Source: a virus | DNA: 37,525 bases | Virus record (IMG/VR): IMGVR_UViG_3300025030_000270 | Location: 1-37,525 of that record | Reading direction: 5' to 3' (one strand) | Part shown: piece after piece, positions 1-37,525 of the stretch | How the letters are laid out: each line of letters opens with the position of its first letter | Numbering within the stretch: position 1 is the first letter of the stretch | The notes under the pieces: model-generated | What the model saw: only the letters and a program-made list of their open reading frames with translations | What the model was told of the DNA's origin: nothing | Databases searched by the model: none | Made by a program: the position numbers and the translations under genes

Positions 1-69
1 CTGACCGGCATCACCTGTCAGGAGGCTAGAGCTTAGACAGTTAAACCATTGAAAAGATTCGGGATCGAA

Positions 70-127
70 TTGGGGAAGTATGTGAAATCTTGGGGGAAAC
101 TTGGGTAAGCCTTGGAGGAGGGGGAAA
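70..127. repeat. G-tract array with TTGG steps near the left end
   Basis: Four steps beginning TTGG start at about 70, 90, 101 and 112. Each is followed by a run of G (GGGG, GGGGG, GGG, GGAGGAGGGGG). The last three are spaced 11 bp apart, about one helical turn. No gene is seen in 1-343. The array lies outside the transposase-type boxes and could be host sequence, a protein-binding region or a G-quadruplex former; none of these is shown. Confidence 0.4.
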
Positions 128-146
128 CGGGCTATTTCGCGGTCGC

Positions 147-233
147 TTAGGCAGTGGGGTTGAGAACGTTAAAAAATGGCGCGCGCTTTGGCAGTAGAAA
201 TGCGGAGAAAGTTTAGCGTTCGGTTTGGCAGTA
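147..233 (+). repeat. Left-end transposase-type boxes (three direct copies)
   Basis: Three direct copies of a TTTGGCAGT-like box lie at 147-155 (TTAGGCAGT), 187-195 (TTTGGCAGT, extended to TTGGCAGTAGAAA at 188-200) and 224-232 (TTTGGCAGT within TTCGGTTTGGCAGTA, 219-233). The extended forms recur almost exactly near the right end at 37260-37278, and inverted boxes close the extreme right. Repeated sites at both ends match the known arrangement of MuA-family binding sites, so these are probably the left attachment sites of the transposase. The exact end (a 5'-TG) is not determined. Confidence 0.65.
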
Positions 234-343
234 TGTGCGGCTGTAATTGTATAGTGGTTACATTAATGTTGTTGATCTAATTGCCGTTTAATGTATTTTA
301 CAAAAGTAGCAGGTTAATAGCCAGTAGGGAGGAGGGAAGTCCT

Positions 344-985
344 GTGGAACTAAAAAGTTTTGCATCACTGCCGGAGCAGCTACAGGTGATCCTAGTATCT
401 GGGTACCTGGGCTACTCGATAGCTTATGCTGGCTATCGCGGCAAAGAAAGAAAAGACCAATTGTTTTACGGGATCCTCGCGTTTGGCATCTTCGGATACA
501 TCTTCTGGGACGCCACCAGACAGTTTTATGATTCTTTTTTGATCCCTGGCCTAGGTTCGTTGCTGACTTCAGTGCTGGCAGCAATCTTTTGGAGAAAATA
601 TGGGCGGAACTGGTTTAATCGCTTGATGCACCGAGCTGCCATTTCCAATGAAGATGGAATTGATACAGTTTGGAACCGACTCATTCAAGATACAGGTATC
701 TGCCCGACTCAAGTAACAGTTTTCCTAAATGATGGTAGCTTGCTAGAGTGTGACGATGTGGAGTTGTTCGTGAACGCGCCAATTCCATTATTTTACACTG
801 ATTCAGAAGGCAACATTGCACTATACGTCACCAATAGAAAGACGACTGCTGGTGATGAGGTAAGGGCCTCGCATTTACAAGACCCTTACTATGGTGATCG
901 GATAACCTACGTGCCTAAAAGCCAGATTTCTCACGTGAACTTCAGGTTCAAGAAAAGGGGCGCTACTCGTGCCCAGGAGGCTTAG
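344..985 (+). CDS. Predicted membrane protein of unknown function (left-end cargo)
   Basis: The protein has 213 aa from GTG 344, which follows a strong GGGAGGAGGG ribosome site at 328-337. A TTG 63 bases upstream in the same frame has no such site. Three hydrophobic segments (about residues 13-30, 40-56 and 66-83) are followed by a soluble C-terminal half ending in basic residues. The topology recalls DUF6338-type proteins, but I do not recognise the family with confidence. It sits between the end repeats and the repressor, where Mu itself has no gene. Its base composition is more AT-rich than the structural genes. The position fits a lysogen-expressed cargo gene, for example superinfection exclusion, but no function can be read from the sequence. 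Confidence 0.72.
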   Translation: MELKSFASLPEQLQVILVSGYLGYSIAYAGYRGKERKDQLFYGILAFGIFGYIFWDATRQFYDSFLIPGLGSLLTSVLAAIFWRKYGRNWFNRLMHRAAISNEDGIDTVWNRLIQDTGICPTQVTVFLNDGSLLECDDVELFVNAPIPLFYTDSEGNIALYVTNRKTTAGDEVRASHLQDPYYGDRITYVPKSQISHVNFRFKKRGATRAQEA

Positions 986-1148
986 GCGGCCGTGACCCAG
1001 TCTCAGTTGTGTGTCCGGGGCTTGCGCCTGGCTGAACTCCGCCTTGAATATTCGTGGTTATCGTGTCAGCCTGCGGAGTTATCCCTCTGATGCCATCATA
1101 CTGCGGCTGCTGCCCATTCCTGCCAATGTCATACTGATCTCTTGCCAT
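963..1148 (-). CDS. Small hypothetical protein downstream of the repressor
   Basis: A 61-aa Gln/Gly/Pro-rich frame starts at 1148 behind a purine-rich AAGGGGGG site, 60 bp after the repressor gene on the same strand. It overlaps the 3' end of the membrane-protein gene tail to tail by 23 bp. It has no recognisable domain and may be spurious. If real it would be co-transcribed with the repressor in the lysogen. Confidence 0.3.
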   Translation of the reverse strand: MARDQYDIGRNGQQPQYDGIRGITPQADTITTNIQGGVQPGASPGHTTETGSRPPKPPGHE

Positions 1149-1208
1149 TCTTCCCCCCTTAAGGTCGCACCAATTTACCTCACCATCTGCCGGACCATCC
1201 GGCTGGAT

Positions 1209-1937
1209 TTAAAGCATCTGTATAGCCCATTTAACGCGGCCCTGGATGAAGTGCTGGTCGTCTACTTCGTCCAGGGCTACCTCGATGTCTTCGCTGCGGA
1301 ACTCTTCGTTGTCCGAGCGCAACTGTATTCTCTTCCTGTTTAAGTATAGCCGCTTGATGACGGTGCCCTGGTACGGCAGCCAAACGGCGAAGAGCTCGCC
1401 GTTGACTACCTGCCGATCCGCGCGGTCAACTCCCACCACGGCCCCATCCCTCAGGGTGGTCTCCATGCTGCGCCCTCTGACTTTGACCGGGATGATCGAC
1501 TTTTTATAGAAGGACCTGGGGATGACGATCTCCTCGATCGGCTCGGAGGGTATGAACTCGTAAGGCGCGCCGGCCCCGCCGGTGACGTAGACCTGCATCA
1601 CCACGACCTCGTCCGGGTTAAACGGCAACAACCCCGTTTCCTTCTCGCAGCCTGCAGCAGCTCCCCCCAGGCTCAGATCCCTCGTTGCTTTCGGCGCGCC
1701 CTGGACGACCTCCCGAAACATTTCCCCTTCGCCCCTCGTGAGCCAATCGTAACTCAATCCTCTACATTTAGTAAGAATCGCATCGATGTCGCCAATGCTA
1801 TTTCTTGTTTTCCAAGCGTTGAGAGTGCCCTCCTTTATATCTAAAAAGGCTGCAAGTTCTCTGTAAGTCTTTAGATTGTAATGTTTTTTGAGGTCGTCGA
1901 AGATGGATGCTACGGTATGTAGTTTTTTATCTTGCAT
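1209..1937 (-). CDS. CI-type phage repressor with S24 (LexA-like) autoprotease domain
   Basis: This 242-aa protein has an N-terminal helix-turn-helix domain of the phage CI type (about residues 8-68, ending YDWLTRGEG). Its C-terminal half is a LexA/S24 peptidase fold. The serine lies in RGRSM (Ser157), the lysine in GTVIKRLY (Lys195), and a probable Ala-Gly self-cleavage site is in GGAGAP (Ala122-Gly123). In this family RecA-stimulated self-cleavage inactivates the repressor, so the prophage is probably DNA-damage inducible, unlike Mu with its non-cleavable c repressor. It is transcribed leftward from the switch at 1932-1996 and should hold the early promoter off in the lysogen. Confidence 0.93.
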   Translation of the reverse strand: MQDKKLHTVASIFDDLKKHYNLKTYRELAAFLDIKEGTLNAWKTRNSIGDIDAILTKCRGLSYDWLTRGEGEMFREVVQGAPKATRDLSLGGAAAGCEKETGLLPFNPDEVVVMQVYVTGGAGAPYEFIPSEPIEEIVIPRSFYKKSIIPVKVRGRSMETTLRDGAVVGVDRADRQVVNGELFAVWLPYQGTVIKRLYLNRKRIQLRSDNEEFRSEDIEVALDEVDDQHFIQGRVKWAIQML

Positions 1938-1996
1938 TATGTAGAATTCCCGGTTATAAACTTAACTATCTTGTTGAACAAACAAAGGAGGCAGTC
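1932..1996. promoter_or_regulatory. Divergent overlapping promoters and operator (lysis/lysogeny switch)
   Basis: On the plus strand, TTGCAT (1932-1937), a 17-bp spacer and TATAAA (1955-1960) form a sigma70-type early promoter reading toward 1997. On the minus strand, TTGTTC (complement of 1976-1981), a 17-bp spacer and TATAAC (complement of 1953-1958) read toward the repressor start at 1937. The two -10 boxes overlap, so the promoters should exclude each other. A perfect palindrome TTGTTgAACAA (1971-1981) covers the repressor -35 and lies just downstream of the early start site. It is a good operator candidate. Confidence 0.65.
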
Positions 1997-2167
1997 ATGA
2001 AGATATCCCGCCGGCTAAAAATGAGACTGATGAAACTGAAAGAGGATCGGGCCAGATCACGCACACGTGCCCGTGCAATTACCATGGCTTCTCTGGAGGC
2101 TCTGGGGGCTGCACGCGCCGCTCGGAGATCCGAACGCGTAGCATATCTAATGTCGCAACAGTCATGA
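1997..2167 (+). CDS. Small arginine-rich protein, first gene of the early transcript
   Basis: The 56-aa product starts at ATG 1997 behind an AAAGGAGG site. It is very basic (many Arg, mostly helical heptads rich in Arg/Ala/Leu) and lacks a recognisable helix-turn-helix. It is the first gene downstream of the early promoter, the position held by ner in Mu, and could bind nucleic acid, but this is inference from charge and place. Its stop overlaps the stop region of the convergent minus-strand gene by six bases. Confidence 0.6.
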   Translation: MKISRRLKMRLMKLKEDRARSRTRARAITMASLEALGAARAARRSERVAYLMSQQS

Positions 2168-2578
2168 AAAGGGGCTCTCGCCGTCAAACGGCCATTCCTG
2201 GAATTCACCCAAAAGAACCTTGTTGTACGCGTCCCCAGCAATCGAGGCCATCAGGCGATAACTGCCACCCGGTTCAAGCGGGCTCTCCGCAACTACCTGT
2301 AAAAGGATCTGTGCCTGGTTCACATGCTGGTGGGCGGCAAGAACCAGCCGCCCCCGAAAACTCGGGTCCTTCCATTTTTTCTTTGCGTTCCGAGCGGATG
2401 GAGCAGCTTCGACAAAAGAGGAAATCTCTACAGCGTTATTGGAAACCCAGTCATACCATGCTCCCATTGACATCCCTGACAAGTCCTGATGCAGAGCAGC
2501 GATCTCTGCTTTGGTTATGGATTCACGGAGTTCGTTAAGAAAGCCGCTGCAAGCGGAAACATAATTGAACAGGCTCAT
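2162..2578 (-). CDS. Hypothetical protein, minus strand inside the early region
   Basis: A 138-aa frame starts at ATG 2578 behind GGAGGG. A TTG 12 bases upstream is the alternative. The protein is mixed alpha-helical with Trp- and Lys-rich central segments and no family I recognise. It opposes the early operon: it is convergent with the 56-aa gene (stop codons overlap) and divergent from the Ner-like gene. A leftward gene here would be expressed separately from the lytic transcript, probably in the lysogen. Its amino-acid composition looks like a genuine protein and nothing codes on the opposite strand. Confidence 0.6.
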   Translation of the reverse strand: MSLFNYVSACSGFLNELRESITKAEIAALHQDLSGMSMGAWYDWVSNNAVEISSFVEAAPSARNAKKKWKDPSFRGRLVLAAHQHVNQAQILLQVVAESPLEPGGSYRLMASIAGDAYNKVLLGEFQEWPFDGESPFS

Positions 2579-2633
2579 CACGCCCTCCAAGGGTAAACAT
2601 AACTATAAGTTCAAATTGAGCGGAGATTAACAA

Positions 2634-2813
2634 ATGGAACCCAACAAGGCAACAGAAATCAGAAAGGCCCTCCTGGACCTGGGCATTACCCAGGCGCAGA
2701 TAGCCCGCGAGCTCGGCATCCACATAGCGAGCGTGAACGGCGTCATTCACGGCAGATACAAGAGTCGGCGGGTGACGGAGTACGTCGAGAAGCTGATCAA
2801 AAAGGCGGCCTGA
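2634..2813 (+). CDS. Ner/Cro-like helix-turn-helix DNA-binding protein
   Basis: This 59-aa protein starts at ATG 2634 after a GCGGAGA site. Residues about 10-45 form a compact helix-turn-helix (TQAQIARELGI followed by SVNGVIHGR), and the C-terminus is basic. Size, place immediately before the transposase gene and fold type match the Ner class of early regulators in Mu-like phages, which turn down early and repressor transcription. The CTAACGGACA array begins two bases after its stop codon and is the likely binding target. That link is inferred from position. Confidence 0.75.
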   Translation: MEPNKATEIRKALLDLGITQAQIARELGIHIASVNGVIHGRYKSRRVTEYVEKLIKKAA

Positions 2814-2814
2814 A

Positions 2815-2949
2815 GTTGTCCGTTAGATTGCAAGCCTAACGGACAACTCTAACGGACAGAGCAAAGACTAACGGACAAATTGTAATTAACTGAATTGAAG
2901 AGGGTTTTTCAAATGGACGGATGGCTGAGCATAAAAGACCTAACGGACA
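2815..2949. promoter_or_regulatory. CTAACGGACA operator array
   Basis: A 10-bp motif CTAACGGACA occurs four times direct, at 2836-2845, 2849-2858, 2868-2877 and 2940-2949. One inverted copy is extended to GTTGTCCGTTAG at 2815-2826, which forms a 12-bp inverted repeat with 2836-2847. The last copy lies inside the transposase gene, encoding part of Asp-Leu-Thr-Asp. Such an array between an HTH gene and the transposase is probably an operator, or the counterpart of the Mu internal enhancer bound by the MuA N-terminal domain. Confidence 0.7.
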
Positions 2950-5171
2950 TCTTTTCCTCAAAAGAAGACTCCATTTTGAAGTCCATTCAGCGCGGGAAAA
3001 AGTTCACCAAAACCCGCCAAATTGACGGGCAGGGGAAGGGTCGTGGCGGCCAAATCTGGCAGGTCCACATCACCGATCCGGCCATCCCGGCGGAGCACCG
3101 CGCGGCCTTCCTGCACGCGCTGGAAGTACCGGCAAATGATGCCGCAAACCTCACTTGGGTCAAGCCGGAAAGTCTGCCCGCCATCGTCACCCAGGGCCAG
3201 CTCCCGGCCCTCACCGAGCTCAAGAAGTACCAGGTCCAGACCATGGACGCCCGCATCTACTTCATGCGCATCATCGAGCGTGCGGGCCGGGCCGGCATCG
3301 GCGTCAACAAGGCGATCGAGACCATCGTGGGCCAAGCCCAGGACGGCACTCTCCCCGAGGACGCGGCCCGCATGATACCGCTGGCCAACGCCCGCGCCGG
3401 TGCGGAGCGCACCCTCTCCTCAAACGGCATGATGAAATGGTGGAGCGCCTGGCAGAAGTCCGGCCACAACCCCGTGGCCCTCGCCCCCAAGGATACCGAG
3501 AAGCTGCCGCAGAAGGTGCTCACGGAGTGGGTGCGCGACTATGACGGCAAGGCCAAGGCGCTCATGCTCGCCCCCGGCGTCCCCGCTTGGCTGCCGTACT
3601 TCCTGGACGAATACCGGCAGCCGCAAAAGCCCTCCATGGCCCTGGCCTGCCGCAGGCTCAAGCGCCGCCTCCCGGCCGGCTGCCCGGTCCCGTCCTACGA
3701 CCAGATCGACAGGATCTGCAAGAAGATCCCTGCGATCTACCTGGAGAAAGGCCGCCTGACCGGCGCTGAATACAAGGCGATCCAGGGCTACGCCGAGCGC
3801 GACGCCTCCCATTTTGAGCCGATGACCTTATGCCAGATCGACGGCCACTCCTTCAAGGCCTACACGGCGCACCCGACCACCGGCGCGCACTTTCACCCCG
3901 AGGTATGCGGCGTCATCTGCCTCACCACCAAGGCCATAGTCGGCTGGTCCGCAGGGCTCGCCGAGAGCTGGCGCACGGTGGCCGACGCCTTCCGGCACGC
4001 CTGCACGGTGAACGATAAAAAGCCCTGGGGCGGCGTGATAGCGATCCTGGAGGCAGACCGGGGCGCCGGCAACATGGCCAAGGTGAACAGCGATGAGTTT
4101 TTCGGGATCTTCTCCCGGGTCGGCACCACCTTCGTCCCCCCGGAGCGCGGCGGCAACCCCCAGGGGCACGGTGGCGTAGAGCGCAGCAACCAGTCGGTCT
4201 GGATCCGCGCAGCCAAGGACTTGCCGACCTACACCGGCAAGGACATGGACCGGGTGGTAAGGAAGAAGATCTACACCCGGCTGGAGCGCGACCTAAAGAA
4301 GGTGCAGCGCGAGGGGCGGCTGGGACTGGTGGAAAAGACCTCCGAGCTGTTGCTCTCCTGGAAGGAGTTTCTGGATTTTCTGGAGCACTGGGTGATCGAC
4401 TACAACAACACCCCGCACCGCGCGCTTGACAAGATAACGGCACCTCCGCCGGGAGAGCCCGACGGCAAGCCGGTGCGCCGTCACATGACCCCCTTCGAAG
4501 CATACGCCCGGGCTGTGGCCGACGGCTGGAAGCCAGTGGTCTACGAGGACGACATGCTGGGGCACCTCATGATGCCGCACGAGCGGATCAAGGTGGCGCG
4601 GGAGAAATTCACCCTGTTCGGCAACTCCTACCATGCTTACGAGCTCTGTCAGCGGCACGGTGAAGAAATGATCGCCGCATATGACATCCACGACGCATCG
4701 AAGGTCTGGGTGCTCGACCTGGAAGAGCGCCTGGTATGCATGGCCAAGTGGAACGGCAGCAAGAGGGACGCACAGCCGGTTTCGAAGGTTCAAAAGGCGA
4801 TCACGGACCGCCAAGCGCGCCGCGTAAAGAACAAGGAACGCGATCTTGAGTTGATCCGCGCCGAGGCGAATCCTCCCATCGAGGTGGCCGTGCAGCGCGA
4901 GCTTCCGCAGGATGTCATCGACTTCGAACAGAGACAGAAAGAGAGGCAGGCGGAGAGGGTGCAGGCCAGAGCCGGCAAGCGCTTCTTCGCCGACTGCCAC
5001 GAGCTCGCCGAGGACATCCTGCAGCGCCAAAAGGCTCAGCAGCCGGTAGGCGAATACGAGGCCAGTTGGATAGCCGATTACCAGAAATCAGCCCAGAGCG
5101 CGCGGCGCGTAGGGCTATACCTGACCGATCCGGACTGCGCCGGAAGGTTTCAGCAGGCGCAGGCCCAATAA
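2913..5171 (+). CDS. MuA-type DDE transposase
   Basis: The protein has 752 aa from ATG 2913 (GAAGAGG upstream); a TTG at 2895 in frame is less likely. Residues 1-60 are the winged-helix Mu DNA-binding domain (starting MDGWLSIKDL), followed by helical end-binding domains. The RNase H-like catalytic core carries Asp310 (in CQIDGHSF), Asp382 (in LEADRGAGN) and Glu423 (in GHGGVERSN), all three DDE residues. A basic C-terminal region follows, the part that in Mu contacts MuB and ClpX. The protein cuts the prophage ends and joins them to target DNA during integration and replicative transposition. Length is close to the roughly 660 aa of MuA, somewhat longer. Confidence 0.96.
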   Translation: MDGWLSIKDLTDIFSSKEDSILKSIQRGKKFTKTRQIDGQGKGRGGQIWQVHITDPAIPAEHRAAFLHALEVPANDAANLTWVKPESLPAIVTQGQLPALTELKKYQVQTMDARIYFMRIIERAGRAGIGVNKAIETIVGQAQDGTLPEDAARMIPLANARAGAERTLSSNGMMKWWSAWQKSGHNPVALAPKDTEKLPQKVLTEWVRDYDGKAKALMLAPGVPAWLPYFLDEYRQPQKPSMALACRRLKRRLPAGCPVPSYDQIDRICKKIPAIYLEKGRLTGAEYKAIQGYAERDASHFEPMTLCQIDGHSFKAYTAHPTTGAHFHPEVCGVICLTTKAIVGWSAGLAESWRTVADAFRHACTVNDKKPWGGVIAILEADRGAGNMAKVNSDEFFGIFSRVGTTFVPPERGGNPQGHGGVERSNQSVWIRAAKDLPTYTGKDMDRVVRKKIYTRLERDLKKVQREGRLGLVEKTSELLLSWKEFLDFLEHWVIDYNNTPHRALDKITAPPPGEPDGKPVRRHMTPFEAYARAVADGWKPVVYEDDMLGHLMMPHERIKVAREKFTLFGNSYHAYELCQRHGEEMIAAYDIHDASKVWVLDLEERLVCMAKWNGSKRDAQPVSKVQKAITDRQARRVKNKERDLELIRAEANPPIEVAVQRELPQDVIDFEQRQKERQAERVQARAGKRFFADCHELAEDILQRQKAQQPVGEYEASWIADYQKSAQSARRVGLYLTDPDCAGRFQQAQAQ

Positions 5172-5203
5172 AAAAACCGCCTCGGTGAACGCACACCGGG
5201 CGG
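5170..5203 (-). terminator. Minus-strand intrinsic terminator after the transposase gene
   Basis: Stem 5177-5187 pairs with 5194-5203 (10 bp with one bulged C), and the bases 5' of it on the plus strand are an A7 run. Read on the minus strand this is a GC stem followed by a U tract. On the plus strand there is no U tract, so it should not stop the early operon. A small 6-bp inverted repeat (5213-5218/5222-5227) follows. Confidence 0.55.
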
Positions 5204-5255
5204 CTTACTGCACCATGCAGAGCATGGTCATCAAATCCAAGGGGGACAATAACAA

Positions 5256-5996
5256 ATGATACACAAAACGGCAATGACAAAGGACATGAGGCGCTTCATC
5301 CAGTCCATCGACGACCTGCTGAACCGCCCGAGCGGGACCGAAGGGCAGGGGCTCCTCTGGGGGCATCCCGGCCTCGGCAAGACCACGGCGGTAGCTTACG
5401 CCGTGAACCAGTACGACGGCATCTTTGTCCGCGCCCTGGGCTGCTGGACCGTCACCGCCATGCTCGGCGACCTCTGCCGCGAGCTGGGCGGCAAGCGCCT
5501 TTGCCGTCGCTCCGACATGGTCGAGTTCATTGTCGCCGAACTCTCCAAGCCCGGCACCGCGCCGCGCCCCATCTTCATCGACGAGGCCGACTACTGCTTC
5601 CGGAAGTTCGAGATGGTCGACAGCTTGCGCGACATCTATGACCTCTCCAAATGCCCCATCATCATGATCGGCATGGAGGATATCGCCCGCCAGATCAAGA
5701 CCAACGAGCGCGTGGCCAGGCGCATCACCCAGTGGGTCGAGTTCAAGGGGCTCGACCTGTCCGACACGGACCTGGTAGCCGCCGAATGCTGCGAGGTGAA
5801 GCTCTCCAGCGACCTGCTGGAGTACCTGCACAAGGAGACCGGGGCCAACATCGGCCGCATCATCATCGGCCTCACCCGCATCGAGAAGTTCGCCAAGGCC
5901 AACGGCCTCGCCACCATCACCGGCGCGGAGTGGGGCAGCCAGCCGCTGTACTTCGATCAGCCCACCTTTGCCGGCAAAGGCCGGCGCAACTCATGA
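5256..5996 (+). CDS. MuB-type AAA+ ATPase, target-DNA activator
   Basis: This 246-aa AAA+ protein has Walker A GHPGLGKTT (residues 36-44), Walker B IFIDEAD (106-112) and a sensor-1-like segment IIMIGMED. It directly follows the transposase gene. In Mu the B protein binds DNA and ATP, selects target sites and stimulates MuA; the same role is expected here. It lacks the long N-terminal HTH extension of Mu B (312 aa), so it is a short form as seen in other transposable phages. Start ATG 5256 is preceded by AAGGGGG. It overlaps the next gene by four bases, indicating coupled translation. Confidence 0.93.
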   Translation: MIHKTAMTKDMRRFIQSIDDLLNRPSGTEGQGLLWGHPGLGKTTAVAYAVNQYDGIFVRALGCWTVTAMLGDLCRELGGKRLCRRSDMVEFIVAELSKPGTAPRPIFIDEADYCFRKFEMVDSLRDIYDLSKCPIIMIGMEDIARQIKTNERVARRITQWVEFKGLDLSDTDLVAAECCEVKLSSDLLEYLHKETGANIGRIIIGLTRIEKFAKANGLATITGAEWGSQPLYFDQPTFAGKGRRNS

Positions 5997-6571
5997 CAAG
6001 GGCGAGACCCGCCAAGAAGGCGACCGCACTGATGCACCAGAGCGCCTGGAGAAGCATGCGCATCCTGAAACAGTGGTCGGTTCCCGGCATCGTCTGCACC
6101 ATCCCAGGCGCAAACTTCAACACCGTCGCCAAGTTCGTCGCCTCGCTGGAGCGGCATGCGATGGTCGAGAAAATCGCCGGCCATGTGCGGGGCAGGGTAG
6201 GGGAGCATCAGCTCTACCGGCTCTACCCCAAGATCGCCAATGATCCGACCTACCCGCAGGTCTGCGGCCTTTGCGACCAGATTATTAGTGCCAAAGTCTG
6301 CGATCCTGCCGTTAAAGAGAGAAACAAAGAAGAAGAGAGACAGAGAGGCAAAGAGACAAAGACAGAGGCGAGAATGGCGGCCGCCGCCGCGAGCTTCGCA
6401 GGCCCTGAGATCTCCATGAGCGAGATAGAAGCGGCAGAGCAGGACTTTTACCAGACTGGAAAAAGGGCGCCTCTGCCCCCCTTCAATGCCGACGATTACC
6501 CCAGTACCGGGTGGCACGTCGTGCCGGAACAGCTGAAACGCCGCCTGGGAGGTGCCAATGACGCAACCTGA
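5993..6571 (+). CDS. Hypothetical protein with winged-helix-like N-terminus and Cys pair
   Basis: The product has 192 aa from ATG 5993, which overlaps the stop of the ATPase gene. Residues about 18-80 are helical with a wing-like end and resemble a winged-helix DNA-binding domain. Cys91-x2-Cys94 and Cys103 may bind a metal. Residues 107-127 are a run of Lys/Glu/Arg, and the C-terminal third is acidic and Pro-rich. I do not recognise the family. Its position in the early operon with transposition genes suggests a DNA-linked role. Confidence 0.75.
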   Translation: MTRARPAKKATALMHQSAWRSMRILKQWSVPGIVCTIPGANFNTVAKFVASLERHAMVEKIAGHVRGRVGEHQLYRLYPKIANDPTYPQVCGLCDQIISAKVCDPAVKERNKEEERQRGKETKTEARMAAAAASFAGPEISMSEIEAAEQDFYQTGKRAPLPPFNADDYPSTGWHVVPEQLKRRLGGANDAT

Positions 6572-6869
6572 CCGCCTGGAACTATTGCGTGCCAAGTGCC
6601 AGGAGATGAGCCAGGCCGAGGTGGCCCGGCGGCTGGATTACTCGCCGTCCGCCATCAACCAGGTGCTCAAGGGGAGTTACCAGGGCGACCTGACCAACCT
6701 GCTCACCCGAGTAGAGGAAATCTTCGGCCAGTCCACCGTCGTATGCCCGGTGGTGGGAGAAATCACCCTGGGCAAGTGCGCCGAGCACCGCAAGCGCCCC
6801 TTTGCCGCCACCAACCCAACCAGAGTCGAGCTGTTCCGGCGCTGCCACAAATGCGGAGGTAAACCATGA
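6558..6869 (+). CDS. Helix-turn-helix protein with C-terminal Cys cluster
   Basis: The product has 103 aa from ATG 6558 (GGGAGG site); the GTG two codons earlier overlaps that site. Residues 16-38 form an XRE-like helix-turn-helix (SQAEVARRLDYSPSAINQVL). Four cysteines (63, 74, 96, 99) in the C-terminal half look like a zinc-binding knuckle ending CHKCGG. It overlaps both neighbours (14 bases with the upstream gene, four with the next), so it is part of a tightly coupled early operon. It is probably a small DNA-binding regulator; the target is unknown. Confidence 0.8.
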   Translation: MTQPDRLELLRAKCQEMSQAEVARRLDYSPSAINQVLKGSYQGDLTNLLTRVEEIFGQSTVVCPVVGEITLGKCAEHRKRPFAATNPTRVELFRRCHKCGGKP

Positions 6870-6988
6870 CATTCACAGTCTGGTATCTACCCGTAGTTTT
6901 CATCGTCGGGTTCTACTCCGGCATGTTCTTCGTCACCTGCGGGCAGTTCATAACGCAGGCCTGGTTAAACAAGCAAGGACACTTTTAA
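6866..6988 (+). CDS. Small single-span membrane protein
   Basis: This 40-aa frame starts at ATG 6866, overlapping the previous stop (ATGA), with CGGAGGT upstream. Residues 4-27 are strongly hydrophobic and aromatic, enough for one membrane span, followed by a short polar tail. There is no family match from memory. Coupling and a good ribosome site support expression. Confidence 0.6.
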   Translation: MTFTVWYLPVVFIVGFYSGMFFVTCGQFITQAWLNKQGHF

Positions 6989-7000
6989 GGGGACAACGCC

Positions 7001-7171
7001 ATGTTTAAAGGGACCGTTAAACGCATCTTCAAGTGGGTTTCATGCCGGAAGTACCGCCAATCCCGGAAGCTCAGCGACTACCGCGCCACCAATCTGGCGG
7101 TCAAGCTGACCCTCTCCGGCTCGCTCACCCCGTATAGGGCAATCTCAAGCTACAGCCGCACAGGCAACTGA
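7001..7171 (+). CDS. Small basic hypothetical protein
   Basis: This 56-aa frame starts at ATG 7001 behind AAGGGGAC, 12 bp after the previous gene. It is rich in Lys, Arg, Ser and Tyr with no recognisable domain. It is kept because it fills the operon between two well-supported genes with a plausible ribosome site. Confidence 0.5.
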   Translation: MFKGTVKRIFKWVSCRKYRQSRKLSDYRATNLAVKLTLSGSLTPYRAISSYSRTGN

Positions 7172-7184
7172 AAGGAGCATCACC

Positions 7185-7805
7185 ATGGAAAACGCAGCAA
7201 ACGTCATACCCGAAGGGTACATGCAGGACGCGCAGGGAAGGCTGGTTCCGAACGAGCTGGTCAAGGAAATCGACAAGCTGCGCGACCAGACCGTGCGCCG
7301 GATCGTCGGGGTGGCCCTCCTGACCGCCGAGGCCGTCAAGAAGTTCAAGGTGATGGCGGACGCCGACATCGCGGCCTTCACCGGCATCTCGGCCGAGGAC
7401 TACGGCACCGCCCTGGGCGGAGTCAAAGGGAACATCACCCTGCGGTCGTTCGACGGCAAATACAAGGTCTGCCGGGACATCGGCGAGAACCTGGTCTTCG
7501 ACGAGCGGCTCCAGGTCGCCAAGGCCCTGATCGACGAGTGCATCAACAGCTGGGCCGAGGGCTCGGACGCCAAGATCCGCACGCTCATCCTGGACTCCTT
7601 CCAGGTCGACAAGCAGGGCCGCGTGAACACCAAGCGCATCCTGAGCCTCCGCAAGCTCAACATCGACGACCCCACCTGGAAGCGCGCCATGGACGCGATC
7701 GGCGAGAGCATCCAGGTCGCCGGGTCGAAGGCCTACATCCGCATCTACGAGCGCCAGGCCGACGACAGCTACAAGCTGATCAACGTCGACCTCGCGTCGC
7801 TGTAG
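7185..7805 (+). CDS. DUF3164 family protein
   Basis: The product has 206 aa from ATG 7185 behind AAAGGAGC. The sequence shows the features of DUF3164, a family common in early regions of Mu-like phages: an N-terminal YMQDAQGRLVP-type segment, a central block around the repeated FDGKYKV motif, and a C-terminal block with RILSLR and AIGESIQV. The molecular function of the family is not known. The position between the ATPase and GemA is usual for it. Confidence 0.9.
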   Translation: MENAANVIPEGYMQDAQGRLVPNELVKEIDKLRDQTVRRIVGVALLTAEAVKKFKVMADADIAAFTGISAEDYGTALGGVKGNITLRSFDGKYKVCRDIGENLVFDERLQVAKALIDECINSWAEGSDAKIRTLILDSFQVDKQGRVNTKRILSLRKLNIDDPTWKRAMDAIGESIQVAGSKAYIRIYERQADDSYKLINVDLASL

Positions 7806-7816
7806 TAGGTGGGACC

Positions 7817-8026
7817 ATGGTAGACCCTAGCGATCTGAATGTTAACGATCTGGAAGATGCCAAGATGCCGGTATGGGTCGAACAGTATATGGACGAAGCC
7901 ACGGAAGAGGACTGGGCGGAACTGCTTATCGCGATCCGAGACCTTGGCTATCACCTGGGCTACAAGCACGGCAAAGAGGATGTAGATTCCGGAGTCTACG
8001 GCAAGCGGGAAGAATACACAAAGTGA
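7817..8026 (+). CDS. Small acidic hypothetical protein
   Basis: The product has 69 aa from ATG 7817 (AGGTGGG site). It is acidic in the first half (Asp/Glu-rich, MPVWVEQYMDEAT) with a His/Gly/Lys-rich end. There is no recognised domain. The stop overlaps a GTG start of the next frame (GTGA). Confidence 0.6.
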   Translation: MVDPSDLNVNDLEDAKMPVWVEQYMDEATEEDWAELLIAIRDLGYHLGYKHGKEDVDSGVYGKREEYTK

Positions 8027-8133
8027 AGCGAAACGATCAATTTGCCAACGCCGGCAAGTTGATCGTCATCTGGAGGTGGCTCTCCAGGTCTGATGATGCA
8101 GCCAGGGAGATTCTATGGAAACGACCATTTTAA
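8023..8133 (+). CDS. Very small basic hypothetical protein
   Basis: A 36-aa frame starts at GTG 8023, overlapping the preceding stop. It contains a short amphipathic segment (KLIVIWRWLSR) and basic ends. The only support is the GTGA overlap and position in the operon, so it may not be expressed. Confidence 0.35.
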   Translation: MKRNDQFANAGKLIVIWRWLSRSDDAAREILWKRPF

Positions 8134-8189
8134 CGCTTCTGCTTTCAACCGCCTGCTGGCGGTTCATTGTCTGGGTTGCGGCGAGGTAG
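8115..8189 (+). CDS. Tiny hydrophobic peptide
   Basis: A 24-aa frame starts at ATG 8115 with AGGGAG upstream. Nearly all of it is a single hydrophobic helix (TILTLLLSTACWRFIVWVAA). It lies between two other small frames in the same operon. It is a candidate small membrane peptide; support is limited to the ribosome site and composition. Confidence 0.35.
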   Translation: METTILTLLLSTACWRFIVWVAAR

Positions 8190-8191
8190 AC

Positions 8192-8383
8192 ATGGGAAAG
8201 ATCAGGCAGCACCCGAAATACAACGTACTTTCCTGCCGCGCCAGCGATGCGGAGTGGGAAGAGATCGATGCTGTTATCGGCAACGGCAACAGGTCCGCCT
8301 TCCTCCTGGAAGCGGCACTGGAGAAGGTCCGGCGCGAGCGGCAGCGGAGGGTGGACCATGTTGTGTCGGAGCGAGCCCTGTAA
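8192..8383 (+). CDS. Ribbon-helix-helix-like small protein
   Basis: The product has 63 aa from ATG 8192 (GAGGT site two bases after the previous stop). The pattern of a short strand (YNVLSCRAS), helix (DAEWEEIDAVI), a turn with GNRS, and a second helix (AFLLEAALEKVRRER) fits the ribbon-helix-helix fold of MetJ/Arc/CopG-type DNA-binding proteins. It could be a regulator within the early region. No partner toxin is evident next to it. Confidence 0.65.
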   Translation: MGKIRQHPKYNVLSCRASDAEWEEIDAVIGNGNRSAFLLEAALEKVRRERQRRVDHVVSERAL

Positions 8384-8651
8384 ATACCACGGCTGGCTGC
8401 TCCTGGAGGAGTGGTGCCGCCATCCAAATCACCTGGAGCCGCTCAAGCCAGGCCGCGTCTGCGCGATGATGGCGGCAGGCGGCAAGTGCCTCGGCTTCGT
8501 GGACTTCGAGGCGAAGGTCATGCCGGGCATCGTGCCCCCCTGGCCGATGCCGGTGGTCATGAGGCAGATGGTTGCCATGCTGGCTCTTTGTGTATGGTAT
8601 GCATACAAAAACAAGAAAACGGATGCGAAAAATGACACCAGCGGGACTTAA
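8358..8651 (+). CDS. Cys-rich small protein with C-terminal hydrophobic helix
   Basis: The product has 97 aa from ATG 8358 behind GGAGGG. Cysteines at 3, 8, 20, 35 and 44 with nearby His (CKYHGW, CRHPNH) suggest metal binding, a pattern seen in small phage zinc proteins. The end (VVMRQMVAMLALCVWYAYK) is hydrophobic. It overlaps the 5' part of the next HTH gene, and its 3' end contains a dyad that may regulate that gene. Confidence 0.55.
   Translation: MLCRSEPCKYHGWLLLEEWCRHPNHLEPLKPGRVCAMMAAGGKCLGFVDFEAKVMPGIVPPWPMPVVMRQMVAMLALCVWYAYKNKKTDAKNDTSGT
8591..8607. promoter_or_regulatory. Dyad upstream of the HTH gene
   Basis: TGTATG (8591-8596) and CATACA (8602-8607) form an inverted repeat with a 5-bp spacer. 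The inner ten bases GTATGCATAC are themselves a perfect palindrome. It lies 25 bp before ATG 8632 of a helix-turn-helix gene, so autoregulation is a reasonable guess. No test is possible from sequence alone. Confidence 0.4.
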
Positions 8652-8865
8652 AGCGGCCAGGAGAATACTCGGTCTGAACAGGGCGGAGATGGCCCAGCAA
8701 CTGCGGACTCCTTACCGGACCTACGTACCCTGGGAGCGCGGGACCGCTCGCATCCCCGGGGTCTGTGAGGTCGCCGTCGAGCTGCTGGTGCAAAAGGACA
8801 GATGGGTCATGCAGGCGATAACGGAGAAGCTTGCAAGCAGTTTCCCCGGTACCGGAACCCGATAG
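8632..8865 (+). CDS. Antitoxin-like helix-turn-helix protein
   Basis: The product has 77 aa from ATG 8632; an in-frame ATG at 8599 would add 11 basic residues. Residues 5-50 resemble the XRE-type helix-turn-helix of small antitoxins and phage regulators (GLKAARRILGLNRAEMAQQL followed by YVPWERGTARIP). Its ribosome site is weak and it overlaps the upstream gene. No toxin gene is next to it, so a regulator role is more likely than a toxin-antitoxin pair. Confidence 0.65.
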   Translation: MTPAGLKAARRILGLNRAEMAQQLRTPYRTYVPWERGTARIPGVCEVAVELLVQKDRWVMQAITEKLASSFPGTGTR

Positions 8866-8974
8866 TCGTGAACCACCACCGTCCGAGCTGATGAAGCGGG
8901 TAGCGCTGGCAGGACGCCCAACGTCGGCAGGTTGGTCAAAGGCCGGGGAAAATTACTACAAAAAGCTCCTGTAA
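8831..8974 (+). CDS. Possible small basic protein
   Basis: A 47-aa frame could start at TTG 8831 after GGAGA, overlapping the end of the HTH gene. ATG 8891 would give only 27 aa. The first half is Pro-rich and acidic, the second basic with a Lys/Tyr-rich end (GENYYKKLL). There is no family, and the start is uncertain. Confidence 0.25.
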   Translation: MQAVSPVPEPDSREPPPSELMKRVALAGRPTSAGWSKAGENYYKKLL

Positions 8975-9055
8975 TCGCTCACCACAGGTTGTCTCGGTGC
9001 TGCGGGAACATCATCGGGTATTGAGAGCGGTTGCAGGGGCGAAGGAGGTGTCAAC

Positions 9056-9304
9056 ATGTCGATAAGAGTTTGCCCTTGCGGACGCCGCCTGGTCCAGAAG
9101 CCGAGGGTAGGCGATAAGCCAGCGGAAACCGACAAGCAATTTGCCGACCGTAGATACTGCAACGCGCAGTGCTCCGGTAAGTACCGCCCGCGCAAGCCGG
9201 CCGCCCGGGGTTTTGGCTTCGAGGTTTCCCATGCGAGGAAAAACAGCGTAGGCCCTGGCTTCAGGGAATTCATTGACGGCGCGGTTAGGCCGGTGCCGAG
9301 GTAA
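9056..9304 (+). CDS. Small zinc-knuckle hypothetical protein
   Basis: The product has 82 aa from ATG 9056 behind an excellent GAAGGAGGTG site. The N-terminal half carries CPCGRRL and, about 30 residues on, YCNAQC: two cysteine pairs spaced as in a treble-clef or zinc-ribbon knuckle. The rest is basic. Its TAA stop lies inside the first arm of an attC-like element (9299-9344), as is usual for genes in integron cassettes. Function is unknown. Confidence 0.7.
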   Translation: MSIRVCPCGRRLVQKPRVGDKPAETDKQFADRRYCNAQCSGKYRPRKPAARGFGFEVSHARKNSVGPGFREFIDGAVRPVPR

Positions 9305-9344
9305 CGAATTTAGCTCACGCCTTGGCGTGGAGCGGGTGTTAAAC
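9299..9344 (+). repeat. attC-like element 0
   Basis: AGGTAAC (9299-9305, containing the TAA stop) is followed by a spacer and a stem GCTCACGCC paired with GGCGTGGAGC (9314-9322/9324-9333, one bulged G). A short spacer and GTTAAAC (9338-9344) follow. GTTRRRY at the right, AAC at the left, a stem with one extrahelical base and stop-codon placement are integron attC features. The left arm is degenerate. A different small hairpin (GCGGGT/ACCCGC, 9332-9348) competes. Confidence 0.4.
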
Positions 9345-9362
9345 CCGCATAAGGAGAAGGCA

Positions 9363-10034
9363 ATGGAAATAACGATTGAGACCGTCCGCATGTGGTGGCA
9401 CAAAACGCGCTCTGACATCCCTGACGATCAGGCTATCGGCTTTCTGTTTGATGAGGTTGCGCGGCTGGATACTTCGCGTCGTTACCTCATCGGGCAGAAT
9501 GCTTTGCAGGCCAAAGAACTCGGTGAGCAGGCCGCAGAACATGACAGGGTACTGGGCCGCTGGCAGAAGGAGATTTACACCTTGGTCAGCAATCTGGCAC
9601 CGGATGCTTGCATTGACGGCGGCGGGTGCGACTCGGGTGACCCTCTTGATCTCACCTTGGCCGAGATATCCCAAGGGTTCAGCCACTGGGACAATCTTCT
9701 GTTTGAGACGTTAGAGGGGGTAAGCCACAGCTACGTTGGCAAGTCCACTTTCAAGGCTGCTGCTGACATGATCGCAGAGCTCCACGCTGAGAACGAGAAA
9801 CTGGTTCAGCAGGTCTGTGACGAATGCGACCCTGAAAACTATGGCTGGGTGCACAACCGAGTCGAGGGCCGGGGCGCTTGTACCTGCATGATCGAGGCGG
9901 AGCCCTTCCAGATTCTGCTGAAAGCCTTGGAACAACTGGCCGCAGGGAAAGAAGATTCGTTCTTCATGGTGGAGAAGATAGCCAAGAAAGCTCTCCATGC
10001 GGTGCTGCCGCTGGACTATCCGGAGCCGGTTTAA
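9363..10034 (+). CDS. Hypothetical protein in a cassette-like module
   Basis: The product has 223 aa from ATG 9363 (AGGAG site). It is mostly alpha-helical and acidic, with a Cys-rich segment around residues 154-175 (QVCDECDPENYGW and GACTCM) that may bind metal. I recognise no family. The module begins with TTAAAC (9339) and ends with the exactly complementary GTTTAAC (10029-10035), which contains its TAA stop. This is the arrangement of an integron gene cassette. Confidence 0.75.
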   Translation: MEITIETVRMWWHKTRSDIPDDQAIGFLFDEVARLDTSRRYLIGQNALQAKELGEQAAEHDRVLGRWQKEIYTLVSNLAPDACIDGGGCDSGDPLDLTLAEISQGFSHWDNLLFETLEGVSHSYVGKSTFKAAADMIAELHAENEKLVQQVCDECDPENYGWVHNRVEGRGACTCMIEAEPFQILLKALEQLAAGKEDSFFMVEKIAKKALHAVLPLDYPEPV

Positions 10035-10073
10035 CGGAACCAAGCTCTGCGGAGCAGCAGCGCCGGGTTAGGC
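10029..10073 (+). repeat. attC-like element 1
   Basis: The left arm GTTTAAC (10029-10035) fits RYYYAAC and the right arm GTTAGGC (10067-10073) fits GTTRRRY. Between them GCTCTGC (10044-10050) pairs with GCAGCAGC (10054-10061) with one bulged C and loop GGA. Spacers of 8 and 5 bases flank the stem. Its left part (TAACGGAACCAAGCTC) resembles that of element 0 (TAACGAATTTAGCTC). At 45 bp it is short for an attC site. Confidence 0.5.
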
Positions 10074-10087
10074 GCAAGGAGGAGTAG

Positions 10088-10942
10088 ATGGATATGAAGG
10101 CGTGGGAACCGATTGATGAACTCCAGGTTCAAGCCCTGGACAGCGACTGCAACTACTTGAAGCCGGTGGAGGATCTTGAACCCGGCGAAAGTCAGCGGTA
10201 CGGGTGCACCGTTATCGGGTTCTGTCTGGACGATCCCGAAGGGTGCCGCAGCATCATGGATATCACGACCGGCGAAGGCCGCGAGGCCGATGAGGCACTG
10301 GCTGCTCTCGTTGTCAGGTCTATGCGCGTCGCAGCTGGAATGCAGGCGGGAGGTTGCCCTTACTGTTTCGGCAACGTTCTTTACTGCGACCGTCACGACC
10401 AGGCAAAGGGTGTGGCGCACTGCGATGATTGCGGCGCGGAACTCACGATGGAACAGTACCGCGAGGGGCTGCGCTGGGCAGAGTGCCACAAGTCGGATAC
10501 TCCGGACAGGGTTCTTTTCTACGAACAGGACTTCTATGTCCTGTCGAATTTCTCGGCTTTTCGGCTGGCATGGAAGGGCCTGACTTACGATACCTCGGAG
10601 GCGGCCTACCATTCCGAGAAGTTCCCCGGCAACTTCAGCCTGCAGATGAAAATCAGAGATGCTATTTCAGCCCACGAAGCTTTTAAAGTTGCTGAAGCGC
10701 ATAAGGCTGAACGCCGCCCAGACTGGGATGATGTAAAGGTGGGCATCATGCGGGACATCCTCCGCGCAAAGGCAAGCCGGCACGAATACGTGAAGCGGAA
10801 GCTGTTGGCGACTGGTGACCGTGAACTGGTAGAGGACTCCTGGCGTGATGATTTCTGGGGGTGGGGCGAAGATCGGGATGGGGTAAACATGCTTGGCAGG
10901 CTCTGGATGGAGATTCGGGCCGAGCTGCGGGCGACCGCCTAA
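10088..10942 (+). CDS. Zinc-ribbon protein with C-terminal NADAR (YbiA-like) domain
   Basis: The product has 284 aa from ATG 10088 behind AAGGAGGAG. Residues about 85-120 hold two Cys pairs (Cys90-x2-Cys93 and Cys112-x2-Cys115), a zinc-ribbon pattern. Residues about 140-280 are a NADAR/DUF1768 domain: YVLSNFSAF, a TSEAAYHSEKF helix, WDDVKVGIMRDILRAK, LLATGDRELVEDS, FWGWGEDRDG and NMLGRLWMEIR match its conserved blocks. NADAR proteins are N-glycosidases acting on riboflavin-pathway amines or on ADP-ribosylated guanine in nucleic acids. The N-terminal part is an addition to the usual single domain. It may counter an ADP-ribosyl or NAD-based host defence, which is inference. Module ends are TTAGGC (10068) and the complementary GCCTAAC (10937). 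Confidence 0.88.
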   Translation: MDMKAWEPIDELQVQALDSDCNYLKPVEDLEPGESQRYGCTVIGFCLDDPEGCRSIMDITTGEGREADEALAALVVRSMRVAAGMQAGGCPYCFGNVLYCDRHDQAKGVAHCDDCGAELTMEQYREGLRWAECHKSDTPDRVLFYEQDFYVLSNFSAFRLAWKGLTYDTSEAAYHSEKFPGNFSLQMKIRDAISAHEAFKVAEAHKAERRPDWDDVKVGIMRDILRAKASRHEYVKRKLLATGDRELVEDSWRDDFWGWGEDRDGVNMLGRLWMEIRAELRATA

Positions 10943-10983
10943 CTACTTATTCACCTAGCCCCTGGCGGCATATCCGCCGAGGG
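10937..10983 (+). repeat. attC-like element 2 (right arm missing)
   Basis: GCCTAAC (10937-10943) contains the TAA stop of the NADAR gene and is the exact complement of GTTAGGC at the start of that module. A strong hairpin follows, CCCTGGCGG paired with CCGCCGAGGG (one bulged G, loop CATAT, ending near 10983). No GTTRRRY arm follows, so the element is incomplete or not an attC. The bases up to 11057 hold no gene. Confidence 0.35.
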
Positions 10984-11057
10984 CGATCAACCGCAAACCC
11001 GCGCCAATGCAGTAATCAGCCGGGATAATGAAAACGCAAAAGCCGCCAGGAGAAGAC

Positions 11058-11486
11058 ATGGCAACCCCAGCCCAGATAAAGAAGATCCACATCCTGAAGA
11101 GCGCGCTCAAGATCGACGAGGACACCTATCGGGCCATGCTAGGCGGCTTCGGTGTCAAGAGCTCGACCAGCCGCGCCTTCACCATCACCCTGGCCGACGA
11201 ACTCATCCAGGACCTGGTGGAAAAGGCGGTAGCCGCCGGAGTCTGGGAAAAGCGCAAGCCGGCCACGCGGGCGAAAGCCAAGCGCCAGCTTGCCGATGAC
11301 GACCAGTCGCGCAAGATCCGGAGCCTCTGGATCCAGCTGCACCAGGCTGAAAAGGTCAAGAACCCGAGCGAGGACGCCCTGGGCGCTTACGTGAAGCGCA
11401 TGACCCGGGTCGATAAGCTGCAGTGGCTCAGTGTAAAGCAGGCTTCAACGGTCATTGAAGCCCTGAAAAAATGGTTAGCGAGGTAG
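11058..11486 (+). CDS. gemA: GemA-like protein (Mu gp16 family, DUF1018)
   Basis: The product has 142 aa from ATG 11058 (CAGGAGAAG upstream). The N-terminal block (KKIHILKSALKIDEDTYRAM, then GGFGVKSSTS), the linker of Lys/Ala repeats and the C-terminal block (RSLWIQLHQAEKV, YVKRMTRVDKLQWL) are those of DUF1018. In Mu, GemA affects host DNA supercoiling and gene expression early in lytic growth. It is usually followed by mor; here an AT-rich gene and a CxxC gene intervene. Confidence 0.92.
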   Translation: MATPAQIKKIHILKSALKIDEDTYRAMLGGFGVKSSTSRAFTITLADELIQDLVEKAVAAGVWEKRKPATRAKAKRQLADDDQSRKIRSLWIQLHQAEKVKNPSEDALGAYVKRMTRVDKLQWLSVKQASTVIEALKKWLAR

Positions 11487-11488
11487 TC

Positions 11489-12397
11489 ATGAAACTCGGA
11501 TATAGCATGTTGCTTGGTGAGTACATAGAAGCCAAAGTTGTTGAATATGGGGATTGTACGCAGTTCCAGATTGTTTGTCCTTACTGCAAAGAACCTGTTT
11601 TTAAAGTCATAAGAGATGCTTCGCAAGAGCTTCATTATTTGGCCCATTATAATAAAAGTAAAGCATATATAGCCGAGTGTGATTTGCGACTAAGTGGAAT
11701 TACTAACGAGCATATTCGGCAAGCAGATTGGTTTTCCAGGGACCAGCGGATAAAATTCTTTCTTGGTGCGCTTAGGTCCATGTTCGAGGAAGCCCAAATT
11801 TCAAGCGAAGACCTAAGAAAGAACTTGAGTGCTTGTAAGGTATCTCAAAAGAGTAAAATATTAAAATTCATGAGAGAACTCAGCCACAGGCACGCAAAGG
11901 ATATTTTTAAACAAAATATTGATTTAGCAAAAGAATCAATCGATTGTTGGATTGAAGAGTATAACGAATTTGCAGAAGTTCCTTTAAAAACAGGTTTCTC
12001 TATAGGGGTACAAAAACGGATTGCCATGGATTTTTGGGAGCACATTCTTAGCGCAAATGCGAGAGACAGTTTTGATTACCTCTATAACCATGCATATCAT
12101 AATGCTATAAATAGGATAAGTGCTTCTCAAAAGGCAAGAGAGCTTAAGCGATGGGAATATGATTTAGCTAACTACATGATTAAGTTGAGACAAGCCAGCT
12201 TGAACCAAGGGTATTCAATGATGGATGAAATGAAAGAATACCCCGTAGTTCGTGATAATGGGAGGAAGAGTTTACTCCATATAATGAATGCAGAAATAAC
12301 ACATGAGATGATTGGGCTCTTAACTACGCTGCCATATTTAGAATGGTTAAAGAAGGGGAGTACAGACAAAAAAATGGAGGCCGCGAACCGGTTATGA
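11489..12397 (+). CDS. AT-rich cargo gene with CoiA-like zinc-binding N-terminus
   Basis: The product has 302 aa from ATG 11489, two bases after the gemA stop. Base and codon use is clearly AT-rich (many AAA, ATA, TTT, AAT codons) against GC-rich neighbours. Cys30-x2-Cys33 (IVCPYCKEPVFK), His49 and His53 (ELHYLAHYN) and Cys64 recall the zinc-binding N-terminal domain of competence protein CoiA and related proteins (CPxC then HFAH). The remaining roughly 230 residues are helical, charged, and match nothing I know; a nuclease core is not visible. It overlaps the next gene by four bases, so it is translated as part of the operon. It was probably acquired recently. A defence or anti-competitor role is only a guess. 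Confidence 0.72.
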   Translation: MKLGYSMLLGEYIEAKVVEYGDCTQFQIVCPYCKEPVFKVIRDASQELHYLAHYNKSKAYIAECDLRLSGITNEHIRQADWFSRDQRIKFFLGALRSMFEEAQISSEDLRKNLSACKVSQKSKILKFMRELSHRHAKDIFKQNIDLAKESIDCWIEEYNEFAEVPLKTGFSIGVQKRIAMDFWEHILSANARDSFDYLYNHAYHNAINRISASQKARELKRWEYDLANYMIKLRQASLNQGYSMMDEMKEYPVVRDNGRKSLLHIMNAEITHEMIGLLTTLPYLEWLKKGSTDKKMEAANRL

Positions 12398-13170
12398 ACC
12401 TGCACTGCCCCTGCTGCCACGCCCAATACAGCATCGAAGCCCTCACCCAGGACGCCGCCGCCCGCGAGCTGCTCGGCATGCGCGGCACCATGCCGCCCAG
12501 CCTGCTCAGCTACCTCACCCTGTTCCGCTCCGAGAAGCGCGCCCTCTCATTCGACCGCGCCCTCAAGCTCGCCAAGGAGGCCATGCAACTGTCCGCCAAT
12601 ATCGTACAGTTGGACGCCGCCATGGCCGAGACGGTCGAGTCCATGCGAGCCAAGAAAGAGCAGGGCCTGGCCAAGCCCCTCAAGAACCACAATTACCTGC
12701 TGCGCGTCCTGGAGAACACCCCCGAGAGCGGCACCACGGCTCTCGCCCCCAGGCAGAAACAGACTCCCGGCACCAGCAAGCGCGCCCAAAGCTTCGAGGC
12801 GCTGGAGACCTGGGCCGGTGGCGAGTGGCTGCGCACCGCCATCTCCTCCGGGCTGCAGGCCCTGGTCGCGCTCTCCCTGGACAACACGCCCGCATCCGAC
12901 ACCATCTGCCGCACCGCGGACATCTGGTATCACGTGCTGACCAAGCACACTGCCCTGGACATAGAGGAAATTGACTCCCCCAGGGTGGCGCTGGCCTTTT
13001 CCGCCCTGCTCACCAAGACCGCAGGCCGCTGGCCCGACCCCAAAACCCTGAAAGACCTGCTGCCCAAGCGCCCGCAACGCCAGGCGCTGGAGCAGGTGGA
13101 AACCGAGGAGGCCAGGGAACGGGGCAAGCAGGCCGCCCGCGCCCTCACCGCACTTGTAGGAGGTAAATGA
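12394..13170 (+). CDS. CxxC-motif hypothetical protein upstream of mor
   Basis: The product has 258 aa from ATG 12394, which overlaps the stop of the cargo gene. The nearest GGAGG site is 14 bases away, so coupling or a moved site is possible. The N-terminus MNLHCPCCHAQYS holds a CxxC pair typical of a zinc knuckle. The rest is helical and Ala/Leu-rich, with a Gln/Thr/Pro-rich linker (residues 118-130). I do not recognise the family; the place in the early operon before mor suggests a DNA-metabolism or regulatory role. Codon use is GC-rich like the phage core. Confidence 0.78.
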   Translation: MNLHCPCCHAQYSIEALTQDAAARELLGMRGTMPPSLLSYLTLFRSEKRALSFDRALKLAKEAMQLSANIVQLDAAMAETVESMRAKKEQGLAKPLKNHNYLLRVLENTPESGTTALAPRQKQTPGTSKRAQSFEALETWAGGEWLRTAISSGLQALVALSLDNTPASDTICRTADIWYHVLTKHTALDIEEIDSPRVALAFSALLTKTAGRWPDPKTLKDLLPKRPQRQALEQVETEEARERGKQAARALTALVGGK

Positions 13171-13511
13171 TGGACCTGTCACGTTATCCGGAGATGTACA
13201 AAGACCTGATCGAGAAAGCCGCCGGGCCTATCGCCAAAAAGCTGAACGTCTCTGCCGATGCCGCCAGGGAGGCGGCCTATCTGGTCTGCGAGGTGATCCG
13301 GAAGGACTGGGCAGGGATAAATCAGTATGTATCCAAAGGGTGCGCGCACGAGATAGACAAACGCGATCGCGAGATGTATGAGAAGTTCGACGGCAGCAAC
13401 CACAAGGCGCTGGCCAAGGAGTTCGGCATCACGGAGAGGCAGGTTTACACCCGTCTCGACATCATCCGGGAAGAGGAGTTCAGCCGCCGGCAGCCGGGTC
13501 TCTTTGGTTAA
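13167..13511 (+). CDS. mor: Mor-family transcription activator
   Basis: The product has 114 aa from ATG 13167 (or the next codon, ATG 13170) behind an AGGAGGTAA site; the start overlaps the previous stop. The N-terminal dimerisation helix and C-terminal helix-turn-helix (HKALAKEFGITERQVYTRLD) match the Mor/C family of Mu-like phages, with a conserved YVSKG block before it. In Mu, Mor turns on the middle promoter for C, which turns on late genes. Only one such gene is present here, so this protein probably activates the late lysis and virion operon directly. Confidence 0.93.
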   Translation: MMDLSRYPEMYKDLIEKAAGPIAKKLNVSADAAREAAYLVCEVIRKDWAGINQYVSKGCAHEIDKRDREMYEKFDGSNHKALAKEFGITERQVYTRLDIIREEEFSRRQPGLFG

Positions 13512-13516
13512 AGTGA

Positions 13517-13545
13517 TTGACGTACTTTTGAAAACACATTATACC
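13517..13545 (+). promoter_or_regulatory. Sigma70-like promoter just upstream of a terminator
   Basis: TTGACG (13517-13522), a 17-bp spacer and TATACC (13540-13545) form a near-consensus promoter beginning six bases after the mor stop. Transcription would start near 13552, directly before the terminator stem at 13558. See findings for the attenuation-like arrangement. Confidence 0.5.
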
Positions 13546-13557
13546 GTGGATTTAAAA

Positions 13558-13587
13558 CCACACTCCCCCCACGGAGTGTGGTTTTTT
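13558..13587 (+). terminator. Intrinsic terminator after mor
   Basis: CCACACTCC (13558-13566) pairs perfectly with GGAGTGTGG (13573-13581), loop CCCCAC, followed by T6 (13582-13587). It is a textbook rho-independent terminator, ending the early transcript. Confidence 0.88.
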
Positions 13588-13659
13588 ATTGATGAACTTC
13601 CAAATACCCCGCCGCTCTAATCCTGTAGTGTCCCCCTTGCCATGTTTCTCCAATGCAGG

Positions 13660-13691
13660 CCGCCCCGGTTTACTCCCATTTTCCGGGGCGG
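13660..13691 (+). terminator. Second hairpin before the late operon
   Basis: CCGCCCCGG (13660-13668) pairs perfectly with CCGGGGCGG (13683-13691), loop of 14 bases, followed by a T-rich stretch without a clean T run. It may be a weak terminator or a 5' structure of the late transcript. The bases 13588-13720 otherwise hold no gene, and the Mor-dependent late promoter should lie in this gap. Confidence 0.5.
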
Positions 13692-13720
13692 TCTTCATTC
13701 ATTCCGCCGAGGGGGCACCG

Positions 13721-14311
13721 ATGGACCAAACCGCACTCATAGCAACCTTTCGCCGCATCATCCTGGCCAACGAGCTCGACAACAGCCTGGCGCACGTCCA
13801 CAAGTTCAGCGACCCGGACGGCGTCCGCTCCGGGAAGTCCGGCTGGTCCTTCGGCATCTCCCAGTTCGATTTGAAAAACAACCCCATAGCAGCCGCCTGC
13901 CTGCGCGCCTGCGGCTTCAGCGAGGCCGAGATCAAAGGGCTGATCGACCAGACCATCAACGCCCGCGCCCTGGAGCCCAAGCTCAAAGCGGCCGCCGCCA
14001 CCATCGAGCTGTTCGACCAGGCGCAGCTCAAAGGATGCGTCGTGCGCGCCCAGCGCATCCTCTACAAGCGCGCCATCACCCCGGCAAACGACAGCGGTTT
14101 GCTGGCCGTCGCGGACTACGCCAACCAGTACCACCTCTCCGACATCCTCAAGCCCGGCTACCTGATCCACTACCTGTTCCGCCTCGGTCGCCCCTTCACC
14201 GCCGCCGATGTGCTGCAGTTCAAGCTGGCGGGCACCAAGTACGGCCGCGAGCACCCAGGCGACTGCCGGAGGCGCTACGAGAACCTGATGAATATCATGG
14301 ACGCAGCATGA
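13721..14311 (+). CDS. Probable endolysin (lysozyme-like)
   Basis: The product has 196 aa from ATG 13721 (GAGGGGG site). It is the first late gene, where Mu carries its lys gene. The N-terminal part has a helix with Glu18 (ILANELDN) followed by KSGWSFGISQFDLKNNP, which resembles the region after the catalytic Glu in phage lysozymes and muramidases with a Phe-Gly-x-x-Gln-Phe-Asp block. There is no signal peptide, so release would need a holin or pinholin; none is certain here. Family assignment is by motif shape and context, so the enzyme class is tentative. Confidence 0.65.
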   Translation: MDQTALIATFRRIILANELDNSLAHVHKFSDPDGVRSGKSGWSFGISQFDLKNNPIAAACLRACGFSEAEIKGLIDQTINARALEPKLKAAAATIELFDQAQLKGCVVRAQRILYKRAITPANDSGLLAVADYANQYHLSDILKPGYLIHYLFRLGRPFTAADVLQFKLAGTKYGREHPGDCRRRYENLMNIMDAA

Positions 14312-14562
14312 AGTTTTTAGCCGTGGGCGCCTGCTTGCTCGCCCTTACCGGCTGCGCTTCTCTGGGCCAGCGCGAGAGCTCGGTGACACTCCCGGCAGGG
14401 GACGTCTACAAGGTGCGCTGCCAGTCCGACGGTGCATTGAAATACCGTAACGGGGAAGTCAGCATCGAGGTGGACAACAGGGGCAGACAGGGGTTGTTCG
14501 AATCGGTTTTTGGAACCATGGCGCTCGGATTCGCACGGGCGCCGGAAGTTATCGCTAAATAA
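14308..14562 (+). CDS. Lipoprotein in the lysis region (first)
   Basis: The product has 84 aa from ATG 14308, overlapping the endolysin stop. It has a signal sequence with lipobox LTGC (Cys at residue 17), then a polar segment with short strands. Small outer-membrane lipoproteins beside an endolysin are often outer spanins, and that is the best guess. It lacks the Pro-rich body of typical Rz1 and no inner-membrane Rz partner is adjacent. Confidence 0.75.
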   Translation: MKFLAVGACLLALTGCASLGQRESSVTLPAGDVYKVRCQSDGALKYRNGEVSIEVDNRGRQGLFESVFGTMALGFARAPEVIAK

Positions 14563-14571
14563 GAGGTGCGC

Positions 14572-14757
14572 ATGAAAAACTTTGCATTGGCCGTCTGCCT
14601 GATGGCCCTCACCGGCTGTGCCGCCCTGGGCGAGATAGTCGACATCCTTTCCCCCGAGCCGGTGCCCGTATGCGACAGCGAATCCGTAGGAGCCGAACAC
14701 GACGGCATGCAGTGCCTCAAACTGTCCGACGACACTTACAGGTGGGTGACCAAATGA
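14572..14757 (+). CDS. Lipoprotein in the lysis region (second)
   Basis: The product has 61 aa from ATG 14572 behind AAGAGGTG; an in-frame GTG two codons earlier overlaps that site. The signal sequence again ends LTGC (Cys at residue 17), and the start resembles the first lipoprotein, suggesting duplication of the export part. The mature part has two cysteines and ends DDTYRWVTK. It overlaps the next gene by four bases. Confidence 0.72.
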   Translation: MKNFALAVCLMALTGCAALGEIVDILSPEPVPVCDSESVGAEHDGMQCLKLSDDTYRWVTK

Positions 14758-15188
14758 ACGTGATCCAGATGCAGCTCTATGCGCCGGCCAGCTACATAGC
14801 TGCCCCTCCCGAGACGCGGCTCCAGGTCGTCAACGGATGCGGCCCCGGCGGCTGGAAGGTCGACCTGGTGCCCGACCGCATGTGGGGGCTGGACGTCTCC
14901 CCGGCCTGCGACATCCACGACTGGATGTACGTTGTCGGTTTGACGCTGGCGGACAAAGAAGAAGCCGATCGCGTTTTCCTAAACAACCTGCTGCGTCTCA
15001 TCGACTCCGCGCCCGGCTGGCATAACCAGCTCTGGCTGTTGAAGCGCCTGCGCCGCAACCGCGCCCGGTTCTACTACGAAGCCGTGCAGCACTTCGGTGG
15101 TCCGGCCTTTTGGTCAGGAAAAAACCAACAGACCAACCTGGTCCCCGCATCCTCAGCCGCAGCCGGTGCCGGGCAGATCGGGGGGTAG
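14754..15188 (+). CDS. Phospholipase A2-like protein (group XIV-type motif)
   Basis: The product has 144 aa from ATG 14754, overlapping the preceding stop. NGCGPGGW, then PACDIHDWMY (Cys52, His55, Asp56) and ADRVFLNNLL (Asp72) reproduce the layout of bacterial and fungal group XIV phospholipase A2: Gly-Cys...Pro-Ala-Cys-x-x-His-Asp and a following Asp-Arg-x-Phe helix with the catalytic His and its Asp partners. No signal peptide is seen. The gene sits in the lysis cluster after two lipoproteins, so membrane damage at lysis or modification of the envelope is plausible. The C-terminal 30 residues are low in complexity (Ala/Gly/Ser). Confidence 0.75.
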   Translation: MNVIQMQLYAPASYIAAPPETRLQVVNGCGPGGWKVDLVPDRMWGLDVSPACDIHDWMYVVGLTLADKEEADRVFLNNLLRLIDSAPGWHNQLWLLKRLRRNRARFYYEAVQHFGGPAFWSGKNQQTNLVPASSAAAGAGQIGG

Positions 15189-15189
15189 C

Positions 15190-15402
15190 GTGACAGACGA
15201 GATCGACAGAGCGCAGGCCCTCAACGAGCAGTTCCTGACCGGCGTCCTGGCCGATCACCAGAGCCGCAAGCCTAAAGGCGACAGCCGCGAGACCTGCCTC
15301 GACTGCGAGGAACCGATACCGGAAGCGCGGCGCCAGGCCGCTCCCGGATGCCGCCGGTGCATAGGCTGCCAAACACTACAAGAAAACTGGAGACCGATGT
15401 GA
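15190..15402 (+). CDS. DksA/TraR-family zinc-finger protein
   Basis: The product has 70 aa from GTG 15190, which begins one base after the previous stop. The C-terminal half is the TraR/DksA zinc finger: Cys36-x2-Cys39, EEPIPEARRQA, and Cys57-x2-Cys60 (C-x17-C spacing as in DksA). The short N-terminal helix matches phage and plasmid TraR forms that bind the RNA polymerase secondary channel. It may retune host transcription at the late stage. It overlaps the next gene. Confidence 0.88.
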   Translation: MTDEIDRAQALNEQFLTGVLADHQSRKPKGDSRETCLDCEEPIPEARRQAAPGCRRCIGCQTLQENWRPM

Positions 15403-15860
15403 CATCTGCCATCAACTACACCCCTTGGATCTTCGGCTTTAGCGTATTCCAGTTCGCCTGGTCCACCGTAATTGCCATCTACGTCTGGTACAGCAACAAG
15501 GAGAAGGTCACTAACACCCGCTTCTCCGCCCAGGATGAACGGATCACCAAGATCGAGACCGACATCCAGCTTGGCAAGAGCGGAACTGACGCCGCCATCA
15601 AACTCCGCAAAACCGAAACAGATGCCGAAACTAAGCTGCGTGAGGAACGGCACTTAGGCCTAGTTAAACGCTTGGAGGAGATAGCAGTGGAAGTGGCGCG
15701 TCACGCCGACTGCAAGCACCATCATGTTTTAGAGCAGCGCTTGGACAATATGAACGGCTCCCTCAAGAAAGTCGAAGGGGTCATCGAAGGCCGCATGGAA
15801 GGGATCGGCAGCGCCCTCGACATGATTCAACAGCACCTGATTTCCGGAGGGAATAAATAA
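15399..15860 (+). CDS. DUF2730-type membrane-anchored coiled-coil protein
   Basis: The product has 153 aa from GTG 15399 (GGAG upstream), overlapping the previous stop. One hydrophobic span near residues 9-29 (WIFGFSVFQFAWSTVIAIYV) is followed by a long charged coiled coil and a C-terminal helical segment. Length, layout and place between lysis and terminase genes match the DUF2730 proteins of Mu-like phages. The role is unknown; an anchored holin/antiholin-like or spanin-like role has been imagined for such proteins but is not shown. Confidence 0.7.
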   Translation: MTSAINYTPWIFGFSVFQFAWSTVIAIYVWYSNKEKVTNTRFSAQDERITKIETDIQLGKSGTDAAIKLRKTETDAETKLREERHLGLVKRLEEIAVEVARHADCKHHHVLEQRLDNMNGSLKKVEGVIEGRMEGIGSALDMIQQHLISGGNK

Positions 15861-16159
15861 TGTCTTTCGCCGACCTCATGAACCAAGACGAGCGGCTGGT
15901 AATCCTGCGAGCCCTGGCAGAAGACACCGGCGGCTACAGCGCCAACGAGTCGATCATCCATTCCATCCTGGTGGAGTTCGCCCACCGGATAAGCCGCGAC
16001 AAGGTGAAGACCCAGCTTAGCTGGCTCCAGGAGCAGGGGCTGGTGACGCTCAAGGAAACCGCCGGTTGCCTGATCGCCACCCTGACCACTCGGGGGCTTG
16101 AAGCGGCCACCGGTCTGGTAATCGTCCCCGGGGTGAAGCGCCCCCGGCCGAAGGACTGA
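15860..16159 (+). CDS. VpaChn25_0724-type phage protein (winged helix)
   Basis: The product has 99 aa from ATG 15860, overlapping the stop before it, behind GGAGGG. It shows a winged-helix pattern (DERLVILRALAE, then RDKVKTQLSWLQEQGLVTL) and ends VPGVKRPRPKD. This fits the ArsR-like VpaChn25_0724 family found just upstream of terminase genes in Mu-like phages. Function is unknown. Confidence 0.8.
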   Translation: MSFADLMNQDERLVILRALAEDTGGYSANESIIHSILVEFAHRISRDKVKTQLSWLQEQGLVTLKETAGCLIATLTTRGLEAATGLVIVPGVKRPRPKD

Positions 16160-16160
16160 C

Positions 16161-16718
16161 ATGGGCAAGCGCGCCGACAAGGAACAAACGGCCATCGAGC
16201 TTTATGCCGGAGGTATGGAGATCCCGCAGATCAGTGCCGAGCTGGGCGTCTCCGAGAACTCCCTGCGCACTTGGAAGAAGCGCGCCGGCAACGAGTGGGA
16301 CGAAGCCCGCGCCCTGTGCCGCAAGGCCTTTGTGAGCAGCATGGAGGATGTGGGATCAAGGCTGCGCCGATCCAGAGAGATCGCCGCTACCCTGGGTGGC
16401 AAGGCCGGACTTGAGGGGCAGGGGCAAATGGGTCAAGTGATCAACGAGCTGCTGCGCTCGCTGCTCTACGACCTTACTGCCAAGGGCAACCTGGGCGGGG
16501 AAGAGATGTCCGCTACCATTGAGCAGCTCAAGGGCCTCGCCCTCACCATGCACCGCCTGGAGGGCGCCGCCAACCTGAACCTCAAGCGCGAGGCGGAGAT
16601 CCGCAAGCAGGCATTCGAACAGGCGGCAGAAACGGTCGAGAAGACGGCGCAGTTGGAAGGCGTCTCAGCCGAGACCATTCTTAAGATCCGTCGCGACGTG
16701 CTGATGATGGCGGCGTGA
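16161..16718 (+). CDS. Terminase small subunit (DUF1804 family)
   Basis: The product has 185 aa from ATG 16161. The N-terminal helix-turn-helix (IPQISAELGVSENSLRTWKKR followed by NEWDEARAL) and the long helical C-terminus fit DUF1804, the small packaging subunit of many Mu-like phages. It recognises DNA and regulates the packaging motor encoded next. It ends overlapping the large-subunit start. Confidence 0.87.
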   Translation: MGKRADKEQTAIELYAGGMEIPQISAELGVSENSLRTWKKRAGNEWDEARALCRKAFVSSMEDVGSRLRRSREIAATLGGKAGLEGQGQMGQVINELLRSLLYDLTAKGNLGGEEMSATIEQLKGLALTMHRLEGAANLNLKREAEIRKQAFEQAAETVEKTAQLEGVSAETILKIRRDVLMMAA

Positions 16719-18121
16719 TGAAGATAGTCAAGGCGAAGCACATACCGGCCAACCCGGGCGGACTCTTTCTCCCCTATCAGGAGAAGTGGATCCTGGATCG
16801 CAGCCGGCTGAAGCTGATGGAGAAGGCCCGGCAGATCGGCCTCTCCTGGAGCACCGCCTACGCAGCCGACGAGCGCACCGCCGAGGCTGGCGTCAAGTGG
16901 GACCAGTGGATCTCCAGCCGCGATGATCTCCAGGCGCGTCTGGTGATCGAGGACTGCAAGATGTTCGCTAAGATCCTGCAGCTCGCAGCCGAGGACCTGG
17001 GCGAGTGCGTTATCGACCAGAAGCGCTCCATCTCCGCTTACGTACTGCAGTTCTCCAACGGCCGTCGCATCCACTCCATGAGCTCGAACCCCGACGCGCA
17101 GGCAGGGAAACGTGGCGGCCGTATCCTGGACGAATTCGCGCTGCACCCGGACCCACGCAAGCTCTGGTCTATCGCCTACCCCGGCATCACCTGGGGCGGC
17201 AACATGGAAGTAATCTCCACCCACAGGGGGAGCGCCAACTTCTTTAACCAGTTGATTCGCGAGGTCCGCGAGCATAACAACCCCAAGAAGATCAGCCTGC
17301 ACCGCGTCACCCTTAAAGACGCCATAGACCAGGGCTTCCTCTGGAAGCTGCAGCAGTCGCTTCCTGCCGACCACGAAGTCCAGGAGCTTGACGAGCCGGC
17401 CTACTTCGACTTCATCAGGGGCGGTTGCGCCGACGAGGAATCGTTCCAGCAGGAATACATGTGCGTGCCGGCAGACGACGCCGCCGCCTTCCTGGAATAC
17501 GACCTGATCGCCTCCTGCGAGTACGCCCAGGCCGAAAAATGGGAGATCGACTGCAGCGTCACCAAGCCCGAAGGTCGCCTCTTTGCCGGTCTCGACATCG
17601 GCCGCAAGAAGGACCTCACCGTCCTCTGGGTCCTGGAGCTCCTGGGCGACGTTCTTTACACGCGACAGATCATTGAGCTCCGGAACATGTCAAAGCCCGA
17701 CCAGGAGAAGATCCTCTGGCCCATCCTCGCCAAGGTCGACCGCTGCTGCCTGGACTACACCGGCCTGGGGATCGGCTGGGGCGATGACGCCCAGAGGCAG
17801 TTCGGCAAGTACCGCGTGGAGTGTATAACCTTCACGCCCAAGGTAAAGGAGGAGCTCGCCTACCCGGTGCGCGGCAAGATGGAAGACCGGAAGCTTCGCA
17901 TCCCCTATCGGCCCGAAGTGCGCGCCGATCTCCGCGCCGTCACTAAGGAGACCACCGCCGCAGGAAACATCCGTTTCACGGCCGAGCGAAGCGAAAACGG
18001 CCACGCCGACCGCTTCTGGGCCTTGGGTCTTGCCATCCATGCGGCAGGGACAAACGCCGGTCCTGTCCCCATCACCAGCCGCAGCCGCCGGCAGGCAAAC
18101 AAACTCCTGGAGGGGTACTAG
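16718..18121 (+). CDS. Terminase large subunit (Mu gp28-like)
   Basis: The product has 467 aa from ATG 16718; GTG 16715 one codon upstream is equally possible. The ATPase part has a variant Walker A (EKARQIGLSWS, about residues 35-45) and Walker B with Asp-Glu (GRILDE, about 138-139). The RNase H-like nuclease has acidic residues in GLDIGRKKDL (Asp293), CLDYTG (Asp346) and HADRFWALG (Asp431). It packages the DNA by the headful mechanism in Mu-like phages. Confidence 0.94.
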   Translation: MKIVKAKHIPANPGGLFLPYQEKWILDRSRLKLMEKARQIGLSWSTAYAADERTAEAGVKWDQWISSRDDLQARLVIEDCKMFAKILQLAAEDLGECVIDQKRSISAYVLQFSNGRRIHSMSSNPDAQAGKRGGRILDEFALHPDPRKLWSIAYPGITWGGNMEVISTHRGSANFFNQLIREVREHNNPKKISLHRVTLKDAIDQGFLWKLQQSLPADHEVQELDEPAYFDFIRGGCADEESFQQEYMCVPADDAAAFLEYDLIASCEYAQAEKWEIDCSVTKPEGRLFAGLDIGRKKDLTVLWVLELLGDVLYTRQIIELRNMSKPDQEKILWPILAKVDRCCLDYTGLGIGWGDDAQRQFGKYRVECITFTPKVKEELAYPVRGKMEDRKLRIPYRPEVRADLRAVTKETTAAGNIRFTAERSENGHADRFWALGLAIHAAGTNAGPVPITSRSRRQANKLLEGY

Positions 18122-19638
18122 TGAAGAAACAAGGCATCTACATAAGCCCGACAGAGTTCGTCAATTTTGCCGACGCAAAAACTAAAACGTCTTTGAGCAC
18201 AGAGCTTGCCACCCGCAACCGCTCCCTCAACTTCTACAGTTTGGCTAACATCTACCTCCCCAACCCCGACCCGGTGCTGAAGAAGCAAGGACGCGACGTC
18301 TCCGTCTATCGTGATCTTATGATCGACGACCGGGTGCGCGGCAACTGGGGCAATCGCAAGGCCGCCACCCTGGCGCTGGAATGGCAGATTGACCGCGGCA
18401 AAAAAGGCAAGGTGCAAAGCCGTCAGGCAAAGATCGTCGAAGATTGGCTGAAGACCCTGGACATGGACCGCATCATGTCCGAGATCCTCGACGCCCGCAT
18501 GTTCGGGTACTCGCCGCTGGAGCTCATGTGGGAGAAAAAGAACGGTTTGTTGCTGCCCAGGGACATCGTCGGCAAACCCCCCGAGTGGTTCGTCTATAAC
18601 GTGGAAAATGAACTGCGCTTCCTCTCCGGGACCAATGCCCTGTACGGCGAAGAACTGCCGCCGCGCAAGTTCATCACCCCGACCTCCGACGGCTCCTACT
18701 ATTACCCCTACGGGCTGGGGCTCCTTGCCAGCTGCTTCTGGCCGGTCACCTTCAAAAAGGGGGGCTGGAAGTTCTGGGTCACCTTCGCCGAGAAGTACGG
18801 CACTCCCTACCTGGTCGGCAAGCACCCGCGCGGGGCCCAGGCCGCCGAGGTCAACGCAATCGCGGATCAACTGGAGCAGATGGTCCAGGATGCCATCGCC
18901 GTCATCGCCGACGACGGCAGCGTCGAGATCGTATCCGACACCTCCAAGAGCGCCTCCTCCGATCTCTACCAGGCGCTGATCACCGAGGCGAACACCGCCA
19001 TCTCCACCGTCATTATGGGGCATGCGGGCGGCGGCCAGAGCACCTCCGGCAAGCTTGGCGGCGAGCAACTGGCTCAGGACGTCCGCGACGATCTGCGCGA
19101 CGGCGACAAGAAACTCGTCTGTCAGACCATGAACCAGATCATCAGATGGGTTGTCGAGTTGAACTGGGGCGCCGCCGCCGGTCCCACATTCAGCCTCTGG
19201 CAGGAAGAAGACGTCGACAAAGACCAGGCCGAGCGCGACGACAATCTCACCAGTTCCATGGACAGGAGCGGCCTGAAGCTCACCTCCAGCTACTATCAGC
19301 GCACCTATAACCTGGAAGAAGGCGACATAGAGGCAAAGGCGAAAGTCGAACCCGGGGAGCCAAAAGCGCCGGTAGAATTCGCCGAGGCCGACCCGTCACC
19401 CGGCGAAGCCGAGCTCGCGGATCTGGAAGCGGCGGTCAGCGACGAAGAGCTGCAAACCATCGTTGAAGGCATCTTAAAGCCCGTGTTCAAGCTGTTCAAG
19501 GAATCTGGAGATCTGACCGAGACCATGGGCGAGCTGGTCAAGATATATCCGAAGATGGACACCGACCAGCTCCAGGATCTGCTCGCCCGCATCATCTTCG
19601 TATCTGAAGTCTGGGGGAGGATCAATGGCGCAGATTGA
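18121..19638 (+). CDS. Portal protein (DUF935, Mu gp29-like)
   Basis: The product has 505 aa from GTG 18121, overlapping the terminase stop. Conserved DUF935 features include the early LANIYLPNPDPVLK segment, the DARMFGYSPLEL block, KFWVTFAEKYGTPYLVG and MGHAGGGQSTSGKL. The C-terminal 120 residues are acidic and Pro/Glu-rich. It forms the head vertex ring through which DNA enters. It overlaps the next gene by 14 bases. Confidence 0.94.
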   Translation: MKKQGIYISPTEFVNFADAKTKTSLSTELATRNRSLNFYSLANIYLPNPDPVLKKQGRDVSVYRDLMIDDRVRGNWGNRKAATLALEWQIDRGKKGKVQSRQAKIVEDWLKTLDMDRIMSEILDARMFGYSPLELMWEKKNGLLLPRDIVGKPPEWFVYNVENELRFLSGTNALYGEELPPRKFITPTSDGSYYYPYGLGLLASCFWPVTFKKGGWKFWVTFAEKYGTPYLVGKHPRGAQAAEVNAIADQLEQMVQDAIAVIADDGSVEIVSDTSKSASSDLYQALITEANTAISTVIMGHAGGGQSTSGKLGGEQLAQDVRDDLRDGDKKLVCQTMNQIIRWVVELNWGAAAGPTFSLWQEEDVDKDQAERDDNLTSSMDRSGLKLTSSYYQRTYNLEEGDIEAKAKVEPGEPKAPVEFAEADPSPGEAELADLEAAVSDEELQTIVEGILKPVFKLFKESGDLTETMGELVKIYPKMDTDQLQDLLARIIFVSEVWGRINGAD

Positions 19639-20449
19639 CCTCATGTACGCCATAGGCCTTAAGCCGGAGAAGGCCATAGAGTACTTCAAGTCCAAGGGGT
19701 TCGCCTTCTCCTGGAACTGGGAGGAAGTCTGGCAGGAAGCTAACGGCAGGGCCTTCACCGTCGCCAAGGTGATGAAGATGGACATCCTCCAGGACATCCG
19801 CGACGGCATCGACGCCGCGCTTGACCAGGGGATCACCTACCGGGAGTTTGCCAAGGCCCTCACCCCCAAGCTGAAGGCCAAGGGCTGGTGGGGCAAGGAG
19901 GAGCAGGTCAACGAGACCACCGGCGAGATCTCCACCGTCCAGCTGGGGAGCCCCTACCGGCTGCGCACCATCTTCGACCAGAACCTGCAGGTGTCCTACA
20001 ACGTCGGCCGTTACCGCACCCAACTGGAGAACGTCGGGGACCGCCCCTTTCTCCAGTACGTGTCCGTCCTGGACAAGCGCACCCGCCCGGCACATGCCGC
20101 CCTCAACGGTCGAGTGCTGCGCCACGACGACCCCTTCTGGTCCAGCTTCTACCCGCCCAACGGGTGGCGCTGCCGTTGCCGGGTCCGGGCGCTCGATGTC
20201 GACGACATGACCGCTCGCGGCCTGCAGGAAGAAACCAGCGCCGGCAAGCTGACCGCCCGCGACGAGCTGATTTCCAAGAAGACGGGCGAGATGGCTCCCG
20301 TCACGGTATTCACGGACAAGGACCCGGTCACCGGCAAGAAGGTCAGCGTCGCACCCGATGTCGGCTGGAGCTACAACCCGGGCGCGGCGGATTACAAGCC
20401 CAACCTCGGCAAGTACAGCCCGGAGGTGTCCAGGCTATGGCAGACCTGA
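19625..20449 (+). CDS. Head morphogenesis protein (gpF-like, SPP1 gp7 family)
   Basis: The product has 274 aa from ATG 19625 with GGGGGAGG upstream. The family core is present around residues 115-190: IFDQNLQVSYNVGRY, YVSVLDKRTRPAHAAL, then PPNGWRCRCRVRAL. In Mu this minor head protein (gp30, F) is near the portal and helps head assembly. The start lies inside the portal gene; the end overlaps the next gene by 13 bases. Confidence 0.93.
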   Translation: MAQIDLMYAIGLKPEKAIEYFKSKGFAFSWNWEEVWQEANGRAFTVAKVMKMDILQDIRDGIDAALDQGITYREFAKALTPKLKAKGWWGKEEQVNETTGEISTVQLGSPYRLRTIFDQNLQVSYNVGRYRTQLENVGDRPFLQYVSVLDKRTRPAHAALNGRVLRHDDPFWSSFYPPNGWRCRCRVRALDVDDMTARGLQEETSAGKLTARDELISKKTGEMAPVTVFTDKDPVTGKKVSVAPDVGWSYNPGAADYKPNLGKYSPEVSRLWQT

Positions 20450-20997
20450 TCAGCGTCAGGGTGGATGATCGCGAGATGCAGCGGGCGTTCAAGCGCAAGC
20501 TGAAGGAGTACGACGACCTGTCCCCGCTCATGCGCCGCCTGTCCGGGGTGATGGCCGACTCCGTCGAGGAGAACTTCGAACAGGAAGGGCGCCCCCGCTG
20601 GACGCCGCTCCGGCCTCGCACCATCAAGAGCCGTACCAAGCAGGGGAACTGGCCGGGAAGAATACTTCAGCAGCGTGGCCGCCTCGCAGCCTCCATCATC
20701 ACCGACCACAGCCGGGACGGCGCCAAGATCGGCACCAACCTGATCTACGCCGGCATCCATCAGTTTGGCGGCACCATCAAGCAGTCGGCCCGCATGCGCA
20801 TCATGCACTTCACCCAGGCCAAAAGCGGCAAGATCGGCAAAGGCGACCGCTTTTCCAAGGCCAGCAAATCCACCTACGGTAGGCGCACCATGGGCAAGGC
20901 CCGCGACATCAAAATGCCGGCCCGGCCGTTTCTCAGCTTTGCCGACAGCGACCTGAAAAAGATGCGGCGAATGGCCGCAGAGTATGTTGCCGGTTAG
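20437..20997 (+). CDS. Virion morphogenesis protein (Mu gpG-like)
   Basis: The product has 186 aa from ATG 20437 (GGAGGTG site), overlapping the previous gene. It has the phage virion morphogenesis (gpG/P2 gpS-type) pattern: an N-terminal basic helix, MADSVEENFEQEGRPRW, PGRILQQRGRLAASI, NLIYAGIHQFGG and a C-terminal MPARPFLSFAD. In Mu this protein works in tail or head completion. A leader region follows. Confidence 0.92.
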   Translation: MADLISVRVDDREMQRAFKRKLKEYDDLSPLMRRLSGVMADSVEENFEQEGRPRWTPLRPRTIKSRTKQGNWPGRILQQRGRLAASIITDHSRDGAKIGTNLIYAGIHQFGGTIKQSARMRIMHFTQAKSGKIGKGDRFSKASKSTYGRRTMGKARDIKMPARPFLSFADSDLKKMRRMAAEYVAG

Positions 20998-21194
20998 GCC
21001 GCCAAATTTGACCTGTAGCCGTTTCGGCTAGCCAGGGTGCGCATGAGGGAGTGCGAACCCGCTACAGCAAGTTTTAAACGGGGTTTTAATGCGGTTCCGA
21101 AAGCGGGTGCCGAAAAATATGGAACCGCTTCAAAAGACTCTACGGAATCGCCCGGGGTATGGTGCGAGTACGCACCATAGGTGACGGAGGAAGA
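20998..21194 (+). promoter_or_regulatory. Structured leader before the protease gene
   Basis: These 197 bp hold no gene. Three inverted repeats are visible: TAGCC/GGCTA (21016-21020/21026-21030), GCGGTTCC/GGAACCGC (21091-21098/21121-21128, loop 22) and a perfect 9-bp stem TATGGTGCG/CGCACCATA (21158-21166/21171-21179, loop AGTA). The last ends 7 bases before the GACGGAGGAAG ribosome site. No T run follows, so these are not clear terminators. They may set translation of the protease/scaffold gene or mark a new transcript. Confidence 0.5.
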
Positions 21195-22355
21195 ATGACG
21201 AGATTCGAGATATTCAAACCGGGCACCCACACAGCCATGAGCGGCGCCGAGATCTGCTTCACCGAGGCCGACCTCATCGCCAGCGCCGCAGCCTACGACC
21301 CCCGGCTGCACGAGGCGCCCCTGGTCATCGGCCACCCGGCAGACAACGCCCCCGCCTGGGGCTGGACGCAGGCCCTATCTTTTGCCGACTCCCGTCTCAT
21401 GGCCGAAGCAGATCAGATCGATGTTGCCTTCGCCGAGGCGGTCAACGACGGCAAGTACAAGAAGCGCAGCGCCTCGTTTTATCCTCCCGATCACGCCGCC
21501 AATCCCGTCCCCGGGGTTTACTACCTGCGTCACATCGGATTTCTGGGTGCCCAGCCGCCGGCGGTCAAGGGTCTCAAGGACGTTAACTTTGCCGAGGAGG
21601 ATGGCCTCCTCGTCTTTGCTGAAATGGAAGAACAACAAACAAAACAGGAGGCCAAAACAATGGCTGTGAAAGACAGAGCATCATTTTGCGGCGACTGCGG
21701 CGAAAACGTCTGCATCCCCTGCTGTCCGGTCGATGCGATCACCATGACCCCGGAGAAAGGAGCCGTCATCGACGCGGCCAAATGCACCGTCTGCTACAAG
21801 TGCATCGACGCCTGCCGCATGATGTGCGACCCCGTTTACGGCATGCAGGTCGCCAACTACTCCGAGCAGATCAAGGGTCAGCTCACGCAGATCGCCACTC
21901 TCACCGGCGAGCGTGACACCGCCGCCAGGACCCTCACCGACATCCGGACCACCCAGCGCCGGGCAGAGCTCGACGCCTTCTGCGAATCCGAAGAGATGCG
22001 CAGCAAGATCTCCCCGGCCATGAAGCCGGCCGTCATCGGCCTGATGATGAAGCTCGATGGCGCCGAGCCGGTTGAGTTCGGCGAAGGCGACGCCAAGGTG
22101 ATGAAGAGCCCCCTGGAAATCTATCAGGGAGAACTGAAGGCCAGTCCCGACGTGGTCCAGTTCGGCGAGTTTGCCACCAAGAAGAACGCCGGCGGGAAAG
22201 GTGGCCACGGCGGACACGGCAAAGGCACCGCCGACTTCGGCGAGCATGTCGACGAGGACCGCAACAGCCTGCACAACAAGGTCCTGGAGTATCAGGAAGC
22301 AAACCCGGGTAAAACCTACGAGCAAGCCCTCGTCATCGTCCAAAAGCAGGATTAA
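21195..22355 (+). CDS. Phage protease/scaffold (Mu I/Z-type) with internal ferredoxin-like domain
   Basis: The product has 386 aa from ATG 21195 (GACGGAGG site). Residues 1-145 match the Mu gpI-type head protease, with conserved APLVIGHPADNAPAWGW, KYKKRSASFYPP and YLRHIGFLGAQPPAVKGL. Residues 160-215 then show a 2[4Fe-4S] pattern: Cys165-x2-Cys168-x4-Cys173-x3-Cys177-Pro, and Cys197-x2-Cys200-x2-Cys203-x3-Cys207. Between the motifs PVDAITM and a 10-residue loop follow the ferredoxin layout. Residues 220-386 are the helical, acidic scaffold part. I know of no scaffold/protease with a ferredoxin domain. Frame and codon use are continuous, so it is not an assembly artefact on its face. Confidence 0.9.
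   Translation: MTRFEIFKPGTHTAMSGAEICFTEADLIASAAAYDPRLHEAPLVIGHPADNAPAWGWTQALSFADSRLMAEADQIDVAFAEAVNDGKYKKRSASFYPPDHAANPVPGVYYLRHIGFLGAQPPAVKGLKDVNFAEEDGLLVFAEMEEQQTKQEAKTMAVKDRASFCGDCGENVCIPCCPVDAITMTPEKGAVIDAAKCTVCYKCIDACRMMCDPVYGMQVANYSEQIKGQLTQIATLTGERDTAARTLTDIRTTQRRAELDAFCESEEMRSKISPAMKPAVIGLMMKLDGAEPVEFGEGDAKVMKSPLEIYQGELKASPDVVQFGEFATKKNAGGKGGHGGHGKGTADFGEHVDEDRNSLHNKVLEYQEANPGKTYEQALVIVQKQD
21660..22355 (+). CDS. Internally initiated scaffold protein (Z-like) starting with the ferredoxin-like domain
   Basis: A strong CAGGAGG site at 21645-21651 lies 8 bases before an in-frame ATG at 21660 (residue 156 of the full protein). Initiation there gives a 231-aa protein starting MAVKDRASFCGDCG. 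In Mu, gene Z (scaffold) starts inside gene I in the same frame, so the arrangement is expected for this gene. What is new is that the internal product begins exactly at the Cys-rich domain. Expression is inferred from the ribosome site. Confidence 0.75.
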   Translation: MAVKDRASFCGDCGENVCIPCCPVDAITMTPEKGAVIDAAKCTVCYKCIDACRMMCDPVYGMQVANYSEQIKGQLTQIATLTGERDTAARTLTDIRTTQRRAELDAFCESEEMRSKISPAMKPAVIGLMMKLDGAEPVEFGEGDAKVMKSPLEIYQGELKASPDVVQFGEFATKKNAGGKGGHGGHGKGTADFGEHVDEDRNSLHNKVLEYQEANPGKTYEQALVIVQKQD

Positions 22356-22379
22356 ACAGGCATTCAAGGAGGCATCATC

Positions 22380-23315
22380 ATGAGTCGTTTAGCCAATCTG
22401 AGGATCGTAGATCCCATCCTCTCCACCCTCGCCAGGGGATATATTTTCCCCGAGCTCGCCTGCGAAGCGCTGTTCCCCATGGTCCGCGTCGAAAAGGAAG
22501 CCGGCAAGCTCCCCCAGTTCGGCAAGGAAGCGTTCCGCATCTACCAGACCGAGCGGGCTCTGCGCGCCAAGTCCAACCGCATCAACCCCGAGGACTACGG
22601 TGACATCGACGTCGTGCTCACCGAGCACGACCTGGAGTACCCCATCGACTACCGGGAGCGCGACGAAGCCGAAAACGTCCTGCCCCTGGAGCGCTGGGCC
22701 ACCAACGTCGTCACCAAGGCGCTGCGGATCCGCTGCGAGAAGCAGTGCGCCGACCTCGCCCAGAACCCGGCCAACTACGCAGCCGGCAATAAGATCGCCC
22801 TGGCCGGCGGCGACAAGTTCTCCGACAAGGTCAACTCCGATCCTCTTGGCGTCATCGACGACGGCAAGGATGCCATCCGGCAGAAGATCGGCGCCGAACC
22901 TAACACCATGGTCATCGGGTACCAGGTCTGGAAAAAGCTGAAGCGTCACCCGCAGGTCGTCGACCTGATCAAGTTTTCCCAGAAAGGCGTGGTTTCCGTG
23001 GACATCTTCAAGGAAGCCGTGGAAATGAAAAACATCATCATCGGCCGTTCCGCATACGACTCCGAAGTGGCCGGCGCAGGCCTCACCGACGTCTGGGGCA
23101 ACACCATCACCATGGCCTACGTTCCCGAGAAGAGCGCCGATGCGGAGCGCACCGAGTACGAGCCGAGCTACGGCTACACCTTCGGCAAGAAAAACCAGCC
23201 GACAGTCGACACCTACGTCGAGGGCGGCAAGGTCCAGCTCATCCGCAACACCGACATCTTCAAACCGTACATCGTCGGCGCAGAGGGCGGATACCTCATC
23301 TACGACGTCATTTAA
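22380..23315 (+). CDS. Major capsid protein
   Basis: The product has 311 aa from ATG 22380 behind an AAGGAGG site, 24 bp after the protease/scaffold gene. It is the expected place and length for the HK97-fold major head protein of Mu-like phages. The E-loop-type segment (residues 45-80), the TMVIGYQVWKKLKRHP block and the C-terminal YVEGGKVQLIRNTDIFKPYI-like end resemble major capsid proteins of this group. The strong ribosome site suits a highly made protein. Confidence 0.9.
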   Translation: MSRLANLRIVDPILSTLARGYIFPELACEALFPMVRVEKEAGKLPQFGKEAFRIYQTERALRAKSNRINPEDYGDIDVVLTEHDLEYPIDYRERDEAENVLPLERWATNVVTKALRIRCEKQCADLAQNPANYAAGNKIALAGGDKFSDKVNSDPLGVIDDGKDAIRQKIGAEPNTMVIGYQVWKKLKRHPQVVDLIKFSQKGVVSVDIFKEAVEMKNIIIGRSAYDSEVAGAGLTDVWGNTITMAYVPEKSADAERTEYEPSYGYTFGKKNQPTVDTYVEGGKVQLIRNTDIFKPYIVGAEGGYLIYDVI

Positions 23316-23326
23316 AGGAGCGGATC

Positions 23327-23743
23327 ATGGCTGAAAAAAAGATGTACATCGTGACTGAGTCGTTCCGTTATGGCGGCCAGTCCTACCTGCCCGGCGCGGG
23401 CATCGAGCTGTCGGTTGCGGTAGCGGCGGAGTTGGCCGCTTTCCTCCAGGACGCGCCGGGCGGAAAGGCGGTCAACTCCGGAGCGTCCAACCAGCCCGAC
23501 TCTTCAGAGCTCGCCGACCTGAAAGAGCAGCTGGAGCAGTACAAACGCCAGCTCGCTGTCGAGGCGACGGCCAAAGTCGAGGCTCGTACCCTGCTCGACC
23601 AGAAGGAAAAGGAGTTCACCTCCCTCCAGGCCGTCAACACCAAAACCGCCGCCGATCTGGCAGCCGCGAAAGAAAAACTTGCCGCCCTGGGCAAGGAACT
23701 GGGCGCGCTGAAAAAAGCCGCCAACAAAGAAGGAGGTAAATAA
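23327..23743 (+). CDS. Coiled-coil hypothetical head protein
   Basis: The product has 138 aa from ATG 23327 (AAAGGAGC site). Residues 1-45 form a small beta domain (MYIVTESFRYGGQSYLPG); residues 60-138 are a long Lys/Glu/Ala coiled coil. Its place between the capsid and decoration genes suggests a head-associated protein. The family is not recognised. Confidence 0.7.
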   Translation: MAEKKMYIVTESFRYGGQSYLPGAGIELSVAVAAELAAFLQDAPGGKAVNSGASNQPDSSELADLKEQLEQYKRQLAVEATAKVEARTLLDQKEKEFTSLQAVNTKTAADLAAAKEKLAALGKELGALKKAANKEGGK

Positions 23744-23746
23744 CCC

Positions 23747-24082
23747 ATGGGAAAAACCGCACAACCCATAATGGTCACATCCATCACGTCCCTGGCCGCG
23801 TTGACCCGGCTCCGCTTTGTCGGCCTTGACGGCGACGTCGCAGCCGCCGGCGCCAAGGCCCTCGGCGTCGCCGAAGTCGCCGCCGCCCTGGGCGAACAGG
23901 CATCCGTCTCCACGCACGGCATTCTGCTGGTCACAGCCGGCGCCGCAATCGCCGCAGAAGCGGAGGTCGAAGTCGGAGCCAACGGCAAGGCCGTCACCAA
24001 GGACAGCGGCATCAGCAACGGCTACGCCCTCGACGCCGCCCTCGCCGACGGCGACACCATCCGCATCATAAGGGGGATCTGA
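23747..24082 (+). CDS. Capsid decoration/cement protein (DUF2190-like)
   Basis: The product has 111 aa from ATG 23747 behind AAGGAGG. It is an Ala/Gly/Val-rich beta protein: AAGAKALGVAEV-type segment, GILLVTAGAAIAAEAEVEVG, and DALADGDTIRI-like end. These are DUF2190 traits, the family of small cement proteins on Mu-like heads. It directly follows capsid and coiled-coil genes. Confidence 0.82.
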   Translation: MGKTAQPIMVTSITSLAALTRLRFVGLDGDVAAAGAKALGVAEVAAALGEQASVSTHGILLVTAGAAIAAEAEVEVGANGKAVTKDSGISNGYALDAALADGDTIRIIRGI

Positions 24083-24084
24083 CT

Positions 24085-24480
24085 ATGAGGCACTTCTCCA
24101 TCGGCATCGGCCTTTTTCTGGCCGTGATCCTTGTCAGCTCTTTGGCCGTTGCCGCCATGCCCGGCACCAAGCAGGGTGCCGTCATCCAGAACCTGAAGGG
24201 GATTTCACCCGCCCCCGCGGCGTCCAGCTGCACCAGCATCACGGCCACCAAGGGCACCATCGTAACCGTCAACCCTTCCGGCTACACGGCAGTTGAATGG
24301 TCGGCCACCGACGGCACGCCCACGGCGCTCGCCGTCAAGCGGCACCTGAACTCCAACACCGCCTTCATGCCGGGATCATCCGGGACTGTCGTTTTTAACT
24401 CCGGCATCACCTCGGTGCCATTCAAGAAGTACAGCACAGCCACGGCGACCAAAGCGGAAGTCTGCTACGACTTGCAATAA
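24085..24480 (+). CDS. Secreted hypothetical protein within the head operon
   Basis: The product has 131 aa from ATG 24085 (AGGGGGAT upstream). The N-terminus is a clear Sec-type signal peptide: basic MRH, hydrophobic GIGLFLAVILVSSL, and an AVAA cleavage site near residue 24. The mature part is Thr/Ser-rich with two cysteines, likely beta. An exported protein between head genes is unusual; it may be cargo. I recognise no family. Confidence 0.72.
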   Translation: MRHFSIGIGLFLAVILVSSLAVAAMPGTKQGAVIQNLKGISPAPAASSCTSITATKGTIVTVNPSGYTAVEWSATDGTPTALAVKRHLNSNTAFMPGSSGTVVFNSGITSVPFKKYSTATATKAEVCYDLQ

Positions 24481-24500
24481 CCAGGATGCAATAACCAGGA
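24473..24500 (+). repeat. Perfect 14-bp tandem repeat and GC hairpin
   Basis: TGCAATAACCAGGA occurs twice in tandem (24473-24486 and 24487-24500), the first copy holding the TAA stop of the secreted protein gene. A GC-rich hairpin (GACGGCGGGGC/GCCCCCCCGTC, one mismatch) follows at about 24504-24530. It has no T tract. Confidence 0.7.
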
Positions 24501-24542
24501 CACGACGGCGGGGCGCAAGCCCCCCCGTCTACCGAGGGAAAC

Positions 24543-25043
24543 ATGGCCTACTGCACCATCACCGACATAAGAGCCATCGTCAACGAAGACGTGCTGATCC
24601 AGCTGACAGTGGATACCTCCGCTGCCATTACCTGGGCGATGGTGGTCCTGGCTGTAGCCGGTGGCGCCCTTGGCGACCTGGAGGAGGAAGAGGCCGCCGC
24701 CGCTACCGAAGCTGCCGCCTCCTTGCGTGACGCCATCGACAACGCCGACAGCATGATCGACGGCTATGCCGCCAGCCGGTACTTGACGCCGTTCAACCCG
24801 GTGCCCCGGCTGATTCACATCATCTCCATCGACATCGCCATTTACAACCTTTACAGCCGCCGGGAGAACGTCCCGGAGATCCGCGAGAAACGCTACAAGG
24901 ACGCCGTCAAGCTGCTGGACCGCTTGGCCGACGGCAAGCTGACCATCGGCGAAGTGGACAAGCCGGTCGTAGACTCGTCCGCCGTCATCAAGTCAATCAC
25001 CCGGCCCAAGCTGTTCGGCAAAGACACCCTGGACAATTACTGA
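24543..25043 (+). CDS. gp36-like protein (DUF1320)
   Basis: The product has 166 aa from ATG 24543 (GAGGGAAAC upstream). The DUF1320 core is split: MAYCTITDIRAIVNEDVLIQL at the start, and DNADSMIDGYAASRY, YNLYSRRENVPEIREKRY from residue 66 on. Between them residues 30-60 form an Ala/Glu-rich stretch with four Glu in a row (EEEEAAAATEAAAS). DUF1320 proteins act in head-tail joining. Confidence 0.88.
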   Translation: MAYCTITDIRAIVNEDVLIQLTVDTSAAITWAMVVLAVAGGALGDLEEEEAAAATEAAASLRDAIDNADSMIDGYAASRYLTPFNPVPRLIHIISIDIAIYNLYSRRENVPEIREKRYKDAVKLLDRLADGKLTIGEVDKPVVDSSAVIKSITRPKLFGKDTLDNY

Positions 25044-25594
25044 TGAGCGAGCTGACATCCATCACAAGCCCAACCGATATTGAAAGGGCAATAGAGACCT
25101 ATCTGGTGAGCCGTATCGAGGCGATCAGGAAGACGGCCATCCAGCGCAACATGCGCTACATCTTCAACAATCCGGCCATCACCGTGGCCATACTGAAAGC
25201 GAAGTCTAGAGAGGTCGGGCGCCGGTCCTTTCGCTTTGATCCGATAATCGACGTGATGGTCACTTTTTATAACGCCAAAAGCGAGGAAGACCGCCGCGAG
25301 GCGATCAACCCTTTGGTGATAGCCATTATCCGCGCGCTCACCCGCAAGAAGCTCGGTCTGGACATCGACGAGCTGAAGCCGACCGGCTTTCGCGAAGTGA
25401 CCGAAGAAGAAGATTACAAGGAAAACAAGATCGTCTACCTTCTGGAGTTCACTACTCACTTCTTCCTCCAGGGTGATGAGGATGAGATAGTCGACGACCT
25501 GCTCACCGTCGGCCTCTCCTATCTCCTCAAGCCCGGCGACGCCGTAGTCGATGCCACCGACACCATAGACCTGCCGGATCTGCCGAAGGGGTAG
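25043..25594 (+). CDS. gp37-like protein (DUF1834)
   Basis: The product has 183 aa from ATG 25043, overlapping the previous stop. Its place after DUF1320 and before DUF2635/sheath, and its pattern (IERAIETYLVSRIEAI, later KIVYLLEFTTHFFLQ), fit the DUF1834/Mu gp37 family of tail completion proteins. Function is not known in detail. Confidence 0.82.
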   Translation: MSELTSITSPTDIERAIETYLVSRIEAIRKTAIQRNMRYIFNNPAITVAILKAKSREVGRRSFRFDPIIDVMVTFYNAKSEEDRREAINPLVIAIIRALTRKKLGLDIDELKPTGFREVTEEEDYKENKIVYLLEFTTHFFLQGDEDEIVDDLLTVGLSYLLKPGDAVVDATDTIDLPDLPKG

Positions 25595-25770
25595 GGCATC
25601 CTACCCCCGCGCCGGCCACCGCTTAACCTGCCGCATCCCCTTTCCGCACCCCCCATGTAATTCCAGAAACCCTTCAAAATACATAACATCCCCCCTATTG
25701 TATGATGCCTCATCGCATCGCGCGACGAGGCACTTGACGCCTCGCTTGCCCGTACCGCAAGGAGGTTTTA
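25595..25770 (+). other. Non-coding gap between head and tail genes
   Basis: These 176 bp hold no supported gene. A hairpin TGCCTCATCG/CGACGAGGCA (one A-C mismatch, near 25706-25732) lies about 40 bp before the next start, and the first 90 bases are C-rich. A tail-operon promoter may lie here; no good -35/-10 pair is seen. Confidence 0.45.
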
Positions 25771-25947
25771 ATGCTAGTCCTATCCGCACCAGGCACCCGC
25801 ACCCCGATGGAGACCAACCCGAGGGAGTACGTCACCGATACGGAACCGTTCGACGTTCCGGACACGACTTATTACCGGCGTTTGCTGGACGACGGCTCTC
25901 TGGTCCTCGCCAAGCTCGGCAAACAGAAAAAAGGAGGTGACCAGTAA
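25771..25947 (+). CDS. DUF2635 protein (Mu gp38-like)
   Basis: This 58-aa frame starts at ATG 25771 with GCAAGGAGG upstream. The FDVPDTTYYRRLLDDGSLV block is the DUF2635 signature, a small tail gene that precedes the sheath in Mu-like phages. Its stop overlaps the sheath start (TAATG). Confidence 0.85.
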   Translation: MLVLSAPGTRTPMETNPREYVTDTEPFDVPDTTYYRRLLDDGSLVLAKLGKQKKGGDQ

Positions 25948-27368
25948 TGGCATCGAAAAACATCAGCTTCGACGCGATCCCCAGCAGCATCCGGAAGCCG
26001 GGCAAGTACTTCGAGTTCAACACGAAACTCGCTGTCCGGACACTCCCCGCCAACCTGCAGAAGATGCTGATCATCTGCCAGCGGCTGGCGGCCGGCACCG
26101 TCGCCGCCCTGGTGCCGACCAACGTTTTCAGCGACGCCGAGGCCTCGACCTACTTTGGCAACGGCTCCAACGCGCACCTCATGTGCCGCGCGGCCATCAA
26201 GGCCAACCCCTACCTGCAGCTGAGCGTTTGCGCCCTGGACGACATGGAAGCAGGCGCGGCCGCCGGCGGGAGCATCACCATCACCGGCCCGGCCACCGGC
26301 CCCGGCGTGCTGCGCCTCTTCGTCGGCAGCCGCCGCATCGAGATCGCCATCGCTACCGCCGCCACGGCGGAAGTCATCGCCGCAGCCCTCAATGCCGAGA
26401 TCGGCAAGCTCGGCGACCTCCCGGTGACCGCGACCGTGCTGGCTGGCGTCATCACCCTGACCGCCAGGCACAAGGGAACCATCGGCAACCTGGTCGACCT
26501 GACCACGGAAGTAACCGCCGCCGGCGTCGCCTCCGCAGTTGTCGCCATGGCCAACGGCGCCACCGATCCGGACACGGCCACCGCCTACGCCAAGGTCTTT
26601 GCCGAGCAGTACCACATCATCGCCATCCCCTACATCGACGCCACCGCGATCGGCGCGCTCAAGACGCATCTCGACAGCGTCTCCGGCCCCATGGAGCAGC
26701 GCCCCGGCATCGGCATTTACGCCCTCGACTCCGCCCTGGGCACCGTCACCACCCTGGCGCCAACCATCAACGGCGGGCGTCTCAGCAACGGCTATCTGCG
26801 CGGCACGAAAAGCCCCAGCTACGAGGTGGCAGCTGCCTACGCAGCCGAGGTTGCCTTCGAGGAGGACCCCGCGATGCCGCTCAACACTCTGCCGTTGATC
26901 GGCATTGCGGCACCGGACATCACCCAGCGCCTGTCCCGTACCGAGCAGGAAAGCTGCCTGGCAAACGGCGTCACCCCCTTCGAGGTAGGCCCCGGCGAAG
27001 TGGTGCAGATCGTTCGTGCGATTACGACCTACACCAAAGATGCCAACGGCATCGACGACATCAGCCTGCTCGATCTCACGACCATCCGCACGCTGGACTA
27101 TGTGCGCAAGGCATGCCGCGAGCGTATCGCCCTGCGCTTCCCGAGAGCGAAGCTTTCCAGCAAGACGCCTGCCCGGGTAAGGTCCGAGTTGATTGACGTG
27201 CTCTTGAAGCTGGAAGAGCTGGAGATCGTCGAGGAGGTCACCGCCAATCTGCCCGGCCTGATCGTCGAGCGCGACCTCCAAGACCCGAACCGTCTGAATG
27301 CCAAGATCCCGGCCGACATCGTCAACGGCCTCCATGTCTTCGCCGGCCGCATTGATCTGCTGCTTTAA
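25947..27368 (+). CDS. Tail sheath protein (gpL-like)
   Basis: The product has 473 aa from ATG 25947 behind AAAGGAGGTGA. It has the contractile sheath layout: N-terminal domain, an inserted Ala/Gly-rich beta domain (about residues 105-205), a subtilisin-like domain (AEQYHIIAIPYID, GIGIYALDS) and a C-terminal domain (RTLDYVRKACRERI). It polymerises round the tube and contracts on infection, so the virion is a myovirus. Confidence 0.94.
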   Translation: MASKNISFDAIPSSIRKPGKYFEFNTKLAVRTLPANLQKMLIICQRLAAGTVAALVPTNVFSDAEASTYFGNGSNAHLMCRAAIKANPYLQLSVCALDDMEAGAAAGGSITITGPATGPGVLRLFVGSRRIEIAIATAATAEVIAAALNAEIGKLGDLPVTATVLAGVITLTARHKGTIGNLVDLTTEVTAAGVASAVVAMANGATDPDTATAYAKVFAEQYHIIAIPYIDATAIGALKTHLDSVSGPMEQRPGIGIYALDSALGTVTTLAPTINGGRLSNGYLRGTKSPSYEVAAAYAAEVAFEEDPAMPLNTLPLIGIAAPDITQRLSRTEQESCLANGVTPFEVGPGEVVQIVRAITTYTKDANGIDDISLLDLTTIRTLDYVRKACRERIALRFPRAKLSSKTPARVRSELIDVLLKLEELEIVEEVTANLPGLIVERDLQDPNRLNAKIPADIVNGLHVFAGRIDLLL

Positions 27369-27393
27369 TCAACATTAAACGGAGGTTTAACCG

Positions 27394-27753
27394 ATGGACA
27401 AATACGTTTCCACCGTCGCCCTGATCATCAACGGCCAGGAGATAACCGACTTCAAGTCGGTGGAAGAAAAGGCCCGCACTCCGCGCAAGCAGGTCAACCT
27501 GATGAAGAAAACCGGCGTCATGAACGCCACCCAGCGCTACGGTGTCGGCCTGGACTACGTCGTGCCGGCAGACAGGCCGGAGTTCGACTTCGAAGGGCTT
27601 GAGGATGCCACCCTGGTCATCGATTACGAGAACGGGAGCCGGGTCACCTACACCGGCGTGGCCACCCTCGACATCGGCGCCACCAAGTTTGACGGCGACA
27701 ACGAAACCATCCGTACCATCGACCTCGTCGCCGGAAAGCGGATACAGGAGTAA
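27394..27753 (+). CDS. Tail tube protein (gpM-like)
   Basis: The product has 119 aa from ATG 27394 (ACGGAGG site), following the sheath. It matches the Mu gpM-type tail tube: length, beta-rich pattern, QVNLMKKTGVMNATQRYG and the DFEGLEDATLVIDY and TYTGVATLDIG strands. Confidence 0.92.
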   Translation: MDKYVSTVALIINGQEITDFKSVEEKARTPRKQVNLMKKTGVMNATQRYGVGLDYVVPADRPEFDFEGLEDATLVIDYENGSRVTYTGVATLDIGATKFDGDNETIRTIDLVAGKRIQE

Positions 27754-27756
27754 GAC

Positions 27757-28122
27757 ATGCAGATCACCGGAACTTTTCCTAACGGAGTCACCACAGCCGA
27801 AGGCGATATCTGCAAGGATTTCATCCTGCAGGAACGCACCTTCAGGAACACCCTGGAACTGGCCAATGATTCGGCCATCAATAAGGACCTGCTGAAAGAT
27901 CCCGCCTACTACGACGCTTGCATCATCTCCAAGCGCCTGAAAGTCTCCGGCATCGAGTACCTGTCTCCGGAAGTGGTTCTGGACCTGGATGGCGCCGATG
28001 GCGACACCCTTGCCGATGCGATTATGGATCTGGACAAGCGGAGGTCCGATTTTCGAAGCGCGCAACAAGCCGCACAGAAAGCACCTGATAGCCCTCCTGA
28101 AGCTGGGAGTCCCCTGGACTGA
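27757..28122 (+). CDS. Tail assembly chaperone, short form (gp41-like)
   Basis: The product has 121 aa from ATG 27757 (ACAGGAG site), between tube and tape-measure genes, where Mu has 41/42. Its N-terminal domain (residues 1-98) includes TFRNTLELAND and ACIISKRLKVSGIEYL; the last 23 residues after the likely shift site are low in complexity. It guides tape-measure folding. The longer product is given separately. Confidence 0.85.
   Translation: MQITGTFPNGVTTAEGDICKDFILQERTFRNTLELANDSAINKDLLKDPAYYDACIISKRLKVSGIEYLSPEVVLDLDGADGDTLADAIMDLDKRRSDFRSAQQAAQKAPDSPPEAGSPLD
28038..28056 (+). promoter_or_regulatory. Candidate programmed frameshift site
   Basis: In the chaperone frame the codons are AAG CGG AGG TCC GAT TTT CGA. 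The Phe tRNA on TTT (28051-28053) could slip +1 to TTC, and an SD-like GCGGAGG (28039-28045) lies 5 bases upstream, as in prfB. The needed frame change (+1 or -2) equals that known for Mu 41/42. The exact slip site is inferred. Confidence 0.55.
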
Positions 28123-28231
28123 GGCGCTCGACATGCCCCTGGCGGAGGGAGACAGCCTGCTCCTGAACTATCAACAGATCGTTGACCCGCAGCCGCAGAA
28201 ACAGAAGGTGAGGAAGAAGACCAATGGCTGA
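28054..28231 (+). CDS. C-terminal extension of the tail chaperone (gp42-like, by frameshift)
   Basis: After the shift, frame 2 reads EARNKPHRKHLIALLKLGV, PWTEALDMPLAEGD and a Pro/Gln/Lys-rich end, stopping at 28231. This resembles the second domain of such chaperones (helix, Met-Pro-Leu turn). No own start with a ribosome site is seen. Joined to residues 1-99 it gives about 157 aa. It overlaps the tape-measure start by 8 bases. Confidence 0.7.
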
Positions 28232-30002
28232 CATGAAGCTTTTCTTGCAAATACTGGCGAACGCCAGCGGGTTGAAACGAGAGATGGGCGAATCAGGCAG
28301 CGCCGTCAATCGCTTCACCCAGGGTGCCAAGCGCGAGTTCGCCTCGCTCAAGGGCGCCATGGGATCCCTACAGGGAAAGCTGGCGGGGATCGGGGTATCG
28401 ATTGCCGCTCTGCAGCAGTTCCGCATGTCGGCCCAGCTCGACAAGGACTTGACCCAGATCGGGCAGACGGCAGGGGAGGGCGCGGCGCAAGTCTCGCAGT
28501 TGCGGTCGGATCTCTTTAGGATGGGGAAGGAGAGCGGCCAGGACATCGACAGCCTTAAAAATGGGTTCAACGCGCTGGTCCAGTCCGGCCTCAATATGGG
28601 CGAGGCAAAGAGCACCCTGGACGGCGTCAACATCGCAATGGCGGTCACCGGTGCAAAGGCTGAAGTCCTTTCAGCCGGTCTCACGGTGGCAGCTCAGGCC
28701 TTCCAGTTCGACCTGGCCAAACCCGGTCAGGCTCTCGAACTGCTGGATAAGATGACCGTGGCGGGCCGCCTCGGCAATGCCGAACTAGAAGGCCTGTCCC
28801 AGATCTTCGCCCGCGTCGGCATCAATGCGAAGGCAGCTGGTCTGGACTTCAACCAAACCCTCGGCTTCCTGGAATCCCTGTCCAAGGTCGAGCGCAACCC
28901 TGAGCGCCTGGCCACGCTCGCCGACTCCACCCTGCGCGTCTTCACCAACATGAATTACATGGCCTCGGCCCAGAAGGGAACCGGTATCAAGTTTTATTCC
29001 GATGCCGGGAAGCGCCGCGATCCGCTGGAAGTGCTCAAGAACATCAAGTCGAAGTACGACACCCTTAAAACAGACTTCGCGCGCGACAGCTTTGTCCAGG
29101 CTGCCTTCGGGAAGTCCGATCTCGACACCATAAAGGGCATACGTACCCTGCTGCAGTCCAACAGCCTGGACGAAGTTGCCAGGATGACCGGCATGATCAA
29201 AGACGCCGGTGGTTCCCTGAAAAGGGATTTCAGCGAGGCCACCAGGAACCTGATAGACCAGACGGGGCGATTGAGAAACACCATGAGGCTCGCGGCCGAC
29301 GACTTCGTCAAGCCGATCAACCAGACCCTTGCCGACTGGATGTCTTTCCTGATGGACAAAAAGGAAAAGGGCGGGCTGGAACTGAGCGGCCAGCAGATAG
29401 CGGGGGGCGCGGCGGCAATCCTTGGCGGCACCTATGCCTTGTCCAAGGTTGGCAATGCATTGTTAGGAAATTGGACGAAGAAGAAGATAGGCAGCCTGAG
29501 CGGGTCGACAGCTGTCGGCGTAGCCGAGGGCAAGCTCCTGCAGGCGGCAGCAGGTGTCACCCCGGTCTTTGTTACCAACTGGCCGGCCGGTGGAATGACT
29601 GGAGGCGACCTGCCTTTACCAAAGCTTTCAGGCCAGGGGGCAATGAGTAAAGCGTTTGGAAAAGCTCTTCCATTTATCGCGGCAGCAACAAGGTTCTCTT
29701 TGCCGGGTGCAGTAGTTACCGCACCTTTTACTTCAGCGTACATCGGCAGTCGGGCCAGGGAGAACGGCTGGGGGTGGAGTGGCGAAAACTCCGGCCCAGG
29801 GCCAGGCGCAAATAATCGAGAGGTGATGGGTATCGGCGGGCGCCGCGCCTCCGGAGAGCAGAAGAACGACATCAAGATCGACGTCCATTTCGACGAGCTG
29901 GGGCGCGCCTTCACGAAGACCAACAGCATGAACACCACCGTTCAAACCGGCGGCAACCGGGGCAGCTTCTTCGACGCGCTGACCAGCACCAGGGGGATGT
30001 AA
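28224..30002 (+). CDS. Tail tape measure protein
   Basis: The product has 592 aa from ATG 28224 (GAGGAAG upstream). Long helical stretches, a TP901-type core (LYRMG-like GKESGQDIDSL, GLNMGEAKSTLDGVN, KAEVLSAGLTVAAQAF) and a hydrophobic Gly/Ala region around residues 390-420 are typical. It sets tail length and is inserted with the DNA. It is short for a myovirus tape measure, implying a short tail. Confidence 0.92.
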   Translation: MADMKLFLQILANASGLKREMGESGSAVNRFTQGAKREFASLKGAMGSLQGKLAGIGVSIAALQQFRMSAQLDKDLTQIGQTAGEGAAQVSQLRSDLFRMGKESGQDIDSLKNGFNALVQSGLNMGEAKSTLDGVNIAMAVTGAKAEVLSAGLTVAAQAFQFDLAKPGQALELLDKMTVAGRLGNAELEGLSQIFARVGINAKAAGLDFNQTLGFLESLSKVERNPERLATLADSTLRVFTNMNYMASAQKGTGIKFYSDAGKRRDPLEVLKNIKSKYDTLKTDFARDSFVQAAFGKSDLDTIKGIRTLLQSNSLDEVARMTGMIKDAGGSLKRDFSEATRNLIDQTGRLRNTMRLAADDFVKPINQTLADWMSFLMDKKEKGGLELSGQQIAGGAAAILGGTYALSKVGNALLGNWTKKKIGSLSGSTAVGVAEGKLLQAAAGVTPVFVTNWPAGGMTGGDLPLPKLSGQGAMSKAFGKALPFIAAATRFSLPGAVVTAPFTSAYIGSRARENGWGWSGENSGPGPGANNREVMGIGGRRASGEQKNDIKIDVHFDELGRAFTKTNSMNTTVQTGGNRGSFFDALTSTRGM

Positions 30003-31283
30003 ATGAACGAAGATCTCTATCCCGCGACGCTGGACGGCTTTGAACTTGAGATCGAGACCCTCGACGACCGCTTCGAGAACGCGATCGTGCGGCACGAGAT
30101 CCCCATGCAGCCCGGCGCCCTGCTGGAAAACATGGGACAGAAGGCGCGCACCGTGAACATCCGGTGCTTTTTCTGGGACCACGGCGACCACCAGACCTAC
30201 TTCGAGCACGTCGACTTCATCAAGCACCTGAAGCGCACCGAACTCTCCGAGCTGTCGCACCCGAAGTACGGCCTGCTCATGGGGATGATCGAGTCGTTCG
30301 GCGTGCGCCATGACGACCGCGAGATGACCGCCGAGGTCGACATCACCTTCGTCGAGGATCTGCGCGGATATCTCGCCGACTTGGCATACGAAGACGTGGA
30401 AGCCGCGGTCGAAGAGGCGGTCGTCGCCAGCCAGCAAGAGCATATGGAAGCCTTCGCGGCGGAGGTCCGTGCGGAATTGGTCGCGGAGTCTGTCGGCGTC
30501 CTGGAGCAGGCCGTTGATGCCACCCAGGGGATCTACACCCAGTTCCAGGGCTACAGCCAGCGGGCCAAGAACTACCTCAAGAAGGTCGACACCTTCGTGT
30601 CCACCGTCGAAGGGACACTGCTCGATGTCGCCAATCCGGCCAACGGGATTATCTCCACCATCAACTATGGATCCAATCTACCCGGGCGCGTCATCGGATC
30701 CCTGTCCCGCTGCATCGAACGCTACGTGGTCCTGAACGACACCATCAAGAACGCGCCGAGCCGGTTTCTCAACAACCTGGACCAGGCCATGCTCCAGCTG
30801 GAGGCAAGCGCCGGTTTCGGCAAGCACCTGCGCATCGGCTTCGCCATACAGGCCGCCCAGACCATCGCCGGGGTTTACAAGGACGACGAGTCGGCCCGGC
30901 AGAAGGTGCGCAAGAGCGAGGCCACCGCGAGCTTCGACACCCAGGGTAATTACCGCGGCACCCCGGCCACCGAGCCGATACTCACCATCAACGAGCTGGA
31001 GGCCTCGCTGGCTCAACTGCGCACCATGCTGCAAAACGGCGTCGACCAGGACCGCTCCATGGAAAGCCTGAAAATTATGGCAAAAAGCCTCCTGGATCAC
31101 ATCAACATCATAAAGCTGGAGCGCGACAAGATCGTCACCGTCGAGCTGGACAACGCCATGCCGCTGCACCTGGTCTGCCACCGTTACGGCCTCGACTACA
31201 ACTACGCCGAGCGGATCGCCAGCATCAACCGCATCAAGAACCCCAGCTTCACCAGCGGAGAGGTGCGGATCTATGGACGATAA
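30003..31283 (+). CDS. DNA circularisation protein (gpN-like)
   Basis: The product has 426 aa from ATG 30003, adjoining the tape-measure stop. The N-terminus has the DNA circularisation domain (LDGFELEIETLDDRFENAIV, YFEHVDFIKHLKR). The C-terminal end HLVCHRYGLDYNYAERI is LysM-like, as in Mu gpN. It belongs to the baseplate/tail tip and in Mu protects incoming ends. It overlaps the next gene by 11 bases. Confidence 0.92.
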   Translation: MNEDLYPATLDGFELEIETLDDRFENAIVRHEIPMQPGALLENMGQKARTVNIRCFFWDHGDHQTYFEHVDFIKHLKRTELSELSHPKYGLLMGMIESFGVRHDDREMTAEVDITFVEDLRGYLADLAYEDVEAAVEEAVVASQQEHMEAFAAEVRAELVAESVGVLEQAVDATQGIYTQFQGYSQRAKNYLKKVDTFVSTVEGTLLDVANPANGIISTINYGSNLPGRVIGSLSRCIERYVVLNDTIKNAPSRFLNNLDQAMLQLEASAGFGKHLRIGFAIQAAQTIAGVYKDDESARQKVRKSEATASFDTQGNYRGTPATEPILTINELEASLAQLRTMLQNGVDQDRSMESLKIMAKSLLDHINIIKLERDKIVTVELDNAMPLHLVCHRYGLDYNYAERIASINRIKNPSFTSGEVRIYGR

Positions 31284-32343
31284 GGTTTATCTGCAGATAG
31301 CCGGCAAGCGCATCGAGCACTTTCTTTCCTACGAGGTGGAAGCCGACCTGTACCAGGCCGCCGACCGCTTCACGTTGGAGCTGGTCAACCCCGGCACCGC
31401 CATCGCCCCCGGGATGACTTGTGAACTCTACGTGAACAAGGAACTGGAGCTGACCGGCATCATCGACGCCGTACGCAAGGGGTGGAGCAAAGAGGGGCGC
31501 ACCCTGGTGGTGGAAGGCCGGGATCTCCTCGGTGTCGTGGTAGACAGCTACGTGGAGAAGTTCACCACGGTCCAGGGGAAAACCGTGAAGCAGCTGGCCG
31601 AGCTGCTGCTGGCCACGGTCCCCTTCATCAACCGCAAGCAGATCATCTATCAGGAGAACGTGGTAGGCAAGCTGAAGGGGAAGCAAAAGACCGTCGACAA
31701 CCCGCTGACCGGCTTCCAGGACATGCCGCAGAAGTTAAGCCAGACCGAGCCGGGCATGACCGTGTTCGAGGTGCTCTCCATCTACGCCGCCAGTCGCGGC
31801 CTGATGTTCTTCAGCCTGCCAGACGGCACGCTGGTATTCGGCAGGCCCAAGGCCAAGGGACAACCGCTTTACACCATCGTCAACGCCATGACCGGCCGGG
31901 GCAACAACGTCACCAGCGGCGAGGAGGTCGACGACATCTCTAGGCGCTACTCCAAGATCACCGTCGTAAGCCAGGTCCAGGGGCACGACGCGGACGGCAT
32001 GGACACCGGTAAGACCGATGCCCGCTACAGCGCGACCGATCCGAGCTTCCCTTTTTACAAGCCGCTGGTTGTGACGCTGAACAACGACAGCCAGACTCCG
32101 GAGCTTTACGCCCGGATGCTCTTGGAGAAACAGCGCCACGACGGCCTGCAGCTCACCTACACAGCACCCGGGCACAGCCAGAACGGCGTCAACTTCAAGC
32201 TCAACGAGCTGGCCCAGGTGAAAGACGAGATGCTGGAGCGTGACGGCATCTACCTCATTTACAACCGCAAGTTCAAACGGAGCAAACAGGCAGGGTCCAC
32301 CACCGAGCTGCGCCTCGGCCCGCCGGGGCTGGTGACCGCATGA
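31273..32343 (+). CDS. Baseplate hub protein (Mu gpP/gp44-like)
   Basis: The product has 356 aa from ATG 31273, inside the end of the gpN-like gene. Features include a phage late control/hub domain (KRIEHFLSYEVEADLYQAAD, EGRDLLGVVVDSYVEKF), SQTEPGMTVFEVL, and GLQLTYTAPGHSQNG in the C-terminal half. It forms the trimeric base of the tail tip with the spike. Confidence 0.93.
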   Translation: MDDKVYLQIAGKRIEHFLSYEVEADLYQAADRFTLELVNPGTAIAPGMTCELYVNKELELTGIIDAVRKGWSKEGRTLVVEGRDLLGVVVDSYVEKFTTVQGKTVKQLAELLLATVPFINRKQIIYQENVVGKLKGKQKTVDNPLTGFQDMPQKLSQTEPGMTVFEVLSIYAASRGLMFFSLPDGTLVFGRPKAKGQPLYTIVNAMTGRGNNVTSGEEVDDISRRYSKITVVSQVQGHDADGMDTGKTDARYSATDPSFPFYKPLVVTLNNDSQTPELYARMLLEKQRHDGLQLTYTAPGHSQNGVNFKLNELAQVKDEMLERDGIYLIYNRKFKRSKQAGSTTELRLGPPGLVTA

Positions 32344-32957
32344 TACGGGGCATAGTAAAAAGCGTCGTCCAGGGAGTGATCCAGCGCGTATCCGCCAGCG
32401 TCTGGGGGGACGGCACCATAGACGACCGCGAGCTGTTCCAGCACTACGGCTACACCAGCAGGCCCAAGGGCGGGGCCGAGGTCATCTTCATCAGGCAGGG
32501 CGGGCAGATCATAGCCATAGGCTCCGACGACCGGCGCTACCGCATCAGCCTGGAGGAGGGCGAGGTTGCCCTCTACACCGCCGAAGGGGACAAGATCCAC
32601 CTGAAGCGCGATCGCATCATCGAGATCGTCGGCGGGGAAAAGATCATCGCCACCACCAAGATCGCCGAGATCAACGCCACCACCAGCTGCACCGTGACCT
32701 CGCCGGAAGTCACCGTCGTCGCGTCGACCAAAGTCACCCTGGACACGCCGATGACCGAGATAACCGGCATGCTGGCGGTAACCGGCGCCGCGACCTTTGC
32801 GGAAACCGTTGTCGCATCCGGAGCGCTTTCGTCGGCAACCTCCATCTCCGATCCGACCGGCAGCATGGATGGGATGCGCGAGATCTACAACAGCCACACC
32901 CACCCGGAGACCGGCGACGGCGGCGGCACTACCAGTACCACAACTCAGGGAATGTAA
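32340..32957 (+). CDS. Baseplate assembly/spike protein (Mu gp45-like)
   Basis: The product has 205 aa from ATG 32340, overlapping the hub stop. An N-terminal OB-like domain (residues 15-85) is followed by a repeating Thr/Val beta-helix (residues 95-160) and the tip motif SHTHPETGDGGG. The His-x-His at 186 and 188 is the iron-binding tip known in membrane-piercing spikes of P2/Mu type. Confidence 0.94.
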   Translation: MIRGIVKSVVQGVIQRVSASVWGDGTIDDRELFQHYGYTSRPKGGAEVIFIRQGGQIIAIGSDDRRYRISLEEGEVALYTAEGDKIHLKRDRIIEIVGGEKIIATTKIAEINATTSCTVTSPEVTVVASTKVTLDTPMTEITGMLAVTGAATFAETVVASGALSSATSISDPTGSMDGMREIYNSHTHPETGDGGGTTSTTTQGM

Positions 32958-33320
32958 ATGGACTTCGCCATCGTCATGAACAACAGCGGGCAGGGTGAGC
33001 AGACCTTCGACAAGGCCGGGGACATCTTTAACAACATATTCATCTCTCTGGCCATCAAGAAGGGCAGCTGGTGGCAGGATCCTAACTTCGGCTTGCGCGA
33101 TCGCGGGCGCATGAAGAACACCGAGAGCACAGCCCGGCTGGTGCGCGAGGATTGCAAGCAGGCGCTGCAGTGGATTGTCGACACGGGCCGGGCCATCGCC
33201 CTCGATGTCGAAGTACAGCGCGATCGCAGTCAGGACCTGAACCGTCTCAAGATATTGGTATCCGCGACCCAAAGCGGCGGACGTCGGGTCACATTCGAAA
33301 AATATATCGAGGTAGTGTAA
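32958..33320 (+). CDS. Baseplate protein gp46 family
   Basis: The product has 120 aa from ATG 32958, one base after the spike stop. It has the phage GP46 pattern (FNNIFISLAIKKGSWWQDP, RLVREDCKQALQWIVD). It is the wedge component equivalent to T4 gp25. Confidence 0.9.
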   Translation: MDFAIVMNNSGQGEQTFDKAGDIFNNIFISLAIKKGSWWQDPNFGLRDRGRMKNTESTARLVREDCKQALQWIVDTGRAIALDVEVQRDRSQDLNRLKILVSATQSGGRRVTFEKYIEVV

Positions 33321-34097
33321 ATGGCCCTGGAAAAAACTTTTGACGAGCTGTTGAACAACCTTTTAACCGACATGCAGAGCCAGTTCCCGGGCGCTGACAT
33401 TTCCAAGGGGAGCCTGATTTTCATCAAATGCTCCGCTTTGGCCAGCTCTCTGTGGGGGCTCTACAAATACCAGGGCTACGTCGCGAGCCAGATTTTTCCC
33501 GACTCCTCGGACCGCGAGAACCTGGAGCACCACGCCTACGCGCGCGGCGTCACATTGCTGCCCAACCAGAGCGACGAGGACCTGCAAGCGCGCGTCCTGG
33601 ACTACTTCCGTCGCCCGCCGGCAGGCGGCAACAAGTACGACTACGTCAAGTGGGCGCTGGAGACTCCCGGTGTAAAGCGCGCATGGTGCCTTCCCCAGGC
33701 CTTTGGCTACGGCACCGTCGCGGTTGTCATAACCTCAGACCCGGATCAGACCGGCACCGAGATCCCTACTGCCGAACTGATTGCAGAGGTGCAGGCGCAC
33801 ATTGACGATCTGCGCCCGACCAGAGCCAAATATACCCGCGTCATGGCACCGGAAATAATCACCCAGGACGTGCAGATGCTATGCACCGGTGGCACTTTCA
33901 GCCTTTACCAAATCAGCCAGGCTATCACGTCCTACCTGACCGAGTTTGCTCCGGGCCAGACGCTCTACCCGGCGCAGTTTATCAGTATCGCCATCGTGGC
34001 CGGCGTGCTTTCGCCCACCCTGGTCCTGCCGGCCGGATCCGCAGTTACGCCGTTGCCGTTCCAGATGATCCGCCCAGGGGTGATCGATGTCAGCTGA
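33321..34097 (+). CDS. Baseplate J-like protein (Mu gp47-like)
   Basis: The product has 258 aa from ATG 33321, adjoining the gp46-like stop. The Baseplate_J pattern is clear (RARVLDY-type LQARVLDYFRRPPAGG, KYDYVKWALETPGVKRAW). It is shorter than Mu gp47 (about 360 aa), with a reduced N-terminal part. It overlaps the next gene by 11 bases. Confidence 0.92.
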   Translation: MALEKTFDELLNNLLTDMQSQFPGADISKGSLIFIKCSALASSLWGLYKYQGYVASQIFPDSSDRENLEHHAYARGVTLLPNQSDEDLQARVLDYFRRPPAGGNKYDYVKWALETPGVKRAWCLPQAFGYGTVAVVITSDPDQTGTEIPTAELIAEVQAHIDDLRPTRAKYTRVMAPEIITQDVQMLCTGGTFSLYQISQAITSYLTEFAPGQTLYPAQFISIAIVAGVLSPTLVLPAGSAVTPLPFQMIRPGVIDVS

Positions 34098-34641
34098 TGA
34101 CCATAAAAAAACATTGCAGCAGTTGATTCCGCTGGAGCTGTCCGGCGTTTTTGAGGCGGATCTGGCCATTGAGGGGATGGCTCTCGATCGGGCCGATAGT
34201 GACGTCGGATCAATGGCGGCAGAATTTTATCCCCAAAGCACCGACGCTCTATTGTCGGAATGGGAACGGCTCTTTGACCTGCAACTGGTCTCAGGCCTCA
34301 GCACCGAGACACGCCGGGCGATCCTGCTTGACCAGTACCGCGACCGGGGAGGGCTGTTGCCGCCCTACTTCATAGCCCGTGCTGAAGCAATGGGTTACCA
34401 GTTGACCATCGACGAAGGCGAAGCCACCCCGCTGCAGGCGGGTACCGCCCGCGCCGGGAAGCGCCTAGAAAACAGCGATAACCGTTACGTTTGGCGGTTG
34501 ACGGTCGCCACCGATCTGTGGGTGTATCTGCGCGCCGGCAGCGCCCGCGCCGGCCAGCCGTTACGCACCATGCCGAGCCGCGACCTGTTGCAGTTCATGG
34601 ACGACTACAAGCCCGCCGACATCACTATTTTTTACCTTTAA
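34087..34641 (+). CDS. Tail protein DUF2313 (YmfQ/Mu gp48-like)
   Basis: The product has 184 aa from ATG 34087. The segment DALLSEWERLFDL and the SGLSTETRRAILL, YFIARAEAMGYQL blocks are those of DUF2313, which joins the baseplate to the fibre. It ends before a GGGAG site for the next gene. Confidence 0.9.
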   Translation: MSADDHKKTLQQLIPLELSGVFEADLAIEGMALDRADSDVGSMAAEFYPQSTDALLSEWERLFDLQLVSGLSTETRRAILLDQYRDRGGLLPPYFIARAEAMGYQLTIDEGEATPLQAGTARAGKRLENSDNRYVWRLTVATDLWVYLRAGSARAGQPLRTMPSRDLLQFMDDYKPADITIFYL

Positions 34642-34654
34642 GAGGGAGTTGACA

Positions 34655-35068
34655 ATGGAACCAATTGATTCACCCGATGGCCTGTTCCACGATGAGACGT
34701 ACCCCGGCAGCGAGGATGGGACAATCATCACCGCCTTATGGCTGAATAATGCACAAGCAGCACTGATCGCGTTGAGCGGATTAGCTGGAGATGTTGTGGC
34801 CCTGGCAGCCCCTTATACGCTTTTGGCCTCGGACGGTGTCGCTCTGGCCGATACGGTCGCCGGTGGATTTACCGTATCTTTGCCCGTGTATGAAGATGTC
34901 GCAGCGGTGAAGCGCTTTACTGTAAAGAACATTTCCGCCCTGGGCGACGATGACCTTACCATTGAGGCTGCCGACGGTAAGACCATTGACGGTCAATCAG
35001 CCATCACTATCGCAGCGGGCGAGAAAATCACAATTATCAAAGACGGCAATAACTGGCAATCAATCTAA
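34655..35068 (+). CDS. Fibre-region hypothetical protein
   Basis: The product has 137 aa from ATG 34655 (AGAGGGAG upstream). The N-terminus (EPIDSPDGLFHDETYPGSED) resembles the start of tail-fibre or fibre-adaptor proteins of Mu-like phages, and the C-terminal 80 residues form a beta repeat (FTVKNISALGDDDLTIEAADGKTI) like those in fibre-tip or fibre-anchor proteins. The role is inferred from position. Confidence 0.7.
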   Translation: MEPIDSPDGLFHDETYPGSEDGTIITALWLNNAQAALIALSGLAGDVVALAAPYTLLASDGVALADTVAGGFTVSLPVYEDVAAVKRFTVKNISALGDDDLTIEAADGKTIDGQSAITIAAGEKITIIKDGNNWQSI

Positions 35069-35078
35069 GGGGGAACAC

Positions 35079-37214
35079 ATGCAAAGATTAAGCATCATCA
35101 TTTTTACGTTTTTATTTTGCGTAACAACAACTTTCGCCGCTAATCCGCAGAAAACAGTCGTAAGTGATCTGATCGTCAAAAATAGTCCGTGGGTAGATGT
35201 GCGTGCGTATAAGTCGTTGAGCGCAGCCATAACGGCAATAGGCTCGGCGCAGAAAACTTTAGTGATCCCGGTCGATCAGGTTCTTTCTGCAAACCTCACT
35301 ATTCCCAAAAACATCGAGTTGCTGCCGTTGAACGGGGCAGTTATCAAGCACGGCGCGTACACGGTCGGCGGCTACATCAGAACGGCACGGTGGCCGTTGG
35401 CGCAGGTATTTGATGGGACAGGTGCAGTCACGGGGCTGGAAAAATCCACCGGTCGATGGTTTGGGGCCTTGGGGGACGGTAGCGGCGACGACACCCTTGC
35501 TATGCAGCGCGCGATGTCATCGCTCACCAATGGTGGTGATTACATTATTACGCCCGCAACCGTATATTATAAAATCACTGCGGCAATTAATGGGTTAAGC
35601 AATGTAAACGTAATAGGCTGTGGCACTGCCGGAGAAATACGAAACGTGGACCCCTCGCCCTCCACCGACATAAACGTTTTTTCTTTTGTTGGTAAAACTA
35701 ATTTCAGTGTCAAAAGCGTTGCAATTAGGGGCAGCGGTAAATCCGTCGCGATGGCGGCGGATCAGGGCGCGGGCGTGTATCTTTTTGGGTGTTCAAAGTT
35801 TGTGATTGAACAGAACACAATTTCTTACTGCTCCAAGTATTCTATCAGGGGCCGCAACGTCTCCAACGGTTCCATTAGCCGCAACATTCTGACTAATGCC
35901 CAGACTGAGGTTAACTCCCTTGATATAGAGCTTTATGCTAGTGACAATGAAAGTGTCACATATATGACAGTTGATAACAACCAGTGCCTGAGCAATTCCG
36001 GCCTTGGCATTGGCATTTCCATGGCCGGAACGGCTGTAACAGGTAACGCATTTGCACACAATATCAAAGTGGTGGGCAACGATGTTTACAACAAGCTGCG
36101 GCATGGAATTTACTTTTATCAGCATGTTGCGCCGATTACCGATGTCATCTGTTCTGGTAATCACATTGACACCGTTGGATGGATTGGCATTTATTCCGTT
36201 GGATCCAACAACAGAATTACAGTCACAAGTAACATTCTTAAAAATTGCTGCATCAACATAACGGCATCTCTTCCGTTTGCAGCTATAGGCATGTCTTCCG
36301 GGTCTCCGGACACGCCTGTGACGCATCCCCCTATGCAGGCTGTCATCATTTCAAACAACAACATTTGGGGGACCAACGGCTGCAACGGCGTAGAGTTGAC
36401 CGGAGCGGCCAACTCTACTATTACCGGGAACACCATCATAGGCGATGGCGTAGCAGCGGTAGAAGGCTCGAACTCTGGAGGGATTTTGGCTTACTATGTC
36501 AGCAACAGTGTAATCTCCGACAACACTATCAAGTATAGCGGAGTGGAAGGATATGGAATTCTTGTATATGGCACCGTTGTTACGCCTCAGAAAGAGAACG
36601 TTATAGCCAAAAACAACGTTTACGGCACTCTTGACTATGGCATTATCGTGCAGTATCAGACGGCGACTAGCATCGTCAGTAACCTTGTTTCCACCACAAA
36701 GACCGGCGTCCACGTTGCGGTTTCAAATTTGGTTGATGTGAAAAACAATCAGGTCTCATCCGGCGCAGCCGGATATGCCGACATCCATACGAACGGCGTA
36801 TGCAGCAATATATCCATTGTAGGTAATACGCTTTCGGGGGGGAAAGCGACAGGCTATGGGGTTTTGGTTGACTCTGTGGGCCAAACCGGCACAATTGTGG
36901 ATTCTAACAATATGGCGGGACTGACGGCATTGAGTGTGCTTGGTAAAATTACAGATAATGGGACCACTACTAGCGTAAACCGAAACAAGATGTCAAATGC
37001 CTCGATGTCCGGGACATTTACCGCAACCGCTGGCACCTCCTCAACGGTTATGAACGGCAATGCTACAAGTTTTTCGAAGATCGTGATTATCCCGACTAAC
37101 GCGTCGGCTGGGGCTTTGATTACAAACATATCCAGCGTCAATACAGGAGTCAGCTTTACAGTAGCCACCGGGACCGCGGCTGGTACAGAAGTCTTTAGCT
37201 ACATCTTGTTTTAG
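35079..37214 (+). CDS. Right-handed beta-helix protein with Sec signal peptide (tailspike-like)
   Basis: The product has 711 aa from ATG 35079 (AAGGGGG upstream). The N-terminal 21 residues form a clear signal peptide (QRLSIIIFTFLFCVTTTFAA, cleavage near residue 20). Residues 40-150 show a pectate-lyase-like N-cap (YKSLSAAITAIGSAQKTLVI). Residues about 170-640 are a parallel beta-helix with many Asn-rich turns (NNxI, SGNxI, GNTI) as in tailspikes and polysaccharide lyases. A low-complexity end closes it. A signal peptide is odd for a virion tailspike, which folds in the cytoplasm. Base composition is more AT-rich than the tail operon, suggesting exchange. Confidence 0.85.
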   Translation: MQRLSIIIFTFLFCVTTTFAANPQKTVVSDLIVKNSPWVDVRAYKSLSAAITAIGSAQKTLVIPVDQVLSANLTIPKNIELLPLNGAVIKHGAYTVGGYIRTARWPLAQVFDGTGAVTGLEKSTGRWFGALGDGSGDDTLAMQRAMSSLTNGGDYIITPATVYYKITAAINGLSNVNVIGCGTAGEIRNVDPSPSTDINVFSFVGKTNFSVKSVAIRGSGKSVAMAADQGAGVYLFGCSKFVIEQNTISYCSKYSIRGRNVSNGSISRNILTNAQTEVNSLDIELYASDNESVTYMTVDNNQCLSNSGLGIGISMAGTAVTGNAFAHNIKVVGNDVYNKLRHGIYFYQHVAPITDVICSGNHIDTVGWIGIYSVGSNNRITVTSNILKNCCINITASLPFAAIGMSSGSPDTPVTHPPMQAVIISNNNIWGTNGCNGVELTGAANSTITGNTIIGDGVAAVEGSNSGGILAYYVSNSVISDNTIKYSGVEGYGILVYGTVVTPQKENVIAKNNVYGTLDYGIIVQYQTATSIVSNLVSTTKTGVHVAVSNLVDVKNNQVSSGAAGYADIHTNGVCSNISIVGNTLSGGKATGYGVLVDSVGQTGTIVDSNNMAGLTALSVLGKITDNGTTTSVNRNKMSNASMSGTFTATAGTSSTVMNGNATSFSKIVIIPTNASAGALITNISSVNTGVSFTVATGTAAGTEVFSYILF

Positions 37215-37236
37215 ATGGTTGTCGTAAGGTGGGTAG

Positions 37237-37278
37237 TTTGGCGGTGATGGATTTAAGCATTCGGCTTGGCAGTAGAAA
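37237..37278 (+). repeat. Right-end boxes, direct orientation
   Basis: TTTGGCGGT (37237-37245) and TTCGGCTTGGCAGTA within 37260-37278 repeat the left-end boxes. The second shares 14 of 15 bases with 219-233 and the TTGGCAGTAGAAA of 188-200. They lie 23-65 bp after the last gene and are probably further transposase sites. In Mu right-end sites are inverted, so a direct copy here is unusual. Confidence 0.55.
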
Positions 37279-37411
37279 GCGGGGTTTGATGTGAAGCGCT
37301 AAAGTGTCGTATAACGGCAATCTCGGTGGTGTAGTTGGGGAGTCCTGAAAGAGGTTTCCAAAGAAGCTTAACTATATTGACAATCATTTGCAGCATACTG
37401 TTCAATTTAAG

Positions 37412-37454
37412 GTGGATTCAACGGGGATTAAAACCCGCAGAGTCCACTTTTTTT
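37412..37454 (+). terminator. Terminator after the last gene
   Basis: GTGGATTCAACGGG (37412-37425) pairs with CCCGCAGAGTCCAC (37434-37447) with an internal loop, loop GATTAAAA, followed by T7 (37448-37454). It ends late transcription before the right-end boxes. From 37215 to 37525 nothing coding is supported. Confidence 0.78.
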
Positions 37455-37465
37455 GTGAAAGGCTT

Positions 37466-37499
37466 CGCTGCCAAAGCAGCCGCGAATCACTGCCAAAGC
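37466..37499 (-). repeat. Right-end boxes, inverted orientation
   Basis: CGCTGCCAAAGC (37466-37477) and CACTGCCAAAGC (37488-37499) are reverse complements of the left-end TTTGGCAG(T) boxes, 22 bp apart. Inverted boxes at the right against direct boxes at the left are what transposase end binding requires. A CA at 37499-37500 or 37513-37514 could be the true right end, but no matching 5-bp duplication was found at the left. Confidence 0.6.
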
Positions 37500-37525
37500 A
37501 AACGCCGCGCAACATGAGGGATTAT

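What the first reader, a model, noticed from the sequence alone, without database searches (positions are those of the whole stretch)
11489..12397. AT-rich foreign gene with a CoiA-like zinc N-terminus between gemA and mor
Base composition changes sharply at both ends, the gene is fused into the operon by a 2-bp gap and a 4-bp overlap, and the N-terminus has the CxxC...HxxxH pattern of CoiA relatives. The remaining 230 residues match nothing I know. Location in the early operon of a prophage is a frequent place for accessory defence genes.
Basis: partly seen in the sequence, partly recalled or inferred. Interest (0 to 1): 0.72.

Follow-up and report, generated by a model that had tools for sequence, protein, structure and literature searches.

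The report
Zinc-domain cargo gene in Mu-like phage
A foreign gene sits neatly in the early operon of a Mu-like phage; it joins a CoiA-type zinc domain to a helical part of unknown fold and belongs to a rare travelling family that probably interferes with rival mobile DNA, though its function is untested.

Summary
Window 11489-12397 is a 302-aa gene at 38% GC in a 59% GC Mu-like phage. It has a 2-bp gap to gemA and a 4-bp overlap with the next gene, a zinc-ribbon gene that precedes mor. The N-terminus is a real CoiA_N homologue: profile-profile probability 96%, against at most 5.5% in 100 column shuffles. The C-terminus is modelled all-helical, without CoiA's nuclease and without a known fold.

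Close relatives lack the gene; the same slot holds a different small gene in each. A second, unrelated Mu-like phage carries a homologue between gam and its next gene. A sister contig lacks exactly that ORF (860 bp), so there the gene entered as a bare ORF at a stop/start overlap. Elsewhere the family is very rare and patchy: a lone gene beside tyrosine recombinases, a Tn3 transposon or toxin-antitoxin genes.

Most likely it is a single-gene interference or exclusion factor using the zinc domain to bind nucleic acid. Its place in the repressed early operon, with no promoter-like site of its own, points to expression during infection rather than in the lysogen. Counter-defence is the main rival. 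No function is shown. It is a new variant of a known kind: accessory phage cargo with a CoiA_N domain.

The parts
11489..12397 (+). Gene X: 302 aa, CoiA_N-type zinc domain plus helical domain; AT-rich accessory gene
11489..11689 (+). N-terminal domain (residues 1-67), CoiA_N homologue; invariant C30 (11576), C33 (11585), H53 (11645), C64 (11678)
   Evidence: hhalign to CoiA_N alignment, prob 95.8, shuffles max 5.5; alignments
11705..12391 (+). C-terminal all-helical domain (residues 73-301), no known fold found; no conserved catalytic set
   Evidence: AF2 model pLDDT 86, pTM 0.82; Foldseek and VIA; conservation
11028..11486 (+). gemA; its 3' end (GAGAGATAG / GCGAGGTAG) also looks like the Shine-Dalgarno of whatever gene follows
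   Evidence: PF06252 7.5e-29; junction sequences
12394..13170 (+). Next core gene: N-terminal zinc-ribbon-like protein, phrog_2161 and phrog_8159 (called ZnR in the report)
   Evidence: conserved in L019-L024
13167..13511 (+). mor, middle transcription activator
   Evidence: PF08765 4.4e-20
13554..13585 (+). Strong intrinsic-terminator-like site (13 pairs) after mor: probable end of early operon
2895..5171 (+). Mu-type transposase (MuA-like)
   Evidence: PF09299 1.9e-15
5256..5996 (+). MuB/TniB-like AAA ATPase
   Evidence: PF13401, PF05621
10088..10942 (+). NADAR-domain protein, a second accessory gene of the early region, absent from relatives searched
   Evidence: PF08719 5.7e-26; no tblastn match in L019-L112

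Best explanation
Shown: gene X is a horizontally acquired accessory gene dropped as a bare ORF into a translationally coupled slot of a Mu-like phage's early operon. It encodes a CoiA_N-type zinc domain joined to a helical domain with no known fold. Inferred: it is made soon after infection or induction, by read-through from the early promoter and by coupling to gemA, and acts as a single-protein interference (exclusion) factor. On this reading the zinc domain, which carries nearly all invariant residues, binds nucleic acid of an incoming or competing element, and the helical domain blocks a step of it by binding rather than by cutting. In bacteria the same gene, standing alone beside recombinases and toxin-antitoxin genes, would serve as a small anti-phage or anti-element gene.
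For: Foreign composition with sharp ends. The slot holds a different small ORF, with the same junction geometry, in each close relative, and X is absent from all 94 loci L019-L112. A homologue sits in a second Mu-like early operon between gam and its next gene; sister contigs lack exactly the 860-bp ORF. N-terminus is CoiA_N, and an X-profile relative, L128, passes Pfam's CoiA_N cut-off at 35.0 against 26.3 bits. Invariant residues concentrate in residues 4-95. The family is rare and patchy: 1 further genome of 397 Pseudomonadota, none of about 590 others besides the seeds. Bacterial copies are lone genes near tyrosine recombinases and a Tn3 transposon or near toxin-antitoxin genes. A CoiA-domain protein is among 21 experimentally found E. 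coli anti-phage systems (PMC9519451). The early plasticity regions of Pseudomonas Mu-like phages carry anti-CRISPR and other accessory genes, often AT-rich (PMC4378225). A related Mu-like phage expresses its early operon, with gemA and mor, only after repression is lifted (PMC9936078).
Against: No match to any PADLOC defence model. No catalytic residues and no fold match, so the effector step is a guess. No promoter-like site precedes X on its strand, so it may be silent in the lysogen, which fits prophage-borne defence badly. Nucleic-acid binding by CoiA_N is assumed, not shown. Toxin-antitoxin neighbours are a weak indicator.
Confidence: 0.45

Rival explanations
1. Counter-defence: X is made early in the lytic cycle to protect the phage from a host defence system, for example by binding a nuclease or shielding phage DNA.
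For: Position in the early operon without a promoter of its own; the same operon carries a NADAR gene, a domain that removes ADP-ribose from guanine and serves as the DarT1 antitoxin (PMC11543638, returned; the link is my own knowledge); anti-CRISPR genes sit in comparable slots of Pseudomonas Mu-like phages (PMC4378225).
Against: Homologues L007-L010, L002 and G357 are lone genes in bacterial or plasmid loci; no window phage gene was found beside the five of these that were tested, and a counter-defence gene has no obvious use there.
Confidence: 0.27
2. DNA-processing helper: X aids transposition, repair or recombination of the phage genome, in the way CoiA aids uptake and recombination in competent streptococci.
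For: CoiA_N domain; slot next to transposition-replication genes; the second copy follows gam, a DNA end-protection gene.
Against: Absent from close relatives that replicate the same way; no nuclease domain; homologues occur outside phages.
Confidence: 0.13
3. Host-takeover or growth-inhibitory protein expressed early in the lytic cycle.
For: Early operon of Mu-like phages carries such genes (own knowledge of Mu kil); toxin-antitoxin neighbours of bacterial copies.
Against: Bacterial copies stand alone with no conserved partner that could be an antitoxin.
Confidence: 0.1
4. The gene is a recent neutral passenger with no function in this phage.
For: AT-rich and patchy; a degenerate copy with an in-frame stop exists in Methylorubrum extorquens AM1.
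Against: Open reading frame intact with all motif residues conserved at 30-39% identity across bacterial groups; two placements in unrelated phages, both translationally coupled.
Confidence: 0.05

Closest known systems
CoiA / COG4469, PF25164 CoiA_N (plus PF06054 nuclease)
   Same: N-terminal domain starting at Met1 with CPxC...H...C zinc motif; profile-profile match 95.8%
   Different: CoiA has a PD-(D/E)XK nuclease after this domain (PMC1189080); here the rest is all-helical and does not match CoiA nuclease profiles
CoiA-domain anti-phage system of Vassallo et al. 2022 (PMC9519451)
   Same: A CoiA domain in a defence protein found on mobile DNA
   Different: No PADLOC match to X; that protein's sequence was not compared here, and the text read does not say which system it is
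Accessory genes in regions of genomic plasticity of Pseudomonas Mu-like phages (PMC4378225)
   Same: Foreign, low-GC genes in the left arm of Mu-like phages between conserved genes
   Different: Different gene family and slot; here the insertion is a bare ORF fused by stop/start overlaps into the operon
Morons of lambdoid phages
   Same: Extra gene between two adjacent core genes, foreign composition, absent in relatives
   Different: No promoter or terminator of its own; read as part of the early operon

Membership tests
CoiA (COG4469) | N-terminal CoiA_N zinc domain | tested here: met
   Directly sub-threshold (12.1 against 26.3 bits), but hhalign of family against 14 CoiA_N proteins gives prob 95.8, score 44.2; 100 column shuffles max prob 5.5, score 17; relative L128 over the cut-off
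CoiA (COG4469) | PD-(D/E)XK nuclease domain | tested here: not met
   Residues 62-301 modelled almost wholly helical at high confidence; no match to three CoiA-type nuclease profiles, though that test is weak because two of the three control pairs also fail; no E-x-K/Q motif conserved
CoiA (COG4469) | Role in competence and transformation | not testable with these tools
   Needs transformation assays
Known anti-phage defence systems (PADLOC-DB 2.0.0) | Match to a defence protein model | tested here: not met
   0 families at E up to 10
Known solved folds (PDB) | Structural match of the whole protein or helical domain | tested here: inconclusive
   Best VIA Z 4.2, rmsd 5.3 over 92 residues; Foldseek best E 0.48
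Mu-like phage accessory gene (plasticity-region gene) | Present in one phage and absent between the same core genes in relatives | tested here: met
   exact presence/absence pair for the homologue
Moron | Foreign base composition | tested here: met
   z about -4.9
Moron | Own promoter and terminator flanking the gene | tested here: not met
   No + strand promoter-like site in 10900-11489 and no terminator-like site between X and the next gene; a consensus scan only

The most novel reading that the evidence does not exclude
X founds a new family of single-protein mobile-element interference factors in which a CoiA_N zinc domain recognises a nucleic-acid state and a new helical fold blocks the invader without cutting. 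The family moves between phages as bare ORFs that slot exactly into stop/start overlaps of operons.
Probability: 0.2. Interest if true: 0.7.

Novelty: new variant of a known kind. Interest (0 to 1): 0.42.

Why it matters
CoiA_N-type zinc domains occur on quite different second domains, but what they recognise is not known. This family isolates the domain on a small protein without an evident nuclease, so a simple binding and exclusion test could show what the domain does. The gemA-ZnR slot of these Mu-like phages holds a different small gene in each genome with the same geometry, and is therefore a place to look for further phage-phage and phage-host conflict genes. The exact presence/absence pair in the second phage shows that a foreign ORF can enter a translationally coupled operon without any flanking sequence.

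Tried and rejected
Direct family scans (Pfam, PHROGs, PADLOC, NCBIfam) gave only sub-threshold hits; weak hits such as SAM_CEP-1_C and rve_3 were set aside as chance. A whole-protein phage search gave only chance matches, the E. coli genome search nothing, and the PDB sequence search nothing convincing. Whole-model Foldseek against PDB and BFVD and the VIA second look gave no trustworthy match; the N-domain PDB second look gave one row at Z 2.3. I tested whether X is mobilised by its own repeats: no direct repeats flank it in either phage. I tested whether the two phage copies are sisters: the tree is unresolved and the AU test does not reject it (p 0.106), so independent acquisition rests on location and backbone, not on the tree. 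I considered whether G357's copy is Tn3 cargo: the Tn3 terminal repeats (L123 7900-7956 and 15310-15366) lie just outside the conserved part of X, so X abuts the transposon rather than lying inside it. I considered the repeats beside the Gracilimonas copy as integron attC sites and did not find the expected core sites by eye. Literature searches for CoiA-like defence genes gave one relevant paper.

Full report
WHAT IS THERE. The window is a 37.5-kb virus record with a Mu-like plan: a Mu-type transposase at 2895-5171, a MuB/TniB-like ATPase at 5256-5996, DUF3164 at 7185-7805, then gemA, gene X, a zinc-ribbon gene and mor. Gene X is the ORF at 11489-12397 (302 aa). Its ATG lies 2 bp after the gemA stop, and its TGA overlaps the ATG of the next gene by 4 bp. 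The next gene is a conserved 258-aa zinc-ribbon gene (ZnR; phrog_2161/8159), not mor itself. GC is 0.383 against 0.594 +/- 0.043 in the rest of the window, and GC3 is 0.38 against 0.79-0.87 in the neighbours. No promoter-like site precedes X on its strand, and a strong terminator-like site follows mor. X is thus most simply read from the early operon.

THE PROTEIN. X has no family match over a curated cut-off. Homologues were found in the Flagellatimonas centrodinii plasmid (E 8e-30), a second Mu-like viral contig, and four bacterial genomes: MAG DX4.bin27, Gracilimonas mengyeensis, a Geobacter MAG and Tistlia consotensis, at 34-39% identity over the full length. A further one lies in an unnamed Pseudomonadota genome, G357. 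A shorter cyanobacterial branch shares the N-terminus. Across eight near relatives, positions conserved in at least seven cluster in residues 4-95, including C30, C33, H53 and C64. The C-terminal part keeps only scattered, mostly structural positions.

The N-terminal domain is a CoiA_N homologue. hhalign of the family against 14 CoiA_N proteins taken from Bacteroidota-like genomes gives probability 95.8 and score 44.2, while 100 column-shuffled controls reach at most 5.5 and 17.0. A protein found with the X profile (L128) passes Pfam's CoiA_N cut-off. The N-domain model (pLDDT 70, pTM 0.54) has a phage 'Competence protein' as the top-ranked viral fold hit, at probability 0.94 but E only 0.15. 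The whole model (pLDDT 86, pTM 0.82) is almost all helix from residue 62 to 301. It has no convincing relative in PDB or BFVD and no match to CoiA-type nuclease profiles (a weak test). So X is not CoiA. It shares CoiA's first domain only.

HOW IT TRAVELS. In close relatives of the window phage (L019, L020, L021, L024) the order gemA-slot-ZnR-mor is kept, but each holds a different small ORF in the slot: 67, 51, 63 and 134 aa. Each starts within a few bases of the gemA stop, and its stop overlaps the ZnR start by 4 bp. The end of gemA (GAGAGATAG or similar) looks like a ready Shine-Dalgarno for any gene put there (inference). The 134-aa occupant of L024 is also AT-rich (0.40). X was found in none of the 94 loci L019-L112.

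In the second phage, which is nearest to RcapMu-like phages of alphaproteobacteria, the X homologue lies between gam and an 86-aa gene. Contigs L149 and L150, 80-85% identical on both sides, lack exactly 860 bp. There the gam stop overlaps the start of the 86-aa gene; with X present, gam overlaps X and X overlaps the 86-aa gene. The insertion is a bare ORF at a TGA shared by both junctions. No repeats flank X in either phage.

Outside phages the gene stands alone beside mobile or addiction genes: a tyrosine recombinase on the F. centrodinii plasmid, a homologous tyrosine recombinase and an abutting Tn3 transposon in G357, HEPN/MNT and PIN genes in L007, an addiction-gene array in L008, and a HigB-like gene in L009. 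In each of the four named bacterial loci the gene has lower GC than its surroundings. The family is very rare: 1 further genome among 397 Pseudomonadota, none besides the seeds in 296 and 295 genomes of two other phyla.

HOW IT MAY WORK. Shown: foreign origin, accessory status, operon embedding, domain relation. Inferred: early expression, nucleic-acid binding by the zinc domain, and a blocking rather than cutting action. The use by hosts, plasmids and phages alike favours interference with competing elements. A CoiA-domain protein has been found in an experimental screen for anti-phage genes (PMC9519451). The early operon of Mu-like phages is switched on only when repression is lifted (PMC9936078), so in this phage X would act during lytic growth. 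That also fits counter-defence, the main rival, and the same operon carries a NADAR gene that may be of that kind.

KNOWN OR NEW. Accessory genes in plasticity regions of Mu-like phages are known (PMC4378225), and CoiA_N domains are known. The pairing of this domain with this helical region, the family's spread and the bare-ORF presence/absence pair were not found in the libraries or papers searched. I rate it a new variant of a known kind, with interest held down by the lack of any functional test.

Noticed in passing
window 10088-10942: NADAR-domain protein (PF08719) with a zinc-finger-like segment near residues 78-121 that weakly resembles Lar-like restriction alleviation proteins; not found in any related locus searched, so probably another accessory, possibly counter-defence, gene.
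   Followed up: partly
L024:5600-6004, L019:5801-6004, L020:5849-6004, L021:5807-6001: Four different small ORFs occupy the gemA-ZnR slot with the same junction geometry as gene X; the L024 one is AT-rich and belongs to phrog_5671.
   Followed up: partly
L128, L129, L130: Cyanobacterial proteins of about 400-630 aa with an X-like or CoiA_N N-terminus and unknown C-terminal parts.
   Followed up: partly
L113, L115: CoiA_N domain followed by a region that by eye resembles a GIY-YIG/MUG113-type nuclease in Komarekiella; suggests the domain is a recognition module with exchangeable effectors.
   Followed up: no
L003:7998-8219: Degenerate copy of the X N-terminus with an in-frame stop in the Methylorubrum extorquens AM1 megaplasmid.
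   Followed up: partly
L008:7598-7641, 8278-8321, 9140-9183: Intergenic palindromic repeats (80-89% identical) separate X and the toxin-antitoxin genes in Gracilimonas; origin unknown.
   Followed up: partly
L002:12001-12996: The annotated F. centrodinii CDS (12370-12996) starts too late; the homologous frame begins at TTG 12001.
   Followed up: yes
L009:7214-7987: A DUF6904 gene lies 13 bp upstream of the X homologue in the Geobacter MAG, possibly one operon; not seen at the other copies.
   Followed up: no
window 11592-11606 and 11982-11996: Perfect 15-nt inverted repeat inside gene X, 375 nt apart.
   Followed up: no

Follow-up and report, generated by a model that had tools for sequence, protein, structure and literature searches.

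The window, by which we mean the whole stretch of 37,525 nucleotides analysed here, comes from an IMG/VR virus record and has a Mu-like layout. Between its genes for a Mor-type activator and a Mu gp27 family protein lie an endolysin candidate, two predicted small lipoproteins, a protein with phospholipase A2 (PLA2) features, a DksA-type zinc finger protein and a transmembrane (TM) protein (Table 1). The initial annotation had placed the PLA2 gene after an endolysin and two lipoproteins, and this order stands: the endolysin candidate and two lipobox ORFs precede it. The PLA2 gene is an uninterrupted ORF whose product carries the motifs NGCGPGG, CDIHDWMY and ADRVFL (residues 71-76), and its ATG lies within the 4 bases that overlap the stop of the second lipoprotein gene. 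An N-terminal signal peptide or pro-sequence was sought in the product by inspection, and none was seen. Among the 9 window proteins scanned against Pfam and PHROGs, no holin was recognised. No spanin pair was recognised either, spanins being easily missed and hard to detect by profile. The TM protein has no DUF2730 match in Pfam and is therefore assigned to gp25 by position only. The second lipoprotein resembles, by eye, the gene immediately upstream (-1) of the PLA2 gene at another locus (L033).

The product of the endolysin candidate gene matches no Pfam family at the cut-off. It has homologues in L002, L003, L008, L009 and L028, and in six sequences that include it Glu18 is invariant and the motif SGxSFGxxQ is shared. 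Its structure model (pLDDT 88.4) aligns with chitosanases at Z 12.4 to 10.1, two of them entitled as E19A mutants complexed with substrate, with a type VI effector at Z 9.8, and with T4 lysozyme and phage or prophage muramidases at Z 8.8 to 8; no Foldseek E value is better than 0.08, and for helical models a Z under about 13 can reflect a common arrangement. Judging from the model, the protein is probably a glycosidase of the lysozyme superfamily, and for this reason we take 13721-14311 as the endolysin gene.

Table 1. Features around the PLA2 gene in the window
Feature	Coordinates	Strand	Basis
Mor family transcription activator	13167..13511	+	PF08765, E 4.4e-20
Endolysin candidate, 196 aa, without SAR or signal sequence by inspection	13721..14311	+	lysozyme-superfamily-like model
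Predicted small lipoprotein 1, 84 aa, LTGC lipobox	14308..14562	+	no Pfam match; best PHROG E 0.099
Predicted small lipoprotein 2, 61 aa, LTGC lipobox; 4-base overlap with PLA2 start	14572..14757	+	lipobox rule
PLA2-fold protein, 144 aa, without signal peptide by inspection	14754..15188	+	
NGCGPGG, residues 27-33, with Cys29; candidate Ca-binding loop	14832..14852	+	sequence, conservation
CDIHDWMY, residues 52-59: Cys52, His55 (catalytic by alignment), Asp56, Tyr59	14907..14930	+	profile, conservation
ADRVFLNN, residues 71-78: Asp72, dyad partner of His55	14964..14987	+	aligned to Asp85 of 1faz; 68/68
DksA/TraR-type zinc finger protein	15190..15402	+	PF01258, E 4.1e-11; phrog_54, E 1.5e-22
N-terminal TM segment and charged domain, GTG start; Mu gp25 position	15399..15860	+	phrog_736, E 3.6e-7 (unknown function)
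Mu gp27 family, terminase small subunit	16161..16718	+	PF11985, E 2.2e-22

Profile, fold and conservation of the PLA2 protein

Searches with the single sequence were weak: phmmer against the PDB gave no convincing match (the PLA2 8k1w came fifth, at E 1.3), and the Pfam and PHROG scans gave sub-threshold matches alone. A family profile was therefore needed. Relatives were gathered from 22 virus-contig loci, 1 bacterial genome and 1 Vibrio phage, and profile A1 was built from 21 sequences, namely those of the window, of L001 and of 19 of the 22 virus-contig loci, with L006, L018 and L023 omitted as duplicates or a fragment. Against 177,635 PDB sequences, the top four matches of this profile were all microbial PLA2s, 1faz (E 7.9e-6), 4aup (0.0031), 8k1w (0.012) and 7ygk (0.04), and the next was an unrelated protein at E 0.12. 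By counting in the alignment to 1faz, His55-Asp56 corresponds to His64-Asp65 and Asp72 to Asp85. The residue after the catalytic His, here Asp56, is the usual Ca ligand in PLA2s. The initial annotation had read a catalytic His-Asp layout from the motifs; the layout is present, but the catalytic pair indicated by this alignment is His55 with Asp72, not His55 with Asp56.

Structure modelling and a PLA2 profile search, both of which had been suggested as checks, gave a predicted PLA2 fold as well as PLA2 matches. The AlphaFold2 model made with A1 has a pLDDT of 81.9; from model and alignment, the HD motif sits on one helix and the partner Asp on the next, and the loop with residues 31-40, where the Ca site would lie, is poorly modelled (mean pLDDT 53). 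In a Foldseek search of the PDB, the first five chains (four entries) were PLA2s at E 0.0033 to 0.19 and the remainder were unrelated by title, no E being below 0.001. VIA-align grouped the same four PLA2s above all other structures, 4aup (Z 10.0, rmsd 4.0, 102 aligned), 7ygk (Z 8.2, rmsd 4.1, 92 aligned), 8k1w (Z 7.9, rmsd 4.5, 98 aligned) and 1faz (Z 7.8, rmsd 3.7, 96 aligned), with the next, unrelated structure at Z 5.6 and with the reservation that middling Z values for helical models, this one included, can reflect a common arrangement. Among viral models (BFVD), the best match was a Vibrio phage PLA2 domain protein (E 3.4e-8), followed by a phage "Phospholipase A2" (0.009) and, lower, by an uncharacterised phage protein and, weakly, by densovirus PLA2-type proteins (E 0.08 and worse).

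A wider scan found 78 loci, including the 22 earlier contigs, each counted once. With the window, L001 and L025 these make 81 loci, of which L095 yielded no gene call; clustering at 90% identity left 68 sequences, the window's included. Among the 19 columns counted, Gly30, Pro40, His55, Asp56, Tyr59, Asp72, Asn78, Tyr107 and Val111 are identical in 68/68. Since part of the loci had been found by the pattern CDIHDWM, the count was repeated on the 48 sequences without this pattern, and His55, Asp56, Tyr59, Asp72 and Tyr107 are present in all of them; Asn78 belongs to the other search pattern. Conservation in relatives, a further check proposed at the outset, thus yields an invariant dyad across the 68 non-redundant sequences. 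In the candidate Ca loop, Gly30 is invariant, Cys29 is found in 65/68, Asn27 in 57/68 and Gly32 in 26/68. Of the 68 sequences, 65 have Cys29 together with Cys52 and 3 have neither, and no sequence has just one of the two; in the 48 sequences without CDIHDWM the corresponding numbers are 45, 3 and 0. The pair is replaced by Ala/Ala in L060 and L075 and by Met/Gly in L080, and because L060 and L075 are alike, these losses amount to about two events. Being kept or lost together is the pattern expected of two cysteines bonded to each other. The N terminus of some members includes a hydrophobic stretch, which in L043 was scored as TM by a simple rule.

The PLA2 motifs noticed from the start in this product are therefore borne out by the family profile, the predicted fold and the invariant residues. 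Taking these three together, the assignment of the window protein as a PLA2 is supported, and we infer that it is active. Its nearer kinship is less simple. The window protein scores 14.6 bits against PF09056 (Phospholip_A2_3; cut-off 29.4) and 17.7 bits against PF07087 (DUF1353; cut-off 22.5), passing neither, and a profile search of the window's record with PF09056 gave no match. At E values up to 1, PF07087 is matched by all 21 A1 members (best 5.9e-5), PF09056 by 14 of them (best 8.8e-4). In a single BLASTP comparison, the window protein aligns with a DUF1353 protein of a bacterial genome (L109) at E 3e-7, through the HD and AD motifs; this DUF1353 protein itself has no match in the PDB. 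As described in the report on TtaP (PMC11525133), that DUF1353 protein is a PLA2 proven by assay and by a D85A mutant, and is distantly related to group XIV. Judged by these comparisons, the window protein appears to belong to a phage subfamily that lies between the group XIV PLA2s and DUF1353. The initial label "group XIV-like" can be retained for the kinship seen by profile, fold and conservation, and needs qualifying in that the protein falls below the PF09056 cut-off, has one Cys pair and is equally DUF1353-like.

Gene neighbourhood and alternative roles

Presumed endolysins near the PLA2 gene match a Pfam family in 7 of 10 cases, namely GH108 (L001, L007, L012 and L014), Amidase_2 (L005), Amidase_3 (L010) and peptidase M15_3 (L015); those of L008, L009 and L013 match none. 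We searched 50 records for six families, these four together with M15_4 and phage lysozyme, which we take to represent at least four unrelated kinds. The 50 were left from 66 candidate records after omission of the bacterial genome L001, of L029, whose gene abuts the edge of its contig, and of 14 contigs shorter than 13 kb; the window and L025 stand outside the 66. A match to an endolysin family is present in 31/50 records, and its distance to the PLA2 gene, for which a fixed length of 360 was used, is at most 500 bases in 18, at most 1 kb in 20 and at most 2 kb in 21 of these 31. Random placement on the same contigs gave means of 1.6, 2.5 and 4.4, respectively, a comparison that somewhat overstates the enrichment because late genes cluster; in 20,000 shuffles the observed counts were never reached, the highest being 10 within 1 kb and 13 within 2 kb. 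Three of the matches are below cut-off, one near (L041) and two far (L102 and L100), and without them 20/28 lie within 2 kb. In the remaining 10 of the 31 records the endolysin is 2.2-57 kb from the PLA2 gene. Nineteen of the 50 records have no match to the six families; four of these (L026, L027, L034 and L035) have a homologue of the window-type endolysin at most 3 genes away and 15 have neither. L028, which also has such a homologue at most 3 genes away, is already among the 21.

Lipoproteins recur as well. Under a simple lipobox rule applied to ORFs of less than 300 aa from a simple ORF caller, some of whose ORFs are spurious (chiefly in the background), small lipoproteins are predicted for 21/240 genes at positions -2 to +2 (20/68 loci) versus 0/350 at a distance of 4 to 8 genes. 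In 35/66 loci the preceding ORF runs 1-20 bases into the PLA2 gene. For the neighbour tallies we used 122/132 upstream and 118/134 downstream proteins, leaving out apparently spurious or duplicate ORFs; no spanin appears among the best 25 of the 70 and 101 PHROG families and of the 38 and 26 Pfam families in these tallies. Ten lipoprotein- or holin-like neighbours were scanned and gave no informative family except phrog_462 "lipoprotein" (E 3.6e-4, L001). A DksA/TraR-type gene often neighbours the PLA2 gene in Mu-like members, accounting for 11 of the 118 downstream proteins scanned. The setting in a phage lysis region that the initial annotation had described is thus upheld in so far as endolysin and lipoprotein company recurs beyond this window, and is tempered by the 10/31 records with a distant endolysin.

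Three further loci lie in other surroundings. A 140-aa family member is encoded at L115:4971-5393, on a 1.85-Mb replicon of Vibrio sp. THAF191d, with no recognisable phage or lysis gene around it and with neighbours that look, by eye, RidA- and LysE-like. In two bacterial genomes from the phylum to which the Desulfosarcina seed belongs (L105 and L106), PLA2-like stretches match A1 at E 2.3e-9 and 1.2e-7, within frames that by eye carry Rhs/YD-type sequence, the L105 frame having one stop; their sequence suggests that they are PLA2 ends of polymorphic toxins.

The DUF1353 genes at large present a more mixed picture. With one DUF1353 protein as query, 258/50,697 phage records match, and the context was surveyed in 20 records among the matches listed (40 of the 258). 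In 5/20, a gene annotated for lysis is found no more than 2.5 kb away on the same strand (Bjorn, FNU4, DMCA, Helicobacter prophage BK070132 and gmqsjt-1). No such gene was seen in the other 15, many of which are large phages and several of which have neighbours annotated only as hypothetical; pv27 was not counted among the five, its "endolysin" being 2 kb off, on the other strand and beside baseplate genes. In the genome description of Fusobacterium phage FNU1, the DUF1353 gene and an amidase gene are two ORFs apart (PMC6591296). Given 5/20 near and 15/20 not, we claim a link with lysis for the family of the window PLA2 and not for DUF1353 at large. In Salmonella phage gmqsjt-1 (L123:2411-2752), a DUF1353 gene annotated as "tail assembly chaperone" follows genes for a lysozyme, a hypothetical protein and a DUF2514 protein. 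Since this gene lies in a lysis region, its annotation is doubtful and may be wrong.

Such annotations, which DUF1353 homologues often carry, raise the alternative of a virion or assembly protein: either a packaged PLA2-fold component that acts on the membrane at entry, as PLA2 does in parvovirus capsids, or a tail-assembly factor. The weak densovirus matches in BFVD would fit this alternative. So would the copy in L070 (on the same contig as L017), which follows a Mu gp31 homologue at a distance from the lysis genes, and the position of the DUF1353 gene amid head and tail genes in Sulfurimonas phage SNW-1 and, as its description has it, in Francisella phage KIRK (PMC7924643). The window protein itself has a weak match to phrog_1158, "tail assembly chaperone" (E 0.0046); we set this reading lower because the match covers 38 residues and because the annotation it shares with DUF1353 is attached to at least one gene, that of gmqsjt-1, in a lysis region. 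Taking this together with the recurrence of the window PLA2 family beside endolysins and lipoproteins, we regard a virion or assembly role as unlikely.

The protein could also be a moron product or a secreted effector, of advantage to the lysogen or directed against competitors or eukaryotes, like Rhs-linked toxins. The prophage phospholipase of group A streptococci, as presented in PMC2920897, offers a comparison, and the Rhs/YD-type frames of L105 and L106 and the Vibrio replicon copy with no lysis gene nearby point the same way. However, the window protein is without a signal peptide by inspection, its gene sits among core phage genes and overlaps its neighbour, and in the phylum that contains the Desulfosarcina seed a match is present in only 5/395 genomes, the seed's included; we consider this reading quite unlikely. 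That the fold is kept and catalysis lost, leaving a Ca- or membrane-binding regulator of lysis, is very unlikely, since the variation at Asn27 and Gly32, the poorly modelled loop and the three members without both cysteines are set against His55, Asp56, Tyr59, Asp72 and Tyr107, whose invariance would be unexpected in a dead enzyme, and since losing the Cys pair need not kill the enzyme, TtaP being active without such cysteines in the account of PMC11525133.

Proposed role in lysis

The reading we favour, and hold to be fairly probable, is that the window encodes a signal-less PLA2 that attacks the host envelope during lysis of a Mu-like phage. The protein would be made late, as an active, Ca-dependent PLA2 that stays idle in the cytoplasm, where Ca is low and the environment reducing. 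Upon escape of the endolysin it would get to the periplasm, bind Ca and close the Cys29-Cys52 bond. There it would cleave phospholipids in two places, the outer membrane's inner leaflet and the damaged inner membrane, and the lysophospholipids and fatty acids produced may weaken the outer membrane. Lysis of Gram-negative hosts is described in terms of holin, endolysin and spanin; if a PLA2 accompanies endolysins of unrelated kinds, lysis would gain an enzymatic way across the outer membrane. For Mu, the lysis proteins described are gp22, the spanin pair gp23/gp23.1 and, as releasin, gp25 (PMC9239132). The same paper states that at 10 mM Mg lysis depends on spanins and that cells become spherical without them. 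Set against the description of Mu, the window resembles Mu in that the PLA2 and the lipoproteins occupy the gp23/gp23.1 slot, between the endolysin and a TM protein at the gp25 position; where Mu combines a SAR endolysin with spanins, it has an endolysin without a signal, accompanied by two predicted lipoproteins and by the PLA2. Because the PLA2 and the lipoproteins lie at the spanin position of Mu, the PLA2 would add to the spanin step or substitute for it.

A broader idea can be put forward tentatively. Many phages of Gram-negative hosts may carry an overlooked enzymatic membrane step, in which Ca and oxidation activate a cytoplasmic PLA2 once the inner membrane is breached, the enzyme acting beside or instead of spanins and moving between unrelated endolysins. 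TtaP and TtsA, the latter presumably a GH108 member, could then be a lysis pair taken from such a phage. If this is true, a role at the outer membrane would be predicted for TtaP, whose origin would also be suggested, and part of the widespread DUF1353 or "tail assembly chaperone" group would gain a possible function.

Comparison with known systems

An annotated phage PLA2, a proven DUF1353 PLA2 and a phospholipase proposed in the WO lytic cassette are already known. Within the literature searched, what seems new is a His-Asp PLA2 recurrently paired with six Pfam endolysin families and the window type, together with the paired-cysteine pattern. Among the matches listed in the open-access literature, we found no paper that assigns a part in phage lysis to a His-Asp PLA2. 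Patatin, a Ser-Asp hydrolase, is unrelated to such PLA2s. A lytic cassette built on patatin has been put forward for phage WO; according to its description, the phospholipase gene adjoins a holin-like gene (PMC9203015). The window is like that cassette in that a phospholipase is proposed for lysis, and unlike it in having an endolysin, the cassette being described as without a canonical one. For Klebsiella phage KP1 and relatives, a phospholipase is called a host-lysis gene in a sentence that leaves its kind unstated (PMC9902359). An annotated phage protein, the "phospholipase A2 domain protein" of Vibrio phage 1.097.O (AUR87155.1), is 44.5% identical to the window protein over 81%, and a lipobox gene precedes its gene as in the window. 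Unlike the window, Vibrio phage 1.097.O belongs to the Schitoviridae, its PLA2 gene comes after the terminase gene, and no annotated lysis gene is found in the 10 kb examined.

With the group XIV/XIII PLA2s of Streptomyces violaceoruber (1faz) and Tuber borchii (4aup), the best profile and fold matches, the window protein shares the His-Asp dyad, the Asp following the His, the core helices and one Cys pair. Unlike group XIV, it is without a signal or pro-peptide, and its Cys-Cys stretch is longer than that of 1faz, 23 versus 16 residues when Cys45 is taken, as we assume, as the first cysteine of 1faz. It has only Cys29 and Cys52, whereas group XIV enzymes are described with four cysteines and two disulfides (PMC11525133).

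TtaP offers a parallel in gene company. As related in the same report (PMC11525133), TtaP is without an overt signal sequence and is cell-associated, and the typhoid toxin islet that encodes it also encodes the muramidase TtsA; toxin release by TtsA is there said to need disturbance of the outer membrane in addition. Both have look-alikes in prophages, TtaP among DUF1353 proteins and TtsA among muramidases, as that report points out. The account adds that deletion of ttaP gave no detected envelope defect and that its discoverers found no biological function for it. On that description, the window protein is like TtaP in its His-Asp dyad, in the Asp after the His, in having no overt signal sequence and in the company of a muramidase or endolysin gene, and it is unlike TtaP in having a Cys pair that TtaP lacks and in its length, 144 versus 125 residues.

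Follow-up and report, generated by a model that had tools for sequence, protein, structure and literature searches.

Whether the scaffold on which a phage head is built can carry an iron-sulfur domain is the question raised by a single gene in the window, the 37,525-nucleotide stretch of IMGVR_UViG_3300025030_000270 that was analysed. The gene is a Mu-type I/Z gene for a head maturation protease and scaffold, within which the sequence-only reading had recognised an in-frame domain resembling 2[4Fe-4S] ferredoxins, a claim borne out by both the motif and the profile scores. No scaffold or prohead protease with an iron-sulfur cluster or ferredoxin was found among the open-access titles and abstracts listed, and a capsid scaffold with an iron-sulfur-type domain is a new form of the I/Z protease-scaffold. 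Were the clusters real, the assembly of heads would hinge on a host-supplied cofactor that oxygen can destroy, redox control of virus assembly would become directly testable, and the N-termini of scaffolds could be said to take up entire cofactor-binding domains.

The I/Z gene and its nested scaffold

The identity of the gene is clear from its match to PHROG 976 (head maturation protease), which covers residues 1-385 of the protein with an E-value of 5.5e-91, and from its place in a Mu-like head module with the order terminase, portal, gpF-like protein, neck, I/Z gene and major head protein (Table 1). Within the protease part H47, S92, S94 and H113 are invariant in an alignment of 29 homologues, AlphaFold run with 29 sequences gives a pLDDT of about 85-97 through residue 120, and the best Foldseek matches in the PDB are herpesvirus assemblin-type proteases (probability 1.0, with a borderline E-value of 1.5e-3). 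The same model has a confident long helix at residues 213-263 and further C-terminal helices in the scaffold, and the C-terminal part of Z on its own matches PHROG 976 with an E-value of 9.3e-21.

Table 1. Features of the I/Z gene and the adjoining head protein gene, in positions of the window
Feature	Position	Strand	Basis
I/Z gene, head maturation protease and scaffold, 386 aa	21195..22355	+	PHROG 976 and neighbouring genes
Protease part, residues 1-155	21195..21659	+	homologue alignment, AlphaFold, Foldseek
Internal Shine-Dalgarno AGGAGG	21647..21652	+	7 nt before ATG 21660; same in the relative
Predicted nested scaffold Z, 231 aa, ferredoxin domain N-terminal	21660..22355	+	internal ATG and Shine-Dalgarno
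Ferredoxin-type domain, residues 156-215	21660..21839	+	NCBIfam, Pfam, PHROG and PDB matches
First cluster motif, C165-x2-C168-x4-C173-x3-C177-P	21687..21728	+	sequence; gapless to PsrB 2vpw_B and TtrB
Second cluster motif, C197-x2-C200-x2-C203-x3-C207	21783..21815	+	sequence; aligned to Cys of PsrB, TtrB and glycyl-radical activase
Helical scaffold remainder, residues 216-386	21840..22352	+	AlphaFold helices; dN/dS 0.26
Major head protein (scaffold client)	22380..23315	+	PHROG 1005, E 5.5e-102

Internal in-frame starts of the scaffold are known in Mu-like phages, having been described in PaMx73 (PMC4378225) and KS10 (PMC2628397), with ORF36Z of phage B3 a further case. Within the I/Z gene only the first start and ATG 21660 have a Shine-Dalgarno sequence, and an equivalent internal start after the protease part is found in 122 of 163 full-length homologues, as against 17 of 163 in an upstream control stretch. 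The ferredoxin domain begins directly after this start and thus forms the N-terminal domain of the predicted Z, rather than lying between protease and scaffold as had been supposed, and it occupies the site that a helical segment has in homologues such as L006 and L121. In gene order, in the whole-length match, in the invariant protease residues and in the internal in-frame scaffold start with its Shine-Dalgarno sequence the gene resembles other Mu-type I/Z genes (PHROG 976; B3 ORF36/36Z, BcepMu 32/33, KS10 28/29), but the homologues examined have no cysteine cluster, whereas Z of this phage starts with the ferredoxin-type domain and lacks the LRDWL module.

The ferredoxin-type domain

All eight cysteines of the two motifs (165, 168, 173, 177, 197, 200, 203 and 207 of the 386-aa frame) stand exactly where the sequence-only reading had placed them, and PVDAITM, also noted there, spans residues 178-184, with Pro178 directly after C177. 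Cys176 and Cys211 are additional, making ten cysteines in the domain region, and Arg208 follows the second motif where ferredoxins usually have a proline. When all six frames of the window were scanned for the paired motif, only the I/Z gene contained it.

The two extra residues of the first motif had been regarded as an anomaly that put cluster binding in question, yet x4 is the regular spacing in PsrB/TtrB-type iron-sulfur subunits and therefore the longer motif is no argument against cluster binding. PsrB (2vpw_B) aligns over 53 residues with zero gaps and all eight cysteines matched; the eight cysteines of TtrB likewise coincide with all eight of the phage domain, the first motif there being x4 as well. 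The PsrB/TtrB/DmsB-type subunits (PDB 2vpw chain B) share with the phage domain the identical spacing of eight cysteines and the CP after the first motif, but they are electron-transfer subunits of oxidoreductases with four clusters, unlike the phage protein, which has a single dicluster domain that is fused to a scaffold and has no oxidoreductase partner.

A Pfam search for Fer4, which had been proposed as a check, did return Fer4_7 (E 6.4e-4 with the domain alone, 0.0078 with the whole protein), but at 20.6 bits against a curated gathering cut-off of 27, so the domain is named here ferredoxin-type and not a member of Pfam Fer4. Many iron-sulfur models of NCBIfam match, with E-values from 2e-5 for the domain to 6e-8 for Z, as does PHROG 16249 ('ferredoxin', 1.6e-4), and in the PDB the domain matches RnfB at 1e-5, the best among solved structures, and PsrB at 0.001-0.0025. 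As cysteine-rich sequence inflates profile scores, shuffles in which the cysteines were held in place and the other residues permuted were used as the control. The best of nine such shuffles reached 0.0047 in NCBIfam, compared with 2e-5 for the real domain, and two of the nine that were run against the PDB gave 0.11 at best, compared with 1e-5, whilst a Cys-to-Ser version of the domain had no match. The profile scores are weak, yet well above those of the cysteine-preserving shuffles, and since both the shuffles and the Cys-to-Ser version lose score, the cysteines and the remaining residues both carry the signal.

Structure prediction adds little to this, with a pLDDT of about 44-58 for the domain in the 29-sequence model and of 42 for Z modelled from two sequences, a low confidence that arises because just two sequences carry the domain. 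The model does have, at low confidence, a beta-hairpin (182-185 and 189-192) and a helix (204-210) positioned as in ferredoxins. With the fold of the domain left at low confidence by AlphaFold, the case for cluster binding comes from the sequence, which makes it likely that the domain binds two [4Fe-4S] clusters.

Distribution of the domain and modules at the junction

Distinct homologues of the I/Z protein, 168 in number, were drawn from viral contigs, phage records and bacterial genomes, and the ferredoxin domain is present in one of them, that of IMGVR_UViG_3300025030_000269. The cysteines, the conservation of which in homologues had been proposed as a test, are thus absent from the family at large (1/168) but fully kept in this close relative. 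No further carrier was found with exact domain patterns in viral contigs and genomes, with degenerate domain patterns, with the full gene, among phages and plasmids, or in sets of 399 and 296 whole genomes, and among the matches listed in the family alignment the same relative is the sole carrier. The junctions of the other ~167 homologues hold an LRDWL-type helical module in 85 cases, DUF6582 in 4 and neither in 78, these classes being approximate as they were assigned with simple patterns and a few genes are truncated at contig ends. In some homologues the I/Z junction is a short linker.

The four homologues with a DUF6582-type domain between protease and scaffold (L016, L017, L240 and L243; PF20223, E 1.5e-7) are like the phage gene in having a small extra domain at the same I/Z junction in the same family, but they differ in lacking the ferredoxin motif. 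In L016 and L017 the DUF6582 domain precedes the internal scaffold start and is therefore a protease-side insert. A separate insert of ~80 residues with no Pfam match is found at the I/Z junction of L237.

The search for a donor sequence of the ferredoxin-type domain found none. An extended match reaches the YjjW activase at an E-value of 2.8e-7, but the segment after the domain has no match when searched alone, and an origin from a radical-SAM enzyme is therefore not claimed.

The close relative and selection on the domain

IMGVR_UViG_3300025030_000269 is a separate phage that is colinear with the one studied here, with head-module DNA that is ~83-87% identical, lower identity elsewhere and a major head protein that is 99% identical. 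An assembly artefact was rejected as the explanation, since the fusion recurs in this second contig, which is colinear but diverged. Between the two phages the 60 codons of the domain have 0 nonsynonymous and 9 synonymous changes, whereas the rest of Z has 42 and 37 (dN/dS 0.26); the protease part has a dN/dS of 0.07. The domain differs from the rest of Z (Fisher p 0.003) but not significantly from the protease (p 0.18). This comparison shows purifying constraint on the ferredoxin domain, the cause of which is not given by two sequences.

Possible role in head assembly

That a host domain had been captured was one possibility in the sequence-only reading, and as a possibility it is upheld, with capture of a PsrB/TtrB-type domain as the best explanation. 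The usual N-terminal helical segment of Z would have been swapped for a captured dicluster ferredoxin domain of this type, so that translation from ATG 21660 would produce a Z beginning with the ferredoxin domain, which the full-length protease-scaffold would carry too. The domain would fold round two [4Fe-4S] clusters of host origin, giving the scaffold a compact head for interactions within the procapsid core. It is probable that a captured dicluster domain replaces the N-terminal helix of Z and heads the scaffold within the procapsid; that its role is structural and not electron-carrying is an even call. At maturation the protease would be expected to clear the scaffold, judging from the family. 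In JBD30, a phage of a related group, the procapsid pores measure 13-15 Å and are thought to be the exit route of the cleaved scaffold (PMC11445458). Ferredoxin domains in their folded state are wider, so that the domain would have to be unfolded, cut or retained. A bolder version, in which assembly of the capsid is gated by the clusters, with only holo-scaffold nucleating heads and virion production thus tied to anoxia and to the Fe-S supply of the host, or in which the domain is retained in the virion as ferredoxin cargo, is unlikely.

Somewhat less likely still is a redox or oxygen switch, whereby heads nucleate only with intact clusters and assembly is limited to anoxic or reduced conditions in the host; [4Fe-4S] clusters of this type are in general oxygen-sensitive and each residue of the domain is kept in both carriers, but a purely structural cluster predicts equal conservation. 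The cysteines may instead coordinate zinc or a different metal, or pair up as disulfides, in a zinc-finger-like structural module with no Fe-S, for which the ten cysteines, a weak Pfam match to FYVE (E 0.045) and the low AlphaFold confidence can be cited; this is improbable, as the spacing and the non-cysteine residues fit dicluster ferredoxins, gapless to PsrB/TtrB, the FYVE match is far poorer than that to Fer4_7, and the shuffles erase the signal. The domain could also bind a partner from host or phage, be it the portal or a redox complex in the membrane, and so target the scaffold or procapsid to a site, and RnfB, the best solved match, is indeed a membrane redox subunit; the likeness to RnfB is only at the level of ferredoxins, and such a role is given a similarly small chance.

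The junction accepts varied modules (LRDWL helix, DUF6582 or none) and the domain is rare in the family, both of which would suit a functionless ferredoxin fragment that entered a tolerant linker by illegitimate recombination. For such a passenger, however, the synonymous rate between the two phages would predict about 35 nonsynonymous changes under neutrality where none is seen, and AGGAGG and ATG 21660 are also kept in the relative, which makes this reading highly improbable.

Related systems and genome context

Among the tail-tip and hub proteins of phages there are known cases with iron-sulfur clusters, namely the lambda gpL family and the RcGTA hub, as far as the account in PMC7296036 (citing Tam 2013) goes. 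These are, like Z, phage morphogenesis proteins with an iron-sulfur cluster, one that is predicted in the case of Z, but within that account they are tail proteins with four cysteines and one cluster, and their domain, place and stage are unrelated to those of Z.

Elsewhere in the window, a 131-aa ORF with a signal-peptide-like start and no Pfam match lies within the head/neck module (24085-24480), and a NADAR-domain gene (PF08719, E 5.7e-26) lies upstream of the head genes at 10088-10942 and is possibly involved in counter-defence or related to ADP-ribose. The closest match of the terminase is that of phage B3 (73.5%) and of the head protein that of a Pasteurella phage (47%), a pairing that gives no more than a hint of a proteobacterial host. 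The phage is a mosaic, with a terminase (16715-18121) that is close to that of B3, a siphophage, yet with a gene for a contractile tail sheath (25947-27368).
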